Assembly: GCF_014897585.1 (NCBI RefSeq)
Contig: NZ_JABUXW010000004.1
Location: 1-64,000 of the forward strand
DNA from: Brachybacterium tyrofermentans
Lineage (GTDB): Bacteria > Actinomycetota > Actinomycetes > Actinomycetales > Dermabacteraceae
DNA: 64,000 nucleotides
Direction of reading: 5' to 3'
The position numbers were made by a program, and so were the translations under genes. Below, piece after piece: positions 1 through 64,000 of the stretch. The notes beneath the pieces were generated by a model. The model saw only the letters and a list, made by a program, of their open reading frames with translations. It did no database searches and was not told the origin of the DNA. Position 1 is the first letter of the stretch. Each line of letters opens with the position of its first letter.

Positions 1-53
1 AGACCAAGAACCTGCTGGTCAGCTATTCGGAGAAGAAGCTCGGCTTCTTCTGA
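1..53 (+). CDS. Aldehyde dehydrogenase, C-terminal tail (partial)
   Basis: Only the last 16 residues lie in the window, ending TKNLLVSYSEKKLGFF and a TGA at 51-53. This ending closely matches the C-terminus of AldB/ExaC-type NAD-dependent aldehyde dehydrogenases, which finish in a form of QQTK-LLVSYS-K-LG-F. The family oxidises acetaldehyde and similar aldehydes to acids. It lies directly upstream of an alcohol dehydrogenase on the same strand, so the two could carry out successive steps of alcohol oxidation. A strong hairpin separates them. The call rests on a short tail and on context. Confidence 0.7.
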   Translation, partial: TKNLLVSYSEKKLGFF

Positions 54-62
54 TCCGCACGA

Positions 63-109
63 CCGGCGGGGGCGGCGAGGCCGCATCCACGAGGCCCCGC
101 CCCCGCCGG
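63..109 (+). terminator. GC-rich hairpin after the aldehyde dehydrogenase gene
   Basis: A perfect 13-bp inverted repeat (63-75 with 97-109, 21-base loop) begins ten bases after the stop codon. It is a likely intrinsic-type terminator, although no U-tract follows, which is common in high-GC actinobacteria. Confidence 0.55.
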
Positions 110-170
110 GCCCGTCACCGGGCACCCCTGGCCGGCACCGGACTGTCGGCCGAACCATCCCCATGCCCCC

Positions 171-195
171 GTGCGTCGGCCTGTCGCCGACGCAC
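171..195 (+). promoter_or_regulatory. Inverted repeat upstream of adhP
   Basis: GTGCGTCGGC at 171-180 and GCCGACGCAC at 186-195 form a perfect 10-bp inverted repeat around a 5-base centre. It ends 36 bases before the adhP start codon. It could be an operator or a 5' UTR hairpin; no regulator gene is adjacent. Confidence 0.4.
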
Positions 196-231
196 GGGTG
201 GTCCGTCGTACCCCGACACAGGAGAGAACCC

Positions 232-1251
232 ATGACCACCATGAACGCCGCCATCGTCACCGAGTTCGGCCGCGACCTCGCGGTCGGCGACTACGAGGTG
301 CCGGAGCCCGGACCCGGCCAGGCCCTCGTCAAGCTCATCGCCACCGGGGTGTGCCACACCGACCTGCACGCCGCGGAGGGCGACTGGCCCGTCAAGCCCT
401 CCCCGCCGTTCGTCCCCGGCCACGAGGGCGTGGGCACCGTCGAGAAGGTCGGCGAGGGGGTCACCGATGTGAAGGTCGGCGACACGATCGGCAACGCCTG
501 GCTGTGGAGCGCCTGCGGCGACTGCCAGTTCTGCCGCACCGGCTGGGAGACCCTCTGCGAGGACCAGGTCAACGGCGGCTACAGCGTCGACGGCTCGTTC
601 GGCCAGTACATGATCGTGGACACCAAGTTCGCCGCCCGCATCCCCGAGGGCGCCGACCCCTACGAGATCGCCCCCGTGCTGTGCGCCGGCGTGACCGTCT
701 ACAAGGGCCTCAAGCAGACCGAGGTGCGCCCCGGCCAGTGGGTCGTGATCTCCGGCATCGGCGGGCTCGGCCACATCGCGGTGCAGTACGCGGTCGCGAT
801 GGGGATGCGTGTGATCGCCGTGGACATCGCGCAGGAGAAGCTCGACCTGGCCACCGAGCACGGCGCGGAGATCACGGTCGACGCGAGCATCGAGGATCCC
901 GTGGAGGTGATCCAGGAGAAGGTGGGAGGCAGTCACGGCGTGCTCGTGACCGCTGTGCACCCCAAGGCCTTCGGCCAGGCGATCGGGATGACCCGCCGCG
1001 GCGGCACGATCGTGTTCAACGGCCTGCCGCCCGGGGACTTCCCCGCGCCGATCTTCGACATCGTGCTCAAGGGCCTCACGATCCGCGGCTCGATCGTGGG
1101 CACCCGCCAGGACCTCGCCGAGGCGATCGAGTTCTACGCCGCCGGGAAGATCCACCCCACCTATTCCAAGCGCTCCCTCGAGGACATCAACGCCATCCTG
1201 GGCGAGATGAAGGAGGGCAAGATCGACGGCCGCGTGGTCATCGAGTACTGA
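232..1251 (+). CDS. adhP: Zinc-dependent alcohol dehydrogenase, AdhP type
   Basis: A 339-residue medium-chain dehydrogenase, the usual length for AdhP. Catalytic zinc ligands are Cys41, His64 (in GHEGVG) and Cys151. The structural zinc lobe has Cys95, Cys98, Cys101 and Cys109. The Rossmann motif G-I-G-G-L-G-H is at about 175-181. It should interconvert ethanol or other primary alcohols and aldehydes with NAD in the cytoplasm. The start is ATG 232, preceded by AGGAGAG at 220-226. An upstream in-frame extension to 163 has no ribosome site and would run through the inverted repeat. The preceding aldehyde dehydrogenase suggests an ethanol-to-acetate pair. Confidence 0.93.
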   Translation: MTTMNAAIVTEFGRDLAVGDYEVPEPGPGQALVKLIATGVCHTDLHAAEGDWPVKPSPPFVPGHEGVGTVEKVGEGVTDVKVGDTIGNAWLWSACGDCQFCRTGWETLCEDQVNGGYSVDGSFGQYMIVDTKFAARIPEGADPYEIAPVLCAGVTVYKGLKQTEVRPGQWVVISGIGGLGHIAVQYAVAMGMRVIAVDIAQEKLDLATEHGAEITVDASIEDPVEVIQEKVGGSHGVLVTAVHPKAFGQAIGMTRRGGTIVFNGLPPGDFPAPIFDIVLKGLTIRGSIVGTRQDLAEAIEFYAAGKIHPTYSKRSLEDINAILGEMKEGKIDGRVVIEY

Positions 1252-1260
1252 GCCTCCGCG

Positions 1261-1304
1261 GCCCCGGGCCCGGCCGTCCCTCGCGGGGCGGTCGGGCCCG
1301 GGGC
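1261..1304 (+). terminator. Hairpin terminator after adhP
   Basis: A 16-bp stem (1261-1276 with 1289-1304, one G-T pair) with a 12-base loop starts nine bases after the adhP stop. It probably ends the adhP transcript. Confidence 0.6.
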
Positions 1305-1383
1305 TGTCGCCGGCGCCTCACGCTCCCTAGGCTGGGCGGCATCGGATCGGCACCGGCGCCGACCCCGTCCAGGAGGTGGCCCG

Positions 1384-2346
1384 ATGACCCAGCTGCTCGA
1401 TGTCGCGAACATGGCCCGATGGATCAGGCGGGACGGTGCGGAGAGGATCCTGGTGCGGATGGTCGGTCGCCTCGAGGCGGACCTCCGGCGCTGGGAGCGC
1501 TTCGAGAAGATCCCGCGGATCGCGAGCCACACCCCGCTCGGCGTGATCGAGCTGATGCCGACCTCCGACGGGGAGACGTACTCGGTCAAGTACGTCAACG
1601 GCCACCCCTCCAACCCCTCCCGCGGCCTGCAGACCGTCACGGCGTTTGGGGTCCTGGCAGACGTCGACACCGGCTATCCGACGTTCCTCGCCGAGATGAC
1701 GCTGCTGACCGCGCTGCGCACCGCCGCGACGTCGGCCCTCGCGGCGAGGGCCCTCGCCCGGCCGGACTCGCGCACGCTCGCGCTGCTCGGCGCCGGTTCG
1801 CAGTCCGAGTTCCAGGCCCTCGCCCTCCGCGGCGTGCTGGGCATCGAGGATCTTCGGGTGTTCGACATCGATGCCGCGGCGACCGAGAAGGTGCGACGCA
1901 ACCTCGAGCCCCTCGGGTTCCGGGTGCACGCGGCGGCCTCGGTCGACGAGGCGGTCGCCGGGGCCGACATCATCACCACCTGCACCGCGGACAAGACCCG
2001 CGCGACGATCCTGCGCGCGGATCAGGTGGCCCCGGGCATCCACGTCGTGGTCGTGGAGTTCACCCCGCAGACCCGCATCGAGGGCGAGATCCAGCAGATG
2101 GCCGCGGACTTCCCCGTCACCGAGCTGTGGGAGGTGCTGGCGGGCACGGCCGAGGGACGCACGAGGGCGGAGGAGGTCACGGTCTTCGACTCCGTCGGCT
2201 TCGCCGTCGCGGACTTCTCGGCGCTGTGCTGCGCCCGGGAGGCGACGGCCGGATCGGATCTGCTCTCGGAAGTGGACCTGGTGGCCGAGCCCGACGATCC
2301 CAAGGATCTGTTCTCCCTGGTCGGCGTGCGCGCACCGGTCGGCTGA
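1384..2346 (+). CDS. Ornithine cyclodeaminase family protein lacking the catalytic loop
   Basis: This 320-residue protein matches Pseudomonas-type ornithine cyclodeaminase along most of its length: the K-Y-V-N-G-H-P substrate lysine motif, A-L-R-T-A-A-T-S, the Rossmann G-A-G-S-Q-S-E-F, PQTRIEGEIQQ, and VTVFDSVGFA near the end. The family converts ornithine to proline plus ammonia using NAD. The segment with G-G-D-C-P-G-K-T-E-L should follow P-G-I-H-V, but here P-G-I-H-V runs straight into VVVEFTPQTR, a loss of about 22 residues in frame. That loop carries the catalytic aspartate (Asp228 in P. putida), so activity is doubtful. The start has a strong AGGAGG at 1371-1376, and a TAGGCT -10-like box lies at 1328-1333. 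Confidence 0.85.
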   Translation: MTQLLDVANMARWIRRDGAERILVRMVGRLEADLRRWERFEKIPRIASHTPLGVIELMPTSDGETYSVKYVNGHPSNPSRGLQTVTAFGVLADVDTGYPTFLAEMTLLTALRTAATSALAARALARPDSRTLALLGAGSQSEFQALALRGVLGIEDLRVFDIDAAATEKVRRNLEPLGFRVHAAASVDEAVAGADIITTCTADKTRATILRADQVAPGIHVVVVEFTPQTRIEGEIQQMAADFPVTELWEVLAGTAEGRTRAEEVTVFDSVGFAVADFSALCCAREATAGSDLLSEVDLVAEPDDPKDLFSLVGVRAPVG

Positions 2347-2372
2347 GCGGGCCCGCGCGCGGTGAATCGGGG

Positions 2373-3023
2373 TCAGCGGGCCTCGCGCTGGTCGAGGTCC
2401 TTGGGCTGGTCGAGGTCCGTGGGCTGGTCGAGATCCGTGGGCTGGTCGAGGTCCGTGAGCACGTCGAGGTCCGTGAGCAGCTGCTGCACCATCTCGTCCT
2501 CCGAGAGCTCCTCGCCGAGCACCTGCTCTCCCTCGGCCCCGAGCACATCGTGCTTCCGGTACCAGGAGGCGACCTCGTTGTCCGGGACCTCACCGCCGAT
2601 CGTCTTGCCGGCGTGACGGCGCAGCGTCTCCTCGAGGCTCACGTCGAGGTAGTAGACGAGGCTGCGGCCGGTGTGGTGGGCGAGCATCTCCGCGAACATG
2701 TCGCCATAGCGCTCGCTGCCGAAGATCCCCTCGACCACCGTGATCCGTCCGATCCCGAGGCAGTGGCGGGCGGTGGCCAGGATCAGCCCGGCGGTGTCCC
2801 CGTTCGCCGTGTCGTGCTCCCACAGCAGCTCGCGGCGCAGATGGTCCTGCCCGATCACGGCGACCCTCCCGCGCGGGAGGGCGCGCTGCACGCGGCGCGC
2901 GACCGTGGACTTCCCCGACGCGGAGTTCCCGCGCAGGATCACGAGGGGCGGCGCCGTGGCGTCGGAGGGCGGATCGGCGGGAACGGCCGAGACGGCAGGA
3001 ACGGCGGGGGCGGCGTCGGTCAT
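2373..3023 (-). CDS. P-loop kinase/AAA-type phosphotransferase with repeat tail
   Basis: A 216-residue cytoplasmic nucleotide-binding protein. After a short Ala/Pro-rich N-terminus it has the Walker A motif G-N-S-A-S-G-K-S-T, then IGQDHLRREL and VVEGIF, an arrangement seen in zeta-toxin/chloramphenicol-phosphotransferase-like small-molecule kinases. Its substrate is unknown. The C-terminus ends in repeated D-L-D-Q-P-T units encoded by an 18-bp tandem repeat. It lies twelve bases downstream of the siderophore permease on the same strand and may be its last operon member. ATG 3023 is chosen for the GAGG about nine bases upstream; in-frame ATG 3032 is possible. Confidence 0.75.
   Translation of the reverse strand: MTDAAPAVPAVSAVPADPPSDATAPPLVILRGNSASGKSTVARRVQRALPRGRVAVIGQDHLRRELLWEHDTANGDTAGLILATARHCLGIGRITVVEGIFGSERYGDMFAEMLAHHTGRSLVYYLDVSLEETLRRHAGKTIGGEVPDNEVASWYRKHDVLGAEGEQVLGEELSEDEMVQQLLTDLDVLTDLDQPTDLDQPTDLDQPKDLDQREAR
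2388..2477 (-). repeat. Five tandem 18-bp repeats inside the kinase gene
   Basis: Units start at 2388, 2406, 2424, 2442 and 2460, with core CTGGTCGAGGTCCGTGGG and one to three changes per unit. The 18-bp period keeps the frame and encodes D-L-D-Q-P-T repeats. Copy number could vary between strains. Confidence 0.9.
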
Positions 3024-3034
3024 GGGCCTCATCC

Positions 3035-5194
3035 TCACACGCGCGAGCGCCAGAGCAGCCACACGAAGTAGGGCGCGCCGATCAGCGAGACCAGCAGTCC
3101 GGCCGGCACCTGCGCGGGCGCGATGAGGGAGCGGCCCAGGGCGTCGGCCAGTCCCACCAGAACCCCGCCCAGCAGCATCGCCACCGGGATCGAGCGCAGG
3201 TGGCGGCCGCCCACGAGGGACCGCGTGAGGTGCGGGGCGACCAGGCCCACGAAGCCCACCACGCCGACGGCGACCACGCTGATCGCGGCGAGCACGGCGG
3301 CCAGGCCCAGCACCAGCACGCGGGTGCGCTGGAGCCGCACGCCGAGCAGCCGCGGGGAGTCCTCGTCGATCGCGAGCAGGTCCAGCTCGCGGTGCAGCGA
3401 GAGCATCACGGGCACCGCGATCGCGAGCACCACCAGCACCGGGACCACGTCGCTCAGGGTGCGGCCGTAGGTGGTCCCCGACAGCCACGTGAGGATCTTC
3501 GGGGTGTCCCACGCGTTCGCCTGCAGCAGCAGGAAGGTGGTCAGCGAGCTCATCGCGTAGCCCACGCCGATGCCCACCAGCACGAAGCGCTCCGGGGCGA
3601 GACCGCCGCGCCAGGCCAGCAGCGCGATGACGGCGAAGGTGGCGAGGCCGGCGGCCACCGCGAAGCCGATCATCAGCGGGCGGCTGCCGCCGAGCGCGGT
3701 CACCACGATCACGGCGCCGAGGCCGGCCCCGGCGGTGATGCCCAGCAGGCCGGGCTCCGCGAGCGGGTTGCGCACGGTGGACTGGACCACGCAGCCGGCC
3801 AGGGCGAGGGCCGCGCCGGCCAGCACGGCGGCGGTCATCCGCGGCACCCGTTCGCCGAGCGCGCGGGCCACCAGGGACGGCGCGTCGCCCTGGACCCACA
3901 GCGCGAGATCCCCGGTGCGCAGCCACAGGCTGCCGGCGAGCAGTCCCAGCAGTGCGATGCCGAGCAGCGCCGCGCCACTCGCCGCGAGCACGATCACGAC
4001 CTGTCGGCGGGAGCGCAGAGAGGTGCGCGCCTGCGGGGGCGGAACGCGCGAGCCGGAGTCCGGAAGCCGCCGGGCCAGCAGGATGATGATGATCGCGCCG
4101 AGCAGCGCGGTGGGGATCCCGGTCGGGACGGCGGTCGCACCCTGGGGGCCGAGGATCGCACGCACGACGGCGTCGGCCAGCAGCACCACGAGGGCGCCGA
4201 TCAGGCCGCTGGCGGGGATCAGCAGGAGGTGCCGGTTCAGGGAGCGCACCACGCCGCCGAGCAGGCGGGCGAGCACGGGGGCGCCGAGGCCGACGAAGGC
4301 GATCGGGCCGGCGACCGTGACGGCGGTGCTGCTGAGCAGCACGGCGGCGAGCACGGCGACCACGCGGGTGGAGCGCACCGGCACGCCCAGGCCGGAGGCG
4401 GCGTCGTCCCCCAGCCCCAGCACGTCCAGGCGCCGGGAGAGGAGCAGTGCCAGGAGCAGCACCACCGCGATCACGGGCAGCGCCCGCAGCGAGGCGGTGA
4501 GGTTCAGCTGGGACAGCGAGCCGCTGCCCCAGGCATACAGGCCGGTGGTCTCGGCCTGGAAGAGTATCAGCAGCATCGAGGTGCCGGACTGCAGCGCCAT
4601 CGCGACCGCGGAGCCGGCGAGGATCAGGCGCGTCGTGGAGGACGCCGCTCCCCCGGCGAGCGCCAGCACCACGGCGGCCGCGAGCAGCCCGCCGACGAAG
4701 GCGACCCCGCTCGAGGCCCACAGGGGAACGGCCAGTCCCAGCGCCGCCACCAGGGACAGGGCGAAGTAGGAGCCCGCGGTGACGGCGAGGGTGTCCGGCG
4801 AGGCCAGGGCGTTGCGGGAGACGGACTGCAGCAGGGCGCCGGCGCTGCCCAGGGCCACACCCACGGCCACCCCGGCGAGCAGGCGCGGCAGCCGTGAGGC
4901 GGTGAGCAGGTCGGCGATCGCGACCCCGCCCACGGTGTCCGCCCCGCCGGTGAGGTACGCCAGCAGGTTGCCGAGCCCGATCCCGGAGGTCCCCTGGGTC
5001 AGGTGCCAGGCACCGACCACGACCACGCCGAGGACCAGCAGCACCAGGGTGGCGATCCCGCCGAGGATCTCGCTGGCCCCGACCCGCAGCGCCTCGCGGG
5101 GGCTGCGGGACGGGATCGATGCCGACGTCGGCGCCTGATCCGGGGCCGGCGGGTGCTCCGGCGCCGACGACGGGCTCGTCGCCGTCCGGCTCAC
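3035..5194 (-). CDS. Fused FecCD-type iron-siderophore ABC permease (FhuB-like)
   Basis: A 719-residue membrane protein made of two tandem FecCD permease domains, about residues 40-385 and 400-719. Each has the family pattern of P-R-L/M-x-A-G-x-x-x-G-x-A-L followed by P-x-x-L-G-I-T/A-x-G. Such fusions, as in FhuB, form the whole transmembrane channel of a siderophore importer without a second subunit. A cytoplasmic N-terminal tail of about 40 residues is Pro/Ser-rich. The GTG start at 5194 overlaps the TGA stop of the binding protein by four bases (GTGA), so translation is probably coupled. The ATPase lies at the head of the cluster. Confidence 0.92.
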   Translation of the reverse strand: MSRTATSPSSAPEHPPAPDQAPTSASIPSRSPREALRVGASEILGGIATLVLLVLGVVVVGAWHLTQGTSGIGLGNLLAYLTGGADTVGGVAIADLLTASRLPRLLAGVAVGVALGSAGALLQSVSRNALASPDTLAVTAGSYFALSLVAALGLAVPLWASSGVAFVGGLLAAAVVLALAGGAASSTTRLILAGSAVAMALQSGTSMLLILFQAETTGLYAWGSGSLSQLNLTASLRALPVIAVVLLLALLLSRRLDVLGLGDDAASGLGVPVRSTRVVAVLAAVLLSSTAVTVAGPIAFVGLGAPVLARLLGGVVRSLNRHLLLIPASGLIGALVVLLADAVVRAILGPQGATAVPTGIPTALLGAIIIILLARRLPDSGSRVPPPQARTSLRSRRQVVIVLAASGAALLGIALLGLLAGSLWLRTGDLALWVQGDAPSLVARALGERVPRMTAAVLAGAALALAGCVVQSTVRNPLAEPGLLGITAGAGLGAVIVVTALGGSRPLMIGFAVAAGLATFAVIALLAWRGGLAPERFVLVGIGVGYAMSSLTTFLLLQANAWDTPKILTWLSGTTYGRTLSDVVPVLVVLAIAVPVMLSLHRELDLLAIDEDSPRLLGVRLQRTRVLVLGLAAVLAAISVVAVGVVGFVGLVAPHLTRSLVGGRHLRSIPVAMLLGGVLVGLADALGRSLIAPAQVPAGLLVSLIGAPYFVWLLWRSRV

Positions 5195-6234
5195 GAGGCG
5201 GTCAGGATCTCGACGTAGGCATCGATGGCCTGCTCGGAGGAGCGAGGGCCGCCGAAGGTCCAGATCCCGGCGGGGAAGGCGAAGGCGCGGCCGTCCTGCA
5301 CGGCGGGCAGGTTCGTCCACAGGTCGTTCTTCTCGAGCTCGTCGACGTAGTTCCCGGCGGGATCGTCGGTCGAGGTGTAGATGAGGTTGGCGTCCCCCAC
5401 GGCGGTCAGGCCCTCGATGTCGGTCTGGCCCAGGCCGTAGGCGGGGTCGGTCTCGCCGGTCCACACGTTGGTCAGGCCCAGCTCCTCGCCCAGCGCTGTG
5501 AACAGGGCGCCCTCGCCGAAGGGACGGATCGTGACGTTGCCGCCGTCGACCCAGCCGTCGAAGTACACGAAATCGGTGGTGCTCAGGCCGGCGTCGGCCA
5601 CCTCCTGCGTCGCCGCGGCGACGTGCTCGTCGAACTCGCTGAGCACCGCGTCGGCGCGCTCGGTGCGGCCGGTGGCCTCCGCGATCAGGGTGAACAGGCC
5701 CTTCATGGTGCCGATCGGATCGGAGGCGTCGGCCCCGACGGTCGCGAGAACGGGCACGTCGAGGCTCTCGAGCTGGGCGACGACGGGGTCGTCCTTGCCG
5801 GTGGCCTCGACGATGATCAGGTCGGGATCGGCGGCGGCGAGGGCATCGAGGTTGGGCTCCCCGCGGGTGCCGACGTCGACCGTGCCCTCGGGCAGCGTCT
5901 CGGCGGTGTCCCAGGTGGTGAAGCCCTCGACGTCGGCGACGGCGACCGGGGCGATGCACAGGGTGAGCGTGTCCTCGACCTGCTGCCATTCCAGGACGGC
6001 GACCCGCTCGGCGGGCTTGTCGAGCGTCACGGTGCGCCCGAGGTCATCGGTCACGGAGACCGGCGCGGTCGAGGTCGAGGTGGAGTCCTCGGCGCAGGAG
6101 TCGCTGATCGCGGCGGCGTCCGACGGCGCCGCGGCGTCCGTCTCGGGCACCGCGGTGGTGCCGCAGGCGGCGAGGGTCACGGCGGCCGCGCCGGCGGTGA
6201 GGGCGGCGAGGGCGCGGCGGGAAGGTCGGTTCAT
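5191..6234 (-). CDS. Iron-siderophore ABC transporter substrate-binding lipoprotein
   Basis: A 347-residue FepB/FhuD-type binding protein. The signal peptide ends in the lipobox L-A-A-C with lipidated Cys24, anchoring the protein outside the membrane. The mature part begins with VTDDLGRTVTLDKPAERVAV and has NLDALAAADPDLIIV, both typical of the TroA/periplasmic-binding superfamily. It should capture a ferric chelate for the fused permease, whose start overlaps its stop by four bases. The ATPase gene ends 102 bases upstream. The exact siderophore cannot be read from the sequence. Confidence 0.92.
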   Translation of the reverse strand: MNRPSRRALAALTAGAAAVTLAACGTTAVPETDAAAPSDAAAISDSCAEDSTSTSTAPVSVTDDLGRTVTLDKPAERVAVLEWQQVEDTLTLCIAPVAVADVEGFTTWDTAETLPEGTVDVGTRGEPNLDALAAADPDLIIVEATGKDDPVVAQLESLDVPVLATVGADASDPIGTMKGLFTLIAEATGRTERADAVLSEFDEHVAAATQEVADAGLSTTDFVYFDGWVDGGNVTIRPFGEGALFTALGEELGLTNVWTGETDPAYGLGQTDIEGLTAVGDANLIYTSTDDPAGNYVDELEKNDLWTNLPAVQDGRAFAFPAGIWTFGGPRSSEQAIDAYVEILTAS

Positions 6235-6336
6235 GTCGGGGTCTCCAGGGAGAGAAGGGCGGCAGGGGCCACGGGACGGACGGGAGTGACAGGTGAGGCG
6301 ACGTGCTGCAGCTCCGACCACAGCTCGGACGGCGGC

Positions 6337-7197
6337 TCAGACGGCGGCGGCGACCCGGATGCCGCGCCGGCCGAGGGCCTCGATGCGCAGGCGGCCGCTG
6401 CGGGGATCGGCGGTGACATCGATGGGGATGTCGTAGACGTCGCTGAGATGCTCGGAGGTGAGCACCTCGCCGGCGGCCCCGGCGGCATGGATGTGCCCGG
6501 CGCTGAGCAGGATGACCTGGTCGGCGATGCGGGCGGCGTGGTCGAGGTCGTGCAGCACGATGCCCACGGCCGTTCCGTGGATCTCGGCGAGGTCGCGCAC
6601 CAGGTCGAGGGTCTCGATCTGGTAGCGCAGGTCGAGGTGGTTGGTGGGTTCGTCCAGCAGCACGATGCCGGTGTCCTGGGCGAGGCAGGAGGCGAGCCAG
6701 ACGCGCTGCATCTCGCCCCCGGAGAGCTCGCCGACCCCGCGGGCGGCGAAGACGGAGACTCCGGTCAGCTCCATCGCGTGGTCGATCGCGGCGCGGTCCG
6801 CATCGGTGAGGCCGGCGAAGCGCCGACGGTGCGGATGCCTCCCGAAGGCGACCACATCGCGCACCGACAGCCCCTGCGGGCTGGTGCGGGACTGCGAGAA
6901 CAGCGTGAGCGCCTTCGCGAGCTCCTTCGCGCTGAGCAAGGCGGCGCTGCGAGCGCCCTCGGGCCCATCGAGCAGGATCTCGCCCTCTCCCAGGGGGTGC
7001 AGGCGCGCCAGCGAGCGCAGCACGGTCGACTTCCCGCTCCCGTTGGGGCCCAGCAGCGCGGTGACGGTGCCGGGGGTCAGCGCGATCGAGACGCCGTGGA
7101 CCACAGGGTGGCGGCCGTAGCGCAGATGCAGCTCCTGCCCGACGAGGGCGGGGCGGGGAGCGTGGGGCGCACGAGGGGCGGCGGAAGCAGGGGGCAC
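6337..7197 (-). CDS. Iron-siderophore ABC transporter ATPase (FepC/FhuC-like)
   Basis: A 286-residue ATPase with Walker A G-P-N-G-S-G-K-S-T (50-58), the Q-loop region TLFSQSRTSP, signature LSGGEMQR, Walker B IVLLDEPTN and the H-loop VLHDL. VRDVVAFGRHPH is typical of the siderophore subfamily. It energises the fused permease and heads the minus-strand cluster. The GTG start at 7197 has no ribosome site. A TACGCT -10-like box lies seven bases upstream inside a DtxR/IdeR-type iron box, so transcription may be leaderless and iron-repressed. Confidence 0.93.
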   Translation of the reverse strand: MPPASAAPRAPHAPRPALVGQELHLRYGRHPVVHGVSIALTPGTVTALLGPNGSGKSTVLRSLARLHPLGEGEILLDGPEGARSAALLSAKELAKALTLFSQSRTSPQGLSVRDVVAFGRHPHRRRFAGLTDADRAAIDHAMELTGVSVFAARGVGELSGGEMQRVWLASCLAQDTGIVLLDEPTNHLDLRYQIETLDLVRDLAEIHGTAVGIVLHDLDHAARIADQVILLSAGHIHAAGAAGEVLTSEHLSDVYDIPIDVTADPRSGRLRIEALGRRGIRVAAAV

Positions 7198-7202
7198 GGA
7201 GG

Positions 7203-7221
7203 GAAGCGTAGCCTTACCTCA
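7203..7221 (-). promoter_or_regulatory. DtxR/IdeR-type iron box upstream of the siderophore importer
   Basis: On the minus strand the site reads TGAGGTAAGGCTACGCTTC. By eye it matches 13 of 19 positions of the IdeR/DtxR consensus TTAGGTTAGGCTAACCTAA, best in the left half and centre. It overlaps the likely -10 box TACGCT (7205-7210) and ends six bases before the ATPase start. Iron-loaded repressor would block the promoter. Confidence 0.6.
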
Positions 7222-7270
7222 ATACGCGCGTCGACCCTTGTTCAATTCCGTGAGCAGTCCGTGACCCGCA

Positions 7271-7311
7271 GGAGCCGACGGCGGACGCCTCAGCCGTGGA
7301 CCGTCGGCTCC
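7271..7311 (-). terminator. Hairpin spanning the permease stop codon
   Basis: A perfect 11-bp inverted repeat, GGAGCCGACGG (7271-7281) with CCGTCGGCTCC (7301-7311), has the uracil-permease stop codon in its 19-base loop. It probably ends that transcript before the siderophore operon promoter. No U-tract is visible. Confidence 0.4.
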
Positions 7312-8588
7312 ACGATCTCCGCGGGCTCGGACTCCACCTCGGTGCCGGTGACCCGACCGAGCTGGTTCATGACGTGGAAGATGGCCAGTGCGGCGATCGT
7401 GCCCAGCGCGATGCCGGTGAGCTGGATGCCCCCGAAGGTCCAGGTGACGTTGGCGATGCCGATCACGAGGGCGACGCCTGCCGTGAACTGGTTCTTGGGG
7501 CGGGAGAAGTCGACCTTGCCGTCGACCCACATGCGCACGCCCACGATGCCGATCAGGCCGTAGAGCACGAAGGTCACGCCGCCCAGCACGCCGGCGGGGA
7601 TGGTGAAGATCGCGGCACCCACCTTCGGCGACAGGGAGAGCAGGATCGCGACGATGCCGGCCACCCAGTAGGCGGCGGTGGAGTAGACCCGGGTGGCGCT
7701 CATGACGCCGATGTTCTCGCCGTAGGTGGTGGTCGGCGAGCCGCCGAAGCCGGCCGAGAGCGCGGTGGCCAGACCGTCGGAGGCGAGAGTGCGCCCCACC
7801 ATGTGGTCGAGGTTGCGGTTCGTCATCAGGCCCACGCTCGTCACGTGACCGACGTTCTCGGCCAGCAGCACCACGACCACGGGCAGGAACATCGGCAGCA
7901 GGCCGAGGTCGAACTCGGGATGGTGGAACTCGGGCAGGCCCAGCCAGGCGGCATCGGCCACCGGCGTGAAGTCGACCTCGCCGCGCAGCACGGCGACGAC
8001 GTAGCCGACGAGCACGCCCAGCAGCACGGAGACCCGGCCCAGCATCCCCTTGAACAGCGCGGTGCACAGCACCACGGCGAGCAGGGTGATCGTCGCGGTG
8101 AGCGAGGACTGCTTGAAGTTGTCGTACGCCGTGGGGGCGAGGTTGAAGCCGATAAGCGCCACGATCGAGCCCATCACCACCGGCGGCATGAGCACCGTGA
8201 TCCAGCGCGTGCCCACGCGGGCGACGATCAGCCCCAGCACCGCGAGCAGCAGCCCGGTGACCATCACGCCGCCGAGCGCGGCGCCCATCGAGTCCGCCTG
8301 GGTGGAGGCGGTGATGGGCGCGATGAACGCGAAGGAGGAGCCGAGGTAGCTGGGCACCTTGTTGCGGGTGATGGTGAGGAACAGCAGGGTGCCGATGCCG
8401 GAGAACAGCAGCGTGGTCGAGGGCGGGAAGCCCGTCAGCAGCGGCACCAGGAACGTCGCGCCGAACATGGCGATGACGTGCTGGGCCCCGATCCCGATGG
8501 TCAGCGGCCAGACCAGCCGCTCCTCGGGCAGGACGATCGCGGTGGGGGCGATGGTGCGGCCATCTCCGTGCAGGCTCCAGCGGAACAT
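7290..8588 (-). CDS. Uracil/xanthine permease, NCS2/NAT family
   Basis: A 432-residue membrane transporter of UraA type, the usual family size with about 14 spans. Recognisable segments are GIGAQHVIAMFGATFLVPLLTG at the N-terminus, the substrate-site region AENVGHVTSVG, and the NCS2 signature GGSPTTTYGENIGVM with its conserved Glu. It should import uracil, or possibly xanthine or uric acid, with protons or sodium; the sequence favours the uracil branch. Start ATG 8588 has GGGAG upstream. No purine or pyrimidine gene adjoins it. Confidence 0.9.
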   Translation of the reverse strand: MFRWSLHGDGRTIAPTAIVLPEERLVWPLTIGIGAQHVIAMFGATFLVPLLTGFPPSTTLLFSGIGTLLFLTITRNKVPSYLGSSFAFIAPITASTQADSMGAALGGVMVTGLLLAVLGLIVARVGTRWITVLMPPVVMGSIVALIGFNLAPTAYDNFKQSSLTATITLLAVVLCTALFKGMLGRVSVLLGVLVGYVVAVLRGEVDFTPVADAAWLGLPEFHHPEFDLGLLPMFLPVVVVLLAENVGHVTSVGLMTNRNLDHMVGRTLASDGLATALSAGFGGSPTTTYGENIGVMSATRVYSTAAYWVAGIVAILLSLSPKVGAAIFTIPAGVLGGVTFVLYGLIGIVGVRMWVDGKVDFSRPKNQFTAGVALVIGIANVTWTFGGIQLTGIALGTIAALAIFHVMNQLGRVTGTEVESEPAEIVEPTVHG

Positions 8589-8649
8589 GGGTCTCCCAGG
8601 GGTGTGGAGGAATGGACGGCCTGATGGCCCGGGTGCAGGCGGCCGACGG

Positions 8650-10449
8650 TCAGCGGCCGGGGAAGACCTTCTTGCGCGCCGTCTCCTCGGTGACGTCCGG
8701 GACCTGGTTCAGCAGCGAGACGCTGCCGGAGTCGCGGGAGCGGAAGTCGGCGAACATCCGAGCGATGTCCGGGGCACCGAACTCGTCGCGCACCGGGGCG
8801 GGCACGGTGAGCATGAGGGCGACGGCGATACCGATCGCGAGGGCGGTGCCGCCGGTGACCAGACCGGCACCGGCGCCCGTGGCGAGCGAGTTCACGATGA
8901 CGTCGAGGAAGCCGACGACCACGAGGATGAGGCCCGAGATCACGCCGTTGGCGCGGGCGGTGGTCGCAGGGCGGGACAGCAGCGAGGTGCGGGCGAACAG
9001 GGAGACCGCCACGAAGCACAGGCACACGGCGGCATCGATGAGGTGCAGGACGGTGCCGCCGGGGGCGAGCCCCGTGGACGCGACGAGCGCGGCCAGCAGG
9101 TGCCAGAGGACGGCCGCGGCATGCAGCACCACGCTGAACTCGAAGGCTCGCACGGTGAACACGAGCCAGTCGGTGCGGCGGAACGAGATCGGCATCGTGC
9201 GCACGAAGGACCGGGAGATCATCAGGCCGAGCGCGGCGAACAGGAACGGCAGGTACACGAAGTCGCTCGCGAAGCTGAGCGGCGCGGCGAACTGCAGCTG
9301 CAGGGTGTTGTCCGCGAGGGCAGCCAGCGCCAGACCGCTCACGGCGGCCGTGGAGAACACGTACCAGGAGCGCTCGCGCAGCAGCGCCGAGGCGAGCACG
9401 ATCCCCAGCAGGAGCACGGAGATCACCGTGTCGCCGATGGTCAGCAGCGAATAGGCCCACCCGGTGGTGAACATCCGGCCCACGATCATCACGAGGGCGA
9501 GGAGCAGGGCGACGGCGGCGCCGATCCCCACCCCGACCAGCCCGATGCGGGCCACCCGTCGGGCCCGGGCCTGCGGCAGGTACCCCTCGTGGGCGCGGGG
9601 TTCGATCCCGATGATCGCGCCGAGCAGCAGCAGCGGGACGCCGATGCCCAGGCCCGCGGGCGGGCCGTCCGGCAGGGAGGCGAAGAGCACGGGCAGCGAG
9701 AGGACCAGGTCGGACACGACGGTGCCGACCGCCACCAGCAGCGCCGGCAGCAGGCCGATCACGCGGACCGCACGGATCGCGGTCAGCGGCGGGGCCTTGG
9801 GGATCCAGCGCAGCAGGTGCACGGCGACGAGGGCGACCAGTCCCAGGCCGATGGCGAGCTTGCCGATGCCGTCCACCAGCGAGCTGTGCGCGACGGTGAA
9901 GGTCGTGGTGAGCGCGGTGACCATGCAGACCAGGGCGAGCACGTCCCGCAGGGCGTCGAAGACGCCGAGCTCCTTGAAGCGGTCCGGGAGCACGAGACCG
10001 TCGACCCCGCGACCGGAGTCCTCGGAGTCCTCCGCGTTCGGGGTGGTCCCGGAGCGGGCGTAGGTCTGGTCCCGCGGGGCCCGCAGCGGCGAAGTCGTGC
10101 CCGGCATCTCGGAACCGCTCGTCGTCCCCGGGGAGCCCGGCGAACGCGTCGAGCTGTCCGCGCCGTCTGCAGCGTCCTCGTCGAGCTCGATCATGGGGAT
10201 CGCGCCGGTGCGCGCCTCGGGCTCGGAACCCGCGCGCAGCGTATCGCCGTCGAGGTCGCTGAGGTCGGTGGTCATCTGCTCGCTGGGAGGCAGGACCGCC
10301 TCGGCGCGGCGGCGGGCGAGCAGCGGGGCCGCATAGCGGTCGAACTCGGCGCGGTCCGGGAGCCGTTCGGTGGGAAGCGTCTGCGGATCATCGGTGGCGA
10401 AGATCCAGTCCGCATCCTGGTTCTCGTCGCGCCGGCGATCGCTGTCCAT
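8650..10449 (-). CDS. Large multispan membrane protein with acidic disordered N-terminus
   Basis: A 599-residue protein of unknown function. Residues 1 to about 150 are charged and Pro/Ser/Thr-rich and probably cytoplasmic, with acidic runs such as DEDAADGAD. The rest has about twelve hydrophobic spans starting near VFDALRDVLALVCMVTALTTTFTV, and a short hydrophilic tail. I recognise no transporter or enzyme motif; it looks like a lineage-restricted actinobacterial family. ATG 10449 follows AGAGAAGG; an in-frame GTG at 10473 is less likely. It ends 61 bases before the uracil permease start on the same strand and could be cotranscribed. Confidence 0.8.
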   Translation of the reverse strand: MDSDRRRDENQDADWIFATDDPQTLPTERLPDRAEFDRYAAPLLARRRAEAVLPPSEQMTTDLSDLDGDTLRAGSEPEARTGAIPMIELDEDAADGADSSTRSPGSPGTTSGSEMPGTTSPLRAPRDQTYARSGTTPNAEDSEDSGRGVDGLVLPDRFKELGVFDALRDVLALVCMVTALTTTFTVAHSSLVDGIGKLAIGLGLVALVAVHLLRWIPKAPPLTAIRAVRVIGLLPALLVAVGTVVSDLVLSLPVLFASLPDGPPAGLGIGVPLLLLGAIIGIEPRAHEGYLPQARARRVARIGLVGVGIGAAVALLLALVMIVGRMFTTGWAYSLLTIGDTVISVLLLGIVLASALLRERSWYVFSTAAVSGLALAALADNTLQLQFAAPLSFASDFVYLPFLFAALGLMISRSFVRTMPISFRRTDWLVFTVRAFEFSVVLHAAAVLWHLLAALVASTGLAPGGTVLHLIDAAVCLCFVAVSLFARTSLLSRPATTARANGVISGLILVVVGFLDVIVNSLATGAGAGLVTGGTALAIGIAVALMLTVPAPVRDEFGAPDIARMFADFRSRDSGSVSLLNQVPDVTEETARKKVFPGR

Positions 10450-10524
10450 CGACCTTCTCTTCCGTGGTTCCACGTGCTCGGGCCGACGGAGTCCTCCCCG
10501 TCCGGCTGCGCACTTGCGCTCCCG

Positions 10525-10530
10525 ATCATA
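10525..10530 (-). promoter_or_regulatory. Possible -10 box for the 599-residue membrane protein
   Basis: The minus strand reads TATGAT, close to the TATAAT consensus, in an unusually AT-rich patch about 75 bases before the start at 10449. No clear -35 element is visible. Confidence 0.35.
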
Positions 10531-10623
10531 ATTTGGCGAGCGCCCCCTCCCCCTGCGGCGCGCCGCACGGGTCAGAGGCAGGGGGCAGGCGCGGGGACCA
10601 GCGGAAGGGATCCGGTGCAGGGC

Positions 10624-11289
10624 TCACAGGTGCAGGCGCTTGGCGAGCTCGTGGCGCACCTCGGCGCCGCGCGCCAGCTGCAGCAGTCCCAGCGCCACCA
10701 CGCAGAGCGCGCCGCACAGGGCCGACGGCAGCCCGACGCTCACCCACCCCAGGGCGAGGAACACCAGCGGGGTCAGCCCGAGCACCACGATCAGGCCGCT
10801 GTAGATGATGTGCTCCCCCAGGTCGATCCGCATCAGGCGCACCACGAGGATCAGGGCGAGCAGGGACGAGGCGCACAGGATCGGCACCACGAACGTCAGC
10901 GACCAGGCGCTCCACCCCAACAGGTAGTCCCAGTACACGCTGATCAGGCTCACGATCACCACGAGGTACACGGTGCTCTTGGCGATGTTGCGGCGCTTGT
11001 GCACGGCCATCAGCGCCACCACCCAGAGGGCGGCGATCGCGAGCCAGATCGACCGCAGCACGCCCAGCCCGGGCACGCCCGGCGTGATCAGCAGCTGCAC
11101 GGCGAAGGAGGCGAGCACGACGCCGAGGGAGGCGAGCACGAGCGCTCGCAGGAGTCGCCGGCGGGAGAAGCGCAGCGGGACATCCGGCAGCGGGCTCGGC
11201 GTGCGCTCCCCGACCACGGCGGCTCCGCACAGCGGGCAGCGCGTCCATTCGCCCTCGATGTCGACCAGGCAGCTCGGGCACAGGCTCAT
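10624..11289 (-). CDS. DUF6320-type membrane protein with N-terminal zinc ribbon
   Basis: A 221-residue protein starting MSLCPSC and continuing to RCPLCGAAV: two CPxC pairs that can bind one zinc. Six or seven hydrophobic segments follow. It matches my memory of the DUF6320 family, whose genes often neighbour a condensation-fold 'alcohol acetyltransferase' and an esterase, as here. Function is unknown. Its ATG overlaps the stop of the acyltransferase by four bases (ATGA), so it is the last gene of a coupled trio. Confidence 0.8.
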   Translation of the reverse strand: MSLCPSCLVDIEGEWTRCPLCGAAVVGERTPSPLPDVPLRFSRRRLLRALVLASLGVVLASFAVQLLITPGVPGLGVLRSIWLAIAALWVVALMAVHKRRNIAKSTVYLVVIVSLISVYWDYLLGWSAWSLTFVVPILCASSLLALILVVRLMRIDLGEHIIYSGLIVVLGLTPLVFLALGWVSVGLPSALCGALCVVALGLLQLARGAEVRHELAKRLHL

Positions 11290-12845
11290 CGCGCGCCCTC
11301 CCCGGCGTCCGCCAGCTCCTGCTCGGTGACCCGCGCGGCGACCACGGTGACGTCGACCCCGGCGGCGGTGAGGATCCGTGCGAACTCGCGCACGTGGTCG
11401 GTCTCCAGGAACGGGGAGGTGAAGCTGACCGTGAGCACCCCGGCATGCGAGATCGCGCAGAACTGCGGGCGCACTGCGGAGACCTGGAAGATCAGCCGGT
11501 CCACGTGCTCGGCGACCTCCTCGGGCAGCACCACCCGGCCCAGGTTGGAGACGGCGAGGGTGAGTCCGCGGTTGCTGGCCCGGTTGACCTGGTCGAGGAT
11601 CACGTCCTTCACGGGGCGCGGCATGACGCGCAGCGCGGGCATCCGCTCGAAGCGCACGAAGCGGCGCAGCTTCCCTTCGAGCTCCTCGGCGGTGGCGCGG
11701 GCCCGGAAGGCGCGTTCGAGGCCCCGGCTGATGGCGCCCAGGGCGTCGTCGCCCCTGCCGAAGGTGTGCTCGACCCGGGTGGTCGCGAAGAAGTTCCGCG
11801 CCGACGTGGAGGGGAAGAACTGGCGCAGGTTCACCGGCACCGAGGCGGCCAGGGTGGGCGCCCGCCCCAGATCCCCGGTCGAGCGCCGCACCGCCTCGAA
11901 GAACACGGCGGTGAGATACATCGTCAGGGCGACCCGCTCGGCGCGGGCGAGGTCTAGCACCTGCTTCGCGGGCATGGTCAGCTCGACGACCCGGGTCCGG
12001 TTGTCCGGGGTGCGGGTCCCGCGCACCCGGTGCACGGAGCGCGCGGGAGAGTTCGGCGCGGTGCGATGCCCGGGGGCGTCGGTCGCGCTGAGCGCGCCGT
12101 CGGGGACTCCCGTCGGCTCCGCCTCGGCCTCCTGGCTGAACGCCGCCCGCGCCTCCCAGACGTCGGCCCGCCGACGGCGCCTGCGACGGAAGTAGTGCAC
12201 GAAGGAGTCGGTGGTCAGATCGTGGCCGGGCTTCGCGCTCGCGGTCTCCCCGCCCGCCGTCTCCCCGTCCGGCATCGCCACGGGGTCGCGCGGCGAGACC
12301 TCCAGCGTCGGGTCGATGAGCGAGGCCGTCTGCTCGTCCGACGCTGCACCATCCGACGCCGGATCGCCCGATGGGATCTGGTCCGAGACGTTCTCCTCCG
12401 CGGCCGGCGGGTCCGCGCGCTCCGGAGGGAACCTCAGCTGCGTGTAGGCGGTCACCAGATCGGTGAGGAACCACAGGGCGCCGGTGCCATCGGAGAGGGC
12501 GTGGAACACCTCCAAGGAGATGCGACGCCGGTGGTGCATGACCCGGAACAGCAGCGACCGCCGATCGGCCTGGTAGATCGGGGCGCAGGGAGCGGTGATC
12601 TCCTCGGTGACCGTGGGCCGCAGCTCGCTGTCCTGGAGGTAGTACCAGAACACGCCCCGTCGCAGCACCGCGTGGTACAGCGGGAACTTCTCGTAGGTCT
12701 CCTCCAGCGCCTCCTGCAGCAGCTGCGGATCGACCTCGTGATCCATCTCGGCGCCCAGCCGGAACACCTTGGGGTCGACCTCGCTGCGCGCCGCGAGGAA
12801 CATGTTCGAGGCATTGTCCAGCCGCACCCACCGACGGCGGCTCAC
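11286..12845 (-). CDS. Condensation-fold acyltransferase (alcohol acetyltransferase/PapA-like)
   Basis: A 519-residue protein of the chloramphenicol acetyltransferase/condensation superfamily. The catalytic H-x-x-x-D-G motif is HALSDG, His115 to Gly120. The second half (about 285-519) carries VPVNLRQFFPS and LTLAVSNLGRV, typical of the C-lobe. Between them, about 140-280, sits a long acidic then Arg-rich low-complexity insert including FRRRRRRRADVW. It should transfer an acyl group to a hydroxyl, perhaps on a lipid. Start and stop overlap the neighbouring esterase and DUF6320 genes by four bases each, so the three are probably made together. Confidence 0.83.
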   Translation of the reverse strand: MSRRRWVRLDNASNMFLAARSEVDPKVFRLGAEMDHEVDPQLLQEALEETYEKFPLYHAVLRRGVFWYYLQDSELRPTVTEEITAPCAPIYQADRRSLLFRVMHHRRRISLEVFHALSDGTGALWFLTDLVTAYTQLRFPPERADPPAAEENVSDQIPSGDPASDGAASDEQTASLIDPTLEVSPRDPVAMPDGETAGGETASAKPGHDLTTDSFVHYFRRRRRRRADVWEARAAFSQEAEAEPTGVPDGALSATDAPGHRTAPNSPARSVHRVRGTRTPDNRTRVVELTMPAKQVLDLARAERVALTMYLTAVFFEAVRRSTGDLGRAPTLAASVPVNLRQFFPSTSARNFFATTRVEHTFGRGDDALGAISRGLERAFRARATAEELEGKLRRFVRFERMPALRVMPRPVKDVILDQVNRASNRGLTLAVSNLGRVVLPEEVAEHVDRLIFQVSAVRPQFCAISHAGVLTVSFTSPFLETDHVREFARILTAAGVDVTVVAARVTEQELADAGEGAR

Positions 12846-13852
12846 GGCACGGTCCCCGGGCGGGCGCTGTCGGGACCGGCATCGGCATCTGTGCCGGCGT
12901 CAGCATCTGTGCCGGCGTCGGCGGGAAGCTCCTCGTCGAGGAAGGTGTTGATCACCTCGTAGGCGTCTCGCAGCGAGCGGGAGAAGCGGGGCAGCGTGAT
13001 GAACCCGTGCAGGGCGCCCTCGACCCGGTGGATCCGCACGCCGTTCCCAGCCTCGGCGAGCGCCTGAGCGTAGGCCTCGCCCTCGTCGCAGAGCAGATCC
13101 AGCTCCGCCGTGATCATGAGGGTCTCCGGCTGCCCGGAGAAGTCCGCTGCCATCAGGGGCGAGACCCTCGGATCGCGGCGCGCCTCGGGGTCAGGGACAT
13201 ACATCTGCATGTAGTCCTGCACCTCGGTGCTGGTGAGCCGATAGTCCTCGCCATGATGGCGCACCGACTCGAACGGGGAGGTCTGCGGATCGTGGTCCCA
13301 GTGGGTCACCGGGTACAGCAGGATCTGGCGGCGCACGCCGCGGTGCCCGAGCTCATGCAGCCGCAGGGAGACGGCCGCCGCGAGGTTGCCCCCGGCGGAG
13401 TCCCCCACCAGCACGATCCGGTCCGAGCCGTCGAGGTCGGCGAGGCCCGGGTCCTCGAGCAGCCGCTGCACCATCTCGTAGCAGTCCTCGAAGCCTGCCG
13501 GGAAGGGATGCTCCGGCGCGAGGCGGTAGTCGACGGAGACCACCGTCGCGCCGGTCAGCTCGGCCATCGTCGCGCAGGCCGGGGTGTAGCTCTCGATGTC
13601 CCCGGTGACCCAGCCGCCGCCGTGGAAGAACAGCAGCAGCTCCTCGCGCCGCTTCTCGTGCGGGTCGAACACGCGCACCGGGATGCTGCTGTCGCTGCCG
13701 CCGGCGATCGTGCGCCAGGAGGCCTGGCGGTAGCGGGGCCGCGGCAGCGAGGCCAGCTGTCGCTGGAGGTGGCGGACCTTCGCGTAGTCCTCGCGCATGT
13801 TCACGCGCGGCGCGGCGAACAGCCGCAGCACGGCTTTCAGCAGCGGGTTCAC
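12842..13852 (-). CDS. Alpha/beta-hydrolase, hormone-sensitive-lipase family esterase
   Basis: A 336-residue HSL-type carboxylesterase with the oxyanion motif HGGGW (77-81), nucleophile elbow GDSAGG, acid ELDLLCDEGE and histidine ALHGF. The catalytic triad looks intact, unlike the relative at 17696-18598. The C-terminus ends in a repeated D-A-G-T-D-A tail that may be disordered. The start is GTG 13852, overlapping by four bases the stop of a 12-residue leader ORF, with no separate ribosome site. It leads the esterase-acyltransferase-DUF6320 cluster, suggesting deacylation and acylation of a common substrate. Confidence 0.88.
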   Translation of the reverse strand: MNPLLKAVLRLFAAPRVNMREDYAKVRHLQRQLASLPRPRYRQASWRTIAGGSDSSIPVRVFDPHEKRREELLLFFHGGGWVTGDIESYTPACATMAELTGATVVSVDYRLAPEHPFPAGFEDCYEMVQRLLEDPGLADLDGSDRIVLVGDSAGGNLAAAVSLRLHELGHRGVRRQILLYPVTHWDHDPQTSPFESVRHHGEDYRLTSTEVQDYMQMYVPDPEARRDPRVSPLMAADFSGQPETLMITAELDLLCDEGEAYAQALAEAGNGVRIHRVEGALHGFITLPRFSRSLRDAYEVINTFLDEELPADAGTDADAGTDADAGPDSARPGTVP

Positions 13853-13887
13853 GCGCGACGGGCCTGGTCGGGAGCACGGCGTTCCAT
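13849..13887 (-). CDS. Leaderless Arg-rich leader ORF (12 residues)
   Basis: The peptide is MERRAPDQARRA. Its ATG at 13887 is preceded by TATGCT with exactly six bases between, the geometry repeated at many leaderless starts in this window. Its TGA forms a GTGA overlap with the GTG start of the esterase. Ribosomes finishing the leader would be placed to restart on the esterase, which has no Shine-Dalgarno sequence. Four of twelve residues are arginine. Expression is inferred from architecture only. Confidence 0.5.
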   Translation of the reverse strand: MERRAPDQARRA

Positions 13888-13934
13888 CGATCCAGCATAG
13901 ACGCCGGACCTGGGCACCCAGCTCGCTCAGAGGG

Positions 13935-14456
13935 TCAGCGCAGCTCGTGCTTCTCCCCCGCGAAGCGCACGGCCGGCCCGCCCACGAGCCGACCGTATCC
14001 CAGCCCCACCACGGGGCCGATCAGCAGCCGATGGGTGGCGGCGTCGACGGCCTGCTCGACCCGGATCGCGAAATGGGCGAGCACGCCGCCCAGCACCGCG
14101 TCGCCGTCGGCCGTGCGACCCACCTCGAGCCCGCTGAGCAGACCGATCAGCGGGGAGGCCGGGGTCCCGAAGCGGTCGGCGAGGTGCTGCTGGTCCGCAG
14201 CCAGGACGTTCAAGCAGAAGTGGCCGCTCTCCTCGGCCGCCTCGGCGATACGGGACATCCCGTACAGCGCCACGAGCATCGTGGGCGGATCGTAGGAGAT
14301 GTCCAGATAGGAGTCGACGGTGACGGCGACGTCGTGCCCGTCCTGGCGCGTGGTGATGATCGCCAGTCCGGCCGCGACCAGGTCGCTGAGCTGCCGGTAG
14401 TCGTCCTCGTCGACAGCAGGAACGGGCGAAGGAGTGGGCGAGGGAGAGGGAGTCAC
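13935..14456 (-). CDS. Flavin reductase-like, FMN-binding protein
   Basis: A 173-residue protein of the flavin reductase/FMN-binding split-barrel family: AGLAIITTRQDGHDVAVTVDSYLDISYDPPTMLVAL, then ESGHFCLNVLAADQQHLADRFGT. The family reduces FMN with NAD(P)H for monooxygenases or binds flavin directly. A Ser/Pro-rich N-terminal stretch precedes the domain. The GTG start at 14456 is two bases past the yccF stop, so it is probably translated from the same message. No partner monooxygenase is near. Confidence 0.82.
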   Translation of the reverse strand: MTPSPSPTPSPVPAVDEDDYRQLSDLVAAGLAIITTRQDGHDVAVTVDSYLDISYDPPTMLVALYGMSRIAEAAEESGHFCLNVLAADQQHLADRFGTPASPLIGLLSGLEVGRTADGDAVLGGVLAHFAIRVEQAVDAATHRLLIGPVVGLGYGRLVGGPAVRFAGEKHELR

Positions 14457-14458
14457 GC

Positions 14459-14878
14459 TCAACGGGCCGTGGGGAACATGCGGGCGCGGGCGGAGTCCGA
14501 ATCCATGATGACCTTGCCGAAGGGGAAGCACGTGACGGGGATCAGCTTGATGTTCGCCCAGGCCAAGGGGATGCCGATGATCGTGATGGCCTGCGCCAGC
14601 GCCGTGGCGACGTGGCCCAGCGCCAGCCACCAGCCGGCGATGACGAACCAGATGACGTTGCCGACCGTGCTCGCGGCGCCCCCGCGATGGGTGTCGACGA
14701 CCTCGCGGCCGAAGGGCCAGATCACGAAGCCCGCGATGCGGAAGGACGCCAGCCCGAAGGGGATCGTGACGATGAAGATGCAGGCGAGGATCCCGGCGAC
14801 CAGGTACCCCAGGAACAGGGCCCAGCCGGCCGTGAGCAGCCAGATGATGTTCAGGATCAGGGTCAGTACGGAGCGCAT
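14459..14878 (-). CDS. YccF domain membrane protein
   Basis: A 139-residue inner-membrane protein of the YccF (DUF307) family. It has two copies of the characteristic motif, ITIIGIPLAWANIKL and VTIPFGLASFRIAGFVIWPFG, plus NVIWFVIAGWWLALGH. Function is unknown. The ATG at 14878 has a TAGGGT -10-like box exactly six bases upstream, so its message is probably leaderless. It is followed by the flavin reductase gene after two bases. Confidence 0.88.
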   Translation of the reverse strand: MRSVLTLILNIIWLLTAGWALFLGYLVAGILACIFIVTIPFGLASFRIAGFVIWPFGREVVDTHRGGAASTVGNVIWFVIAGWWLALGHVATALAQAITIIGIPLAWANIKLIPVTCFPFGKVIMDSDSARARMFPTAR

Positions 14879-15029
14879 GACCCCACCCTAGGCACTGCCC
14901 CGCGGCGCGACCAGGGGGCGATCCCCCGCCCCGACCGGCAGGAACCCGCACCGTCCGACGGCGCGGATCCGGGCGAGCATCACGTCCACGGCGCGGGATC
15001 CGGCGTCTCGCCCCGACTACGCTGGAGGC

Positions 15030-16781
15030 ATGCCTGCACCTGAGATCGCGCTGACCGAGCGTTTCCAGTCCGCCTTCGCCTCCGCCTTCGGGCCCGAGTA
15101 CGCCGACGCGGACCCGATCATCCGACCGTCCCAGTTCGCGGACTTCCAGTGCAACGCCGCGATGGGTCTCGCGAAGCGCCTGGGGAAGAAGCCCCGCGAC
15201 ATCGCCGCCGAGATCCTCGCCGCCGTGGAGCTGGACGACATCGCCGAGACCCCCGAGATCGCGGGGCCCGGCTTCCTGAACATCCGCCTGCGCACCGAGT
15301 GGATCGCCGCCCAGGCCGCCGAGCTGACCACGGACCCGCGCCTCGGCGTCCCGGTGCCGGAGACGGTCGACACCGTCGTCGTCGACTACTCGGCACCGAA
15401 CGTCGCCAAGGAGATGCACGTCGGCCACCTGCGCACGACGGTCGTGGGCGACAGCATCGTGCGCACGCAGGAGAAGCTCGGCCATACCGTCGTGCGCCAG
15501 AACCACATCGGCGACTGGGGCACCCCCTTCGGCATGCTCATCGAGCACCTGCTGGACGTCGGCGAGGACAGCGACGAGGCGAAGCTCCTGGAGACCGACC
15601 CCAACGCCTTCTACCAGGCGGCGAACGCGAAGTTCTCGGGTGCCGACGGCTCCAAGCACAACGAGTTCGCCGACCGGGCCCGCCGTCGCGTGCCGACCCT
15701 GCAGTCGGGCGACCCCGAGACCCTCGAGATCTGGCGGCACCTGGTGGAGCTGTCCAAGCAGTACTTCCATCGCGTGTACGACATGCTCGACGTGACGCTC
15801 ACCGACGACGACCTCGCCGGCGAGTCCAGCTACAACGACCTGCTCGAGAGCGTCTGCCAGGACCTGGAGGCCGCCGGGATGGCGACGCTCTCCGACGGCG
15901 CCCTGTGCGTGTTCCCCGAGGGCTTCCTCGGCCGCGACGAGAAGCCGCTGCCGCTGATCATCCGCAAGTCCGACGGCGGCTACGGCTACGCCACCACGGA
16001 CCTCGCCGCGATCCGCCACCGCGTGAGCACCCTCGGCGCGGACCGCATCGCCTATGTGATCGGCACCGCGCAGGAGCTGCACCTCAAGATGGTGTTCACC
16101 TCCTCCCGGGACGCCGGCTGGCTGCCTGCGGAGGTCGACGCCCAGCACGTGAAGATCGGCTCGGTGCTCGGCGAGGACGGCAAGATCCTGCGCACCCGCT
16201 CCGGCTCCTCGGTGCGCCTGATGGCGCTGCTCGAGGAGGCCGTGAGCACGGCCCGCACGGTCATCGACGAGATGCGCCCCGACCTGCCGGAGGCGGAGCG
16301 GGAGCAGATCGCCCACGACATCGGCATCGGCGGCGTGAAGTACGCGGACCTCTCCACCTCGCACGACGCGGACTACACCTTCGACCTGGATCAGATGCTC
16401 GCCCTGACCGGCAACACCGCCCCGTACCTGCAGTACGCGGTGGCCCGCATCCGGTCGATCAGCCGCAAGGCCGGGGCGCAGGGTCTGGTCGCGGCCGACG
16501 CCCCGCGGGTGGAGAACGACGCCGAGCGCGCCCTCGCGCTCCAGCTGCTGGACTTCGGGCCGACGCTCACCGCCGTGGGCGCCGCCTACGAGCCGCACCG
16601 CCTGTGCGCCTACCTGTTCTCCCTCGCGCAGGCCTTCACCTCGTTCTACGAGGCCTCGCCGATCCTCAAGGAGTCCGACGAGCAGGTGCGGGCCGGACGC
16701 CTCGCCCTCGCCCAGCTCGCGGAGAAGGTGCTCGTCGAGGGGCTCGACGCCCTCGGCGTGAACGCCCCCCAGCAGATGTGA
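15030..16781 (+). CDS. argS: Arginyl-tRNA synthetase
   Basis: A 583-residue class I synthetase that charges tRNA-Arg. It has the N-terminal Add-1 domain, the signature SAPNVAKEMHVGHLRTT with HVGH as the HIGH motif, the catalytic-core segment GDWGTPFGML, a KMSKS-equivalent region around EDGKILRTRSGSSVRL, and a C-terminal anticodon domain ending in the family's M. Length is normal. ATG 15030 has TACGCT exactly six bases upstream (15018-15023); the GGAGG between them is too close to the start to act as a ribosome site, so a leaderless message is likely. A large hairpin follows. Confidence 0.97.
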   Translation: MPAPEIALTERFQSAFASAFGPEYADADPIIRPSQFADFQCNAAMGLAKRLGKKPRDIAAEILAAVELDDIAETPEIAGPGFLNIRLRTEWIAAQAAELTTDPRLGVPVPETVDTVVVDYSAPNVAKEMHVGHLRTTVVGDSIVRTQEKLGHTVVRQNHIGDWGTPFGMLIEHLLDVGEDSDEAKLLETDPNAFYQAANAKFSGADGSKHNEFADRARRRVPTLQSGDPETLEIWRHLVELSKQYFHRVYDMLDVTLTDDDLAGESSYNDLLESVCQDLEAAGMATLSDGALCVFPEGFLGRDEKPLPLIIRKSDGGYGYATTDLAAIRHRVSTLGADRIAYVIGTAQELHLKMVFTSSRDAGWLPAEVDAQHVKIGSVLGEDGKILRTRSGSSVRLMALLEEAVSTARTVIDEMRPDLPEAEREQIAHDIGIGGVKYADLSTSHDADYTFDLDQMLALTGNTAPYLQYAVARIRSISRKAGAQGLVAADAPRVENDAERALALQLLDFGPTLTAVGAAYEPHRLCAYLFSLAQAFTSFYEASPILKESDEQVRAGRLALAQLAEKVLVEGLDALGVNAPQQM

Positions 16782-16785
16782 TCGT

Positions 16786-16831
16786 CCCCGAGGGCAACCG
16801 GCGGCAACGCGCGCCGGTTCAGACCTCGGGG
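16786..16831 (+). terminator. Two-tier hairpin terminator after argS
   Basis: An outer stem CCCCGAGG/CCTCGGGG (16786-16793 with 16824-16831) encloses an inner stem AACCGGCG/CGCCGGTT (16796-16803 with 16812-16819). It starts five bases after the argS stop and probably terminates it. Confidence 0.6.
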
Positions 16832-16941
16832 CCGCCCGGGCACGTCACCGTGACCAAAACGTGGCTGGTTGTTACGCAACCGTGCCCCAGGCCGTGAGAA
16901 AACCCCTGGTCCACCGCCCGATCGCTTTCTAACCTGGACCG

Positions 16942-17652
16942 GTGCCGCTGATCAGATCACTCCACCTCGCCCTGTGGGGGGTGTACGCCCTCGTGCTGGC
17001 GGTGCACATCTGGGCTCTGCTCACGGGCGCGGAGATGATCCAGCGCTCCACCCAGCCGCTGTTCGCCCCGCTGCTCATCGCCGCGCTGGTGACTGCCCTC
17101 CCCCGGCGCACGCGCACCAGCACCCTGACTCTGCTCGGCCTGCTCTTCGCCTGGGCCGGGGACAGCCTCTCCCAGCTCGCCCCGGAGAACGTCCAGCTGA
17201 TCTCGGTGCTCTGCTTCCTGCTGGCACTGGTCTGCTACGCGACGGCGCTGGCACCGCTGTGGAACCGCACCCGCGATCCAATGCGCATCGCACTGGCGAT
17301 CCCCTACGGCGGCGTCGTGATCGGCCTGTTCGTGGCCTGCGCGGACGGCTCCGGCCCCCTGCTCCCGGCCGTCGCCGCCTATGCAGTTGCCCTGGCCACG
17401 ATGGCGTTCCTGTCCGCCGGCGGGAACGGGCTGACCTGGACGGGCGGGACGCTGTTCCTGCTGTCCAGCTCGATGCTCGCCATGAACTGGTTCCTGCCCG
17501 GTGCTGCGATCGCCTACAGCTCCGTGTGGGTGATGGCCTCCTACGCCGTGGGCCATGCCCTGCTGATCGCCGGGCTGGTGCGCACGATCCCCGCGCGCCG
17601 CTGGGCCCCGGCCTGCCGGGCGGGCGCCGCCCTGGTCATCGTCGAGAACTGA
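16942..17652 (+). CDS. YhhN/TMEM86-type membrane protein (lysoplasmalogenase family)
   Basis: A 236-residue protein with about eight hydrophobic segments. It shows the YhhN-family features LLFAWAGDSLSQL, with the conserved G-D, and a YGGVVIGLFV-like segment. Animal TMEM86 members hydrolyse lysoplasmalogens; bacterial members are mostly untested. The GTG start at 16942 has TAACCT exactly six bases upstream (16930-16935) and no ribosome site, so it is read as leaderless. It is convergent with the next gene. Confidence 0.8.
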   Translation: MPLIRSLHLALWGVYALVLAVHIWALLTGAEMIQRSTQPLFAPLLIAALVTALPRRTRTSTLTLLGLLFAWAGDSLSQLAPENVQLISVLCFLLALVCYATALAPLWNRTRDPMRIALAIPYGGVVIGLFVACADGSGPLLPAVAAYAVALATMAFLSAGGNGLTWTGGTLFLLSSSMLAMNWFLPGAAIAYSSVWVMASYAVGHALLIAGLVRTIPARRWAPACRAGAALVIVEN

Positions 17653-17695
17653 CCGCTCTCGGGCTCAGCGCGCGGCTCTCCTCCGTGCGCCGCGC

Positions 17696-18598
17696 TCATC
17701 CGTGCGCTGCGAACACCCGTGCGATGAGATCGGCCTGCTCACGGTGCACGCGCTCGATGTCCTCGCCCTTGCGCGCGACCAGCTGCAGCCCGAGCCGCCC
17801 GCTGATCTCCCGGAAGGACACGTCCTGTCCGTTCTCCTCGAGCTGCAGCTTCGCCACCCGGACCTCGGAGAGGAACAGGTCCCGCGTGCCCACGCTCAGG
17901 TGCACCGGCGGGAGCCCGTCGAGGGTCGCGTTGATCGGCGACAGGTCGGGGTCGTCCAGCGACGTGCGACCTGCGTACCTCCGGGCGGCGTCGCGCAGCA
18001 GCCGACGCTCGTGGACCGGATCGACCTGGTCGGTCTCGGTGATCCCGGCGTTGGAGAGCTCGAGATCCAGCCAGGGGGACATCGCGATCAGGGCGTCCGG
18101 GGCGGGGATGTCGGGGCGTCCCCGCAGACGGCGGGCGACGGCGAAGGCGAGCCCGCCGCCGGCATGCTGCCCGGCGAGGATCCAGGGCTGGCCTGCGAGA
18201 CGTCCGTCGGCCGCGAGAGCGGTGAGCGCCGCCTCGGTGTCATCGAGTGCGACGGGGTGCTGATGGTCCGGGGCGTTGCGGTAGTCGATCATCAGACCGG
18301 CACAGCCCCGGGCCTCGACCTGGCGGGACAGCCAGGCCCAGTCGCTCGCGAACGGTCCGGAGACGTAGGCGCCGCCGTGCAGGAAGACGATGATCCCGCG
18401 GTCGGCGCGATGCTCGTCGAGCCAGACCGAGCGGGTGCGGCCGATCATCTCGTTCTCCACCGCATGGGCTTTCTGCACATGGCTGGGTGGCTGCGGGCTG
18501 CGTGCCTCCCGCAGGGCCTGATGGGTCAGGGCCGACGGGATCGGGATCCGGCGGACCGCCCGTGCCCCGGTGACCACTGCATCTCGGACGCGACCCAT
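17696..18598 (-). CDS. HSL-like alpha/beta-hydrolase relative without a catalytic serine
   Basis: A 300-residue protein with the hormone-sensitive-lipase fold: oxyanion motif HGGAY (74-78), IDYRNAP and AMSPWLDLELSN. The nucleophile elbow, normally G-D-S-A-G-G, reads G-Q-H-A-G-G (143-148), so Ser is His145. The position of the catalytic histidine (usually G-x-x-H) reads SGRLGLQLVA and lacks it. An acid remains in GTRDLF. It is probably not a serine esterase and may bind a ligand or have another role. The frame is intact and AGGAGG precedes ATG 18598. It is divergent from the nucleosidase gene. Confidence 0.83.
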   Translation of the reverse strand: MGRVRDAVVTGARAVRRIPIPSALTHQALREARSPQPPSHVQKAHAVENEMIGRTRSVWLDEHRADRGIIVFLHGGAYVSGPFASDWAWLSRQVEARGCAGLMIDYRNAPDHQHPVALDDTEAALTALAADGRLAGQPWILAGQHAGGGLAFAVARRLRGRPDIPAPDALIAMSPWLDLELSNAGITETDQVDPVHERRLLRDAARRYAGRTSLDDPDLSPINATLDGLPPVHLSVGTRDLFLSEVRVAKLQLEENGQDVSFREISGRLGLQLVARKGEDIERVHREQADLIARVFAAHG

Positions 18599-18719
18599 GA
18601 CTGCCTCCTACCTGCGACCCGGGGGTCGCCTCGCTGCGGATACCACCACCCTAACGAACGAGGCTGGGACCCGATCATCTCCGCCACGTCCCGTGCTCCA
18701 CCGCCGGTACCCTTCAGGC

Positions 18720-19469
18720 ATGACGTCCTCCCCTGCTTCGCCTGCACCCTCCGCCGCGACCGGTCCGCTCCTGGTGCTCGCCGCCATGCCCGAGGAGGCG
18801 GCGCCGCTGACCTCCCGGATGGAGGACCCGACCGCTCTGCCGACCCCCTTCGTGGATGGCGTCACGGCGGTGCGCGGCGCGCTCGGCGGCCTGGACACCG
18901 TGGTCGTCACCACCGGGATCGGGATCGCCGCGGCCACGGCGGCGGCGACCTGGGGAATCCTCGCCCACGCACCGCGCGCGGTGGTCGCCGCCGGATCCTG
19001 CGGCGGTCTCGCGGCCGACGTCGAGGTGGGCACCCTGGTCGTCGGCGACTCCTTCACCTATTCGATCGCCGACGCCACGGCCTTCGGCTACGTCCCCGGA
19101 CAGGTCCCCGGCGGCCCCGAGCGCTATGACGCCGACGCCACCTGGGCGGACCGTGCGGAGCAGGCGGCCGCCGCGCAGGCCGGACCGGCCGGCTACCGGC
19201 GAGGTCTGATGCTCTCCGGGGACGCCTTCGTGACCGCGCCCCTCGCGGACCCCATGCGGGCACGGTTCCCGCGAGCTGTGAGCGCCGACATGGAGACCAC
19301 GGCGAGCGCTCGGACGGCGGCGCAGCTCGGCGTGCCCTTCATGGCTCTGCGCGCCGTCTCGGATCTGTGCGGCCCGGCAGCCGGTCAGCAGTTCCACCTC
19401 GAGATCGATCTGGTCGCCGACATCTCCGCCCGCGCCGTCCAGGAGCTCGCCAGCAGCCTCGTGGGATGA
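18720..19469 (+). CDS. MTA/SAH nucleosidase family protein
   Basis: A 249-residue nucleoside phosphorylase-fold enzyme, like 5'-methylthioadenosine/S-adenosylhomocysteine nucleosidase. It has AAMPEEAAPL near the N-terminus with a catalytic Glu, AAGSCGGL, VSADMETTASA with the ribose-binding Met-Glu, and AVSDLCG with the catalytic Asp. It would cleave the purine from these thionucleosides in the methionine cycle. The start ATG 18720 has TACCCT exactly six bases upstream (18708-18713), so it is probably leaderless. The longer reading from 18570 has no such support. Confidence 0.85.
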   Translation: MTSSPASPAPSAATGPLLVLAAMPEEAAPLTSRMEDPTALPTPFVDGVTAVRGALGGLDTVVVTTGIGIAAATAAATWGILAHAPRAVVAAGSCGGLAADVEVGTLVVGDSFTYSIADATAFGYVPGQVPGGPERYDADATWADRAEQAAAAQAGPAGYRRGLMLSGDAFVTAPLADPMRARFPRAVSADMETTASARTAAQLGVPFMALRAVSDLCGPAAGQQFHLEIDLVADISARAVQELASSLVG

Positions 19470-19668
19470 CAGGGGGCCCGCCCGTCGGCCGATCCTCACT
19501 GTGCCCCACGGCACCACACAGCACGGCGTCTCACTGCCCCTCACGGCACCTCACGGCACCGTGCCGCGAGACTGCTGCACAGTCGTGACCTGGTGCACCT
19601 CTGGGTCTACTACGGTGTGTGGACGACCACGGTGCGGCGACCGCTGGGCCCCATCCGGGCATCGTCGC

Positions 19669-19698
19669 TTAGACCGAAACCAGTGCCGCCGTTACAGT
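19669..19698 (+). promoter_or_regulatory. Candidate promoter in the 332-base gap before the BCCT gene
   Basis: TTAGAC (19669-19674), an 18-base spacer and TACAGT (19693-19698) form a plausible sigma-70-type promoter about 100 bases before the transporter start. The rest of 19470-19801 holds CTCACGGCAC twice around 19540-19557 and a small CGGCAC/GTGCCG palindrome, but no gene or clear terminator. Confidence 0.35.
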
Positions 19699-19801
19699 GC
19701 AATAGGCCCGTCCTCCCCTGAAGTGCCCACGTCGGCACGTCTGATTCCTCGCGGTGGGATGCGGGCTCCCTGTCCCAATCCCCCAATCGGAACGAGAAAA
19801 C

Positions 19802-21751
19802 ATGTCGACCCCCCCCCCGACAGAAACCTCTCCACCCCATACCGAGGCCGCGAGCCCGCAGGCAGGCTATTCCCTGTCCAAGCCGGTCTTCTTCGTCTCG
19901 GCCGGGATCATCCTCATCGCCGTGGTCTTCGCGCTGACTCTGCCGAACGTCTTCAACAACTTCATCTCCGCGCTGAACTCCACCGTCGTGGAGTCGATCG
20001 GCTGGTACTACGTCCTGATCGTCACCGGCTTCGTCGGTTTCGCGATCGTCCTGGCGGTCAGCCGCATGGGAGCCATCAAGCTCGGGAAGGACGATGACAA
20101 GCCCGAGTTCGGCCTGTTCTCCTGGTTCGCGATGCTGTTCGCCGCCGGCATGGGCATCGGCCTGGTGTTCTGGGGTGCGGCCGAGCCGCTGACCTTCTTC
20201 GCGGATACCGCGGGTCCCGGCATCCCGCCGAACGCCGCCGGATTCGATGACCCGGTCCGCGCCGAGCGCGCCCTGGGCCAGACCTTCCTGCACTGGGGCC
20301 TCCACGCCTGGGCCATCTACGTCGTCGTCGGCCTCGCCGTCGCCTACTCCGTGCATCGCAAGGGCCGCCCGGTGTCGATCCGGTGGGCTCTCGAGCCCGT
20401 CCTCGGCAAGCGCACCGACACCTGGATCGGTGACGTCATCGACATCATCGCTCTGGTGGGCACCCTCTTCGGCATCGCCACCTCGCTCGGCTTCGGCGTG
20501 AACCAGATCGCCGCCGGGCTCGACCATCTCGGCGTGCTCCCGAACTCCACCGGGGTCCAGGTCGTGATCATCCTGGTGGTGACCGCGCTGGCCACCCTGT
20601 CCGCCGCGAGCGGCGTCGACAAGGGCATCAAGATCCTGTCGAACCTCAACATGGGCCTGGCCGCGCTCCTCCTGGTCGCCGTGCTGGTCCTCGGGCCGAC
20701 GCTGTTCCTGCTGCGGGACGTCGTCTCGAACATCGGCTACTACCTGCAGAACTTCCTGCAGCTCTCGTTCCAGACCATGCCCTTCCTCGGAGACGAGGGG
20801 GCCGGCTGGATCAACGGCTGGACCACGTTCTACTGGGGTTGGTGGATCTCCTGGTCGCCCTTCGTGGGCGTGTTCATCGCCCGCATCTCCAAGGGCCGCA
20901 CCGTGCGCGAGTTCATCACCGGCGTGCTGCTGGTGCCCACCGCTCTGACCTTCCTGTGGTTCACGATCATGGGTGGCACTGCGCTGTACGAGGCGGTCTT
21001 CAACAAGGTCGACTTCACCGGGGGCACCGGGGCGATCGACCCGAACACCGCGCTGTTCGACACCTTCAACCATCTGCCCGCCAGCGCCCTGCTCTCCGGC
21101 GTCGCGGTGATCCTGGTGTCGATCTTCTTCATCACCAGTGCCGATTCCGGCGCGTTCGTGATGGACATGATCGCCCACAAGGGCGACCCGAACCCGCCCC
21201 GCATCACGCGCATCTTCTGGGCTGCGACCTCCGGCGTCATCGCGGCGTCGCTGATCTGGGTGAGCTCGCTGTCCGGTGGCGAGGGGTCCGGCATGTCTGC
21301 GCTGCAGGCGCTCGCACTGCTGTCCGCCCTGCCGTTCTCCGTGGTGATGATCGGCATGGCCATCTCCCTGTGGCGATCGCTCAGCCACGAGGTCAAGGTC
21401 ATCGAGCGCCTCGAGCTCCGCATCCGCCAGCGCGAGTTCATGGAGCGCTACTCCGAGGAGCTCACGGACCAGGTCAGCGACCGGGTCGAGGAGAAGTTCT
21501 CCGACGGCATCGGGGACCGGGTCGAGTCGCATCTGGAGGGTGAGTACGGCCAGCAGTTCCAGGCCCAGCTCAACCAGCAGGTCGAGACCCAGGTCTCCGA
21601 GCAGGTCGAGGCGCAGGTGGCCGAGCACCTGTCGACCTTCACCGCCGAGCACCCGGCCATCTCTGCGGAGGACACCGCTCCCCCAGCGACGAATCCGGCG
21701 TCCGATGCGGACCGACGCGGTCCGCGGAACCCGTTCCGGCGCGACCGGTGA
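19802..21751 (+). CDS. BCCT-family betaine/choline/carnitine transporter with coiled-coil tail
   Basis: A 649-residue secondary transporter with 12 spans. Family marks include MLFAAGMGIGLVFWGAAEP, the Trp-rich substrate motif TTFYWGWWISWSPFVGVFIARISKGRT, and FFITSADSGAFVMDM. It should import compatible solutes such as glycine betaine with sodium. After the last span the C-terminus runs about 120 residues: a basic helix, then a long charged coiled coil rich in Q-V-E/S repeats. In BetP the C-terminal helix senses osmotic stress, so regulation by turgor is plausible here. Start ATG 19802 has a GA-rich leader. A perfect 21-bp hairpin follows. Confidence 0.93.
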   Translation: MSTPPPTETSPPHTEAASPQAGYSLSKPVFFVSAGIILIAVVFALTLPNVFNNFISALNSTVVESIGWYYVLIVTGFVGFAIVLAVSRMGAIKLGKDDDKPEFGLFSWFAMLFAAGMGIGLVFWGAAEPLTFFADTAGPGIPPNAAGFDDPVRAERALGQTFLHWGLHAWAIYVVVGLAVAYSVHRKGRPVSIRWALEPVLGKRTDTWIGDVIDIIALVGTLFGIATSLGFGVNQIAAGLDHLGVLPNSTGVQVVIILVVTALATLSAASGVDKGIKILSNLNMGLAALLLVAVLVLGPTLFLLRDVVSNIGYYLQNFLQLSFQTMPFLGDEGAGWINGWTTFYWGWWISWSPFVGVFIARISKGRTVREFITGVLLVPTALTFLWFTIMGGTALYEAVFNKVDFTGGTGAIDPNTALFDTFNHLPASALLSGVAVILVSIFFITSADSGAFVMDMIAHKGDPNPPRITRIFWAATSGVIAASLIWVSSLSGGEGSGMSALQALALLSALPFSVVMIGMAISLWRSLSHEVKVIERLELRIRQREFMERYSEELTDQVSDRVEEKFSDGIGDRVESHLEGEYGQQFQAQLNQQVETQVSEQVEAQVAEHLSTFTAEHPAISAEDTAPPATNPASDADRRGPRNPFRRDR

Positions 21752-21787
21752 GCTCCGCGGCATCCCTGATGCCGCGCCGCATCACCT

Positions 21788-21833
21788 GACATGACGAGGC
21801 CCGGTGGCTGGTGCCACCGGGCCTCGTCATGTC
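21788..21833. terminator. Perfect 21-bp bidirectional hairpin
   Basis: Arms 21788-21808 and 21813-21833 are perfectly complementary around a 4-base TGGT loop. It sits between the convergent BCCT and hydroxyacid dehydrogenase genes, 23 bases from the latter's stop, and probably terminates both. Confidence 0.85.
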
Positions 21834-21856
21834 CCGGACGATCGTCCGTCGTCGGC

Positions 21857-22798
21857 TCAGCGAGAGGCGGCGTGCAGGATCTCCCCGCCGTCGGCGAGCG
21901 CCTGCACGTTGGTGCTGATCCGCTCGTCGGCCCCGACGGGTCGGCCGCCCGCACCGTGCGGCGTGATGAGCAGGCGCGGCGAGTCCCACAGCGGGTCCTC
22001 GGCGGGCAGCGGCTCGGGGTCGGTGACATCGATCCCCGCGCTGCCCAGCGTGCCGGCCTCGAGGGCCTCCCGCAGGGCCGTCTGGTCGACGGTCGCGCCG
22101 CGGCCCACGTTCACGAAGATCGCGTGGTCGGGCAGGGCGGCGAACGCCTCGCGGCCCACAGCCCCGGCGGTCTCCTCGGAGGCGGGGAGGATGTCGATGA
22201 GCACGTCCACCTCGGGCAGCGCACCGAGCACGTCCGCCTCGGCGATCACCTCGTAGCCGCTGCGGGTTCCGGCGCTGCGGGCGGCTCCCCGCACCTCGGC
22301 GCCCAGGGCGGTGAGCATCGGGGCGAGGGTCTGCCCGATCTCGCCGAAGCCCCAGATCAGCACTCTCGCGCCGATCAGCGTGGTGACGCGGTCCTCGGGA
22401 TGCAACGGCTGCAGGCCGCCGATCTCGGTGGACCACTCATGGCGCTGCTGCGCCTCGCGAGCTTCGGGCAGGCGCCGCAGCAGGCTCAGCAGCAGCGCCA
22501 GGGCATGCTCGCTGACGGTCCGGGAGTGCAGGCCCGCGCCGGCGGCGATGACGACGTCCTCGCGGAAGCCGGCGGCCAGGATCCCGTCGATGCCCGCGGA
22601 GAGCGACTGGACCAGGCGGAGGTCCCCGAGGTTCTCCACCGCGGATCCCAGGTGGCGGCCGGAGGGCCCCCACAGCACCAGGACCTGGGCATCGTGGTGC
22701 TCGGCGGGGATCTCGGCGCGGGCGTCGACGGTGACGGCCTCGCAGCCCTCGGGAAGGACGGGGGCGAGCGGCATGGTGTCGGGGAGGAGGATCTTCAT
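21857..22798 (-). CDS. D-isomer-specific 2-hydroxyacid dehydrogenase
   Basis: A 313-residue NAD(P)-dependent dehydrogenase. The nucleotide-binding motif is GFGEIGQ, and the catalytic triad is Arg in NVGRGATVD, Glu in DPEPLP and His in TPHGAGG. Length and order are normal. The substrate is not evident; glyoxylate or another 2-keto acid is likely for this branch. ATG 22798 has TAGCCT exactly six bases upstream, consistent with a leaderless message. It is divergent from the membrane hydrolase gene across a repeat-rich spacer. Confidence 0.9.
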   Translation of the reverse strand: MKILLPDTMPLAPVLPEGCEAVTVDARAEIPAEHHDAQVLVLWGPSGRHLGSAVENLGDLRLVQSLSAGIDGILAAGFREDVVIAAGAGLHSRTVSEHALALLLSLLRRLPEAREAQQRHEWSTEIGGLQPLHPEDRVTTLIGARVLIWGFGEIGQTLAPMLTALGAEVRGAARSAGTRSGYEVIAEADVLGALPEVDVLIDILPASEETAGAVGREAFAALPDHAIFVNVGRGATVDQTALREALEAGTLGSAGIDVTDPEPLPAEDPLWDSPRLLITPHGAGGRPVGADERISTNVQALADGGEILHAASR

Positions 22799-22862
22799 GT
22801 GCCCAGGCTACGGCGAGCGCGCGGCCGGTGCCGGGGATGCCCACCACCCGTCTCCGACCGCC

Positions 22863-22944
22863 CCGGATCATCGCGGATCTCCCCGGATCACCCGCCGGTT
22901 CGTCTCCGGATCGTCTCCGGATCGTCGGCGGATGTCTCCGGATC
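22863..22944. repeat. Array of five CCGGATC repeats between divergent genes
   Basis: CCGGATC occurs at 22863, 22883, 22906, 22917 and 22938, the last three as TCTCCGGATCG. Steps of 20, 23, 11 and 21 bases are close to whole helical turns. The array lies between two divergent leaderless promoters and could bind a regulator. Confidence 0.55.
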
Positions 22945-22985
22945 GAGCCTCGGGACGGGCAGCGCCGTTCCGATAGCCTTCCCCC

Positions 22986-24809
22986 ATGCTCTTCGGCTCC
23001 GGTTCGTCCCTGTCCAGCCTCGTGACAGCCCTCGGCAGCACCGCGAGATTCGTCCGCAGCGCGACGAAGAGGACGGAGCACCGGGTGCGCCGCACCGCGA
23101 TCGCGCGACCGCTGTCCACCGGTGGGTTCCTCGGCGCCTCGATGACCACGTGGGTCTCCACCTCCCCGAGCTTGCTGCCGCGCACCTGGTGGATGTGGAC
23201 CCTCAACTTCGGGGCCTCGCAGATCTACGGCTACGCCGGCGGGGTCCTCGCCGAGAGGATCGTTCGCCGCGTCAGCGGGGCCCTCGGGCTGCGGGTACAG
23301 ATCGCGGAGGACCATCGCGAGCGGGCCCGCTGGCTCGGGGCCGCCGCCCTGCTCAGCATCTCCGCCTATTCGTGGGTGCGCGGGGTGCTGCGCCAGCGGG
23401 AGATCAGCCATCTCGTCCAGGAGGAGCCCAAGAACCTCGCCACCCATGTGGTCGGCACCGCGGGCGGCCTGCTGGCCTCCCTCGGGGTGCTGGGGACCGT
23501 GCGCGGGGTCATCGCGACCGCGCACATGTACCGCGCTCTGCTGCGGCCCTACCTCCCGGCGCGAGTGGTCGCCGTGCTCTCCCTCCTGCTCACCACGGCC
23601 ACCGTGGCCGTGCTCGCCGAGCGGATCCTGCGCGAGCGGGTGCTGGAGCAGATGATCGAGCGCGCGGAGGCCACCAACCGGCTCATCTCCCCCGACGTGC
23701 CCCGGCCCTCGTCGCCGCTGCGCTCGGGGAGTCCTGAGTCCTGGGAGACCTGGCAATCCCTCGGGGCACCGGGGCGCAAGATCGTCTCCGCAGGCCCCAC
23801 GCGCGAGGCGATCGCCGCGACCATCGGCGCGGGAGCCGCAGGATCGGGAACCGCCGACGACGAGGCGATCGAACCGATCCGGGTGTACGCCGGGAAGTCC
23901 TCGTCACGATCGCTGGAGGAGACGGTGCAGGCCGTGCTCGCCGAGCTGGATCGCACCGGGGCATGGGACCGGGACGTGCTGGTGCTGTTCACGGGGACCG
24001 GCACCGGATGGCTGCAGGAGTGGTCGCTCTCCGCGATCGAGTTCCTCACCGGTGGGAACTGCGCCACGGCGTCCCTGCAGTACTCCGTGTACCCCAGCGG
24101 TCTCAGCTACCTCCTGGATCGCCGCAGCCCGCCGCGCGCCGGGAACCAGCTGTTCGATGCGGTGCGCCGACGCCTGGACGCGATGCCCGAGCAGTCCCGA
24201 CCGCGCCTGTTCGTGGCCGGGGAGTCCCTGGGATCCTTCGGCGGCAATGCGGCTTTCCGGGACATCAAGGATCTGCTCTCCTCGGTGGACGGCGCCGTCT
24301 GGACGGGCACCCCGAGCTTCACGCCGCTGTGGAGGGAGATCGTCTCCCGCAGCCGACCCGGAGCCCCTGCCATCGCCCCGATCATCGATCACGGGCGCAA
24401 TATCCGCGTCGTCACCCGTCCCCGCGACCTGCATCGGAACTACTTCGGCGGGTTGTACGAGACGTGGCAGCACCCGCGGGTGGTCTATGCCCAGCATCCC
24501 TCGGACCCGGTGGTCTGGTGGCGTCCCTCGCTGCTGTGGGAGGAGCCTGCCTGGCTGCGTCAGCGGGTCGGGCACGACGTCACGACGGCGATGCGCTGGT
24601 TCCCCTGGATCACGTTCTGGCAGATCGCGGCGGACATGCCGCTGTCGATCAAGGTCACCGGTGGGCACGGCCACTCGTACCACGAGGAGATGGTGCCGAT
24701 CTGGGCCGCCGTGCTCGGGCAGGATGGCCCGGGGTCCGACGCCGCCACCCAGCGAAGCCGGCACATCGCGATCGTGAAGGCGATCCGACAGATCAACCCG
24801 CGGGTCTGA
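22986..24809 (+). CDS. Membrane alpha/beta-hydrolase, Abhydrolase_9 family
   Basis: A 607-residue protein with several membrane segments in the first 230 residues and an extracytoplasmic or membrane-attached hydrolase domain after about 280. Family features are IRVYAGKSSSRSLEETVQAVLAEL, VLVLFTGTGTGWLQ, the nucleophile elbow GESLGSFGGNAAF, WTGTPSF, and VVYAQHPSDPVVWWRP near the end, followed by TGGHGHSYHEEMVPIW. The substrate is unknown. ATG 22986 has TAGCCT exactly six bases upstream (22974-22979) and no ribosome site, so it is read as leaderless. Confidence 0.88.
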   Translation: MLFGSGSSLSSLVTALGSTARFVRSATKRTEHRVRRTAIARPLSTGGFLGASMTTWVSTSPSLLPRTWWMWTLNFGASQIYGYAGGVLAERIVRRVSGALGLRVQIAEDHRERARWLGAAALLSISAYSWVRGVLRQREISHLVQEEPKNLATHVVGTAGGLLASLGVLGTVRGVIATAHMYRALLRPYLPARVVAVLSLLLTTATVAVLAERILRERVLEQMIERAEATNRLISPDVPRPSSPLRSGSPESWETWQSLGAPGRKIVSAGPTREAIAATIGAGAAGSGTADDEAIEPIRVYAGKSSSRSLEETVQAVLAELDRTGAWDRDVLVLFTGTGTGWLQEWSLSAIEFLTGGNCATASLQYSVYPSGLSYLLDRRSPPRAGNQLFDAVRRRLDAMPEQSRPRLFVAGESLGSFGGNAAFRDIKDLLSSVDGAVWTGTPSFTPLWREIVSRSRPGAPAIAPIIDHGRNIRVVTRPRDLHRNYFGGLYETWQHPRVVYAQHPSDPVVWWRPSLLWEEPAWLRQRVGHDVTTAMRWFPWITFWQIAADMPLSIKVTGGHGHSYHEEMVPIWAAVLGQDGPGSDAATQRSRHIAIVKAIRQINPRV

Positions 24810-24901
24810 GCGGCCGGCCAGCAGTCGGCGCAGTCCCGAGGCCATCAGCCCTGGGCCGTCCTGGGAACCGCTGCCGGGGATCCCGCCCCTGGAGCCGGAG
24901 C

Positions 24902-25747
24902 TCAGGGGTTCGGGCCGGTCGCGATGGGCAGGGTCGGATCGGCGCTCCACTGCGACCAGGATCCTGGGAACAGCCGCACCTTCGTGAACCCGGCGCGCTG
25001 CAGGGCGAGGACGTCGTGGGTGGCGGTCACCCCGGATCCGCAGTAGACGATGGCTTCCTGGTCGAGGCGCACCCCGGCGGCCTCGAAGCGCTCGCGCAGC
25101 TCGTCGGCGCCGAGGAAGCGTGCGCCCTCGGAGAGGTTGCCGGTGAAGGGCAGGTTCACGGCACCGGGGATGTGGCCGGCCCGGGGGTCGATCGGCTCGG
25201 TCTCTCCCCGGTAGCGCTCCGGTGCACGGGCGTCGATGATCAGGGCCTCGCCGGCGGCGACCTCGTCGGCCGTGGCGATCTGCTCGGCGGGCCAGGCACG
25301 GGCGGGCACGTCGCCCGGCGCCGCCTGGATCTCCCCGGTCTCGAGCGGGCCGTCCCAGGCGCTCAGGCCGCCGTCGAGGACGGCGGCGTCGTGGCCCAGC
25401 GCTCGCAGCATCCACACCAGGCGCCCGGCGGGTGACCCGTTGGTGTCGTCGTAGGCGACAACGGCCGAGCCGTCCTGCACCCCGGCGCGGCGCAGGGAGG
25501 CGGCGAAGTCCTCGGGGTCGGGAAGGGGGTGGCGGCCTGCCTCCGGGCGGGCGGGTGCGGCGAGCTCGGTGTCGAGGTCGATGTAGACCGCACCGGGCAG
25601 ATGGCCCTCGAGGTACGCGTGACGGCCGGTGGAGCCGTCGAGCGCCCACCGCACGTCCAGCAGGTGCACGGGGCGCACCCCGGCAGTCTCGAGGACCTCG
25701 TGGAGATCGGCGAGGTCGATGATCGGGGCGAGCGCTGCGGCATTCAT
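24902..25747 (-). CDS. Two-domain sulfurtransferase (rhodanese)
   Basis: A 281-residue thiosulfate or 3-mercaptopyruvate sulfurtransferase with two rhodanese domains. The first has HLLDVRWALDG and LPGAVYIDLDTEL. The second has IIDARAPERYRGETEPIDPRAGHIPGAVNLPF and the active-site loop CGSGVTA, whose Cys carries the persulfide; the CGSGVTA form favours the mercaptopyruvate type. It transfers sulfur to cyanide or other thiols. ATG 25747 has TAGGCT exactly six bases upstream, again the leaderless geometry. Confidence 0.92.
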   Translation of the reverse strand: MNAAALAPIIDLADLHEVLETAGVRPVHLLDVRWALDGSTGRHAYLEGHLPGAVYIDLDTELAAPARPEAGRHPLPDPEDFAASLRRAGVQDGSAVVAYDDTNGSPAGRLVWMLRALGHDAAVLDGGLSAWDGPLETGEIQAAPGDVPARAWPAEQIATADEVAAGEALIIDARAPERYRGETEPIDPRAGHIPGAVNLPFTGNLSEGARFLGADELRERFEAAGVRLDQEAIVYCGSGVTATHDVLALQRAGFTKVRLFPGSWSQWSADPTLPIATGPNP

Positions 25748-25806
25748 GGCGCGAGCCTACGCGTCGGCCCGGCCCGTGGTCACGCCGTCAGCTGGTCAGG
25801 TGCTGG

Positions 25807-27024
25807 TCAGGCGCGGACCTGGAGGTCCACTCGCACCAGGCGATGATCCGAGGTGGGGAACGGATGCGTGCCGGTCAGCTCGCTGCCGGACTGTCCCGCC
25901 GCCGGCCAGAACACGGCCGAGGAGACGACCTGGAGCGTCTTCGCCGGCAGCACGTAGTCCACGCGCAGGTTCCCGGGGCCCGGGGTATCCGCGAAGTCCG
26001 CCGTGTCGTACTGGGGATCGGTGCCGTGATCGGCGTTCGCGCCGCCCTGCTCTGTCGCCTCGAGGGCCCCCTCGCTGCGGGGCATCGTGTCGCGCACGCG
26101 CGGGTGCTTGAGCAGCTGGTCCATCGCGCCCGGCCAGGAGTCGCCGTCGAGCGGATCGGAGTTGTAGTCCCCGAGGATCACGAACTTCTCCTGCGCGGCG
26201 AGGCCACCGATCGTCCCGGCGTCGTCGACGATCCACTGCGAGCGCCGGCCCGGGCTGAGGTAGTCGGCCCACAGTCGGATCTCGTCGTTGTTGCGTCGCT
26301 GGTTGCGCTTCTCCGGCCCGTCGAAGCTCGGCGGGGTGGGGTGCGCGGTGAGCACATGCACGGTGGAGGACCCGATCCGCACGGGCACGTCCCAGTGGGA
26401 CTTGGAGCTCAGCCGCAGCTCGGCGGCGTGCTCACCATAGAACTCGGTGGGCAGCAGGTTGCTCGGCATATCGGCCCAGCGCAGCTTCTGGAAGGTGCGC
26501 ACCTGCTCGGTGAGGATCGGATGACGGGAGAGGATGACCATCCCGTACTGGCCCGGGAACTCGCCGAACCCCCAGGCGTCGTCCGGGCCGTCGGCGACGC
26601 CGTCACCGTTGAGGTCGTGTCCGCTGGGCACGCCGGTGTTCACCGGAGCCGTGAAGGAATAGGGATAGAAGACCGGGGTGCGGCCGTTCTGCCCGACCTC
26701 GAGGTACTTGCTGCGGAAGAGGTCGATCCCTGACCCGTCCTCGTCGAAATCGAACTCGTTGAGCAGCAGGACGTCGGGGTTGTTGATCTGGATGACCTCG
26801 GCGACCGCGCGGATCTGCGCGTCCTTGCCGGACTCGAGGTCGCTCAGGAGCTCTCCGGCCTTCGCGCGGTTCAACGACGCGTTGTAGGTCGCCACCCGCA
26901 GCCGCTCGAACTGGCCACCGCGGCGGCCGGGCTGAGGGGCTGCGTGGGACGCTGCTGCCGGCAGGCCGAGGCCCGCTGCGGCAGCGGCGGCGAGGGCACG
27001 GCGACGGCTGATGCTCGGTGACAT
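25807..27024 (-). CDS. Secreted endonuclease/exonuclease/phosphatase-fold protein
   Basis: A 405-residue EEP-superfamily hydrolase with a Tat-type signal, S-R-R-R-A-L-A-A-A and a hydrophobic stretch ending in A-S-H-A. Catalytic landmarks are RVATYNASLNR, LLLNEFDFDEDG with the metal-binding Glu, TAHPTPPSFDGP, ILGDYNSDP, and the terminal TSDHRLVRVDL. It may release phosphate from extracellular nucleic acids or phosphodiesters. ATG 27024 is chosen because GGAAGG precedes it, but that is very close; in-frame ATG 27033 adds three residues and is nearly as good. Confidence 0.88.
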   Translation of the reverse strand: MSPSISRRRALAAAAAAGLGLPAAASHAAPQPGRRGGQFERLRVATYNASLNRAKAGELLSDLESGKDAQIRAVAEVIQINNPDVLLLNEFDFDEDGSGIDLFRSKYLEVGQNGRTPVFYPYSFTAPVNTGVPSGHDLNGDGVADGPDDAWGFGEFPGQYGMVILSRHPILTEQVRTFQKLRWADMPSNLLPTEFYGEHAAELRLSSKSHWDVPVRIGSSTVHVLTAHPTPPSFDGPEKRNQRRNNDEIRLWADYLSPGRRSQWIVDDAGTIGGLAAQEKFVILGDYNSDPLDGDSWPGAMDQLLKHPRVRDTMPRSEGALEATEQGGANADHGTDPQYDTADFADTPGPGNLRVDYVLPAKTLQVVSSAVFWPAAGQSGSELTGTHPFPTSDHRLVRVDLQVRA

Positions 27025-27212
27025 GCCTTCCATTGTGCAGTAATTGCGTCGCAGACCACAACGTGGGTGTGGACGACGGATCCTCCCCACGATATTCCCG
27101 ACAATCGTCCACACCGGCCCCGCCCCGCTCGAGCCGGTGCAGGCCCTGCCTGGAGCCGACGCAGACCCTGCCTCGCCCCCACGGAAACGCGATCAATGGG
27201 AGACTGACGAGC

Positions 27213-28103
27213 ATGAGAATCGCGTTCCTGGGCACCGGCCGCATGGGCACGGAACTGGCCCTCCACCTGCTCCCCGAGCATCAGCTGACCGTCTGGAACC
27301 GCACGGCGGCCCGGACCTCGACCCTCGCCGAGGCGGGCGCCGCCGTCGCGGACTCCCCCGCCGATGCCGTCACCGACGCCGACCTCGTGATCACCTCGCT
27401 GTTCGGCCCGGATGCCGTGCGCGAGACGGTCACCGCCGCCGGTCTGATCCCGGCCGGAATCCCCTGGATCGACACCACGACGGTTTCACCCGAGGACGCG
27501 GATGAGTTCGCCGAAGCCGTCCCCAGCTACGTGGGAGTCCCGGTGATCGGCACCCTCGGCCCGGCCCGCAAGGGATCGCTCGGCGTGTACGTCGGCACGC
27601 CCGACGCCTCCCTGCGAGATCAGGTCCTCGAGCTCGTGTCGCCCTGGGCGGACCCGGCGCGGCTGAAGGGCGTCGACTCCGGCCGTAAGGCCGCCACCGG
27701 CAAGCTGCTGGCGAACCTGGCGCTGGCGATCAGTGCCCAGGGGCTGCGCGAGGCACTGGCCCTGGGCGAGGCCGCGGGCGCCTCCGACGAGGAGACGCTG
27801 GGCATGCTCGATTCGACCGGACTCGCTTTCATCGCCGGCATGAAGGGGGCCTTCGTGCGGGGCGAGCGCACCACGGAGGGCGGCGACTTCACGGCCGACG
27901 CGATCGCCAAGGACGCCCGGCTGATGATCGACACGGTCGGGGCGGCGGCGTCCGATTCAACGTCGCCGACTTCCCGCCCCGGCGGCGACCTGCCCGCCCT
28001 GCGCGGCGCCCTCGCCTCCCTCGATGCGGAGATCGCCGCCGGTCACGGCGACGACGACTTCTCCACCATCCTGTTGCCGGGGGCCCAGCGCACCGGGGAG
28101 TGA
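27213..28103 (+). CDS. NAD(P)-dependent beta-hydroxyacid dehydrogenase-like reductase
   Basis: A 296-residue protein of the 6-phosphogluconate/3-hydroxyisobutyrate dehydrogenase family. The N-terminal Rossmann motif is FLGTGRMGTELA, followed by VWNRTAART, which favours NADP. The catalytic lysine helix reads SGRKAATGKLLANLALA. The usual P-V-S-G-G loop is replaced by PVIGTLGPARKGSL, so this is a divergent branch whose substrate cannot be named. ATG 27213 has GGGAG upstream. A hairpin separates it from the convergent GNAT gene. Confidence 0.85.
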   Translation: MRIAFLGTGRMGTELALHLLPEHQLTVWNRTAARTSTLAEAGAAVADSPADAVTDADLVITSLFGPDAVRETVTAAGLIPAGIPWIDTTTVSPEDADEFAEAVPSYVGVPVIGTLGPARKGSLGVYVGTPDASLRDQVLELVSPWADPARLKGVDSGRKAATGKLLANLALAISAQGLREALALGEAAGASDEETLGMLDSTGLAFIAGMKGAFVRGERTTEGGDFTADAIAKDARLMIDTVGAAASDSTSPTSRPGGDLPALRGALASLDAEIAAGHGDDDFSTILLPGAQRTGE

Positions 28104-28124
28104 GGTCGAGCGGCCTCAGCGGCA

Positions 28125-28158
28125 GATCGCCCGGAAACGATCCGGGTCGACGGCGATC
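28125..28158. terminator. Bidirectional hairpin between convergent genes
   Basis: An outer stem GATCGCC/GGCGATC (28125-28131 with 28152-28158) encloses an overlapping CCCGGA/TCCGGG stem (28130-28135 with 28141-28146). It spans the GNAT stop codon and may terminate both flanking genes. Confidence 0.45.
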
Positions 28159-28717
28159 AGCTGCCGAGGATCGCCATGTAGTGGACGTCTATCCAGGCGC
28201 CGTCCAGCAGCAGGGCGTCCCTCCCCGTGCCCTCGTGGACGAAGCCGACCTTCTCGTACACGTGCCGGGCGCGCGGGTTGAGGTCGTAGACCTCCAGGGT
28301 GATGCGGTGCAACCCCATAGTGCGCAGGCCGTGCTCGACGATCAGCCGGGTGGCCTCGGTGCCGAGACCGCGGCCGCGGCCGGCGGCCCCCAGCAGGGTC
28401 CGGAAGCCGCAGGAGCGATTGCCTGCGTCCCAGTCGTTCAGGACGACCTCACCGACGAGGTCTCCCGTGGCTCGGTCGATCACACCCAGGACCAGCCGGT
28501 CCTCTGCGTGCGCCCATGCTCCGTAGATCCCACGGAGTTCATCGAGGGACGGGCCCGTGAACTCCTCGTCCCGAGAGTGCACGGAGCCGGTGAGGATCGC
28601 GATCTCCTCATCGTCACAGATCAGGGCGCCGATGACGTCAGCATCCTCGGCTCGGATCGGCCGCAGAATGACGAGCTCGCCGCGCAGGGTCGGCTTCAGG
28701 CTGAAGGGAGTGGCCAT
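28157..28717 (-). CDS. GNAT acetyltransferase (RimJ/RimL type)
   Basis: A 186-residue single-domain N-acetyltransferase: LRPIRAEDADVIGAL at the N-terminus, LGVIDRATGDLVGEVVLNDWDAGNRSCGF, the acetyl-CoA loop AAGRGRGLGTEATRLIVEHGL, and LNPRARHVYEKVGFVHEGTGRDA. It acetylates an amino group, perhaps a protein N-terminus or antibiotic; the substrate is unknown. ATG 28717 has TAGGGT exactly six bases upstream (28724-28729 on the plus strand), so it is probably leaderless. Confidence 0.9.
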   Translation of the reverse strand: MATPFSLKPTLRGELVILRPIRAEDADVIGALICDDEEIAILTGSVHSRDEEFTGPSLDELRGIYGAWAHAEDRLVLGVIDRATGDLVGEVVLNDWDAGNRSCGFRTLLGAAGRGRGLGTEATRLIVEHGLRTMGLHRITLEVYDLNPRARHVYEKVGFVHEGTGRDALLLDGAWIDVHYMAILGS

Positions 28718-28800
28718 GGGGAGACCCTATAGAAACGAGCATCGGCCACTGCCGATTCGTCGGGCCGGCACCAGCACCACAAATAGCGGTGTCGCACTAT

Positions 28801-28829
28801 TGACGCTTTCCGACAGGCACCATAGATTC
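28801..28829 (+). promoter_or_regulatory. Sigma-70-type promoter for the secreted esterase
   Basis: TTGACG (28801-28806), a 17-base spacer and TAGATT (28824-28829) make the clearest canonical promoter in the window, 52 bases before the esterase start. It belongs to a gene with a conventional ribosome site. Confidence 0.65.
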
Positions 28830-28881
28830 TTCTCTCGTGATGCGGACCACACCTGGGTCCGCTCGAACGAAGGAGTTCCTC

Positions 28882-30141
28882 ATGAGCAGTCCCTTCCCCC
28901 GCCGCGCCGTCCTCACGGCCGGCGCCGCTGCCGCCACCGCTGCCGCCGCGACCGTCGGCCTCGCGCCCGCAGCCCTCGCGAAGGGCCCGGAACGCTCCGC
29001 ACCCTTCACGCTCGATGCCGAGGTCCTCGACGGCGGCGAACAGATCGTCTCAGTGACGATCGACGCCACCCGCCGGGGCGGCCTTCCCACCGGGGAGCTC
29101 CCGACCTCGACCTTCACCGTCCACGCCCGCGGGACGAATCCGCTCACCGGCGAGGTCGCCTACGACGTCGAGCGCCCGATCACGGCGGTGAGCGCCGACC
29201 ATCGCGGGCGGATCACCGTCGAGCTCGAGCACGGCAACGGCGTCGAGGGCGCAGGCACCCTCGGCTGGATGGGCGACGCCGGCCGCAACGTGCAGCTCGA
29301 CCTCGAGTACACGATCACGCAGAACGAGCCGCTCCCCCTGCACGGCAAGGGCGTCCCGCAGATCTCCTCGTTCGTCCAGGGCGACCTCGTGTCCCCCGAG
29401 GTCGATGCCTTCAGCTCCCATGTCTCCGCCTCGGGCACCAACTACCGTCTCTTCAGCCCGGCGCGATCCAGCCGGCCGGCGGAACGTCCCCTCATCATCT
29501 GGCTGCACGGCGGCGGCGAGGGCGGATTCACCGAGGGGGGCGTCGAGTACTACGACAACGAGTCCCAGATGAGGGCGAACCGTGGCGCCCTGGGCGTGGC
29601 GACGCCCGAGGCCCAGGAGATCTTCGGCGGTGCCTACGTCGTGGCCCCGCAGTGCCCCTCGGCGTGGATGCTCGATGGCCCGGCCTTCGAGCCCCTGGTC
29701 GACGAGATCATCGAGGAGGTCGCCGCCGCGCACCCGGTCGACCGCAGCCGCGTCCACGTGATCGGTGCCAGCAACGGCGGCTACATGACCTTGAAGATGG
29801 TGGTGGAGAACCCGGGCGTCTTCGCCTCCGCGACCCCGATCTGCGGCGTGGTCAAGGAGTACTACGACTCCCCCGGGCCCTTGGTGCCCGATGCAGAGCT
29901 GGCCGCGATCTCCACTCCGACCTGGCTGATCGCTGCGGCGAACGACGGCACCGTGGACCCCGTGGCGAACACCGTCCATGCCCACGAGCTGATCGACGGG
30001 TCGATCCTCAGCCTGTACGACACGGTGACCTGGGAGGGCGTGGACTACTCCGGGCACTTCTCCTGGATCTATGCGAGCCGCAACGATCCCTCCCACGACG
30101 GGATGAGCCTGTGGGAGTGGATGGCGGCGCAGGAGCTCTGA
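28882..30141 (+). CDS. Secreted esterase/PHB-depolymerase-like alpha/beta-hydrolase
   Basis: A 419-residue protein. The N-terminus, PFPRRAVLTAGAAAATAAAATVGLAPAALA, is a Tat signal. An immunoglobulin-like beta domain covers about residues 40-165. The hydrolase domain has WLHGGGEGGF, the nucleophile elbow GASNGGY, an acid near AANDGTVDP and the histidine in YSGHFSW. This is the layout of secreted esterases of the feruloyl esterase/PHB depolymerase group; the substrate is unknown. ATG 28882 follows AGGAG at 28871-28875. Confidence 0.88.
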   Translation: MSSPFPRRAVLTAGAAAATAAAATVGLAPAALAKGPERSAPFTLDAEVLDGGEQIVSVTIDATRRGGLPTGELPTSTFTVHARGTNPLTGEVAYDVERPITAVSADHRGRITVELEHGNGVEGAGTLGWMGDAGRNVQLDLEYTITQNEPLPLHGKGVPQISSFVQGDLVSPEVDAFSSHVSASGTNYRLFSPARSSRPAERPLIIWLHGGGEGGFTEGGVEYYDNESQMRANRGALGVATPEAQEIFGGAYVVAPQCPSAWMLDGPAFEPLVDEIIEEVAAAHPVDRSRVHVIGASNGGYMTLKMVVENPGVFASATPICGVVKEYYDSPGPLVPDAELAAISTPTWLIAAANDGTVDPVANTVHAHELIDGSILSLYDTVTWEGVDYSGHFSWIYASRNDPSHDGMSLWEWMAAQEL

Positions 30142-30169
30142 GACAGCGCCCGACGGATGGCCGAACGGC

Positions 30170-30694
30170 TCAGATCCCGACTGCGCGCAGCACTGCCTGA
30201 GCGGTGCTGCGCGGGTCGGGGCCCACGGGCACCGCGGCGTCCTCGACCCCTGCGGCGTCGAGGATGTCGGTGAGCTCGTCGAAACGGTCCAGGTGCCAGG
30301 CCAGGCCGTCCGGATCGCCCTCGTGCCGGCGATGCAGGCGCGCGCGCACGAGCTCTCGCGGCGCGGTCAGCCGCACCACGGTGAGCGGGCAGCCGAACGC
30401 CGTCTCGTAGCTGGCGCGGTCGGCGCGCTCCTCGATCACCCCGGCGGCGACCAGCACCTGGGCCCCGGCCTCCCGGTGCACCGCGCTCACGGCGCGGAGC
30501 GCGGCCTGCTCGAGCCGGCTGTTGAAGCGGTCCCCGGGTGGGGCCGGCCAGGACCGACGCAGCCAGTCCAGGTCGAACGCGGAACCGGGGATCGAACGCA
30601 CCTCGAGCTCGTCGGCGATCGCGTCGGTCGTCGTCGTCTTCCCGACCCCCACGGCGCCGATCAGCAGCAGCGCCCGAGGCGCTCCCGAGCTCAT
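30170..30694 (-). CDS. Small P-loop kinase/ATPase
   Basis: A 174-residue nucleotide-binding protein with Walker A GAVGVGKTTTTD near the N-terminus, FDLDWLRRSWPAP, and VVRLTAPRELVRARLHRRHEGDP, which looks like the lid of a nucleoside or small-molecule kinase. The substrate is unknown. Its ATG overlaps the stop of the FAD dehydrogenase by four bases, so it is the last gene of that coupled set. Confidence 0.78.
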   Translation of the reverse strand: MSSGAPRALLLIGAVGVGKTTTTDAIADELEVRSIPGSAFDLDWLRRSWPAPPGDRFNSRLEQAALRAVSAVHREAGAQVLVAAGVIEERADRASYETAFGCPLTVVRLTAPRELVRARLHRRHEGDPDGLAWHLDRFDELTDILDAAGVEDAAVPVGPDPRSTAQAVLRAVGI

Positions 30695-32409
30695 CCCAGG
30701 TCCTCGAGCACGCCGGCGGCGGCCTGCCGCCCGCTGAAGAGGCAGCCGCCCAGGAAGGTGCCCTCCAGGGCGTTGTGCCCGTGCACTCCCCCGCCGCCGA
30801 AGCCGCTCGCCTCTCCCGCGGCATAGAGGCCCGGCAGTCGACGGTCTGCGGCGTAGTCCCCCGGCTCCGCAGTGCCTGGAGCCGCGAGAACGGGCGCCCG
30901 CTGCACCCTTCCGCCGAGGTCCGTCTCGAGGCCGCCGAGCGTCTTGCGCAGCAGCACATGCAGCCGCACGGCGATCAGCCCCCCGGCCGACGGGTCCAGC
31001 AGACGGTGCGGGGCCGCCGTGCGGATCAGCCGGTCCCCGAGATAACGCCGAGCCCCGCGCAGCGCGGTGATCTGGGCATCCTTCGAGAATCGGTTCGTGA
31101 TCTCCGCGTCCCGGGCGCGGATCACCCGCTCGAGGTCCTGAGCGTCCACGAGGTCCTCGCCGGTGAGGGCGTTCATGCGGGCCACCAGTTCGGGCACCGT
31201 CCCGGCCTGCAGGAAGTCCTCGCCGTGGTCGAGGAAGGCCTGCACCGGGGCGGGCGCGCCGGGCTTCACCCGGGAGAGCACCTGCTTCACGTCCCTGCCG
31301 GTGAGGTCCGGGTTCTGCTCGCTGCCGGAGAGCGCGAACTCCTTCGCGATGATCTTCGGCGTGAGCACGAACCAGGAGTGGTCGTGGCCCGTGGTGCGCA
31401 GGTGCCGCAGCGTCGAGGTGGTGTCGAAGCCGGGGAAGGCCGGGGCGGGCAGCCGGTTCCCGCGGGCGTCCACCCAGAGGGACGACGGGCCGGGCAGGAT
31501 GCGGATGCCGTGACCGCGCCACACCGGGTCCCAGTTCCGGATGCCCTCGGTGTAGTGCCACATCCGGTCGCGGTTGATCCAGCTCCCGCCGGCGCGCTCG
31601 GCGGCGAGCATCCCGGTGCCGTCGACGCTCGCCGGCACCCCATGCACGACCTCCTCGGGCATGGTGCCGAGATCCGCAGGCCACAGCTCGCGCACCAGCT
31701 CCTCGTTGCCGCCGATCCCGCCGGTGGCGACCACGATCGCGGCGGCCCGGTGCTCGAATTCGCGGCTCGCCTCGCGAGTGGAGCCGACGCCGCGCGCGGT
31801 GGCATCCGGGGCGAGCACCTGCCCGCGCACCCCGACGGCTCGCCCGCCCTCGACGAGGACCTCCTCGACCGCATGGCGGGTGGCCAGCGTGATCCGGCCC
31901 GCGGTGCGGTGGGCGGCGAGCGCCCGGACGAAGGGCTCGACGACGCCGGGCCCGGTGCCCCAGGTGATGTGGAAGCGGGGCACGGAGTTGCCGTGTCCCT
32001 CGGCGCGGCCGTCGCCCCGCTCCGCCCAGCCGACGACGGGGAAGAGTCGCAGTCCCAGGCCGTGCAGCCAGGATCGTTTCTCCCCCGCGGCGAACTGCAG
32101 GTAGGCCTCGGCCCAGCGGCGCGGCCAGTGATCCTCCGGCCGGTCGAAGGCGGCGGAACCGTGCCAGTCCTGGCGGGCCAGCTCCAGGCTGTCGCGGATG
32201 CCGAGGTGCCGCTGCTCCGGGGAGTCGATGAGGAAGAGCCCGCCGAAGCTCCACCAGGCCTGCCCGCCGAGGTCCTGTTCGCCCTCGCGCTCCAGGAGCA
32301 GCACCCGTCGGCCGCCGTCGGCGATCCGCGTGGCGGCGACCAGGCCCGACAGGCCCGCGCCGACCACGATCACGTCAGCGCCGTCCGCGGCGTGGCGCGC
32401 AGCGGTCAC
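30691..32409 (-). CDS. FAD-binding dehydrogenase (KsdD/fumarate reductase-like)
   Basis: A 572-residue flavoprotein. The FAD site is VIVVGAGLSGLVAATRIADGGRRVLLLERE at the N-terminus, with ATGGIGGNEELV in the middle and LYAAGEASGFGGGGVHGHNALEGTFLGGCLFSG at the C-terminus, the conserved end of the succinate dehydrogenase/3-ketosteroid dehydrogenase family. This subgroup is often annotated simply as FAD-binding dehydrogenase; substrate unknown. Start and stop overlap neighbours by four bases each (32406-32409 and 30691-30694). Confidence 0.9.
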   Translation of the reverse strand: MTAARHAADGADVIVVGAGLSGLVAATRIADGGRRVLLLEREGEQDLGGQAWWSFGGLFLIDSPEQRHLGIRDSLELARQDWHGSAAFDRPEDHWPRRWAEAYLQFAAGEKRSWLHGLGLRLFPVVGWAERGDGRAEGHGNSVPRFHITWGTGPGVVEPFVRALAAHRTAGRITLATRHAVEEVLVEGGRAVGVRGQVLAPDATARGVGSTREASREFEHRAAAIVVATGGIGGNEELVRELWPADLGTMPEEVVHGVPASVDGTGMLAAERAGGSWINRDRMWHYTEGIRNWDPVWRGHGIRILPGPSSLWVDARGNRLPAPAFPGFDTTSTLRHLRTTGHDHSWFVLTPKIIAKEFALSGSEQNPDLTGRDVKQVLSRVKPGAPAPVQAFLDHGEDFLQAGTVPELVARMNALTGEDLVDAQDLERVIRARDAEITNRFSKDAQITALRGARRYLGDRLIRTAAPHRLLDPSAGGLIAVRLHVLLRKTLGGLETDLGGRVQRAPVLAAPGTAEPGDYAADRRLPGLYAAGEASGFGGGGVHGHNALEGTFLGGCLFSGRQAAAGVLEDLG

Positions 32410-32726
32410 TGCACCGAGATGCGGTGGACCCGCTCGAGATGATTCGTGGAGTTGTCGCCGCTCATGGTGCGGGACTTCTGGCGGTTGTTCGTGCCGACCT
32501 TGCGGTCCCCGCGCTGGAGGTTGCCGACGGCGACCTCCGTCTCCCGTTCGAAGTGGTGACGCTTGTCGGTGTTGCGGTAATAGCGGTAGATGCCGCCGTA
32601 GATCGCCGCGAACACCGCCGGCCCTGCGACGAAGGGGAAGGCGATGCCGATCGCGCCGTCCCCGGAATCGGCCAGCAGCATCGGCGTCATCGGATCCGCC
32701 GCCAGCTCAGCGAGCAGTGGGAACAT
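32406..32726 (-). CDS. Small membrane protein of unknown function
   Basis: A 106-residue protein with one or two hydrophobic segments (about 14-45, ending in AAIYGGIYRYY) and a charged cytoplasmic tail RNTDKRHHFERETEVAVGNLQRGD. I recognise no family. GGAGAGGA precedes ATG 32726. The stop overlaps the start of the FAD dehydrogenase by four bases, and the zinc-ribbon gene ends 87 bases upstream, so it bridges the two halves of the cluster. Confidence 0.65.
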   Translation of the reverse strand: MFPLLAELAADPMTPMLLADSGDGAIGIAFPFVAGPAVFAAIYGGIYRYYRNTDKRHHFERETEVAVGNLQRGDRKVGTNNRQKSRTMSGDNSTNHLERVHRISVQ

Positions 32727-32817
32727 CGCGTCCGTCCTCTCCGCCCTCGGCCGACGAGGTGTCGGGCGCTGTCGTCATCGTGATCATCGTCGTCAAACTG
32801 CTCATCTGTGCCCTCAT
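32707..32817 (-). CDS. Possible small ORF (36 residues) coupled to the zinc-ribbon gene
   Basis: The ATG at 32817 overlaps the zinc-ribbon stop by four bases (ATGA). The ORF fills the 87-base gap and overlaps the next gene by 20 bases. The peptide starts MRAQMSSLTTMITMTT, then is acidic. Its third codon positions are less GC-rich than those of its neighbours, which argues against strong coding selection. Confidence 0.25.
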   Translation of the reverse strand: MRAQMSSLTTMITMTTAPDTSSAEGGEDGRDVPTAR

Positions 32818-34394
32818 CCCGCCAGGAACCAGCCGAAGCCGACCACGGCCCCGATCACCGCCGCGACCGTGCCTCCCGCGCAGGCCACGGCGAAGATCTT
32901 CGGGTGCGAGACCGGGACCGAGCCCATGGTGTTGCCGTTGCGGGCGTTGACCGCGATGTAGTGGACCAGCGAGCCCTCGCCCTTGGCGGAGTCGGCGTAG
33001 CTGTACAGCCAGACCGGCACGTAGACGGAGACCCAGCGGGTTCCGCGCACGGCCACGCCCTCCTGCTCCCAGCGCACCCCGCGGTCGTACCGGCCGACGG
33101 TCGGCGTGGCCTTCGCCCGCGCGATCGACAGGAACTTCTCCTCGACCTCGTCGTCGACATCGCGGACGTTGAGGTCGCGGCGCTCGGACGTGAAGTTCTT
33201 GAGGTAGTTCGAGTTGTAGGCGACGGCGTTCTCGGTGTCGTACGGCTGGACGGCGTTGAGGATGTTGTTCGTCGCCTGCGCGTTGTCCTGCGCGTCGAAG
33301 CGCTGCGCGGACTCGATCGTGAGGTCGTCCACCAGCAGGTCGAAGGCCCGCTTCACCTGGAAGACGTCCGCGTCGTAGTAGGTCTCGGTGCGCTTGTGGT
33401 CGCCGCTGCCGGTGGTCACCGTGTACCGACGGGTGGTCACCTCGCCGAGGCCGCCGAGCTCGGCATGCATGTTGCCGTCCACCACCATGTACGGGATGTA
33501 CACGCCCATGACGTTGTCCGGGACGAACTCCGACTTGAAGCGTCCCAGCGCGAAGGCCTTGCGCTTCCCGGCGAAGGCGTCGATGCGTTCGACGGCCTCC
33601 TCGCGGGTGAGCTGGAAGGGAAGCACCGCGTCCGGCACCGCACCGTTGGGGATCTGGGTGTTCACCGACAGGGTCTGCCGGCACCAATGGCACCGTGCCT
33701 GCAGCTCCTGGTCGACGTTGACGACCACCTCGGCGCCGCAGCCCTGGCACTTCAGGGTCATCACCGTGAAGTCCTCGCGGATATCCGCGGTGCCGGAGGC
33801 CAGCGTGTGGCCGCGCAGGTCCGCGATCGACGAGTCCAGCCCGAACGCCTTCTCCGCGTTCTCCTCGTTCCACTGGTGGCGGCAGTACGCGCACACCAGG
33901 GCCTTCGCCGAGAGCGAGTAGGAGATGTCCGTGCCGCCGCACGACGGGCATTTGTTCAGGCCGTCGCCGTGGCTCGAGCTGGTGTCGATGATGCGGTTGC
34001 TGGCGTGCTGGCGCGCCGCCTCGGCGGCGCCGGCCACGGACTCGTCACCGAGCATCTCGGCGGGGCGCTGGTTCTGCTGGTTCTGCGGAGGCCGGCTGTG
34101 CTGCGGGGACGACCCCGTCGGCGCGCCGCCCTGCCCTGCCTGCCCACCCTGCCCGCCCCGCCCCGCAGGCCACTGGGGCGTGGAGCGGGGGTCGGAGCTC
34201 TGGGCTCCCGGCGCGGAGAAACGACCGTCATCGGAGGCCGAGGGCACGCCGCGATCGAGATCGGGCCGTGCCCCCGGGCTGCGAGGGTCGTGCTGCGGTC
34301 CGGTGTGCGCACCCGCGCCCATGCCGTCGTCGGCCGGGGGCCGGGAGGGCTGGTCGGGATGCGCCCAGCGCGGATCCTGAGGAGGAACGGTCAT
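32814..34394 (-). CDS. TFIIB-type zinc-ribbon protein with C-terminal membrane anchor (YdjG-like)
   Basis: A 526-residue protein. Residues 1-130 are Pro/Gln/Gly-rich and disordered. Two zinc ribbons follow: CPSCGGTDISYS paired with CAYCRHQW, then CQGCGAE paired with CHWCRQTL. A conserved beta-rich region (about 240-490) contains FALGRFKSEFVPDNVMGVYIPYM and VPVWLYSYADSAKGEGSLVHYIAVNARNG. A hydrophobic helix ends the protein. The layout resembles B. subtilis YdjG, which works with the SPFH protein YdjI; here the SPFH gene lies six bases upstream. The role in membrane stress is inferred from that pairing. Confidence 0.8.
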   Translation of the reverse strand: MTVPPQDPRWAHPDQPSRPPADDGMGAGAHTGPQHDPRSPGARPDLDRGVPSASDDGRFSAPGAQSSDPRSTPQWPAGRGGQGGQAGQGGAPTGSSPQHSRPPQNQQNQRPAEMLGDESVAGAAEAARQHASNRIIDTSSSHGDGLNKCPSCGGTDISYSLSAKALVCAYCRHQWNEENAEKAFGLDSSIADLRGHTLASGTADIREDFTVMTLKCQGCGAEVVVNVDQELQARCHWCRQTLSVNTQIPNGAVPDAVLPFQLTREEAVERIDAFAGKRKAFALGRFKSEFVPDNVMGVYIPYMVVDGNMHAELGGLGEVTTRRYTVTTGSGDHKRTETYYDADVFQVKRAFDLLVDDLTIESAQRFDAQDNAQATNNILNAVQPYDTENAVAYNSNYLKNFTSERRDLNVRDVDDEVEEKFLSIARAKATPTVGRYDRGVRWEQEGVAVRGTRWVSVYVPVWLYSYADSAKGEGSLVHYIAVNARNGNTMGSVPVSHPKIFAVACAGGTVAAVIGAVVGFGWFLAG

Positions 34395-34400
34395 GACAGG

Positions 34401-35657
34401 TCAGAGGCCGAGAGCGGCCTTCTTCGCCGCCTCGTAGTCCTCTTCCGAGATCAGACCCTGCTCCAGCATCTGCTTGTACTGGGCGAGCTTGGCGACCGGA
34501 TCCTCCTGCGCGGGCGCGGCCTGCTGGGGCGCGGCCTGCTGCTGACCCTCCCCCTGCTGTGGAGCCTGCTGCTGCCCACCCTGCTGGGGCGCACCCTGCT
34601 GCTGACCACCCTGCTGGCCGGGAGGCGACCACGGCTGGGCCGGGTTGACCATGCCGCCCGCCGCGCCCATGCCGGCACCGAACATCGCCAGTCCCGCGCC
34701 GCCGCCGGTCTCCCCGGCGGACTGCACGCCGCGCGCGGCGGCCTGGTTCATGAACGACTGCGAGCGGGCGCCGGAGAGGGCGTCGGCCTTCTGGACGTCG
34801 TTGAGCAGCTCGCGGGTGTTCTGGTCGTACTCGATCGAGACGATCGCGGTCTTCACGATCGCGAGGCCGCGATCGCTGGACCAGCGGTAGCCCTCCTCGA
34901 CGGCCGCCGAGAGCGACTGCGCGAAGCCCACGGAGTCACCCTGGATCTTGGAGATCCGGTTGCCCTTGTCGGGATCGTTCGTGTAGCGGGAGAACGCCTG
35001 GGCGAGCGAGCCGACGACCTCGCGGAACAGCTGGTTTCCCGCGTCGTTGTCCTGGTCGGAGAAGTCGAAGACGGGCGCACCCGCGGAGATGAAGGTGGCC
35101 GGCACGAAGTTGTGCACGAACAGCAGCGGGTCGATGATCCGCAGCGTGTACGAGCCGCGGCACACCGCGCCCACCTGGGCGTTGAGGTAGGCGTCGTCCC
35201 AGTAGATCTCGGACTGCGTGCCGAAGCGGTTGTTCGGGATCTCCTTGAGGCTCACGTAGAAGGCGAGCTGCTGCGAGGAGGGGCGGCCGCCGAACTTGAA
35301 GCGCTCCCAGGAGGTGCCGACCGTCGAGGCCAGCATCTCGTCCCCGGCGAAGACGGAGCGGGCATCCGGCGAGGAGTCGGTGAACTCGTAGCCGCCGGCC
35401 TCGGTGATCAGGCCTGTCGCGCGGCCGTCGACCACCGTGATCAGCCCGTAGCCCTGGGGCACGAGGATCTTGGAGCCGTTGGAGATGACGTTCTCGGACC
35501 CGCGGGTGTTCGAGCCGCGACCGGCGTTGGTGCCCTGCGGCACCGCCGGGAACAGGGCCGCCGTCTGCGACAGCCCGTTCGGAACGGTGAGGAAGTCCTT
35601 CCACTGATCGGCGAGCATGCCGCCGACAGCGCCCTTGAATGCCTGGATGAATCCCAT
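34401..35657 (-). CDS. SPFH-domain protein with C-terminal SHOCT domain (YdjI-like)
   Basis: A 418-residue protein. The first ~310 residues form a YdjI-type SPFH domain (MGFIQAFKGAVGGMLADQWKDF, LVPQGYGLITVVDG, AFYVSLKEIPNNRFGTQSEIYWDD). Residues about 330-385 are a Gly/Gln/Pro-rich linker with PQQGGQQQ-type repeats. The end, LAQYKQMLEQGLISEEDYEAAKKAALGL, is a SHOCT oligomerisation domain. YdjI-like proteins are soluble scaffolds recruited to membranes. AAGGAG precedes ATG 35657. The zinc-ribbon partner follows after six bases. Confidence 0.88.
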   Translation of the reverse strand: MGFIQAFKGAVGGMLADQWKDFLTVPNGLSQTAALFPAVPQGTNAGRGSNTRGSENVISNGSKILVPQGYGLITVVDGRATGLITEAGGYEFTDSSPDARSVFAGDEMLASTVGTSWERFKFGGRPSSQQLAFYVSLKEIPNNRFGTQSEIYWDDAYLNAQVGAVCRGSYTLRIIDPLLFVHNFVPATFISAGAPVFDFSDQDNDAGNQLFREVVGSLAQAFSRYTNDPDKGNRISKIQGDSVGFAQSLSAAVEEGYRWSSDRGLAIVKTAIVSIEYDQNTRELLNDVQKADALSGARSQSFMNQAAARGVQSAGETGGGAGLAMFGAGMGAAGGMVNPAQPWSPPGQQGGQQQGAPQQGGQQQAPQQGEGQQQAAPQQAAPAQEDPVAKLAQYKQMLEQGLISEEDYEAAKKAALGL

Positions 35658-35752
35658 GTGAGCTCCTTCGTCGCCCCCGAGCGTGTGATCGGTGCCATGG
35701 TATCGCGCAGCGCCCGAACGCTCGCTGGATCCACGCACTACCGTCGCTGGGT

Positions 35753-36757
35753 ATGGAGCCGACGCGTGGTGGGGACCCCCGTGAGCACACGGGCCCTCGA
35801 GCGCGCGAGAGCCTCCCCGAGCGCCTGGAGCGCCAGCAGGTCGCGATCTATCTGACCGCGCTCGTCGGCGGTCTCGCACTGGGCGCGCTCCTGCCCGGCG
35901 CCTCGCCCGCGCTCGAGGTCGCCGTGGAGCCCGCGATCGCCGCCCTGCTGCTGGTCACCTTCCTCGGTGTGCCGCTGCGAGACCTCGGCGCCGGGTTCCG
36001 GGACGGATGGTTCCTGCTGACCCTGCTCGCGATGAACGTCCTGGCGGTGCCTCTGATCGTCGCGCTGATCACGCTCCCGCTCGCAGGATCTCCGGAGCTG
36101 CTCGTCGGCGCCCTGCTGGTGCTGCTGGCCCCGTGCATCGACTACGTCCTGGTGTTCACGGCGCTCGCGGGCGGGGCGAAGGACCGCCTGCTCGCGGCGA
36201 CCCCGCTGCTGATGCTCGCGCAGCTGGTGGCCCTGCCCGTGCTGGTGCCGCTGCTCAGCGGTGGCGCCGCCACGGGCCTGATCGAGCCCGGCCCGTTCGT
36301 GCGCGCCCTGGTGCTGCTGGTGCTGCTCCCCCTGCTCGTGGCCGCCGCGATCCAGCGCCTCGCCCCGCGCTGGGATCTCTCGCCGACGATGGTGCCGCTG
36401 ATGGTGCTGGTGCTCGTCGCCGTGGTCGCCTCGCAGACCCCTCGCGTGCTCGGCGCAGGGACCGCGCTGCTGGCCCTCGTGCCGATCTACGCCGGCTTCC
36501 TGGTGCTCGCCACAGGTGCCGGGATCCTCGTGAGCCGCCTGGCGCACCTCGACGTCCCCGCCGCCCGCGCCGTGACCTTCTCCGGCGCGACCCGCAACTC
36601 CCTCGTGGTGCTGCCGCTGGCCCTCGCGATCCCCTCGCCGCTCGTTCCTGCCGCAGTCGTCACCCAGACCCTCGTCGAGCTGCTCGGGATGGTGCTGCTG
36701 GTGCGGATCCTGCCGCGGCTGGTCAGGGACGGGACGCGACCACCAGCGCTGCGCTGA
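35753..36757 (+). CDS. BART-superfamily transporter (arsenite/bile-acid symporter-like)
   Basis: A 334-residue protein with ten hydrophobic spans after a charged N-terminal tail of about 28 residues. LLAPCIDYVLVFTALAGGAKDRLLAATP and FSGATRNSLVVLPLALAIP match the bile acid:sodium symporter/arsenical pump (ACR3) superfamily; the ACR3 cysteine region is present as PCIDYV, but no ars genes adjoin. The substrate is therefore open. ATG 35753 has TACCGT eight bases upstream. Its last 35 bases overlap the convergent methyltransferase gene. Confidence 0.82.
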   Translation: MEPTRGGDPREHTGPRARESLPERLERQQVAIYLTALVGGLALGALLPGASPALEVAVEPAIAALLLVTFLGVPLRDLGAGFRDGWFLLTLLAMNVLAVPLIVALITLPLAGSPELLVGALLVLLAPCIDYVLVFTALAGGAKDRLLAATPLLMLAQLVALPVLVPLLSGGAATGLIEPGPFVRALVLLVLLPLLVAAAIQRLAPRWDLSPTMVPLMVLVLVAVVASQTPRVLGAGTALLALVPIYAGFLVLATGAGILVSRLAHLDVPAARAVTFSGATRNSLVVLPLALAIPSPLVPAAVVTQTLVELLGMVLLVRILPRLVRDGTRPPALR

Positions 36758-37526
36758 CCGCGAACGCGAGCGCCCCGTCGGTCTCCACGTACGGAGCCCA
36801 CAGCCTCCGCACCCGCTCCTCGATCTCCGCACGCACCGCGCCCGTCTGCGCCCGGTGGAGCCGGCCCGCACCCCCGACGCCGCCCGCGATCCCGGCCATC
36901 AGCTCGTCGGCCGCGACGCGCCAGGTCCAGAGCAGCTCCTCGGCGCGCCCGACCTGCAGACCGGCCTCCCGCGCGATGCTCGCCAGCCCGTCGGTCGAGC
37001 GCGGGAAGTCGAGCTCAGGCACCAGGCGAGCGCTGGGCACGGGGACGGCGCCGGCGGCTCGGCTCGCCTCTCCGAAGGCCGCCAGATGCGGTCCGGGAGC
37101 GGCGGGCCAGATCGTCATCGCGATCGGGGCCGACGGCGCCGCGACCCGCGCGAGGTCGCGCACCGTGGCGCGCGGATCGGGGACGTGGTTGACGACGAAG
37201 TTCGCGGTGACCGCACCGGCGGAGCGGTCGGGCAGCGGGAGCAGCGGCGCGCCGGCCTCTTCGACGCTGAGCGCGCTCCCGGCCGACGCCGCGACCTCAA
37301 GGGTCGCGGCCTCGCGCGTCGCGGCCACCATGTCCGCGTCCGGATCCACGGCGAGGACCCGTCGGCCCTCCCTCGCGGCGGCGAGTGCGAGGTCGCCGGT
37401 CCCGCAGCCCACATCGAGATGGAGCTCTCCGGGCGCGGTCACCTCCAGCAGGGTCGGCACGGTGCCCGCGCAGAGGGTCGCAAAGGATCGGCGATAGGCG
37501 CCGGCCACTCCGTCGAAGCTGCTCAC
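36723..37526 (-). CDS. Class I SAM-dependent methyltransferase
   Basis: A 267-residue methyltransferase: LHLDVGCGTGDLALAAAREGRRVLAVDPDADMVAA is motif I and the SAM-binding acid, and VNHVPDPRATVRDLARVAAP follows as in UbiE/Methyltransf_11 proteins. The substrate is unknown. The GTG start overlaps the stop of the upstream HTH regulator by four bases (GTGA), so both are made from one message. The 3' end overlaps the convergent transporter gene by 35 bases. Confidence 0.88.
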   Translation of the reverse strand: MSSFDGVAGAYRRSFATLCAGTVPTLLEVTAPGELHLDVGCGTGDLALAAAREGRRVLAVDPDADMVAATREAATLEVAASAGSALSVEEAGAPLLPLPDRSAGAVTANFVVNHVPDPRATVRDLARVAAPSAPIAMTIWPAAPGPHLAAFGEASRAAGAVPVPSARLVPELDFPRSTDGLASIAREAGLQVGRAEELLWTWRVAADELMAGIAGGVGGAGRLHRAQTGAVRAEIEERVRRLWAPYVETDGALAFAVSAALVVASRP

Positions 37527-38071
37527 GCGCCGACCTCCGGCAGCAGCACCGTCGCGAGCGTGAGCCGTGGCTTCCCGGTGCCGCTCTCCTCCTGGTACGG
37601 GGCGAGGAGCTCGGCGAGCCCCTGCTGGATATGGGCCAGATCCTCGGCGTCGGCATAGAGCGGTCCGCGCCCGAAGCCGAGCAGGTCCCGCAGGTCCGGC
37701 GCGCCCCGCTCGAGCAGGCGGTCGAAGTCCGCGGCGAGCTCCCCGAGGAAGACCACGAACGACTCCCGCAGCTGGGCGTCGCTCATCGCGCGCAGGCCGT
37801 CGTGGTCGACGTGCGCCATCCGCTCCCCGAGCGCGAGGGTGCGCTCGACCGCCCCGCGCACCTTGCGCTCCTCGACCACGGCCAGCAGCCCGGCATCCAG
37901 CAGGGCGCTGATGTGCCGATAGAGCGTGGCCTGCTTGACCTCGGGCAGCGCCGCCTTCAGCTGCGTGGTGGTGAGGCTGCGCCCGCCGAGCTGCTGGATG
38001 ATCCGCAGCCGGACGGGGTGGGTGATCGTCTCGGAGATCGTCGAGCGTCCGAGGTCGCCGGGATCAGGCAT
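37523..38071 (-). CDS. Winged-helix transcriptional regulator (ArsR-like)
   Basis: A 182-residue regulator. The N-terminal winged helix reads ITHPVRLRIIQQLGGRSLTTTQLKAALPEVKQATLYRHISALLDAGLLAVVEERKVRGAVERTLAL, typical of ArsR/PadR-related repressors. A C-terminal helical domain probably binds ligand or dimerises. ATG 38071 is chosen for the AGGGGAAG just upstream; ATG 38095 would lie at the predicted transcription start. It is divergent from the PH-like protein and ABC exporter, which it probably controls, and coupled to the methyltransferase. Confidence 0.85.
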   Translation of the reverse strand: MPDPGDLGRSTISETITHPVRLRIIQQLGGRSLTTTQLKAALPEVKQATLYRHISALLDAGLLAVVEERKVRGAVERTLALGERMAHVDHDGLRAMSDAQLRESFVVFLGELAADFDRLLERGAPDLRDLLGFGRGPLYADAEDLAHIQQGLAELLAPYQEESGTGKPRLTLATVLLPEVGA

Positions 38072-38099
38072 CTGCACTTCCCCTACCGTTCTCATGCTG

Positions 38100-38131
38100 A
38101 TAATGTTCGCACTACGAGATCATTCTACGAG
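38100..38131 (-). promoter_or_regulatory. Promoter and direct-repeat operator in the divergent spacer
   Basis: On the minus strand TAGAAT (38122-38127), 16 bases and CATTAT (38100-38105) form a plausible promoter for the regulator. Two copies of CTACGAG (38112-38118 and 38125-38131 on the plus strand), 13 bases apart, overlap it and could be the regulator's own operator. Confidence 0.4.
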
Positions 38132-38145
38132 CGACGGAGCCCGAC

Positions 38146-38505
38146 ATGACGCACATCAGCATCGAACCTCACCAGATCCGCCTCGAGTTCCCAGGATGGG
38201 AGTCGCTGATGACCCGGCGCGGCACCGTCACGGTCCCCCTCACGGCCCTGCGAGGCGTCCAGGTCGAACCGGGGTGGAGCTCGGAGGTCCTGGGCCTCCG
38301 CTCCGGACTCGTCATCTCGGGATATCGCACGGTGGGCACCTTCCGGCACCCCTCGGGCACCCGCCGCCTGGTGTCCATGAAGCGAGGGCTCCCCCTCCTG
38401 CGGCTCGTGGTGGACCGCACGGCGACCGGCTTCGACGAGATGTTGCTCAGCACTCGCGATGCCGCGGCGATCGCCGACAGCCTCCACGCCGGAGCACGGT
38501 CATGA
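38146..38505 (+). CDS. Small PH-like domain protein
   Basis: A 119-residue cytoplasmic protein of unknown function. IRLEFPGWESLMTRRGTVTVPLTALRGVQVEPG, then LVISGYRTVGTFRHPSGTRRLVSMKRG and a C-terminal helix DEMLLSTRDAAAIADSL, resemble a bacterial pleckstrin-homology-like fold. It is the first gene of a three-gene set and its stop overlaps the ABC ATPase start by four bases, so it probably works with the exporter. Confidence 0.7.
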   Translation: MTHISIEPHQIRLEFPGWESLMTRRGTVTVPLTALRGVQVEPGWSSEVLGLRSGLVISGYRTVGTFRHPSGTRRLVSMKRGLPLLRLVVDRTATGFDEMLLSTRDAAAIADSLHAGARS

Positions 38506-39230
38506 CGGCCATGACGGCTCTGCCGATCGAGGTGACAGGGCTGAACAAGAGCTTCGGTCCCGTGCACGCCGTGGACGACGTGACCTTCGGCGTACGGCGC
38601 GGGCGGGTCACCGGCTTCCTCGGGCCCAACGGGGCGGGGAAGTCGACGACCCTGCGGATCCTGCTTGGGCTGATGCGCTCAGACAGCGGGAGCGCTCTCG
38701 TGAACGGTCGGGCCTATCGCGATCTCGTGCAGCCGAGCCGCACCATCGGTGCCGTCCTGGACCTGTCGTCCGCGCATCCGGGCATGACCGCCCGCGGCCA
38801 TCTGCGCACCTACGCCGCACTGGGAGGGATCCCTGCCACCCGTATCGACGAGGTCCTGCACGAGGCCGGGGCGCAGGAGTACGCCGATCGCCGGATCGGG
38901 ACGTTCTCCACCGGGATGAGGCAGCGCCTCGCCCTCGCGACCGCGCTGCTCGGCGAGCCGGAGATGCTGATCCTGGACGAGCCCACCAACGGCCTCGATC
39001 CGGCAGGGATCGCCTGGCTGCGCACCTTCGTGCGGACCTACGCCGAGCGCGGCGGCACGGTGCTGCTCTCCAGCCACGCCCTGGGCGAGGTGCAGCGGGC
39101 GATCGACGATGTGGTGCTCATCGACCGAGGCAGGGTCGCCCGTTCGGGCCCGCTGGGCGACCTTCTCGCCACGGCTGATTCCCTCGAATCCGCCTTCCTG
39201 CAGGCGACGCGCGCGGGGGTGGCGGCATGA
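38502..39230 (+). CDS. ABC-2-type exporter ATPase
   Basis: A 242-residue ATPase of the drug/lantibiotic exporter group: Walker A GPNGAGKST, signature FSTGMRQRL (an S-T-G-M variant of LSGGQ common in this group), Walker B MLILDEPTNGLDP and H-loop SSH. It drives the permease encoded next, whose start overlaps its stop by four bases. The substrate is unknown; self-protection or antibiotic export are common roles. The divergent winged-helix gene probably regulates it. Confidence 0.9.
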   Translation: MTAMTALPIEVTGLNKSFGPVHAVDDVTFGVRRGRVTGFLGPNGAGKSTTLRILLGLMRSDSGSALVNGRAYRDLVQPSRTIGAVLDLSSAHPGMTARGHLRTYAALGGIPATRIDEVLHEAGAQEYADRRIGTFSTGMRQRLALATALLGEPEMLILDEPTNGLDPAGIAWLRTFVRTYAERGGTVLLSSHALGEVQRAIDDVVLIDRGRVARSGPLGDLLATADSLESAFLQATRAGVAA

Positions 39231-40018
39231 CGGCCTTCTCCGGTGAGCTGACCCGTCTGCGCTCCACCCGCCTCCCCCTGTGGACGCTGTTCGCCGCGAT
39301 GCTGTGCGGAGGCGGACTGACCGGTCTCCTGGCCCTGATCGGCCCCGAGAACGCGACACCCCCGATGCCCGGTCTGGACACGCCCGAGGGCGGCGGCATC
39401 GTGCTCGGGATCGGCGGGCTGCTGCTGTTCGTCCCCGCTCTGATCGGCACGACGGCGGTCACGAGCGAGTACCGTCACCGGACCATCGGTGCCACGTTCC
39501 TGGCCGTGCCCCGGCGCGGTGCCGTGCTGCGCGCCAAGCTCGGGGTCTTCGCGATCCTGGGACTCGGCTACGGCCTGGTCAGCTCCCTCTCCTCCGGTCT
39601 CGCCCTGCTCCTCGGCACGGCGATCCACGGCGAGGAGCTCGGCCTCCCCGCCGGCCAGCTGGTCACGATGCTCGTGCAGCTCACGCTGGCCTCCGCGGTC
39701 TACATGGTGCTGGGCGTCGGGATCGGAGCTCTCGCCCGCCACCAGCTGCTCGCCGTCGGCATCGTGCTGGGGTACTTCTACTTCCTGGAGTACGTGCTGA
39801 TGCTGATCCCCGGCATCAACCGCCTGTACCCGATCCTGCCCGGTGGAGCCACGGCCTCGCTCACCCGCTTCACGTTCCTCACCGAGGCGATCGAGCAGCA
39901 GACCGGCACCGCCGCGGCACTGGGCAGCCCCGTGATGGGGGCCCTGATCCTGCTGGGCTACGCGGCGCTCGCCGCCGCGGTCGCCGTCCTGGTCCCCCTG
40001 CGCCGCGACCTCGGCTGA
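39227..40018 (+). CDS. ABC-2-type exporter permease
   Basis: A 263-residue protein with six hydrophobic spans, the usual form for an ABC-2 permease (PALIGTTAVTSEYRHRTIGATFLAVPRRGAVLRAKLG is the conserved coupling segment). It pairs with the preceding ATPase. The stop lies three bases from the convergent ABC exporter gene, with no room for a terminator. Confidence 0.88.
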   Translation: MTAFSGELTRLRSTRLPLWTLFAAMLCGGGLTGLLALIGPENATPPMPGLDTPEGGGIVLGIGGLLLFVPALIGTTAVTSEYRHRTIGATFLAVPRRGAVLRAKLGVFAILGLGYGLVSSLSSGLALLLGTAIHGEELGLPAGQLVTMLVQLTLASAVYMVLGVGIGALARHQLLAVGIVLGYFYFLEYVLMLIPGINRLYPILPGGATASLTRFTFLTEAIEQQTGTAAALGSPVMGALILLGYAALAAAVAVLVPLRRDLG

Positions 40019-40021
40019 CCC

Positions 40022-41965
<1,944 letters not shown>

Positions 41966-42141
41966 CGGGACAGCGTAGGCGCGATTCCAGGCACGAGGAA
42001 CGGCTGGGTGGGCCGATCCACGCACAGCAGAATTCCCGTCGAGGATCCCCGCCGAGGAGTACCGGCACGCGTCGAGCCGCGCCGGGTCCCGGGATCTGTC
42101 GCACGGGAAGTCCGCGCCCTCCGCGCCACTCGTCCACCCTG

Positions 42142-42181
42142 CACCACGTGTCGGTGAGGGCGCTCTCACCGACACATGGTG
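42142..42181 (-). terminator. Hairpin in the 361-base spacer upstream of the ABC exporter
   Basis: A 17-bp stem with one mismatch (42142-42158 with 42165-42181) and a 6-base loop lies about 145 bases after the BART gene stop. It may terminate that gene. Elsewhere in 41966-42326 I see only the leaderless -10 box of the exporter and no other gene. Confidence 0.4.
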
Positions 42182-42326
42182 CTGGATACCAAGCAGTAAT
42201 CGGCGGGAGGGGGCGGCAGGAGAGCCACCGGGAGGGGTCAGTCCGCGCGGGCAGCAGGAGCGGGTAGCGAGCAGTGGCGACGCGAGATGTCAGCGCGCGG
42301 GTCGGCAGGCGCGGCTGGCGCGCGGG

Positions 42327-43253
42327 TCAGTCGGTCTTGGGGCCGACGACGCCCAGCAGCACCCAGAGCGAGCCCTTCTCCCCGGCGCGGCGACGGCGCA
42401 GAACGCCGGTCGCGAGGGCGTAGGGCACGAGCATCACGAAGCCGACGGCGCTGAGCAGCAGGATCGCCACCACGATCGAGCCGTCGCCGCTGCCGGTGCG
42501 GGCCACCAGCAGGGCCGCCGCGATGTTGCGCTGGCTGGTGAGGATCGCGGGGCCGTCGACCACGGTGAGGGTGTCGCCGGCGAGGTCCCCGGAGAGGCGA
42601 CCGGCCACGAAGGCGAGGGCCACGAGCCCCACCGCCACGAGCATCACCGGCGAGAGGAGCAGCTGCAGCACGATCCCGGAGTTCGAGCCGAAGCCGGAGA
42701 GGAACATCAGCACCGCGGAGATCGCCGCGACGGCGCCGGCGATGCGCGCGAACCGGTCGGCGCGACGGGGGAACACCCAGGCGATGGCGATCCCCGCGAT
42801 CATCGGGGAGAGCATCGTGCCCAGCAGCAGGCGGGCCACGGCCCAGCCGTCGACCTGGACATCCTGCAGCAGGAAGGGCACCACGAGCGGCATGAACACG
42901 ATCGAGCCCAGCAGCAGCACGGCCATCGGGCCGGCCGTCTCGCCGTAGGGGATGCGGGCCATCGCGCCGAGCTGCAGCACGAACGGGGCCCCGGCCGCGC
43001 ACAGGGCGATGATGAATCCGGCGCCGATCTGGTGCGGGAGCATCCCGTTGAGGATCCAGATGATCAGGGTGCCCACGGCCGGGACCACCACGAAGTTCGC
43101 CCCGAGCACGGCGAGCACGGTGCGGCGGTCCCGCAGCTGGTCGCGGAAGGCGCGCAACGGAGTGCGCAGGCCCATGGAGAGCATGGACGCGATCGCGAAG
43201 GCCGGGACGCTGACATGGATCAGCAGGCCCAGCAAGGATTCGATCGTCTGCAC
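42327..43253 (-). CDS. BART-superfamily (bile acid:sodium symporter-like) transporter
   Basis: A 308-residue protein with about nine hydrophobic spans. LCAAGAPFVLQLGAMARIPYGETAGPMAVLLLGS and VDGPAILTSQRNIAAALLVA are its conserved segments; the latter matches the cross-over region of BASS transporters. The substrate is unknown. It is not closely similar in sequence to the other BART protein at 35753-36757. The GTG start has TAGCCT exactly six bases upstream, so it is probably leaderless. Confidence 0.78.
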   Translation of the reverse strand: MQTIESLLGLLIHVSVPAFAIASMLSMGLRTPLRAFRDQLRDRRTVLAVLGANFVVVPAVGTLIIWILNGMLPHQIGAGFIIALCAAGAPFVLQLGAMARIPYGETAGPMAVLLLGSIVFMPLVVPFLLQDVQVDGWAVARLLLGTMLSPMIAGIAIAWVFPRRADRFARIAGAVAAISAVLMFLSGFGSNSGIVLQLLLSPVMLVAVGLVALAFVAGRLSGDLAGDTLTVVDGPAILTSQRNIAAALLVARTGSGDGSIVVAILLLSAVGFVMLVPYALATGVLRRRRAGEKGSLWVLLGVVGPKTD

Positions 43254-43318
43254 CCCCGCAGGCTACGTGCTGTGCCGAGGCCGGGTCACGGGGGTTTGCC
43301 CCCGATGTCCGTCTGGTC

Positions 43319-43963
43319 TCAGATCCAGCCGTTGTCCGCGGCCGCCCTCACCGCATCGACGCGATTGGTGACGCCGATCTTGCCGATCGCGGAGGAGATG
43401 TGGTTGCGCACGGTGCCCTCGGTCAGGAACAGGGTGGCGGCGATCTGCGCGGTGGTGCCGCCGGAGGCCGCGCTCTGCAGCACCTCGGTCTCCTTCGCGG
43501 TGAGCGGGCTGGCGCCGACGGACAGCGACTGCGCGGCGAGCTCGGGGTCCACCACCCGAAGCCCCTGGTCCACCCGACGGATCGCGTCGACCAGCCGCTC
43601 GACCGGGGTGTCCTTGACCATGAAGCCGTGGGCCCCGGCCTCCATCGTGCGGCGCAGGTAGCCGGCGCGCCCGAAGGTGGTCAGCACGATGATCCGCGGC
43701 CGGGCCCCGGGCTCACCTGCCGCCTGCAGAGCCTCGGCGACCTCGATGCCGTCGGCCGGCCCGGGCGCCCCGTCGGCCCGGGTCCCGGCCGGCATCTGCA
43801 CGTCCAGCAGCAGCAGGTCCGGGGTGTGCTCGGCGACCGCGGCGAGGGTGCTCGCCCCGTCGGCCGCCTCCCCCACCACCTCGAGATCGGATTCCAGGCG
43901 CAGCAGGGCCACCAGTCCCGAGCGCAGGATCGACTGGTCATCGGCCACCACCAGGCGGATCAT
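43319..43963 (-). CDS. Response regulator, NarL/LuxR family
   Basis: A 214-residue regulator. The receiver domain has Asp residues in VVADDQ, the phosphoacceptor in LLLLDVQMP and the lysine in FMVKDTP. The C-terminal LuxR helix-turn-helix reads LTAKETEVLQSAASGGTTAQIAATLFLTEGTVRNHISSAIGKIG. Its ATG overlaps the kinase stop by four bases, so it is the kinase's partner and probably regulates the preceding ABC exporter genes of the operon. Confidence 0.95.
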   Translation of the reverse strand: MIRLVVADDQSILRSGLVALLRLESDLEVVGEAADGASTLAAVAEHTPDLLLLDVQMPAGTRADGAPGPADGIEVAEALQAAGEPGARPRIIVLTTFGRAGYLRRTMEAGAHGFMVKDTPVERLVDAIRRVDQGLRVVDPELAAQSLSVGASPLTAKETEVLQSAASGGTTAQIAATLFLTEGTVRNHISSAIGKIGVTNRVDAVRAAADNGWI

Positions 43964-45180
43964 CGCCGCTCCCCCGTCGCCACGTTCTGCGCGGCATCTG
44001 ATCGCTCTCCGGGTCGCCCCTCGTGCGGGTCGTCCATCCGCACGTGCAGCGTCGTCCCGCCGCCCTCGGAGCTCACCTCGAGGTGCCCGCCGGCCACGGC
44101 CACCCGCGCCTGCAGCCCGCGCAGACCCGAGCAGGGGGCGTCCTCGGGGATGCCCACGCCGTCGTCGGTGACCCGCACGGAGCTCTCGTCCACGGCGATC
44201 GTGGCGTGCTCGGCCCGGGAGTGGCGCACGATGTTGGTGACGCCCTCGCGGATCACGTAGCCGAACAGCTCGGCGCGGTCGTCCGGCAGCTGCGGCAGGG
44301 CGGTGGGCACCTGGGCCCGGATGCCGACGGTCGCGAGCACGGTGCGAGCCGACGCGATCTCGGTGGCCGCGCGCACGTGCTGCATGCCGCTGGCGGTGGC
44401 GCGCACGTCCGACAGCGCCTGGCGCACGGTGCTCTCGATGTGCACGAGCTGCTCACGGGCCGCGTCGGGATCGGAGTCCAGGAGCCGGCGCGCCAGCTGC
44501 GCGGAGATGGTCAGGGACGTCAGGGAATGCCCGAGCAGGTCGTGGAGGTCGCGCCCGATGCGTTCGCGCTCCGCGGCCACGGCGAGCACGGCGTTGCGCT
44601 CCTGGGCCGCCTCGAGCTGCTCCTGGAGGATCTGCTGACGGATGCCGTAGCCGATGCCCCAGGACATCAGCGCGCCCATCACGGCGAGCCCGGCGGCGAG
44701 GTAGGTCTGTGTGGCGACGGCGAGCACGATCACCGCGAGGCTCATCACCACCATGCTCGGCACGGCCCATCGCCAGGGCAGCAGAAGCACATGGGTCATC
44801 GCCTGGAACATCACCATGAACAGCACGTTCACGCCGATCAGCGGGATGAGGGCGAGCAGGATCAGAGAGCACATCGCGAACCAGCCCAGGCGCACGCGGA
44901 GCGGGTACATCCCGATGCCGCAGCAGTAGACGAACGCGACCCCGTACACCAGCAGCATGGCCGTCACCAGCATCGCCGAGGGCCCCGGTGATCCGATCCA
45001 GGCGAGGACGATCGGGATGGCGACGAACAGGACCGGCGCGAGCGAGTAGGGCAGTCCCCCGGATTCGACGGCGGCACGGTGGATCGCTCGCGGCGTCAGC
45101 GGGCGCCCGGCGGCCTCCTGCTCGCCGCCTCGTGCCCGGATCCCGAAGGTCGCGGCGGTGTCGGTTCCCATGGAGCTCAT
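43960..45180 (-). CDS. Sensor histidine kinase, HisKA_3 type
   Basis: A 406-residue kinase with about six membrane spans in residues 40-200, a short linker coiled coil, the dimerisation/phosphoacceptor motif RERIGRDLHDLLGHSLTSL, and an HATPase domain with VIREGVTNIVRHSRA and GLRGLQARVAVAGG. This is the DesK/LiaS-like architecture that senses the membrane itself. ATG 45180 is used; in-frame ATG 45171 is possible. It follows the ABC permease by 17 bases and overlaps the response regulator by four. Confidence 0.93.
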   Translation of the reverse strand: MSSMGTDTAATFGIRARGGEQEAAGRPLTPRAIHRAAVESGGLPYSLAPVLFVAIPIVLAWIGSPGPSAMLVTAMLLVYGVAFVYCCGIGMYPLRVRLGWFAMCSLILLALIPLIGVNVLFMVMFQAMTHVLLLPWRWAVPSMVVMSLAVIVLAVATQTYLAAGLAVMGALMSWGIGYGIRQQILQEQLEAAQERNAVLAVAAERERIGRDLHDLLGHSLTSLTISAQLARRLLDSDPDAAREQLVHIESTVRQALSDVRATASGMQHVRAATEIASARTVLATVGIRAQVPTALPQLPDDRAELFGYVIREGVTNIVRHSRAEHATIAVDESSVRVTDDGVGIPEDAPCSGLRGLQARVAVAGGHLEVSSEGGGTTLHVRMDDPHEGRPGERSDAAQNVATGERR

Positions 45181-45197
45181 TGTGTCAGCGTCTCGTG

Positions 45198-46028
45198 TCA
45201 CCGGCGGCTGAGACCGACGGCGCGGGACATGCTCACAGCGCACAGCAGTCCGAGCGCCACGGTCCAGACCCCGATCACCAGCAGGCCCGTCACAGGGAAC
45301 TGACTGCCGTACAGGGCCCACTCGCCCAGGCCCGAGATCCAGTAGGTGGGGAGCGCGTGGCCGACGGACTGCATCCAGTCCGGGAACATCTCCAGCGGCA
45401 TCCACAGCCCGCCGAAGATCGCCATCGCCATCATGGTGACCACGCCGCCGGCCATCGCGGCGCCGCCCTTGAGCACCATGCCGAGCACGAGGCCGACGAG
45501 GATGGTGGGCAGCAGCCCGAGCCACAGCACCGCGAGGGTCAGGAGGAACGCCCCCATGCTCGCCTCGACGCCGGTGAGCAGGCCGACGATCCCCACGGCG
45601 AGCAGCGCCGGGATGATCACGGCGCTCGCGGCCATCACGGACCCGGCCAGGAACGAGCGCGGCGACAGGCCCGCCACGATCAGCTGGCGCAGGAACCCGT
45701 TGCGCTGATCCTCCTGGATCTGGGTGCCGGCGGTGACCGCGGCGCCGAGCCCGCCGTAGGCGGCCATGTTCACCATGATCAGTCCGCCGGCCTCCCCGCC
45801 CGCCTCCTTGCCGAACATCATCGAGAACAGCAAGTACATGCCCACCGGCATGAGGATCGTGAACACCATGAACATGACGTTGGTGACCGTCATGCGGGTG
45901 GTGTGCAGGGCGTAGTGCAGGGTGCGTCGGGCGGCCGACGGGGCGGCGTCCGCCCGAGCGGCAGGTGCCGCGGCCACGGCGGCTCCCGTGCCGGAGCTGA
46001 GGACGGTGGAATCGGCGGGTGCGGTCAT
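45198..46028 (-). CDS. ABC-2 transporter permease
   Basis: A 276-residue protein with six spans preceded by an Ala-rich tail. Conserved segments include QIQEDQRNGFLRQLIVAGLSPRSFLAGS and FGGLWMPLEMFPDWMQSVGHALPTYWISGL, typical of drug-exporter permeases. ATG 46028 is preceded by a strong GGAGG; an earlier in-frame ATG at 46088 overlaps the ATPase stop (ATGA) and would add 20 residues. It partners the ATPase encoded just upstream. Confidence 0.88.
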   Translation of the reverse strand: MTAPADSTVLSSGTGAAVAAAPAARADAAPSAARRTLHYALHTTRMTVTNVMFMVFTILMPVGMYLLFSMMFGKEAGGEAGGLIMVNMAAYGGLGAAVTAGTQIQEDQRNGFLRQLIVAGLSPRSFLAGSVMAASAVIIPALLAVGIVGLLTGVEASMGAFLLTLAVLWLGLLPTILVGLVLGMVLKGGAAMAGGVVTMMAMAIFGGLWMPLEMFPDWMQSVGHALPTYWISGLGEWALYGSQFPVTGLLVIGVWTVALGLLCAVSMSRAVGLSRR

Positions 46029-46084
46029 GGTGTGCCTCCGGAGCGAGGTGGTGGGTACGGGAGTAGCGGGATCTGCGGCGTGGC

Positions 46085-47095
46085 TCATCGGTCTGCTCCG
46101 TCCGGGACGGTGGTGTCTGTCTGATCGGAGTGGTCGGTGATGCGCAGGAAGGCCTCCTCGAGTCCGGGCGCGGAGACCAGCACCTCGTGGACCTCGCCCG
46201 CGAGGCCCCCGGTGAACAGGGCGGCGAGCGCGGCATCGGAGTCCGAGCAGAGGGCGCGCACGCGCTCGGGGTCGGTCTCGTCGGCCCCGGCGCTCTCCAC
46301 CCCGGGCAGCGCCGCGACAGCGGCGGCGTCGGCCCCGCGCAGGGTGATGACGCGCCCGCCCACGACGGCGCTGATCTCGGGCCCGGTGCCGTCGGCGACC
46401 ACGCGCCCTCGGTCCATGACGATCACGCGGCGCGCTTCGCGCTCGGCCTCGTCGAGGTGGTGGGTGGCGAAGACGATGGTGCGGCCGGTGGCGGCGACCT
46501 CGCGCATCTGGTCCCAGAAGGCGCGGCGGGCGCCGATGTCCATGCCCACCGTCGGCTCGTCCAGCAGCAGCACCTGCGGGTCGCCGAGCAGGGCGATCGC
46601 GAAGCGCACCCGCTGGGCCTGCCCGCCGGAGAGGGCGCCGATGCGCCGGGTGAGGAGATCGGTGATGTCGGCCTGCTCCGCGACCGTCTCGAGCGGCATG
46701 GGGTGGGCCTGGAGGGCGTGCAGCATGCGCAGCATCGAGCGCACGCTCTGGTCCGGGAGCAGCGCCCCGCTCTGGAGCATGGTGCCGATCAGCCCGGTGC
46801 GGGTGGCGGTGACCGGGTCGGTGCCCAGGATGCGCACCTGTCCGGCATCCGCGGTGGCCAGGCCCACCATCATCTCCATGGCGGTGGATTTGCCGGCGCC
46901 GTTGGGGCCCAGCAGGGCCACGATCTCGCCGGCGCCGATCTCGAGGTCGAGACCGTCCAGGGCGCAGATCCGCCCATAGGTCTTCCTCACCCCGCGCAGG
47001 CTGATCGCCGCGTGCGAGGCGGAGGTCGGGGTGTCGGGTGCGGAGACGTCGGTGGTGCCGGCGGTGCCGGCCGCGGTCGTGGTGTTCATGGCCAT
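46085..47095 (-). CDS. ABC exporter ATPase
   Basis: A 336-residue ATPase with Walker A GPNGAGKST, signature LSGGQAQRVRFAIALLG, Walker B VLLLDEPTVGMD and H-loop ATHHLDE. The C-terminal ~90 residues are an extra domain typical of DrrA-like drug exporters. It heads a four-gene operon of ATPase, permease, histidine kinase and response regulator, a layout in which the two-component system senses the exported compound or membrane damage and induces the exporter. Confidence 0.92.
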   Translation of the reverse strand: MAMNTTTAAGTAGTTDVSAPDTPTSASHAAISLRGVRKTYGRICALDGLDLEIGAGEIVALLGPNGAGKSTAMEMMVGLATADAGQVRILGTDPVTATRTGLIGTMLQSGALLPDQSVRSMLRMLHALQAHPMPLETVAEQADITDLLTRRIGALSGGQAQRVRFAIALLGDPQVLLLDEPTVGMDIGARRAFWDQMREVAATGRTIVFATHHLDEAEREARRVIVMDRGRVVADGTGPEISAVVGGRVITLRGADAAAVAALPGVESAGADETDPERVRALCSDSDAALAALFTGGLAGEVHEVLVSAPGLEEAFLRITDHSDQTDTTVPDGADR

Positions 47096-47202
47096 CAGCC
47101 TTCCGCGCCGCGGGCCCGCTTCCCATCCCCTGCGGTCACCCTGGACCCATGACAGCCGTCATGGGACGGCGAGGCGGCGCACGTCCGGGATACGCTGGAT
47201 CG

Positions 47203-48717
47203 GTGCTGATCAGACAGGTGCGGCCCCTCGATGCCGCGAGCGGCGGGACCTCTCCCCACCCGGTGGACCTGCGGGTCCACGACGGAGTGATCACCGAGAT
47301 CGCCCCGCGCCTCTCCCCCGCCGCCGGCGAGGAGTCCCTCGAGGGCGGCGGCGCGATCGCGATCCCCGGGCTCTGGGATCAGCACGTGCACACCGGACAG
47401 CTCGCCCAGGCCCATGCCCGCCTCGACACCGGCGGCGCGGGCAGCGTGGGCGTGATCCTCGAGCTGGTGCGCGCCGAGCTCGCCCACCGTCGCGAGGGGC
47501 GCACCGATCCGCGCCAGGCGCTGATCGGCTTCGGGCATCGCCTGGTGGATTTCGCGGTGCAGCCCACGGTTCCCGCCCTCGATGAGGCGACCGGCACGGT
47601 GCCGACCGTGCTGATCGGCGGCGACGCCCATCACGCCTGGCTGAACTCTGCCGCCCTGGCGCTGCTGGGCCTGCCCCCGCGCGACGGGATCCTCGCCGAG
47701 GAGGACTGGTTCGCGATCGCGCCGCGTCTGCCCGAGCTGCCCGGGGTGGCCCACTCCGTCGCGACCGGCGCGGCGATGATGCAGCGCCAGGCCCTGGAGC
47801 GCGGCGTGGTGGGCCTGGTCGACATGGAATGGGGTCGACCCTGGGAGGTCTGGCAGGAGCGTCCGGCACGGATGCGGGTGCGCACCGCCGTCTACCCCGC
47901 GGAGCTCGCGAACGCCCCGGGGCCGACGGGCACCGTGCTCGACGGGACGGGTCTGGTGACGATGGGCCCTCTGAAGGTCATCGTGGACGGCGCGCTCGGC
48001 TCCCACTCCGCCTATACCCGCGACATGTACTCCGACGGGCACGGCTATGCGGGCCGCGGCGTGCTGAGCGTGGGCCCGCAGCTGCTGCGTGACGCGCTGT
48101 CCAGGGCACGGGCCCAGGGCCTCACCGCGGCCGTCCATGCGATCGGGGACGCCGCCGCGCAGGTCGCCCTCGAGGCGATCGCCGAGGTGGGGATCGCCGC
48201 GCGCATCGAGCACGCGCAGATGCTCACGGATGACGACGTCGACGACATGGCCGCGCTCGGCGTGACCGCCTCCGTGCAGCCCGCCCACCTGCTGGATGAC
48301 CGGGATGCCACCGAGAGCGTGTGGCCCGGCCACGGCGCGCAGGCGTTCCGGCTGCGGGATCTGCTCACCGCCGGGGTGCCGCTCGCGCTCGGCTCCGATG
48401 CCCCCGTCGCCCCGCTGGACCCGTGGCTGGCCATGGCGGCTGCGGTGCACCGCAGCGCCGACGACCGCCCCGGCTGGCACCCCGAGCAGCAGCTCCAGCC
48501 CCGCGAGGCCCTCGCCGCCTCGACCGACGGGATCACGTCCCTGCAGGTCGGCGGACCCGCAGACCTCGTGCTGCTCGAGGAGAGTCCCTTCGCCGACGTG
48601 CCGCTCGGAGCCGACGGCCTCATGGTCGACGCGGCCGCCCGCGAGGCCGCGCACCGTCTGCGGGAGACGGTCGTGCTCGAGACCCTCGTCGCCGGGCATC
48701 CCCCGAGCGGGCGCTGA
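47203..48717 (+). CDS. Amidohydrolase family 3 (YtcJ-like metal hydrolase)
   Basis: A 504-residue cytoplasmic amidohydrolase. The metal-binding H-x-H is in GLWDQHVHTGQL, with HAIGDAAAQVALEAI, RIEHAQMLTDDD and the conserved end LALGSDAPVAPLDPWLAMAAAVHR. The YtcJ group hydrolyses amides or N-acyl compounds; the substrate is unknown. GTG 47203 has TACGCT exactly six bases upstream (47191-47196), so the longer frame back to 47038 is not needed. It is divergent from the ABC operon. Confidence 0.88.
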   Translation: MLIRQVRPLDAASGGTSPHPVDLRVHDGVITEIAPRLSPAAGEESLEGGGAIAIPGLWDQHVHTGQLAQAHARLDTGGAGSVGVILELVRAELAHRREGRTDPRQALIGFGHRLVDFAVQPTVPALDEATGTVPTVLIGGDAHHAWLNSAALALLGLPPRDGILAEEDWFAIAPRLPELPGVAHSVATGAAMMQRQALERGVVGLVDMEWGRPWEVWQERPARMRVRTAVYPAELANAPGPTGTVLDGTGLVTMGPLKVIVDGALGSHSAYTRDMYSDGHGYAGRGVLSVGPQLLRDALSRARAQGLTAAVHAIGDAAAQVALEAIAEVGIAARIEHAQMLTDDDVDDMAALGVTASVQPAHLLDDRDATESVWPGHGAQAFRLRDLLTAGVPLALGSDAPVAPLDPWLAMAAAVHRSADDRPGWHPEQQLQPREALAASTDGITSLQVGGPADLVLLEESPFADVPLGADGLMVDAAAREAAHRLRETVVLETLVAGHPPSGR

Positions 48718-48730
48718 CGAGCTCGCGTCG

Positions 48731-49147
48731 TCAGCGGGTGCCTCCACCGTCCTGAGGGATCGTGGTGAGCGACGGGAACGCCCTGGCGAGGCGGCGATCG
48801 AGGGTCAGCACTCTCACCTCGTGCGCCGGGACGGACAGGGTCTCGGCGAGCGCGAGGTAGATGGCGTCGTACGCCGAGGCGTTGTCCCGTTTCCCCCAGG
48901 CCACCCGGAGCAGCAGCCGATCGGAGTACCACGCGATCCCCAGGTCCTCCATGTCGACCAGGGCTTCCTGGGCTCTGGTCACGTCCAAGCCCCTGCCCCG
49001 GGTCCACCCGCGCAGGATGCTGAGCATCTCCACCCCCAGCAGTTCCGGCGCCGCAAGGTCCTGCCCCTCGAGAGCCGCCGCGATCGCAGGGGCCGACGGC
49101 TGGTCCAGCAGGAGTTCCGCAGCGACCGAGGCATCGAGGACGATCAC
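48731..49147 (-). CDS. vapC: PIN-domain ribonuclease toxin (VapC)
   Basis: A 138-residue PIN-fold RNase. The acidic residues that bind metal are in VIVLDASVAAELLL, GVEMLSILRG, YDAIYLALAE and LTLDRRLARAF, all four present, so it should cleave RNA. The GTG start overlaps the stop of the antitoxin gene by four bases (GTGA), a normal toxin-antitoxin arrangement. It is convergent with the amidohydrolase, 13 bases away. Confidence 0.88.
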   Translation of the reverse strand: MIVLDASVAAELLLDQPSAPAIAAALEGQDLAAPELLGVEMLSILRGWTRGRGLDVTRAQEALVDMEDLGIAWYSDRLLLRVAWGKRDNASAYDAIYLALAETLSVPAHEVRVLTLDRRLARAFPSLTTIPQDGGGTR

Positions 49148-49377
49148 TCCACAGGCCGCTCGGCCCGAGCGCGCGCGAGCTCGTCGATCGCAGGGTTCAG
49201 CTCCGGCGTCGACCGGGCCGCGATCCGCGCCAGCACCTCCGAGCGGGAGGGCACCGACGCCAGCCGGTCGAGCTCGGCGCGGAGGTACTCGCTCAGCGAG
49301 ACCCCGCGGGAAGCGGCCCGCTGCTTGAGGACCTCGGCCGTCTCGGGTCGGACGTCACGGACCTGGAGTGTGCTCAT
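49144..49377 (-). CDS. vapB: Ribbon-helix-helix antitoxin (FitA/VapB type)
   Basis: A 77-residue antitoxin. MSTLQVRDVRPETAEVLKQRAASRGVSLSEYLRAELDRLA is a ribbon-helix-helix DNA-binding domain of the FitA group, and the C-terminal STPELNPAIDELARARAE would bind the toxin. ATG 49377 has TAGGGT exactly six bases upstream, so the operon message looks leaderless, and a palindromic operator lies just upstream of that box. Confidence 0.88.
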   Translation of the reverse strand: MSTLQVRDVRPETAEVLKQRAASRGVSLSEYLRAELDRLASVPSRSEVLARIAARSTPELNPAIDELARARAERPVE

Positions 49378-49393
49378 GGAGCGACCCTAGGCG

Positions 49394-49412
49394 TGCATGC
49401 ATGACGCATGCA
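49394..49412 (-). promoter_or_regulatory. Palindromic operator of the vapBC operon
   Basis: TGCATGC (49394-49400) and GCATGCA (49406-49412) form a perfect 7-bp inverted repeat around a 5-base centre. The site lies five bases upstream of the -10-like TAGGGT, between -10 and -35, where VapBC binding would repress its own transcription. Confidence 0.55.
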
Positions 49413-49425
49413 AGGGTGTCGCGCC

Positions 49426-51690
49426 TCAGGACCTCCCGGCGATGCTCCGGAAGCCGCGCAGCCGCAGGCTGTTGCCCACGACGAACACGCTGGAGAAGGC
49501 CATCGCCGCGCCGGCGAGCATGGGGTTGAGCATGCCCAGGGCGGCGATCGGGATCGCGGCGACGTTGTAGGCGAAGGCCCAGAACAGGTTCACCTTGATC
49601 GTCGAGAGCGTCCGGCGGGAGAGACGGATCGCGTCGACCGCACTGCGGAGGTCGCCGCGCACGAGCGTGATGTCCGAGGCCTCGATCGCGACGTCGGTGC
49701 CGGTGCCCATCGCGAGGCCGAGATCGGCCTGGGCGAGGGCCGGGGCATCGTTGACGCCGTCGCCGACCATCGCGACGATGCGCCCTTCCCCCTGGAGCCG
49801 CGTCACGACGTCGACCTTCTGCGCGGGCAGCACCTCGGCGATGACCTCGTCGATGCCGACCTCCGCAGCGATCTGCCGCGCCACCGTCTCGTTGTCCCCG
49901 GTCAGGAGCACCGGGGTGAGCCCCAGCTCCACCATCTGCGCAACGGCTTCCGCGCTGGTGGGCCTGACCGCATCGGCCACGACCAGGATCCCGCGGGCGG
50001 CGCCGTCCCAGCCGACCGTCACGACCGTGCGCCCCTGCCCCTCGGCCTCCGCCTTCGCGGCGGCGACCTCCGGGGAGAGCACCATCTGGGCGTCGGCCAG
50101 CAGGGTCTCGCGGCCCACGAGGACGGAGCGGCCCTCGACGGTCCCGTGCACACCCTGACCGGGGACGTTCTCGAAGGTCGACGGCGCAGGGAGCACCCCG
50201 GTCTCCTGGGTGGCGGCCGTGGCGATGGCCTGGGCGATCGGATGCTCCGAGGAGTCCTCCACCGCCCCGGCCATCCGCAGCACCTCGGCGCGGTCCGCGC
50301 CGTGATCCGTGACGACGTCCACCAGGGTCATCTTCCCGGTGGTCACGGTGCCGGTCTTGTCGAGCACGACGGTGTCGACCGTGCGCGTGGACTCCAGCAC
50401 CTCCGGGCCCTTGATGAGCACGCCCATCTGCGCGCCGCGGCCGGTGCCCACGAGCAGGGCGGTCGGGGTCGCAAGACCCAGGGCGCAGGGGCAGGCGATG
50501 ACGAGCACGGCGACGGCGGCCGTGAACCCGGCGGTGACGGGGAAGCCCAGCAGGAGCCAGACGGTGAGGGTGACCACGGCGATGACCAGCACGATCGGCA
50601 CGAAGATGCCGGAGATCCGATCGGCCAGGCGCTGCACCTCGGCCTTGCCGGTCTGCGCCTCCTCGACCATCCTCGCCATCTGGGCGAGCTGGGTGTCGCC
50701 GCCGACGCGGGTGGCGCGGACCAGCAGGCGGCCCCCGGCGTTGACGGTCGCGCCGGTGACCGCGTCGCCCTCGGCGACCTCGGCGGGCACGGACTCGCCG
50801 GTGAGCATGGAGACGTCCACCGCGGAGGTTCCGGAGGTGATGACGCCGTCGGTCGCGATCTTCTCGCCGGGCCGGACGATGAACTCGTCGCCCACTACGA
50901 GGTCACCGGCGGGGATCGTCCGCTCCTGGCCGCCGCGGAGCACGGAGACCTCCTTGGCGCCCATCTCGAGCAGGGCGCGCAGGGCGGCCCCGGCCTGCCG
51001 CTTTGACCGCTTCTCGACGTAGCGGCCGGCGAGGAGGAACATCGTGACGCCGGCGCCGACCTCGAGGTAGATGGTGGCCGCGCCGTCCGACGGCGAGATC
51101 GTCAGCTCGAACGGATGGGTCATGCCGGGCATCCCGGCCGTGCCGAGGAACAGGGCGTACAGCGACCACAGGAACGCGGCGGAGGTGCCCATCGAGATGA
51201 GCGTGTCCATCGTGGCCGCGCCCTGCTTGAGGTTCGCCCAAGCCGCCTTGTGGAACGGCCAGGCTCCCCAGATGATCACCGGGGCGGCGAGTGCGAGGGA
51301 CAGCCACTGCCAGTACGTGAACTGCAGCGCCGGGATCATCGCCATCGCGATGACGGGCACGCTCAGCACGATCGAGCCGATCAGGCGCTGGCGCAGGGCG
51401 ATCAGCTCGAGGTCTGGTGTCGACTCGTCGGCTCCACCGCTCTGCGCGCCGTGGGCCGACGGGGGCGTCGGGAGCGCGGCGGAGTAGCCGGCCTTCTCGA
51501 CCTCGGCGACGAGCAGCTGCGGGTCATACCCCTCGGGGGCAGTGACCTTGGCCTTCTCGGTGGCGTAGTTGACGCTCGCCGCGACGCCGTCGAGCTTGTT
51601 GAGCTTGCGCTCGATGCGGTTCGCGCAGGAGGCGCAGGTCATCCCGCCGATCTCCAGCTCGATGCCGGACTCCGCGACGTGCATGCTCAT
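49426..51690 (-). CDS. copA: Copper-translocating P-type ATPase (CopA)
   Basis: A 754-residue P1B ATPase that exports Cu(I). It has an N-terminal metal-binding domain with GMTCASC (Cys19, Cys22), eight spans, the actuator loop TGES, the transmembrane ion motif CPC in [21 protein letters not shown], the phosphorylation site DKTGT, the HP locus SSEHPIAQ, and [13 protein letters not shown] 51690 follows AAAGGGG; the frame back to 51804 crosses the operator and is rejected. A CsoR-like operator lies 18 bases upstream. No csoR gene or copper chaperone is in the window. Confidence 0.94.
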
Positions 51691-51708
51691 CGCCACCCCT
51701 TTCGATCC

Positions 51709-51725
51709 ATACCCCCTAGGGGTAT
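51709..51725 (-). promoter_or_regulatory. CsoR-type copper operator
   Basis: ATACCCCCTAGGGGTAT is an almost perfect palindrome, of the ATACCCC-GGGGTAT form bound by CsoR repressors. A degenerate second half-site, ATACCCCCTCCCCGTA, starts at 51744. Copper would release CsoR and induce copA. Confidence 0.75.
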
Positions 51726-51813
51726 CTTGCAGATGCTCGGAGCATACCCCCTCCCCGTACGAATCGCCACCCCGACGTCGCGAGCACGGGAGCCGGCACG
51801 TCATGCAGCCCGG

Positions 51814-52191
51814 TCAGCCCCGATCCCCCGCCGTGGCCACGTGCCGGGCCTGGGCGATGAGCACGCCCTGCAGCGGCAGCCGCCCCAGAGCGATGGCCCG
51901 CGTCCGCGGCCGGGTCCCGCGCCAGTCGTAGGCCATCTGGAGGTTCGCGGGGAACACCGCGACGAACAGGGCCACCGCCGCGATCCCGCCCAGGCGCCGG
52001 GTGCGCGGCACGGCCAGCAGCCCGGCCACCCCGAGCTCCGCCACTCCGGAGGCATAGGTGTAGGCCCGGGCCGGCCCGGGCAGCGCCGTCGGCACGATGC
52101 CGTCGAAGGTCTGCGGCCGCGCGAGGTGCGCGACACCCGCGCCGCCGAGCAGCACCGTCAGGAACGCCGCGGTCCTCCGCCCGCCGCTCAT
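51814..52191 (-). CDS. DoxX-like small membrane protein
   Basis: A 125-residue protein with four hydrophobic spans: AAFLTVLLGGAGVAHLARPQTFDGIVPTALPGPARAYTYASGVAELGVAGLLAVPRTRR matches DoxX-like proteins with the H-L-x-x-P motif. Function in actinobacteria is uncertain, possibly redox or lipid related. Its ATG overlaps the stop of the VOC gene by four bases. Confidence 0.82.
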   Translation of the reverse strand: MSGGRRTAAFLTVLLGGAGVAHLARPQTFDGIVPTALPGPARAYTYASGVAELGVAGLLAVPRTRRLGGIAAVALFVAVFPANLQMAYDWRGTRPRTRAIALGRLPLQGVLIAQARHVATAGDRG

Positions 52192-52919
52192 GCGGTCACC
52201 CCGGGAGAGGGCAGCACGCAGAACTCGTTGCCGGAGGGGTCCTTGAACACCCTCCAGGGCAGGTCGCCCCAGTCGTGGCGGAGCTCGCGGCCACCCCGCT
52301 CGACGATCTGCTCGGCGATCTCGTCGGCGTCATCCCCGGGCTCGAGGCGCACGTCCAGGTGGATCGGGTTCTTGGCCTCGGGGGCCTTGGGCGCGGGCTC
52401 CGAGTACAGCGACAGCAGCGGACCGCGCAGGGACGGATGCCGCAGGGACCGCGGCGCCTGCCCGGCCACCTCGACCCAGCCGGTCAGCCACGCCCAGAAG
52501 TCAGCGTCGCGCTCCGGATCGGAGGAGTCCAGCGGCAGCGCGGCGATCGGCCCGGTGCCGACGAACTCCTCCCGATCCTCCATCACGCAGAACGCCCCGC
52601 CTTCAGGATCGGCGAGCACGATCCACGGCACCTCGCCCTGCCCGATGTCGAGGTCGCCCGCCCCGAGCTCCCGCAGCCGCGCCGCGACCTCCTGCTGCTG
52701 CTCACCACCCCGCAGATCCAGGTGCAGGCGCTGCGGCGACGTGGGCGGCTCCGGCACCCGCACGAAGCACAGGTCGAGATATGCCGTGCCGTCGAGGTCG
52801 AGGCGGGTCTCGACGATGTCGGGCTCCGCGGTCAGCGTGGTGGTGCCCAGCGCCGCCTCCCAGAAGCGGCCGAGGCGAACGGGGTCGGTGGCATCGATGC
52901 CGAGGTTCTCCAGGAACAT
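52188..52919 (-). CDS. Two-domain VOC/glyoxalase-fold protein
   Basis: A 243-residue protein with two VOC modules. The first begins LENLGIDATDPVRLGRFWEAALGT and ends PWIVLADPEGGAFCVM; the second has PLDSSDPERDADFWAWLTGW and ends PWRVFKDPSGNEFCVLPS. Such proteins are annotated as glyoxalase or bleomycin-resistance-like and may bind or detoxify small molecules; no specific substrate can be given. It is coupled to the DoxX gene and follows the GNAT gene by 39 bases. Confidence 0.87.
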   Translation of the reverse strand: MFLENLGIDATDPVRLGRFWEAALGTTTLTAEPDIVETRLDLDGTAYLDLCFVRVPEPPTSPQRLHLDLRGGEQQQEVAARLRELGAGDLDIGQGEVPWIVLADPEGGAFCVMEDREEFVGTGPIAALPLDSSDPERDADFWAWLTGWVEVAGQAPRSLRHPSLRGPLLSLYSEPAPKAPEAKNPIHLDVRLEPGDDADEIAEQIVERGGRELRHDWGDLPWRVFKDPSGNEFCVLPSPGVTA

Positions 52920-52958
52920 CGAACCAGTCTCCCGGCCGGCGGCATCCGGCGTCCAGCC

Positions 52959-53771
52959 CTACTGTCCCGACGAGCCCTCCCGCCGCACCCACGGCGTGGT
53001 CGTGGAGACGGCCACCAGCCCCGAGCGCTCGAGGATGGGGCGGGAGAACCGCGTCGAGTCGCTGTGCAGGTACCGGTAGCCCGCCTCGAGCGCGGACCTG
53101 GCGCGGGCGGCGGTGAGCGCACGGTAGATCCCGCGGTGCCGGAACTCGGGCAGCGTCGCCCCGCCCCAGATCCCCACGAACTCCGTGCCCGGTACGGGGA
53201 TCAGGCGACCAGCGCTCACCGGCCGGCCGTCGACCTCGGCGACCCACTGCTGCGACCCGTCGTCCCGGGCGAGCAGCGCGACCAGGGAGTCGGCGCGGGA
53301 GCCGTCGACCTCGTTCCCGAAGGCGCGGTCGGTCATCGCGCTCACGGCGCGCACGTCGGCCTCCTCGACGGCTCGCCGCACGCGCACCCCCTCGGGAATC
53401 CGCCCGTCGCCGACGAGCCCCTCGAGCGGGCCGATCATGATCGACTCCGTCTCCTCGGCCACGAAGCTGTGCTCGGCCAGCGCATCCTCGAGTCCCGGTG
53501 CATCGTCGTGTCCGCGACTCTTCCACTCGATCTCCCGCACGGACCCGTCCTCGACGAAGTGCGCAACCGCCGCCTCCACCAGCCGACGCACCTCCTCGCC
53601 CCCGGCACCCCCGAGGTCGCGATAGGTCACGAACCCCCGACCTCCCGTGAGCCGTACGAGCCACAGCGGCCCGTGCCGCGCCACATCGAGCGCGCCGTCG
53701 AAGTCCGCCTCCTCGCGCAGCTGCTCGTCATAGGCGGCGAGCAGCTGCGCGAGGGTGGGATGTGCGCTCAC
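52959..53771 (-). CDS. GNAT-family acetyltransferase
   Basis: A 270-residue protein whose C-terminal half is a GNAT domain: VRVRRAVEEADVRAVSAMTDRAFG, WVAEVDGRPVSAGRLIPVPGTEFVGIWGGATLPEFRHRGIYRALTAARARSALEAGYRYLHSDST. The N-terminal half is a degenerate GNAT-like region. The substrate is unknown. The GTG start overlaps the stop of the GxGYxYP gene by four bases. Confidence 0.85.
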   Translation of the reverse strand: MSAHPTLAQLLAAYDEQLREEADFDGALDVARHGPLWLVRLTGGRGFVTYRDLGGAGGEEVRRLVEAAVAHFVEDGSVREIEWKSRGHDDAPGLEDALAEHSFVAEETESIMIGPLEGLVGDGRIPEGVRVRRAVEEADVRAVSAMTDRAFGNEVDGSRADSLVALLARDDGSQQWVAEVDGRPVSAGRLIPVPGTEFVGIWGGATLPEFRHRGIYRALTAARARSALEAGYRYLHSDSTRFSRPILERSGLVAVSTTTPWVRREGSSGQ

Positions 53772-55804
53772 GCGGTCTGCGCGAACAGGTCGAAGAACTC
53801 GTCGGCGAGGAGCACCTCGACGTCGTCGGGGAGGCCCTGCACGAGGGCGACCACGTCGCTCGGCGTCCAGTTCCAGGCGTTGATGAGGCCGGCCAGGAAC
53901 AGCGGGCCGTCCCCGTCGTGCTCCTGGATCCGCGCGAGCAGCTCGGAGCGGAACTCCTCGACCCCGCCGGGCGGATAGAAGGTGCCGATCAACGGCACCG
54001 CCGCGCCGGGATCGGAGATCTCCCCGGACTCGTCGGTCTGGATGATGCCGCGCAGCTCGACGTCCTCGGCGTAGGACTCCAGCACCCAGTCCGGCAGGAC
54101 CGGCGGGGCGCCGCCGGGCACGGGCGTGGAGTAGGCGTAGACCACGTCGAGCCCGGTGCGCTTCTGGTACTGCCCGGAGAGCTGCGTGAACACCGCGAGC
54201 TCGTCCTCCGGCCAGGAGTCCCCGTACGTGTAGCCGGCGCCCGAGGGCCCGCACACCAGCAGGTCGTTCTCCGTGGCAGAGGTCTGGAAGTGGTGCAGCA
54301 GCGCCGGACCGATGTCCTCCAGCAGCGGGGAGACGGTCCAGTTCATCGGCACGGCGCCGCGACCGGGGTCGTCCCACAGCTCGCGCATGTGCCGCTGGCA
54401 GTACTGGATGTTGTCGCCCTCGCCGATGGTGAGGGTCAGGTAGGTGCGGTTCTCCGGTGCGGCCGTCGACCGCGCCGAGGGGGTGGCGCGGGTGCTCGCC
54501 CGGATCGCCGAGAGCACGCTCGCGTTGGCGTAGTAGTCCGCCGCCACGACGATCACCCCGGCCCGGCTGCACAGCTCGACGCCGGACCACTCCCCCGAGA
54601 CGTCGTTCGAGAACCAGCCCGCGTAGACGGTGCCGGGATCGACCTGCTCCAGGAGATCCTCGAACTGGCTCCCGCTCGCACCCGAGGGCGGCAGCCAGCT
54701 GACCAGCGCCCCGGTCGCGACCGAGAAGTCCCGGAAGGAGGCGAAGGGCTCGACGCGGGTGGGCGCCTGGTCGGTCGCGGAGATGACGAACTGGTTCTCC
54801 ACCTCGATCGCGGCGCTCACGGCCGACGTCCCCGCAGGGACCTCGACGCGGTAGATGAACGACCCGCCGCCGTCGGCGAAGCGCAGGCCCTCCTTCGTCG
54901 AGGAGCCGCTGCCGTCGAAAAGGAACGGGGTCTCCTCGTCGGTGCCGGGCACGAAGGAGGCGAGCACCGCGCCGTCCGCGGTCACCTCGACGGCGTGCAC
55001 GGCGGGGCCCCAGCCGTCCTGGGGGAAGGCGTCGCTCAGGCGCAGGAAGATCGCGTCGGCGCCGAGCGAGCCCGAGAGGTCGACGGTGTACGTGTCAAGG
55101 TTCGAGGAGTCGGTGACCCGTTCCTCCTCGCGCAGCAGTTCGGTCCACGTGATCCCCTCGACGGTGACCGTGTGCGTGGGCGGCAGGCCCACGAGCACCT
55201 CATGGGTGCACTCCGGCCAGAGGGTCGACATCGCCCAGTCGTGCACCGCGGCGGGATCGTCCTCGAAGCGGCCGGTGAGGTCCTCGAGCACGCTCAGTCC
55301 GTGCGCTCGCACCTGCTCGGCGCTCGCGACGACCCCGCCGCGCAGGCCGGCGATCGTGGTGGCGAGGTTGATCGTGTGCGGGGAGTCGATGTCGTAGACG
55401 ACGGCCCCGGCGACGCGGTCGCGGTAGGTCTCGAGCAGGGAGAACGGGTCCTCGACCCGGGTCGCCCGCACGGGCAGGTCGGGGATCCAGGTCTCGTCGA
55501 CGGGGTCGAGGATCAGGTAGATCTCGGGACGGTCGCGGTTCACGAGCCCCTGCAGGGAGATCAGCAGCAGGCGGTCGAAGCCGTCGAGCTCCCGGACGTC
55601 CGCGACCACGATCTTCCCGGTCGCGCTGACCATCGGGAACACATGCCCGCGCTTCCAGTGCACGGCTCGGGCATCCGGGGGCCCGCCGGCGAGGGCCGGA
55701 GCACCCATGCCGGCTCCGAGCGCCGCGGCGCCCACGGATCCCGCGAGCACCGCGCGGCGGGTGACGGGGTGGGAGGGCTGGGCATGATGCAGGTCGGACG
55801 TCAT
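53768..55804 (-). CDS. Secreted GxGYxYP-domain protein (putative glycan hydrolase)
   Basis: A 678-residue protein with a Tat signal, THPVTRRAVLAGSVGAAALGAGMGAPALA-like, at the N-terminus. It contains the family signature GPSGAGYTYGDSWPE, with an extra beta-rich domain of about 150 residues (VTVEGITWTELLREEERVTDSSNLDTYTVDLSG onward) inserted between the N-terminal and signature regions. GxGYxYP proteins are suspected glycoside hydrolases, mostly uncharacterised. A LacI-type palindrome in its upstream region suggests sugar-responsive control. Confidence 0.83.
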   Translation of the reverse strand: MTSDLHHAQPSHPVTRRAVLAGSVGAAALGAGMGAPALAGGPPDARAVHWKRGHVFPMVSATGKIVVADVRELDGFDRLLLISLQGLVNRDRPEIYLILDPVDETWIPDLPVRATRVEDPFSLLETYRDRVAGAVVYDIDSPHTINLATTIAGLRGGVVASAEQVRAHGLSVLEDLTGRFEDDPAAVHDWAMSTLWPECTHEVLVGLPPTHTVTVEGITWTELLREEERVTDSSNLDTYTVDLSGSLGADAIFLRLSDAFPQDGWGPAVHAVEVTADGAVLASFVPGTDEETPFLFDGSGSSTKEGLRFADGGGSFIYRVEVPAGTSAVSAAIEVENQFVISATDQAPTRVEPFASFRDFSVATGALVSWLPPSGASGSQFEDLLEQVDPGTVYAGWFSNDVSGEWSGVELCSRAGVIVVAADYYANASVLSAIRASTRATPSARSTAAPENRTYLTLTIGEGDNIQYCQRHMRELWDDPGRGAVPMNWTVSPLLEDIGPALLHHFQTSATENDLLVCGPSGAGYTYGDSWPEDELAVFTQLSGQYQKRTGLDVVYAYSTPVPGGAPPVLPDWVLESYAEDVELRGIIQTDESGEISDPGAAVPLIGTFYPPGGVEEFRSELLARIQEHDGDGPLFLAGLINAWNWTPSDVVALVQGLPDDVEVLLADEFFDLFAQTA

Positions 55805-55875
55805 CGTCGACTCCTGATCGGGTGAGAGGGATCTTGAGGCTAACCGCCCTCAGTGCACCGTGGGAAGCATTTCGC

Positions 55876-55887
55876 TGAACCGGTTAA
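55876..55887 (-). promoter_or_regulatory. LacI-type palindrome upstream of the GxGYxYP gene
   Basis: TGAACCGGTTAA contains the perfect palindrome AACCGGTT with a central CG, the usual form of LacI-family operators. It lies about 72 bases before the start at 55804, near a TAGCCT -10-like box (55837-55842, minus strand). No LacI gene is in the window. Confidence 0.4.
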
Positions 55888-55955
55888 TGACGGGGACGGC
55901 GGACCGCTCGTGATCGATCCCCGGTAATTCAGTGGACCCCGGCATCGCGCGCCTC

Positions 55956-55961
55956 TACGGT
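55956..55961 (+). promoter_or_regulatory. -10-like box for the RIO kinase operon
   Basis: TACGGT matches the TANNNT pattern of this window. Transcription would start near 55968, giving a leader of about 40 bases before the leader peptide start at 56011. No firm -35 is visible. Confidence 0.4.
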
Positions 55962-56010
55962 GGATCCATCGCCGCCCCGGACGGGACGGCCCCGAGGGAA
56001 GGAGGACCAG

Positions 56011-56064
56011 ATGGTTGTCACCGCGCTGACCCCTGCAGTCCTCCGTTCCACCCCGACCTGCTGA
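56011..56064 (+). CDS. Leader peptide upstream of the RIO kinase gene (17 residues)
   Basis: MVVTALTPAVLRSTPTC is preceded by a strong ribosome site, GGGAAGGAGG at 55996-56005, better than that of the kinase gene. It ends 31 bases before the kinase ATG. The position suggests a regulatory leader; the terminal Cys could report cysteine supply. Function is inferred only from position and the ribosome site. Confidence 0.45.
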   Translation: MVVTALTPAVLRSTPTC

Positions 56065-56095
56065 GCATCTCGCAGGTCCTCCCTCAGGAGACCCC

Positions 56096-56995
56096 ATGAC
56101 CCCGTCCTTCGATCTGGACGCCTTCTTCGCCCGTTCCCTGCTCACCGCCACCGTCGCCGAGCTCGACGACGACCAGCGCTGGTCCACCTGGCCCGAGACC
56201 GCGCACACCATGGACCGCGGCCCGCAGCCCTTCCCCGCCTGGATCGTCCAGCACGACGGGGCGATCGACTCCGAGCTCGGCATCCTCAAGACCGGCAAGG
56301 AGGCCGATGCCTTCCTGCTCGAGCGCGCCCTGCCCGAGGAGCTGCTCACCGGCTCTCCGGGCGAGGCCACCCTAATGGTCGCCAAGCGCTATCGCGCCCC
56401 GGAGCACTCCTCGTTCCACCGCTCCCATGAGTACTCCGAGGGCCGCCGCGGGAAGGACACCCGCGAAGCCCGCGCCATGGCCAAGGGCACCGCCTTCGGG
56501 AAGCAGGTCGCGGCCGCCCAGTGGGCCCGCACCGAGTTCGACGTGCTCAACCGTCTGTGGGAGGCGGGCCTGCCGGTCCCCTACCCGATCCAGATCGTCG
56601 GCACCGAGGTGTGCATGGAGTTCATCGGCACGGACGACGAGCGCGGGGCGGTCGCCGCGCCGCGCCTGCAGGAGACCAGCCCCGACGCGGCCACAACCAC
56701 GCGCTGGGCGGCGCGGCTGCGCGACGTGGTCATCGACCTCGCCGGGCTCGGGCTGGTCCACGGCGACCTCTCGCCGTACAACATCCTCATCGACTCCCGC
56801 GCCGAGGTGCCGGATCCGGTGATCATCGACGTCCCCCAGGTCATCGACCTGATCGCGAATCCCAAGGGACCCGAGTTCCTGCGCCGCGACTGCACGAACG
56901 TGTGCACCTGGCTGCTCGCGCACGGGGCGTCACCGACGGCCGCGGACCCGGAGGAGTGGTTCGCGGAGTCCATGCGCCGCTGGGAGACCCCATGA
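56096..56995 (+). CDS. RIO-type serine protein kinase
   Basis: A 299-residue atypical kinase. Conserved parts are GILKTGKEADAFLLE, with the ATP-binding loop, LMVAKRYR, AAAQWARTEFDVLNRLWEAGLPVPYPI, the catalytic loop LVHGDLSPYNILI and the metal-binding IIDVPQVIDL. It probably phosphorylates itself or a protein in the cytoplasm; bacterial targets are unknown. AGGAG precedes ATG 56096. Its stop overlaps the start of a nucleotidyltransferase gene by four bases, and a leader peptide precedes it. Confidence 0.9.
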   Translation: MTPSFDLDAFFARSLLTATVAELDDDQRWSTWPETAHTMDRGPQPFPAWIVQHDGAIDSELGILKTGKEADAFLLERALPEELLTGSPGEATLMVAKRYRAPEHSSFHRSHEYSEGRRGKDTREARAMAKGTAFGKQVAAAQWARTEFDVLNRLWEAGLPVPYPIQIVGTEVCMEFIGTDDERGAVAAPRLQETSPDAATTTRWAARLRDVVIDLAGLGLVHGDLSPYNILIDSRAEVPDPVIIDVPQVIDLIANPKGPEFLRRDCTNVCTWLLAHGASPTAADPEEWFAESMRRWETP

Positions 56996-57828
56996 TCACC
57001 GGTGCCCGCCTGCAGGAGGTCGCCGAGCGAGTGGCCGCCGTGCAGGGGATCCGCGCTGTCACCCTCGGAGGCAGTCGCGCCCGGGGGACCCATCACGCCG
57101 ATTCCGACGTGGACCTCGGCCTCTACTACGAGGCGTCCGAGCTCGATCTCCCCGCCCTGCGCGAAGCGGCGACCTCGATCGTCGGCTCCCCGGTCGACGT
57201 CGCGGGGCCGGGCGGCTGGGGCCCCTGGGTCGACGGCGGCGCCTGGCTCACGATCGACGGCACCCCCGTGGACCTGATCCTGCGGGACGTGGACCGGGTG
57301 CGCGAACAGTGCCGTCGTGCCCGGCGCGGCGAGTTCGCCGTCCACCACCAGACCGGGCATCCCCTCGGATACGTCGACATCGCCTATGCGGGCGAGGTCG
57401 CCACCTGCCGACCTCTGGTCGATCCCCGAGGCGTCCTCGAGGAGCTCCGCCACGGCCTGGACCCGTATCCCGCTCCCCTGCGCGATGCCCTGGTCGAGCA
57501 GCTCCGGACGGCGGAATTCCTCGTCGGCGGTGCCGCGAAGGTGACGGGCCGCGGCGATGTCGCCTACCTCCAGCTGTGCTGCGCGACGTCCCTGATGTGG
57601 TGCGCGCACGCCTGGCACGCCGATGCCGGCGCGTGGGTGACGACCGAGAAGGGCCTCGTGCCCGCGGTCGACCGCCTCCCCCTCGAGACCCAGGATTTCG
57701 CGAGTCGAGCGACAGCCGCGCTGTCCACGATCGGTCAGGACCTCTCGGAGCCCGCGCTCACCGCGGCGGTGCGCACCGTGCGTGCGCTGATCACCACGGC
57801 GCAGGAGTCGCTGGCCGACGGGCGCTGA
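56992..57828 (+). CDS. Nucleotidyltransferase-fold protein coupled to the RIO kinase
   Basis: A 278-residue protein. TLGGSRARGTHHADSDVDLGLYYE is the pol-beta nucleotidyltransferase motif G-S-x-x-x-G...D-x-D, and VDLILRDVDRV holds a further acid. The C-terminal helical half resembles DUF4037, found in kanamycin-type or uncharacterised nucleotidyltransferases. It could transfer AMP to a protein, RNA or small molecule. Coupling to the RIO kinase (ATGA) suggests a shared target or a regulator/effector pair. Confidence 0.83.
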   Translation: MITGARLQEVAERVAAVQGIRAVTLGGSRARGTHHADSDVDLGLYYEASELDLPALREAATSIVGSPVDVAGPGGWGPWVDGGAWLTIDGTPVDLILRDVDRVREQCRRARRGEFAVHHQTGHPLGYVDIAYAGEVATCRPLVDPRGVLEELRHGLDPYPAPLRDALVEQLRTAEFLVGGAAKVTGRGDVAYLQLCCATSLMWCAHAWHADAGAWVTTEKGLVPAVDRLPLETQDFASRATAALSTIGQDLSEPALTAAVRTVRALITTAQESLADGR

Positions 57829-57853
57829 GCTCCGACCCCTCCGAGCTCCCGGC

Positions 57854-58327
57854 TCATCCCCGTCGGCCGAAGGGCCACCAGCGCCGACGGGGCCGTCGGC
57901 CCTCGACCGCGGTCTCGGCCCGCGCCGGTTCGCGGTCGGCCGTCGCGGCGCGCAGCTCCCGCCAGCGCTCCACGGCGTCATCGGGATCCATCTCGGGAGC
58001 CATCACACGGGCCAGCGGGTTCGCACGACGATCATCGTGCACCCGCTGGGTGAACTCGGTCGCGAACTCGCGCACGGACTGCTCGCTGGGCAGCTCGACG
58101 AGGGTGTCGTCGCGGCGCTCGTACTCGCGGCGCAGCAGCATCACCACGGGCAGCAGCGCGTCGCGGTCCACGTCGTCCTCGGCGAGGCGCTGCCGGATCC
58201 ACCAGTCGGGATCCGGGGAGGCCGGCAGGTCCAGCGGCTTGCCGGTGCCGGGCAGGTCGTCGAAGTCGCCGCGGGCGATGGCCTGCTCGAGCTCGCTCTG
58301 GACCCGGGCGTCGTCCCGCGAGCTCAT
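57854..58327 (-). CDS. DUF1992 (DnaJ-C28-like) protein
   Basis: A 157-residue cytoplasmic protein. SELEQAIARGDFDDLPGTGKPLDLPASPDPDWWIRQRLAEDD is the core DUF1992 sequence, as in YhdN and the DnaJ-subfamily-C member 28 domain. It ends in a basic tail, RRPRRRWWPFGRRG. Function is unknown. It is the last of three genes joined by four-base overlaps. Confidence 0.88.
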   Translation of the reverse strand: MSSRDDARVQSELEQAIARGDFDDLPGTGKPLDLPASPDPDWWIRQRLAEDDVDRDALLPVVMLLRREYERRDDTLVELPSEQSVREFATEFTQRVHDDRRANPLARVMAPEMDPDDAVERWRELRAATADREPARAETAVEGRRPRRRWWPFGRRG

Positions 58328-58812
58328 GGCCCGTCCGCACCCTCGGCGAGCAGAGCGAGCCGGTCGAGCGAGGCTCGCAGATTCTCGGCGGTGTAGCCGG
58401 CGGCCTTGGCCAGACGCTTCTCGTCGGTCAGCTGCGACCAGTCGTAGGTGTGGGTGACCAGGGTGCGCCGGGCATCGAGCTCCTCGAGCTCCCAGCCCCA
58501 GCGGTGCCCGGGCGGCTCCTGGCCCTCCGGCGCCGGCATCCAGGCGATCTCGCGACCCTCGGAGAAGGCGACGACATGGTTCTCGCGCACTCCCCCGTTG
58601 CGGTTGGTCATCACGAACACGTCGCCCAGCGCCGTGACCCGCTGCCCGGTGGCGGCCTCGGCGAGGTTGTCGTTCCCGTCCCAGCGCGGCTGCTCCGCCG
58701 GATCGGCGATCAGGGCGAAGATCGCTCCGGCGGAGGCGGCGATCTCCCGGGACGCACGGACGACGCGATCTGCCGGGGTGGTCCCTGCTCCGGTGCTCTC
58801 ACTCATGGTCAC
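58324..58812 (-). CDS. SRPBCC-fold (polyketide cyclase/START-like) protein
   Basis: A 162-residue hydrophobic-ligand-binding fold: VVRASREIAASAGAIFALIADPAEQPRWDGNDNL at the N-terminus, then WGWELEELDARRTLVTHTYDWSQL and a C-terminal helix NLRASLDRLALLAE. The ligand is unknown. The GTG start at 58812 overlaps the stop of the beta-propeller gene by four bases and follows GGAG; the in-frame ATG at 58806 would remove two residues. Confidence 0.86.
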   Translation of the reverse strand: MTMSESTGAGTTPADRVVRASREIAASAGAIFALIADPAEQPRWDGNDNLAEAATGQRVTALGDVFVMTNRNGGVRENHVVAFSEGREIAWMPAPEGQEPPGHRWGWELEELDARRTLVTHTYDWSQLTDEKRLAKAAGYTAENLRASLDRLALLAEGADGP

Positions 58813-60026
58813 ATCATCTCCTCGGCGCGGGTGGTGTCGTCGAAGACGTCGATCGACCCCGCGTAGTTCGCGACCCAGATGCGGCGCTGAGTCGGTTCGT
58901 AGGTGACTCCGATCGGGTTCTGCCCGACCTCCACCGTCTGGATCTCCTCCATCGTCTCCGTGTCGAACTTGGAGACGGTGTTCGCGTAATAGTTCACCAC
59001 GTACAGGGCGAGGCCGTCCGGCGAGATCGTCATCGAGCGCGGCTCGCGGCCGGTCTCCGCCTCCCGGAGCACCTCGCCCGTCGCCGGGTCGAGCTCGAGC
59101 AGCCGGTCGGAACCGGACTCGGTGAGGTACATGCGGCTCGCATCCGGCGAGAGCACCAGGTGGCGGGGCTTGCGACCGGTCTCCAGCACCAGCTCGCTCT
59201 CGCCGGTCACCAGGTCGAGCTTGTACAGCTCGTCGGCGTACATCGCGGTCACGTAGGCGGTGCGGTTGTCCGGCAGCACCACGCTGCCGCGCGGGGCGGA
59301 GTCCACCGGGATCTGGCTGGTCTCGACGCCCTCGTCCAGGTCCACGACGGAGACGCTCGAGTCGCACCAGTTCGAGACCAGGGCGATGCTGCCGTCGGGC
59401 GAGAGGGAGATGAACTTCGGGACCCGGCCGACCTCGATGACCTGGTCCCACTGTCCGCTGGCGAGGTTCAGGCGGTACACGGCGGAGTTCCCGATCGCGT
59501 CGCCGTTCGTGCAGTCGTCGGTGGCCTTCGCGCCCGCTCCGGGGCCCTTGAGCCGGTACTGGGACACGTACGCATAGGCGCCGTCGGGCGAGAACACCGC
59601 CTCCACCGGGGCGCCCTGCGTGGCGCCGGCCCGATCCTCGAACCCGAACTCGGACAGGTCCACCTCGTCGGAGACGGTCGCGGTCAGCTCGAGGGTCTCC
59701 GCGTCGTACAGCGTCGAGCTGTGGCTGTACATCATGTTGTTCGCGATGACGGTGCCGCCCGGACCGGCGACCACGGACTTCGGCGTGATGTCCCCCGTGA
59801 TCCGGGTGCGGTCGTCCATGCGGGTGGAGTTGGACGGGTCCCCCGGCGGCAGCAGCGACGTTCGGTGCGCGGCCGCGTCCCGCTCCTGGGCGGGAGCCGA
59901 GGCGTTGGCGAGCAGGCCCGTGAGCATCCCGCCGGACATGATGACGGCCATGATCGCGATCATCATGGTGAACTGGTCATGCGGCCGCCCTGGCCGCAAC
60001 GATCTCCTACGATGCCGTGCCTGCAC
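58809..60026 (-). CDS. Membrane-anchored YVTN beta-propeller protein
   Basis: A 405-residue protein. After a basic N-terminus, one hydrophobic segment (about 20-42, FTMMIAIMAVIMSGGMLTGLLA) anchors it. The outside part is a seven-bladed propeller with repeats such as ARGSVVLPDNRTAYVTAMYADELYKLDLVTG, RHLVLSPDASRMYLTESGSDRLLELDPATGEV and RSMTISPDGLALYVVNYYANTVSKFDTET. Its partner is unknown. GAGGGG precedes the GTG start at 60026. It heads the operon with the SRPBCC and DUF1992 genes. Confidence 0.87.
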   Translation of the reverse strand: MQARHRRRSLRPGRPHDQFTMMIAIMAVIMSGGMLTGLLANASAPAQERDAAAHRTSLLPPGDPSNSTRMDDRTRITGDITPKSVVAGPGGTVIANNMMYSHSSTLYDAETLELTATVSDEVDLSEFGFEDRAGATQGAPVEAVFSPDGAYAYVSQYRLKGPGAGAKATDDCTNGDAIGNSAVYRLNLASGQWDQVIEVGRVPKFISLSPDGSIALVSNWCDSSVSVVDLDEGVETSQIPVDSAPRGSVVLPDNRTAYVTAMYADELYKLDLVTGESELVLETGRKPRHLVLSPDASRMYLTESGSDRLLELDPATGEVLREAETGREPRSMTISPDGLALYVVNYYANTVSKFDTETMEEIQTVEVGQNPIGVTYEPTQRRIWVANYAGSIDVFDDTTRAEEMM

Positions 60027-60120
60027 GCTGGTCCCCCTCGGCCGGTGGCCACGAACCTAGGCCGAGGAGAGCCCGTCGGCGCGGAGCCGACGAGACCTGG
60101 GCGTGTCGCCGGGGCCGGCC

Positions 60121-61161
60121 TCAGTGCTGCGGGCGGCCCTGCAGCGCGATCTCGCGATACGCGATCCGGTACCCGAGCGCCTCGTTGATCGCGATCATCC
60201 AGGGGTTCACGTGCGAGTTCCAGGTGGCGATCGAGCGCACCTGCGGCGTCTGCTCCGTGAGCAGCCGGTGCGTGGCGACCTTCAGCGCGAGACCCAGCCG
60301 GTGTCCCCGATGATCAGGCATGACCAGCGTGTTCTCCTGCCACGCGATCGTCGTCCCCTCCGCCTGCTGGAGGTGCACCTCGCAGTTGCCCACGAAGCTG
60401 CCGTCGGGCGCGACGGCGACCGCGATGATCGCGCGGGTGCCCGCATCCTGCATCCGCTGGACCATCGTGCGGATCCGCTCAGGCGTGTACTCGGTCGCCT
60501 CGTGCTCGATCTCCTCGTCGGGCTCGTCGAGCTCGAGCTGGCGCATCAGCAGCCCGTAAGCCGTCAGATGCTCCTCGGGGATGCCGCCGTCCCACAGCTC
60601 GACGCGGTACTCGCCGATCTTCTCGTCGACCTGGGCCTGCAGCCTCTCCAGCAGCGAGGTCTCGAGCGGGAGCGGCAGGATGCGGCACACGGCGACGTTC
60701 TTGCGGGAGATCCCGAGGCGCGCGGCGAGACGGTTCGTCGGCTCCGACGGATCATCGGGGTCGCCGTCGGCCGGGATCGCGCCGTAGCACTCCACCAGGG
60801 CGCGCCCGGACTCCCGGATCGCCGGGATCAGCGCCTCCTCGACGAGCGCGGTGGCGATGCCCTGCCCCCGGAACGCCGGGTGCACGGAGGCTCCCACCGA
60901 GATCGTGTCGAGGTTCTCCTGCTGCGGGAGGTACACCGAGGCGATCCCGGCGAGGACCTCCCCGCCCTCCACCGGCTCGGCGACCGCCACCCAGCGCTGG
61001 GTGCGGTAGTAGGGGGTGTCGGTGAGCAGCACCCGACGCTGGGCGAGCGTGAACACCTCGCTGCCGCCGTGCGCCGCCTCGTCCAGCGCGACGTCGAGGG
61101 CGCCGTACTGCGTGAGCTCGAGATCGGAGGTGGGGTCCAGAGGACGGATCGAGAAGTGCAT
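60121..61161 (-). CDS. Tandem GNAT-domain acetyltransferase
   Basis: A 346-residue protein with two GNAT domains. The first has TISVGASVHPAFRGQGIATALVEEALIPAIRESG; the second has NTLVMPDHRGHRLGLALKVATHRLLTEQTP followed by IATWNSHVNPWMIAINEALGYRIAYREI. This two-domain form is common in actinobacteria, and the substrate is unknown. The C-terminal N-P-W-M-I-A-I-N-E-x-L-G-Y motif marks the second domain as the likely active one. Confidence 0.9.
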   Translation of the reverse strand: MHFSIRPLDPTSDLELTQYGALDVALDEAAHGGSEVFTLAQRRVLLTDTPYYRTQRWVAVAEPVEGGEVLAGIASVYLPQQENLDTISVGASVHPAFRGQGIATALVEEALIPAIRESGRALVECYGAIPADGDPDDPSEPTNRLAARLGISRKNVAVCRILPLPLETSLLERLQAQVDEKIGEYRVELWDGGIPEEHLTAYGLLMRQLELDEPDEEIEHEATEYTPERIRTMVQRMQDAGTRAIIAVAVAPDGSFVGNCEVHLQQAEGTTIAWQENTLVMPDHRGHRLGLALKVATHRLLTEQTPQVRSIATWNSHVNPWMIAINEALGYRIAYREIALQGRPQH

Positions 61162-61229
61162 GATCGCAGTGCATCACAGAGAATCGGTGCGGGTCGACGG
61201 AATATCCGGACACTCCCGACCAGGCACGC

Positions 61230-61249
61230 TTGACTCTGCCCCGGGGGCA
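61230..61249 (+). promoter_or_regulatory. MerR-type palindrome upstream of the MerR-PP2C gene
   Basis: TTGACT (61230-61235) is followed by TGCCCC-G-GGGGCA (61237-61249), a perfect inverted repeat placed as in MerR-family promoters, where the repressor binds the long spacer. No good -10 hexamer is visible at the expected position. Confidence 0.35.
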
Positions 61250-61882
61250 ATCCCGAGCGTGGTCCGTGCCGGGAACGCCCCGGTGCCCGAGGACCTCGGG
61301 CGAGGCACGACCGAGGAACGCATGGCGAAGGTGGACCGGGATGCACAGCTGCTGAGCATCGGCGGGCTGGCGGCGGCCAGCGGGCTCAGCCCGAAGGCGC
61401 TGCGCCTGTACGCCGAGTCAGGACTGCTCCCGCCGCGACGCATCGATCCCTTCACCGGGTACCGCTCCTACGGGGCCGACCAGGTTCGGCGGGCGCAGCT
61501 GATCGCGTCCCTGCGAGGGCTCGGGATGGGGCTCGCCCGCATCCAGGTGCTCTGCGATCTCGAGGCTGCGGCCGCCGTCTCCGAACTGCGTTCCTGGTGG
61601 CGGCAGGAGGAGGCCGACGCCTTCTCCCGCGGCGCCGCCGTCGACGACCTCGTCCGTGACCTCGGGGAACGTCCCCAGGAGGACAGCACCATGACGACAT
61701 CCACCACGACCCGCTCCACCGGACCCCTGCACGTCGCCACCGCCTCGCATCGCGGGCTCGTCCGTGGGTCCCAGCAGGACGCCGTGCTCACCCGCAAGCT
61801 CTCCGACGAGTCGCTGCTGCTCGCGATGGCCGACGGCTTCGGCGCCGACGACGACCTCTCCGCACGGATCCTCTCCGCCTTC

Positions 61883-61927
61883 GTCGACGCTGTCGACGCT
61901 GTCGACGCTGTCGGGGCTGTCGGGGCT
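61883..61927 (+). repeat. Five 9-bp tandem repeats within the MerR-PP2C gene
   Basis: GTCGACGCT occurs three times (61883, 61892, 61901) followed by GTCGGGGCT twice (61910, 61919). The period of nine keeps the frame and encodes V-D-A and V-G-A repeats in the linker. Confidence 0.9.
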
Positions 61928-61965
61928 GTCGGGCAGGACCCGTCGGCCGATCCGCTCGCCGCGCT

Positions 61966-61987
61966 GGAAGCCGCCTGGAAGCCGCCT
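61966..61987 (+). repeat. 11-bp tandem duplication causing the frameshift
   Basis: GGAAGCCGCCT occurs twice back to back (61966-61976 and 61977-61987). Removing one copy restores one continuous reading frame through L-E-A-A-W-S-A-A-E-A-L-V-P-A-D-G. Confidence 0.9.
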
Positions 61988-62496
61988 GGTCCGCCGCCGA
62001 GGCGCTGGTGCCGGCCGACGGGCCCGACGGCGCCACCCTGACGGCGGCGCTCCTCCATGCCGGCCGTCTGCATGTCGCGCACATCGGCGACACGCGCGTG
62101 ACGCTCGTGCGCGGCACCCGGATCGAGGCGGTCACCCAGGACCACACCCGCCTGCGCTCCCTCGTCGCGGCGGGCCGCATCGCCCCGGAGGAGGTCGCCG
62201 CGCATCCGGATCGCGCCGTGCTCAACCGTGCGCTGGCCGCCGGCGCCCCGACCGCTCCGGACCTCCTGATCCGTCGGCTCGAACCGGGCGACCTCGTGCT
62301 GCTCTCCTCGGACGGGCTGCACGCGGTGGTCGACCCGTCGGCCCTCGCCGATGCCCTCACGGCGCCGGCCGCCGACGTCGACCAGCTGGCCGACGACCTG
62401 GTGGCCCTGGCCCTCGAGACCGGCGGACCGGACAACGTCGCGGTCGCGCTCGCCCGAATCTGACGGGGTCAGGCAAACGGGCGAGGTGCGTGGCCC

Positions 62497-63000
62497 TCAG
62501 GCGGCTACGCCCTCGGCCGTCCGCGCCGCTCGCACCAGTCGCACGATCCCGAGGACCATGCAGGCCACCAGCAGGACCAGACCGAGAGCCAGGAGGGCCG
62601 ACCCCGCGCCGTCCGACACGGACCGGCCGAGACCGAGGTACACGACCTGCATGCTGACCAGCGCCAGCACCAGCATTCGCTCGCCCTCGCGGTAGATCGC
62701 CTGCGCGTTCGTCTTGGTGATCACCGTCGGATAGTTCAGCATCGACGGGCGCAGGGACAGAACGGCGAGGAACAGGGTCAGGGCCACCATGAGCGCGGCG
62801 AGCACCAGGGCCGTGACCTTGCTGCCGTAGTCGTCGGCCGCACCCCCGGGGCCGAAGTGCGTCGCGATCGTCTGCGGCATCGTCCGGTACGCGAGCACGA
62901 GCCAGATGGTGATCGTCAGCGCCCCGAGCAGTCCGATCGCGCGCAGGATCCGTACGGGGAGGCTGGTCCGGTACGTCCGGGCAGGTCTCGAGTTCGTCAT
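62497..63000 (-). CDS. DUF1648-like membrane protein
   Basis: A 167-residue protein with four hydrophobic spans. YRTMPQTIATHFGPGGAADDYGSK matches the DUF1648 motif (P-x-x-I-x-x-H-F...G-x-x-D-x-x-x-S-K) seen in small membrane regulators. Function is unknown. ATG 63000 has TACCGT exactly six bases upstream, so it is probably leaderless. Confidence 0.8.
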   Translation of the reverse strand: MTNSRPARTYRTSLPVRILRAIGLLGALTITIWLVLAYRTMPQTIATHFGPGGAADDYGSKVTALVLAALMVALTLFLAVLSLRPSMLNYPTVITKTNAQAIYREGERMLVLALVSMQVVYLGLGRSVSDGAGSALLALGLVLLVACMVLGIVRLVRAARTAEGVAA

Positions 63001-63016
63001 TCCCCCACGGTAACCA

Positions 63017-64000
63017 TCAGCGGGTGCCGCGGGGGCGCCGCGAGCGATGGGACCGCGTCAGCCCCTTCCCCGGCTCCGTCGCGGCCCCCTCCGCCTGCTC
63101 ATGGATCAGCGCTGCCCCGAGGTAGGGCAGGGCGAACTCCACGAGGCCGCGGCCGGCGGCGCGGATCAGCTCGTCGTCGATCAGCCGTTCGCGATAGGTG
63201 GACTGGTTGCGCGGGTCGATGCCCATGCGCTCGGCGATGTCCCCGACCTTCGAGGGCCCGTCGTCCGCGAGCATCGTGTGGAGGTACTCGCGCTTGCGGG
63301 CGCTGAGGCCGCGCAGGGCCGGGCCGTGCACGTTCTTGATCATCGCCGCGACCACGCCGTCACGCCCGCCTCGCACGTCCTCGATCTCGATCGTGTCGGC
63401 GTCACCGCTGTTCTGCCAGGCCTTCGAGCCGATGAGCTGGATCAGGTACGGGTAGCCCTGCGAGATCTCCCCGGCGAGCACCGCCGCCTCGGGCGTGATG
63501 GTCTTCGCGGTGTCGGCGATGGTCATACGGATCGCCTCGGCCGCGGTGCCCACGTCGACGCTGCCCACCTCGATGCGGTGCGCCCGGCGCAGGAAGGTGG
63601 TGCGCTCGTGGTCGAGCAGGGCGTCGACCCCGGGGCGGACCCCGGCCGCGAGGAACGCGACGGCGTGCCCGGACCCGATGAGGTCCTGCACGTGCTGGGT
63701 GATCGCATGCAGCTGGTCGCGGTCCACGGACTGCAGCTCATCGAGGGTGATGAGCAGACCGCCGCCGTCCTCGTCGGTGAGCGCCGCGAGCCGGTCCAGC
63801 ACCGTGGTGAGCGGCTCTCCTTCTCCCTCATAGCGCTGGTGGATCTCCCGGGAGGCGCCGGCTCCCGAGATCCGCGCGGAGGTGAGCCGAGAGGTCTCCG
63901 CCTCGGGGTCCAGTTCGCGCAGGCGGGCGATCGCCGTGCCCCGCAGCTCCTCCACCAGCGAGCTCGAGGAGGTGTGCACGCGCAGGTCGGTCCATCCCGC
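63017..64000 (-). CDS. AAA ATPase, ORC/Cdc6-like fold, C-terminal part (partial)
   Basis: The frame is open to the window edge, giving 327 residues of C-terminal sequence; the Walker A region would lie beyond it. Visible parts are Walker B GGLLITLDELQSVDRDQL, the sensor region AVAFLAAGVRPGVDALL, a lid SQGYPYLIQLIGSKAW, and a winged-helix-like end (LSARKREYLHTMLADDGPSKVGDIAERMGIDPRNQSTYRERLIDDELI). This resembles the archaeal-type ATPases often annotated as AAA_16. The C-terminal winged helix suggests DNA or protein binding. Confidence 0.82.
   Translation of the reverse strand, partial: AGWTDLRVHTSSSSLVEELRGTAIARLRELDPEAETSRLTSARISGAGASREIHQRYEGEGEPLTTVLDRLAALTDEDGGGLLITLDELQSVDRDQLHAITQHVQDLIGSGHAVAFLAAGVRPGVDALLDHERTTFLRRAHRIEVGSVDVGTAAEAIRMTIADTAKTITPEAAVLAGEISQGYPYLIQLIGSKAWQNSGDADTIEIEDVRGGRDGVVAAMIKNVHGPALRGLSARKREYLHTMLADDGPSKVGDIAERMGIDPRNQSTYRERLIDDELIRAAGRGLVEFALPYLGAALIHEQAEGAATEPGKGLTRSHRSRRPRGTR

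Follow-up and report, generated by a model that had tools for sequence, protein, structure and literature searches.

An in-frame deletion removes the catalytic loop of an ornithine cyclodeaminase in Brachybacterium and is probably a recent loss of function

The ornithine cyclodeaminase (OCD) of Pseudomonas putida (1u7h/1x7d) is the closest described counterpart of the protein reported here, being homologous to it on both sides of an internal gap and the best match to its predicted fold (TM 0.93). Mu-crystallin (CRYM) belongs to the same superfamily and is an example of the reuse of the OCD fold; it too is a fold match to the predicted model. For the active site of OCD, passages of a QM/MM study (PMC3497308) describe Asp228 as hydrogen-bonding the alpha-amino group of the substrate and taking its proton, and place Lys69, Arg112 and Glu56 alongside it in the active site. 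The equivalents of these three are kept in the protein described here, and whereas the P. putida enzyme has the Asp228 block and a helix following it, our protein is without both. The OCD literature retrieved for Asp228, pseudogene, internal deletion and Brachybacterium, mostly as the beginnings of abstracts, names no such deletion.

The gene lies near one end of the window, by which we mean the whole stretch of 64,000 nucleotides that was analyzed and which forms the start of a 215,312 bp contig (C65) in a 4.6 Mb draft of 108 contigs. The genome groups with the genus Brachybacterium by its relatives. The features referred to below are as follows.

163..1251, plus strand: alcohol dehydrogenase-like ORF upstream of the OCD gene (name read from sequence)
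1384..2346, plus strand: ornithine cyclodeaminase homologue with an internal 22-residue deletion, 320 aa (PF02423, NF005762/PRK07589)
1588..1590, plus strand: codon of Lys69, kept; preceded by Val68 (Phe in 100 of 101 other sequences)
1789..1803, plus strand: GAGSQ nucleotide-binding stretch, residues 136-140, kept
2044..2049, plus strand: deletion junction GTC/GTG; the 66 bp of the relatives are absent between 2046 and 2047
3035..5000 (upper end approximate), minus strand: FecCD-like iron-siderophore permease region, downstream and convergent (name from sequence)

Membership of the OCD family is clear from the curated models, since the protein scores 462.5 bits with NF005762, the best NCBIfam model (cut-off 350), and 311 with PF02423 (cut-off 24); each of the two aligns to it as two stretches flanking the gap. 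We note the consequence for annotation that a protein above the NCBIfam cut-off would receive the name of a working OCD despite the absent catalytic aspartate. Orthologues from the same genus (e.g., L005, L006 and L016) are up to 86% identical to the window's OCD over aligned positions, and several share its neighbors. An alcohol dehydrogenase-like gene stands directly upstream of OCD in 2/10 relatives examined (G020 and G004), and because relatives share this neighbor the window copy occupies an ancestral place. In 5/10 relatives a FecCD-like permease lies no more than about 4 kb from OCD, four of them with an intact OCD and one (G014) with a truncated one, and a sixth has a short fragment of it near OCD. 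The window copy is thus a resident gene and no imported fragment, and it is best explained as the ordinary, vertically inherited OCD of the genus in an ancestral position.

The protein reads ...QVAPGIHV/VVVEFTPQTR... across the junction, where an alignment against 101 other distinct proteins places a single gap, 22 residues or 66 bp long, after codon 221 and before codon 222 (bases 2046 and 2047). The sequence-only reading had proposed that about 22 residues including the catalytic aspartate were missing while the substrate lysine and the NAD motif were intact; in the alignment of 102 distinct proteins the figure is exactly 22, and the GGD aspartate of the intact relative L006, counted along its alignment with 1u7h, is P. 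putida position 228 and falls inside the missing segment, which comprises N-A-I-G-G-D-C-P-G-K-T-E-L and a helix. In the DNA the junction is CAC GTC/GTG GTC GTG GAG, with 66 bp between the equivalent codons of the relatives, and Val codons to either side leave the exact breakpoints uncertain by about one codon. The relatives too have Val codons on both flanks, and as the ancestral sequence is lost the length of any microhomology cannot be fixed. A hairpin-promoted deletion was considered and set aside, the fold of 2010-2085 being no better than that of shuffles (z 0.22).

The alignment was built from homologous reading frames extracted from the loci, and its 102 distinct proteins include that of the window. 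Left out before any count were the window gene's own duplicates (L001 and L002), a frameshifted copy from G028 (L033) and seven duplicate proteins, and L003 was not among the matches that fed the alignment. None of the 101 other proteins has five or more gaps in the missing stretch, and the Asp228 equivalent in the GGDCPGKTEL loop, absent from the window protein, is present in 101/101. The alignment with homologues called for by the sequence-only reading therefore shows the gap in one protein and the block in all others, including all 28 same-genus sequences (L005-L032, from 28 of the 37 relatives), which unlike the window's hold the 22 residues. Of 127 columns conserved at 97% or more among the other sequences, the window protein keeps 113; thirteen of its 14 differences are the missing block and the fourteenth is F68V. 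As 13 of these 127 columns fall inside the missing block, the deletion is no chance feature. Val68 adjoins the substrate lysine and was weighed as a second lesion, but it is not diagnostic, since L026, which holds the block, shares it.

Searches beyond the alignment gave the same picture. A 53-residue junction peptide matched 32 of 47 family-level genomes at E 0.001, while among the 297 genomes of the order the figure was 50 at E 1e-8, and in neither set was there an end-to-end match outside the window. At the order level nine other genomes gave matches starting at residue 18 or earlier and thus apparently crossing the junction; seven of these, together with the family-level G043, were fetched and all eight copies hold the block, while the remaining two (G036 and G034) show it in the alignment (L022 and L031). 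The same is true of two further junction-crossing matches of the family-level search, both from the same genus, in G019 (from residue 18) and G022 (residues 1-39, 46%), represented by L024 and L011. With 0/101 other aligned sequences carrying the deletion and every junction-crossing match holding the block, a shared ancient deletion is ruled out.

What is retained is otherwise the equipment of an OCD. Of the 102 sequences, 46 and 45 entered the structure alignments; K69, R112 and E56 are invariant in 46/46, window protein included, so that besides the lysine and the GAGSQ stretch, as had been claimed, the arginine and glutamate are kept as well. Outside the gap the protein is conserved like its intact relatives. 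Models were predicted with AlphaFold2 for the window protein and, as control, for L006, which answers the earlier call for a structural model. In the control a strand (220-224) is followed by a helix (236-241) and a second strand (243-246); the window model is predicted to have one strand (220-224) in place of these three elements, and so would lack a complete nucleotide-binding sheet. Its pLDDT is 58, 68 and 83 over residues 221-230, 231-240 and 241-250, compared with 76, 89, 95, 90 and 96 over the five blocks of the control from 221 to 270. The window model has a mean pLDDT of 87.3 and a TM of 0.93 to 1u7h (control 0.94), values that lean on the intact relatives in the input alignment and do not speak directly to stability or activity. 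The fold is accordingly predicted not to have collapsed, yet the catalytic loop, one strand and one helix would be gone. The missing Asp228 equivalent, taken with the modeled loss of the strand, argues strongly that the enzyme is dead.

We consider it probable that a dispensable enzyme gene has recently lost its function here through an in-frame deletion. Under this explanation 66 bp would recently have dropped out of the genus's OCD, which converts ornithine to proline in an NAD+-dependent manner. The catalytic loop that carries the Asp228 equivalent would have gone, together with the helix after it and part of one strand in the nucleotide-binding domain, leaving the stubs joined; and the product would neither take up the alpha-amino proton of the substrate nor form a normal active site. 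We infer the loss of activity, its recency and the organism's tolerance of it. The sequence-only reading had left the choice between retention of a dead enzyme for some other use and a recent loss; the latter is favored because the deletion is in one genome only, the gene shows no other visible damage, and it is absent or broken in several relatives, while the former has gained no positive support and no second genome with the deletion has been found. We note that continued function would also predict an in-frame deletion and an undamaged remainder. As it stands this looks like an ordinary event, not like a novel type of protein.

The tolerance of such a loss is suggested by the distribution of the gene. 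A clear OCD orthologue is absent from 7/37 same-genus relatives, five having no match and two (G017 and G018) a weak one, that of G017 containing a stop, and four of the seven (G006, G017, G018 and G025) are at least 99% complete. In G014 the OCD remnant (L120, ~9831-10319) is without its first ~178 codons, which is an independent loss of OCD: the same gene is damaged there and in the window, but the G014 remnant keeps its catalytic loop. Upstream of this remnant lies a surface-protein-like ORF that bears an LARTG-type motif at its C-terminus. The OCD of G028 has a frame break, which may be a sequencing error in an assembly that is 85% complete. Absence or damage in several relatives therefore indicates that the gene is dispensable in several species, and one more damaged OCD in a genus with several OCD-less genomes suggests that the ornithine-to-proline shortcut is optional there. 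Elsewhere in the genus, three genomes (G003, G031 and G037) have two OCD copies each, separated by about 5-9 kb.

As to the metabolic context within the window genome itself, proC is present. No arginase was found in the genome, its sole arginase-superfamily match scoring as formimidoylglutamase, and the four genome matches to the ornithine aminotransferase model TIGR01885 are all under its cut-off. Apart from the window's OCD, PF02423 matches one further protein of the genome (L003, on contig C24); this is a distant one that reaches at best 70.2 bits with an NCBIfam model whose cut-off is 266, and it would hardly serve as a second OCD covering the loss.

Alternatively, the organism's gene may be intact and the draft may have skipped 66 bp as an assembly or library artefact, which we regard as unlikely but as the next likeliest account; an artefact of culture may also lie behind the gap. 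The draft is in 108 contigs, the gene starts 1.4 kb into its 215 kb contig, everything outside the gap resembles a working gene, and the deletion is seen in a single genome. When window ORFs were compared with the syntenic stretches of relatives, however, no gap of at least eight residues recurred against all relatives hit, among the matches listed, outside the OCD region and its shadow frames, and the assembly thus does not look generally prone to such gaps; nor is there a hairpin beyond chance at the junction. The missing motif is also on no other contig: a degenerate GGDCPGKTE pattern had 0 matches in the window's own genome and 1 in each of 3 relatives used as a positive control, ruling out that the block has moved or been misplaced onto another contig. 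This evidence against an artefact is not decisive.

Selection on the gene was assessed with a codon model of 12 sequences, from which L013, L015 and all more distant sequences were left out. Omega was 0.077 overall, and 0.105 on the window branch versus 0.075 elsewhere (2dlnL 1.49, not significant), this branch being approximate as tree support ranged from 40 to 100; relaxed selection on it was thus not detected with the 12 taxa. Among sequences that bear the block, L009 (0.193) and L012 (0.131) had higher values and L017 (0.102) and L016 (0.099) similar ones. For the final neutral fraction of the window branch the best value tried was 0.04, with 0 and 0.10 within 1.92 log units and 0.15 rejected, so that a neutral phase of more than 10-15% is excluded; a fraction of 0-0.10 means that the gene has been constrained for most of its separate history. 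A recent loss, an assembly artefact and continued constraint would all agree with this pattern, which does not discriminate among them.

Continued constraint would be expected of a young pseudoenzyme, catalytically dead but still a folded NAD-binding OCD that is selected for a non-catalytic or regulatory role. The deletion is in frame (a 1 in 3 probability by chance), omega on the window branch is low, the GAGSQ stretch and the other substrate residues are kept, the overall fold is predicted to persist, and mu-crystallin offers a precedent. The low omega is equally explained by recency, however, the model has part of the nucleotide-binding domain removed, and both the deletion (0/101 other aligned sequences) and the end-to-end match to the junction peptide are confined to the window; there is no evidence here of a reuse of the fold like that in mu-crystallin, and we hold such a role to be very improbable. 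Slightly more doubtful still is an active but altered family enzyme, e.g., a reductase with no need of Asp228, for although the superfamily has other members whose names refer to other activities and most substrate residues survive, conservation is 97% or more in 13 of the 22 lost columns and the model suggests that a strand and a helix are gone as well.

Two observations concern the region downstream of the gene. The FecCD-like permease of G001 (L118, 7322-9283) is 91.6% identical to that of the window (3035-5000), as against 79% for the OCDs of the same two genomes and 75.7-80.4% for the permeases of four other relatives, and recombination or transfer of the iron-uptake genes is possible. 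Between OCD and the permease, at ~2373-3000 on the minus strand, lies an ORF that by its sequence is P-loop kinase-like (GNSASGKST); it is present in only one of the stretches from the 10 relatives (G021, L116), and at its C-terminus D-L-D-Q-P-T recurs in a series of near-repeats.
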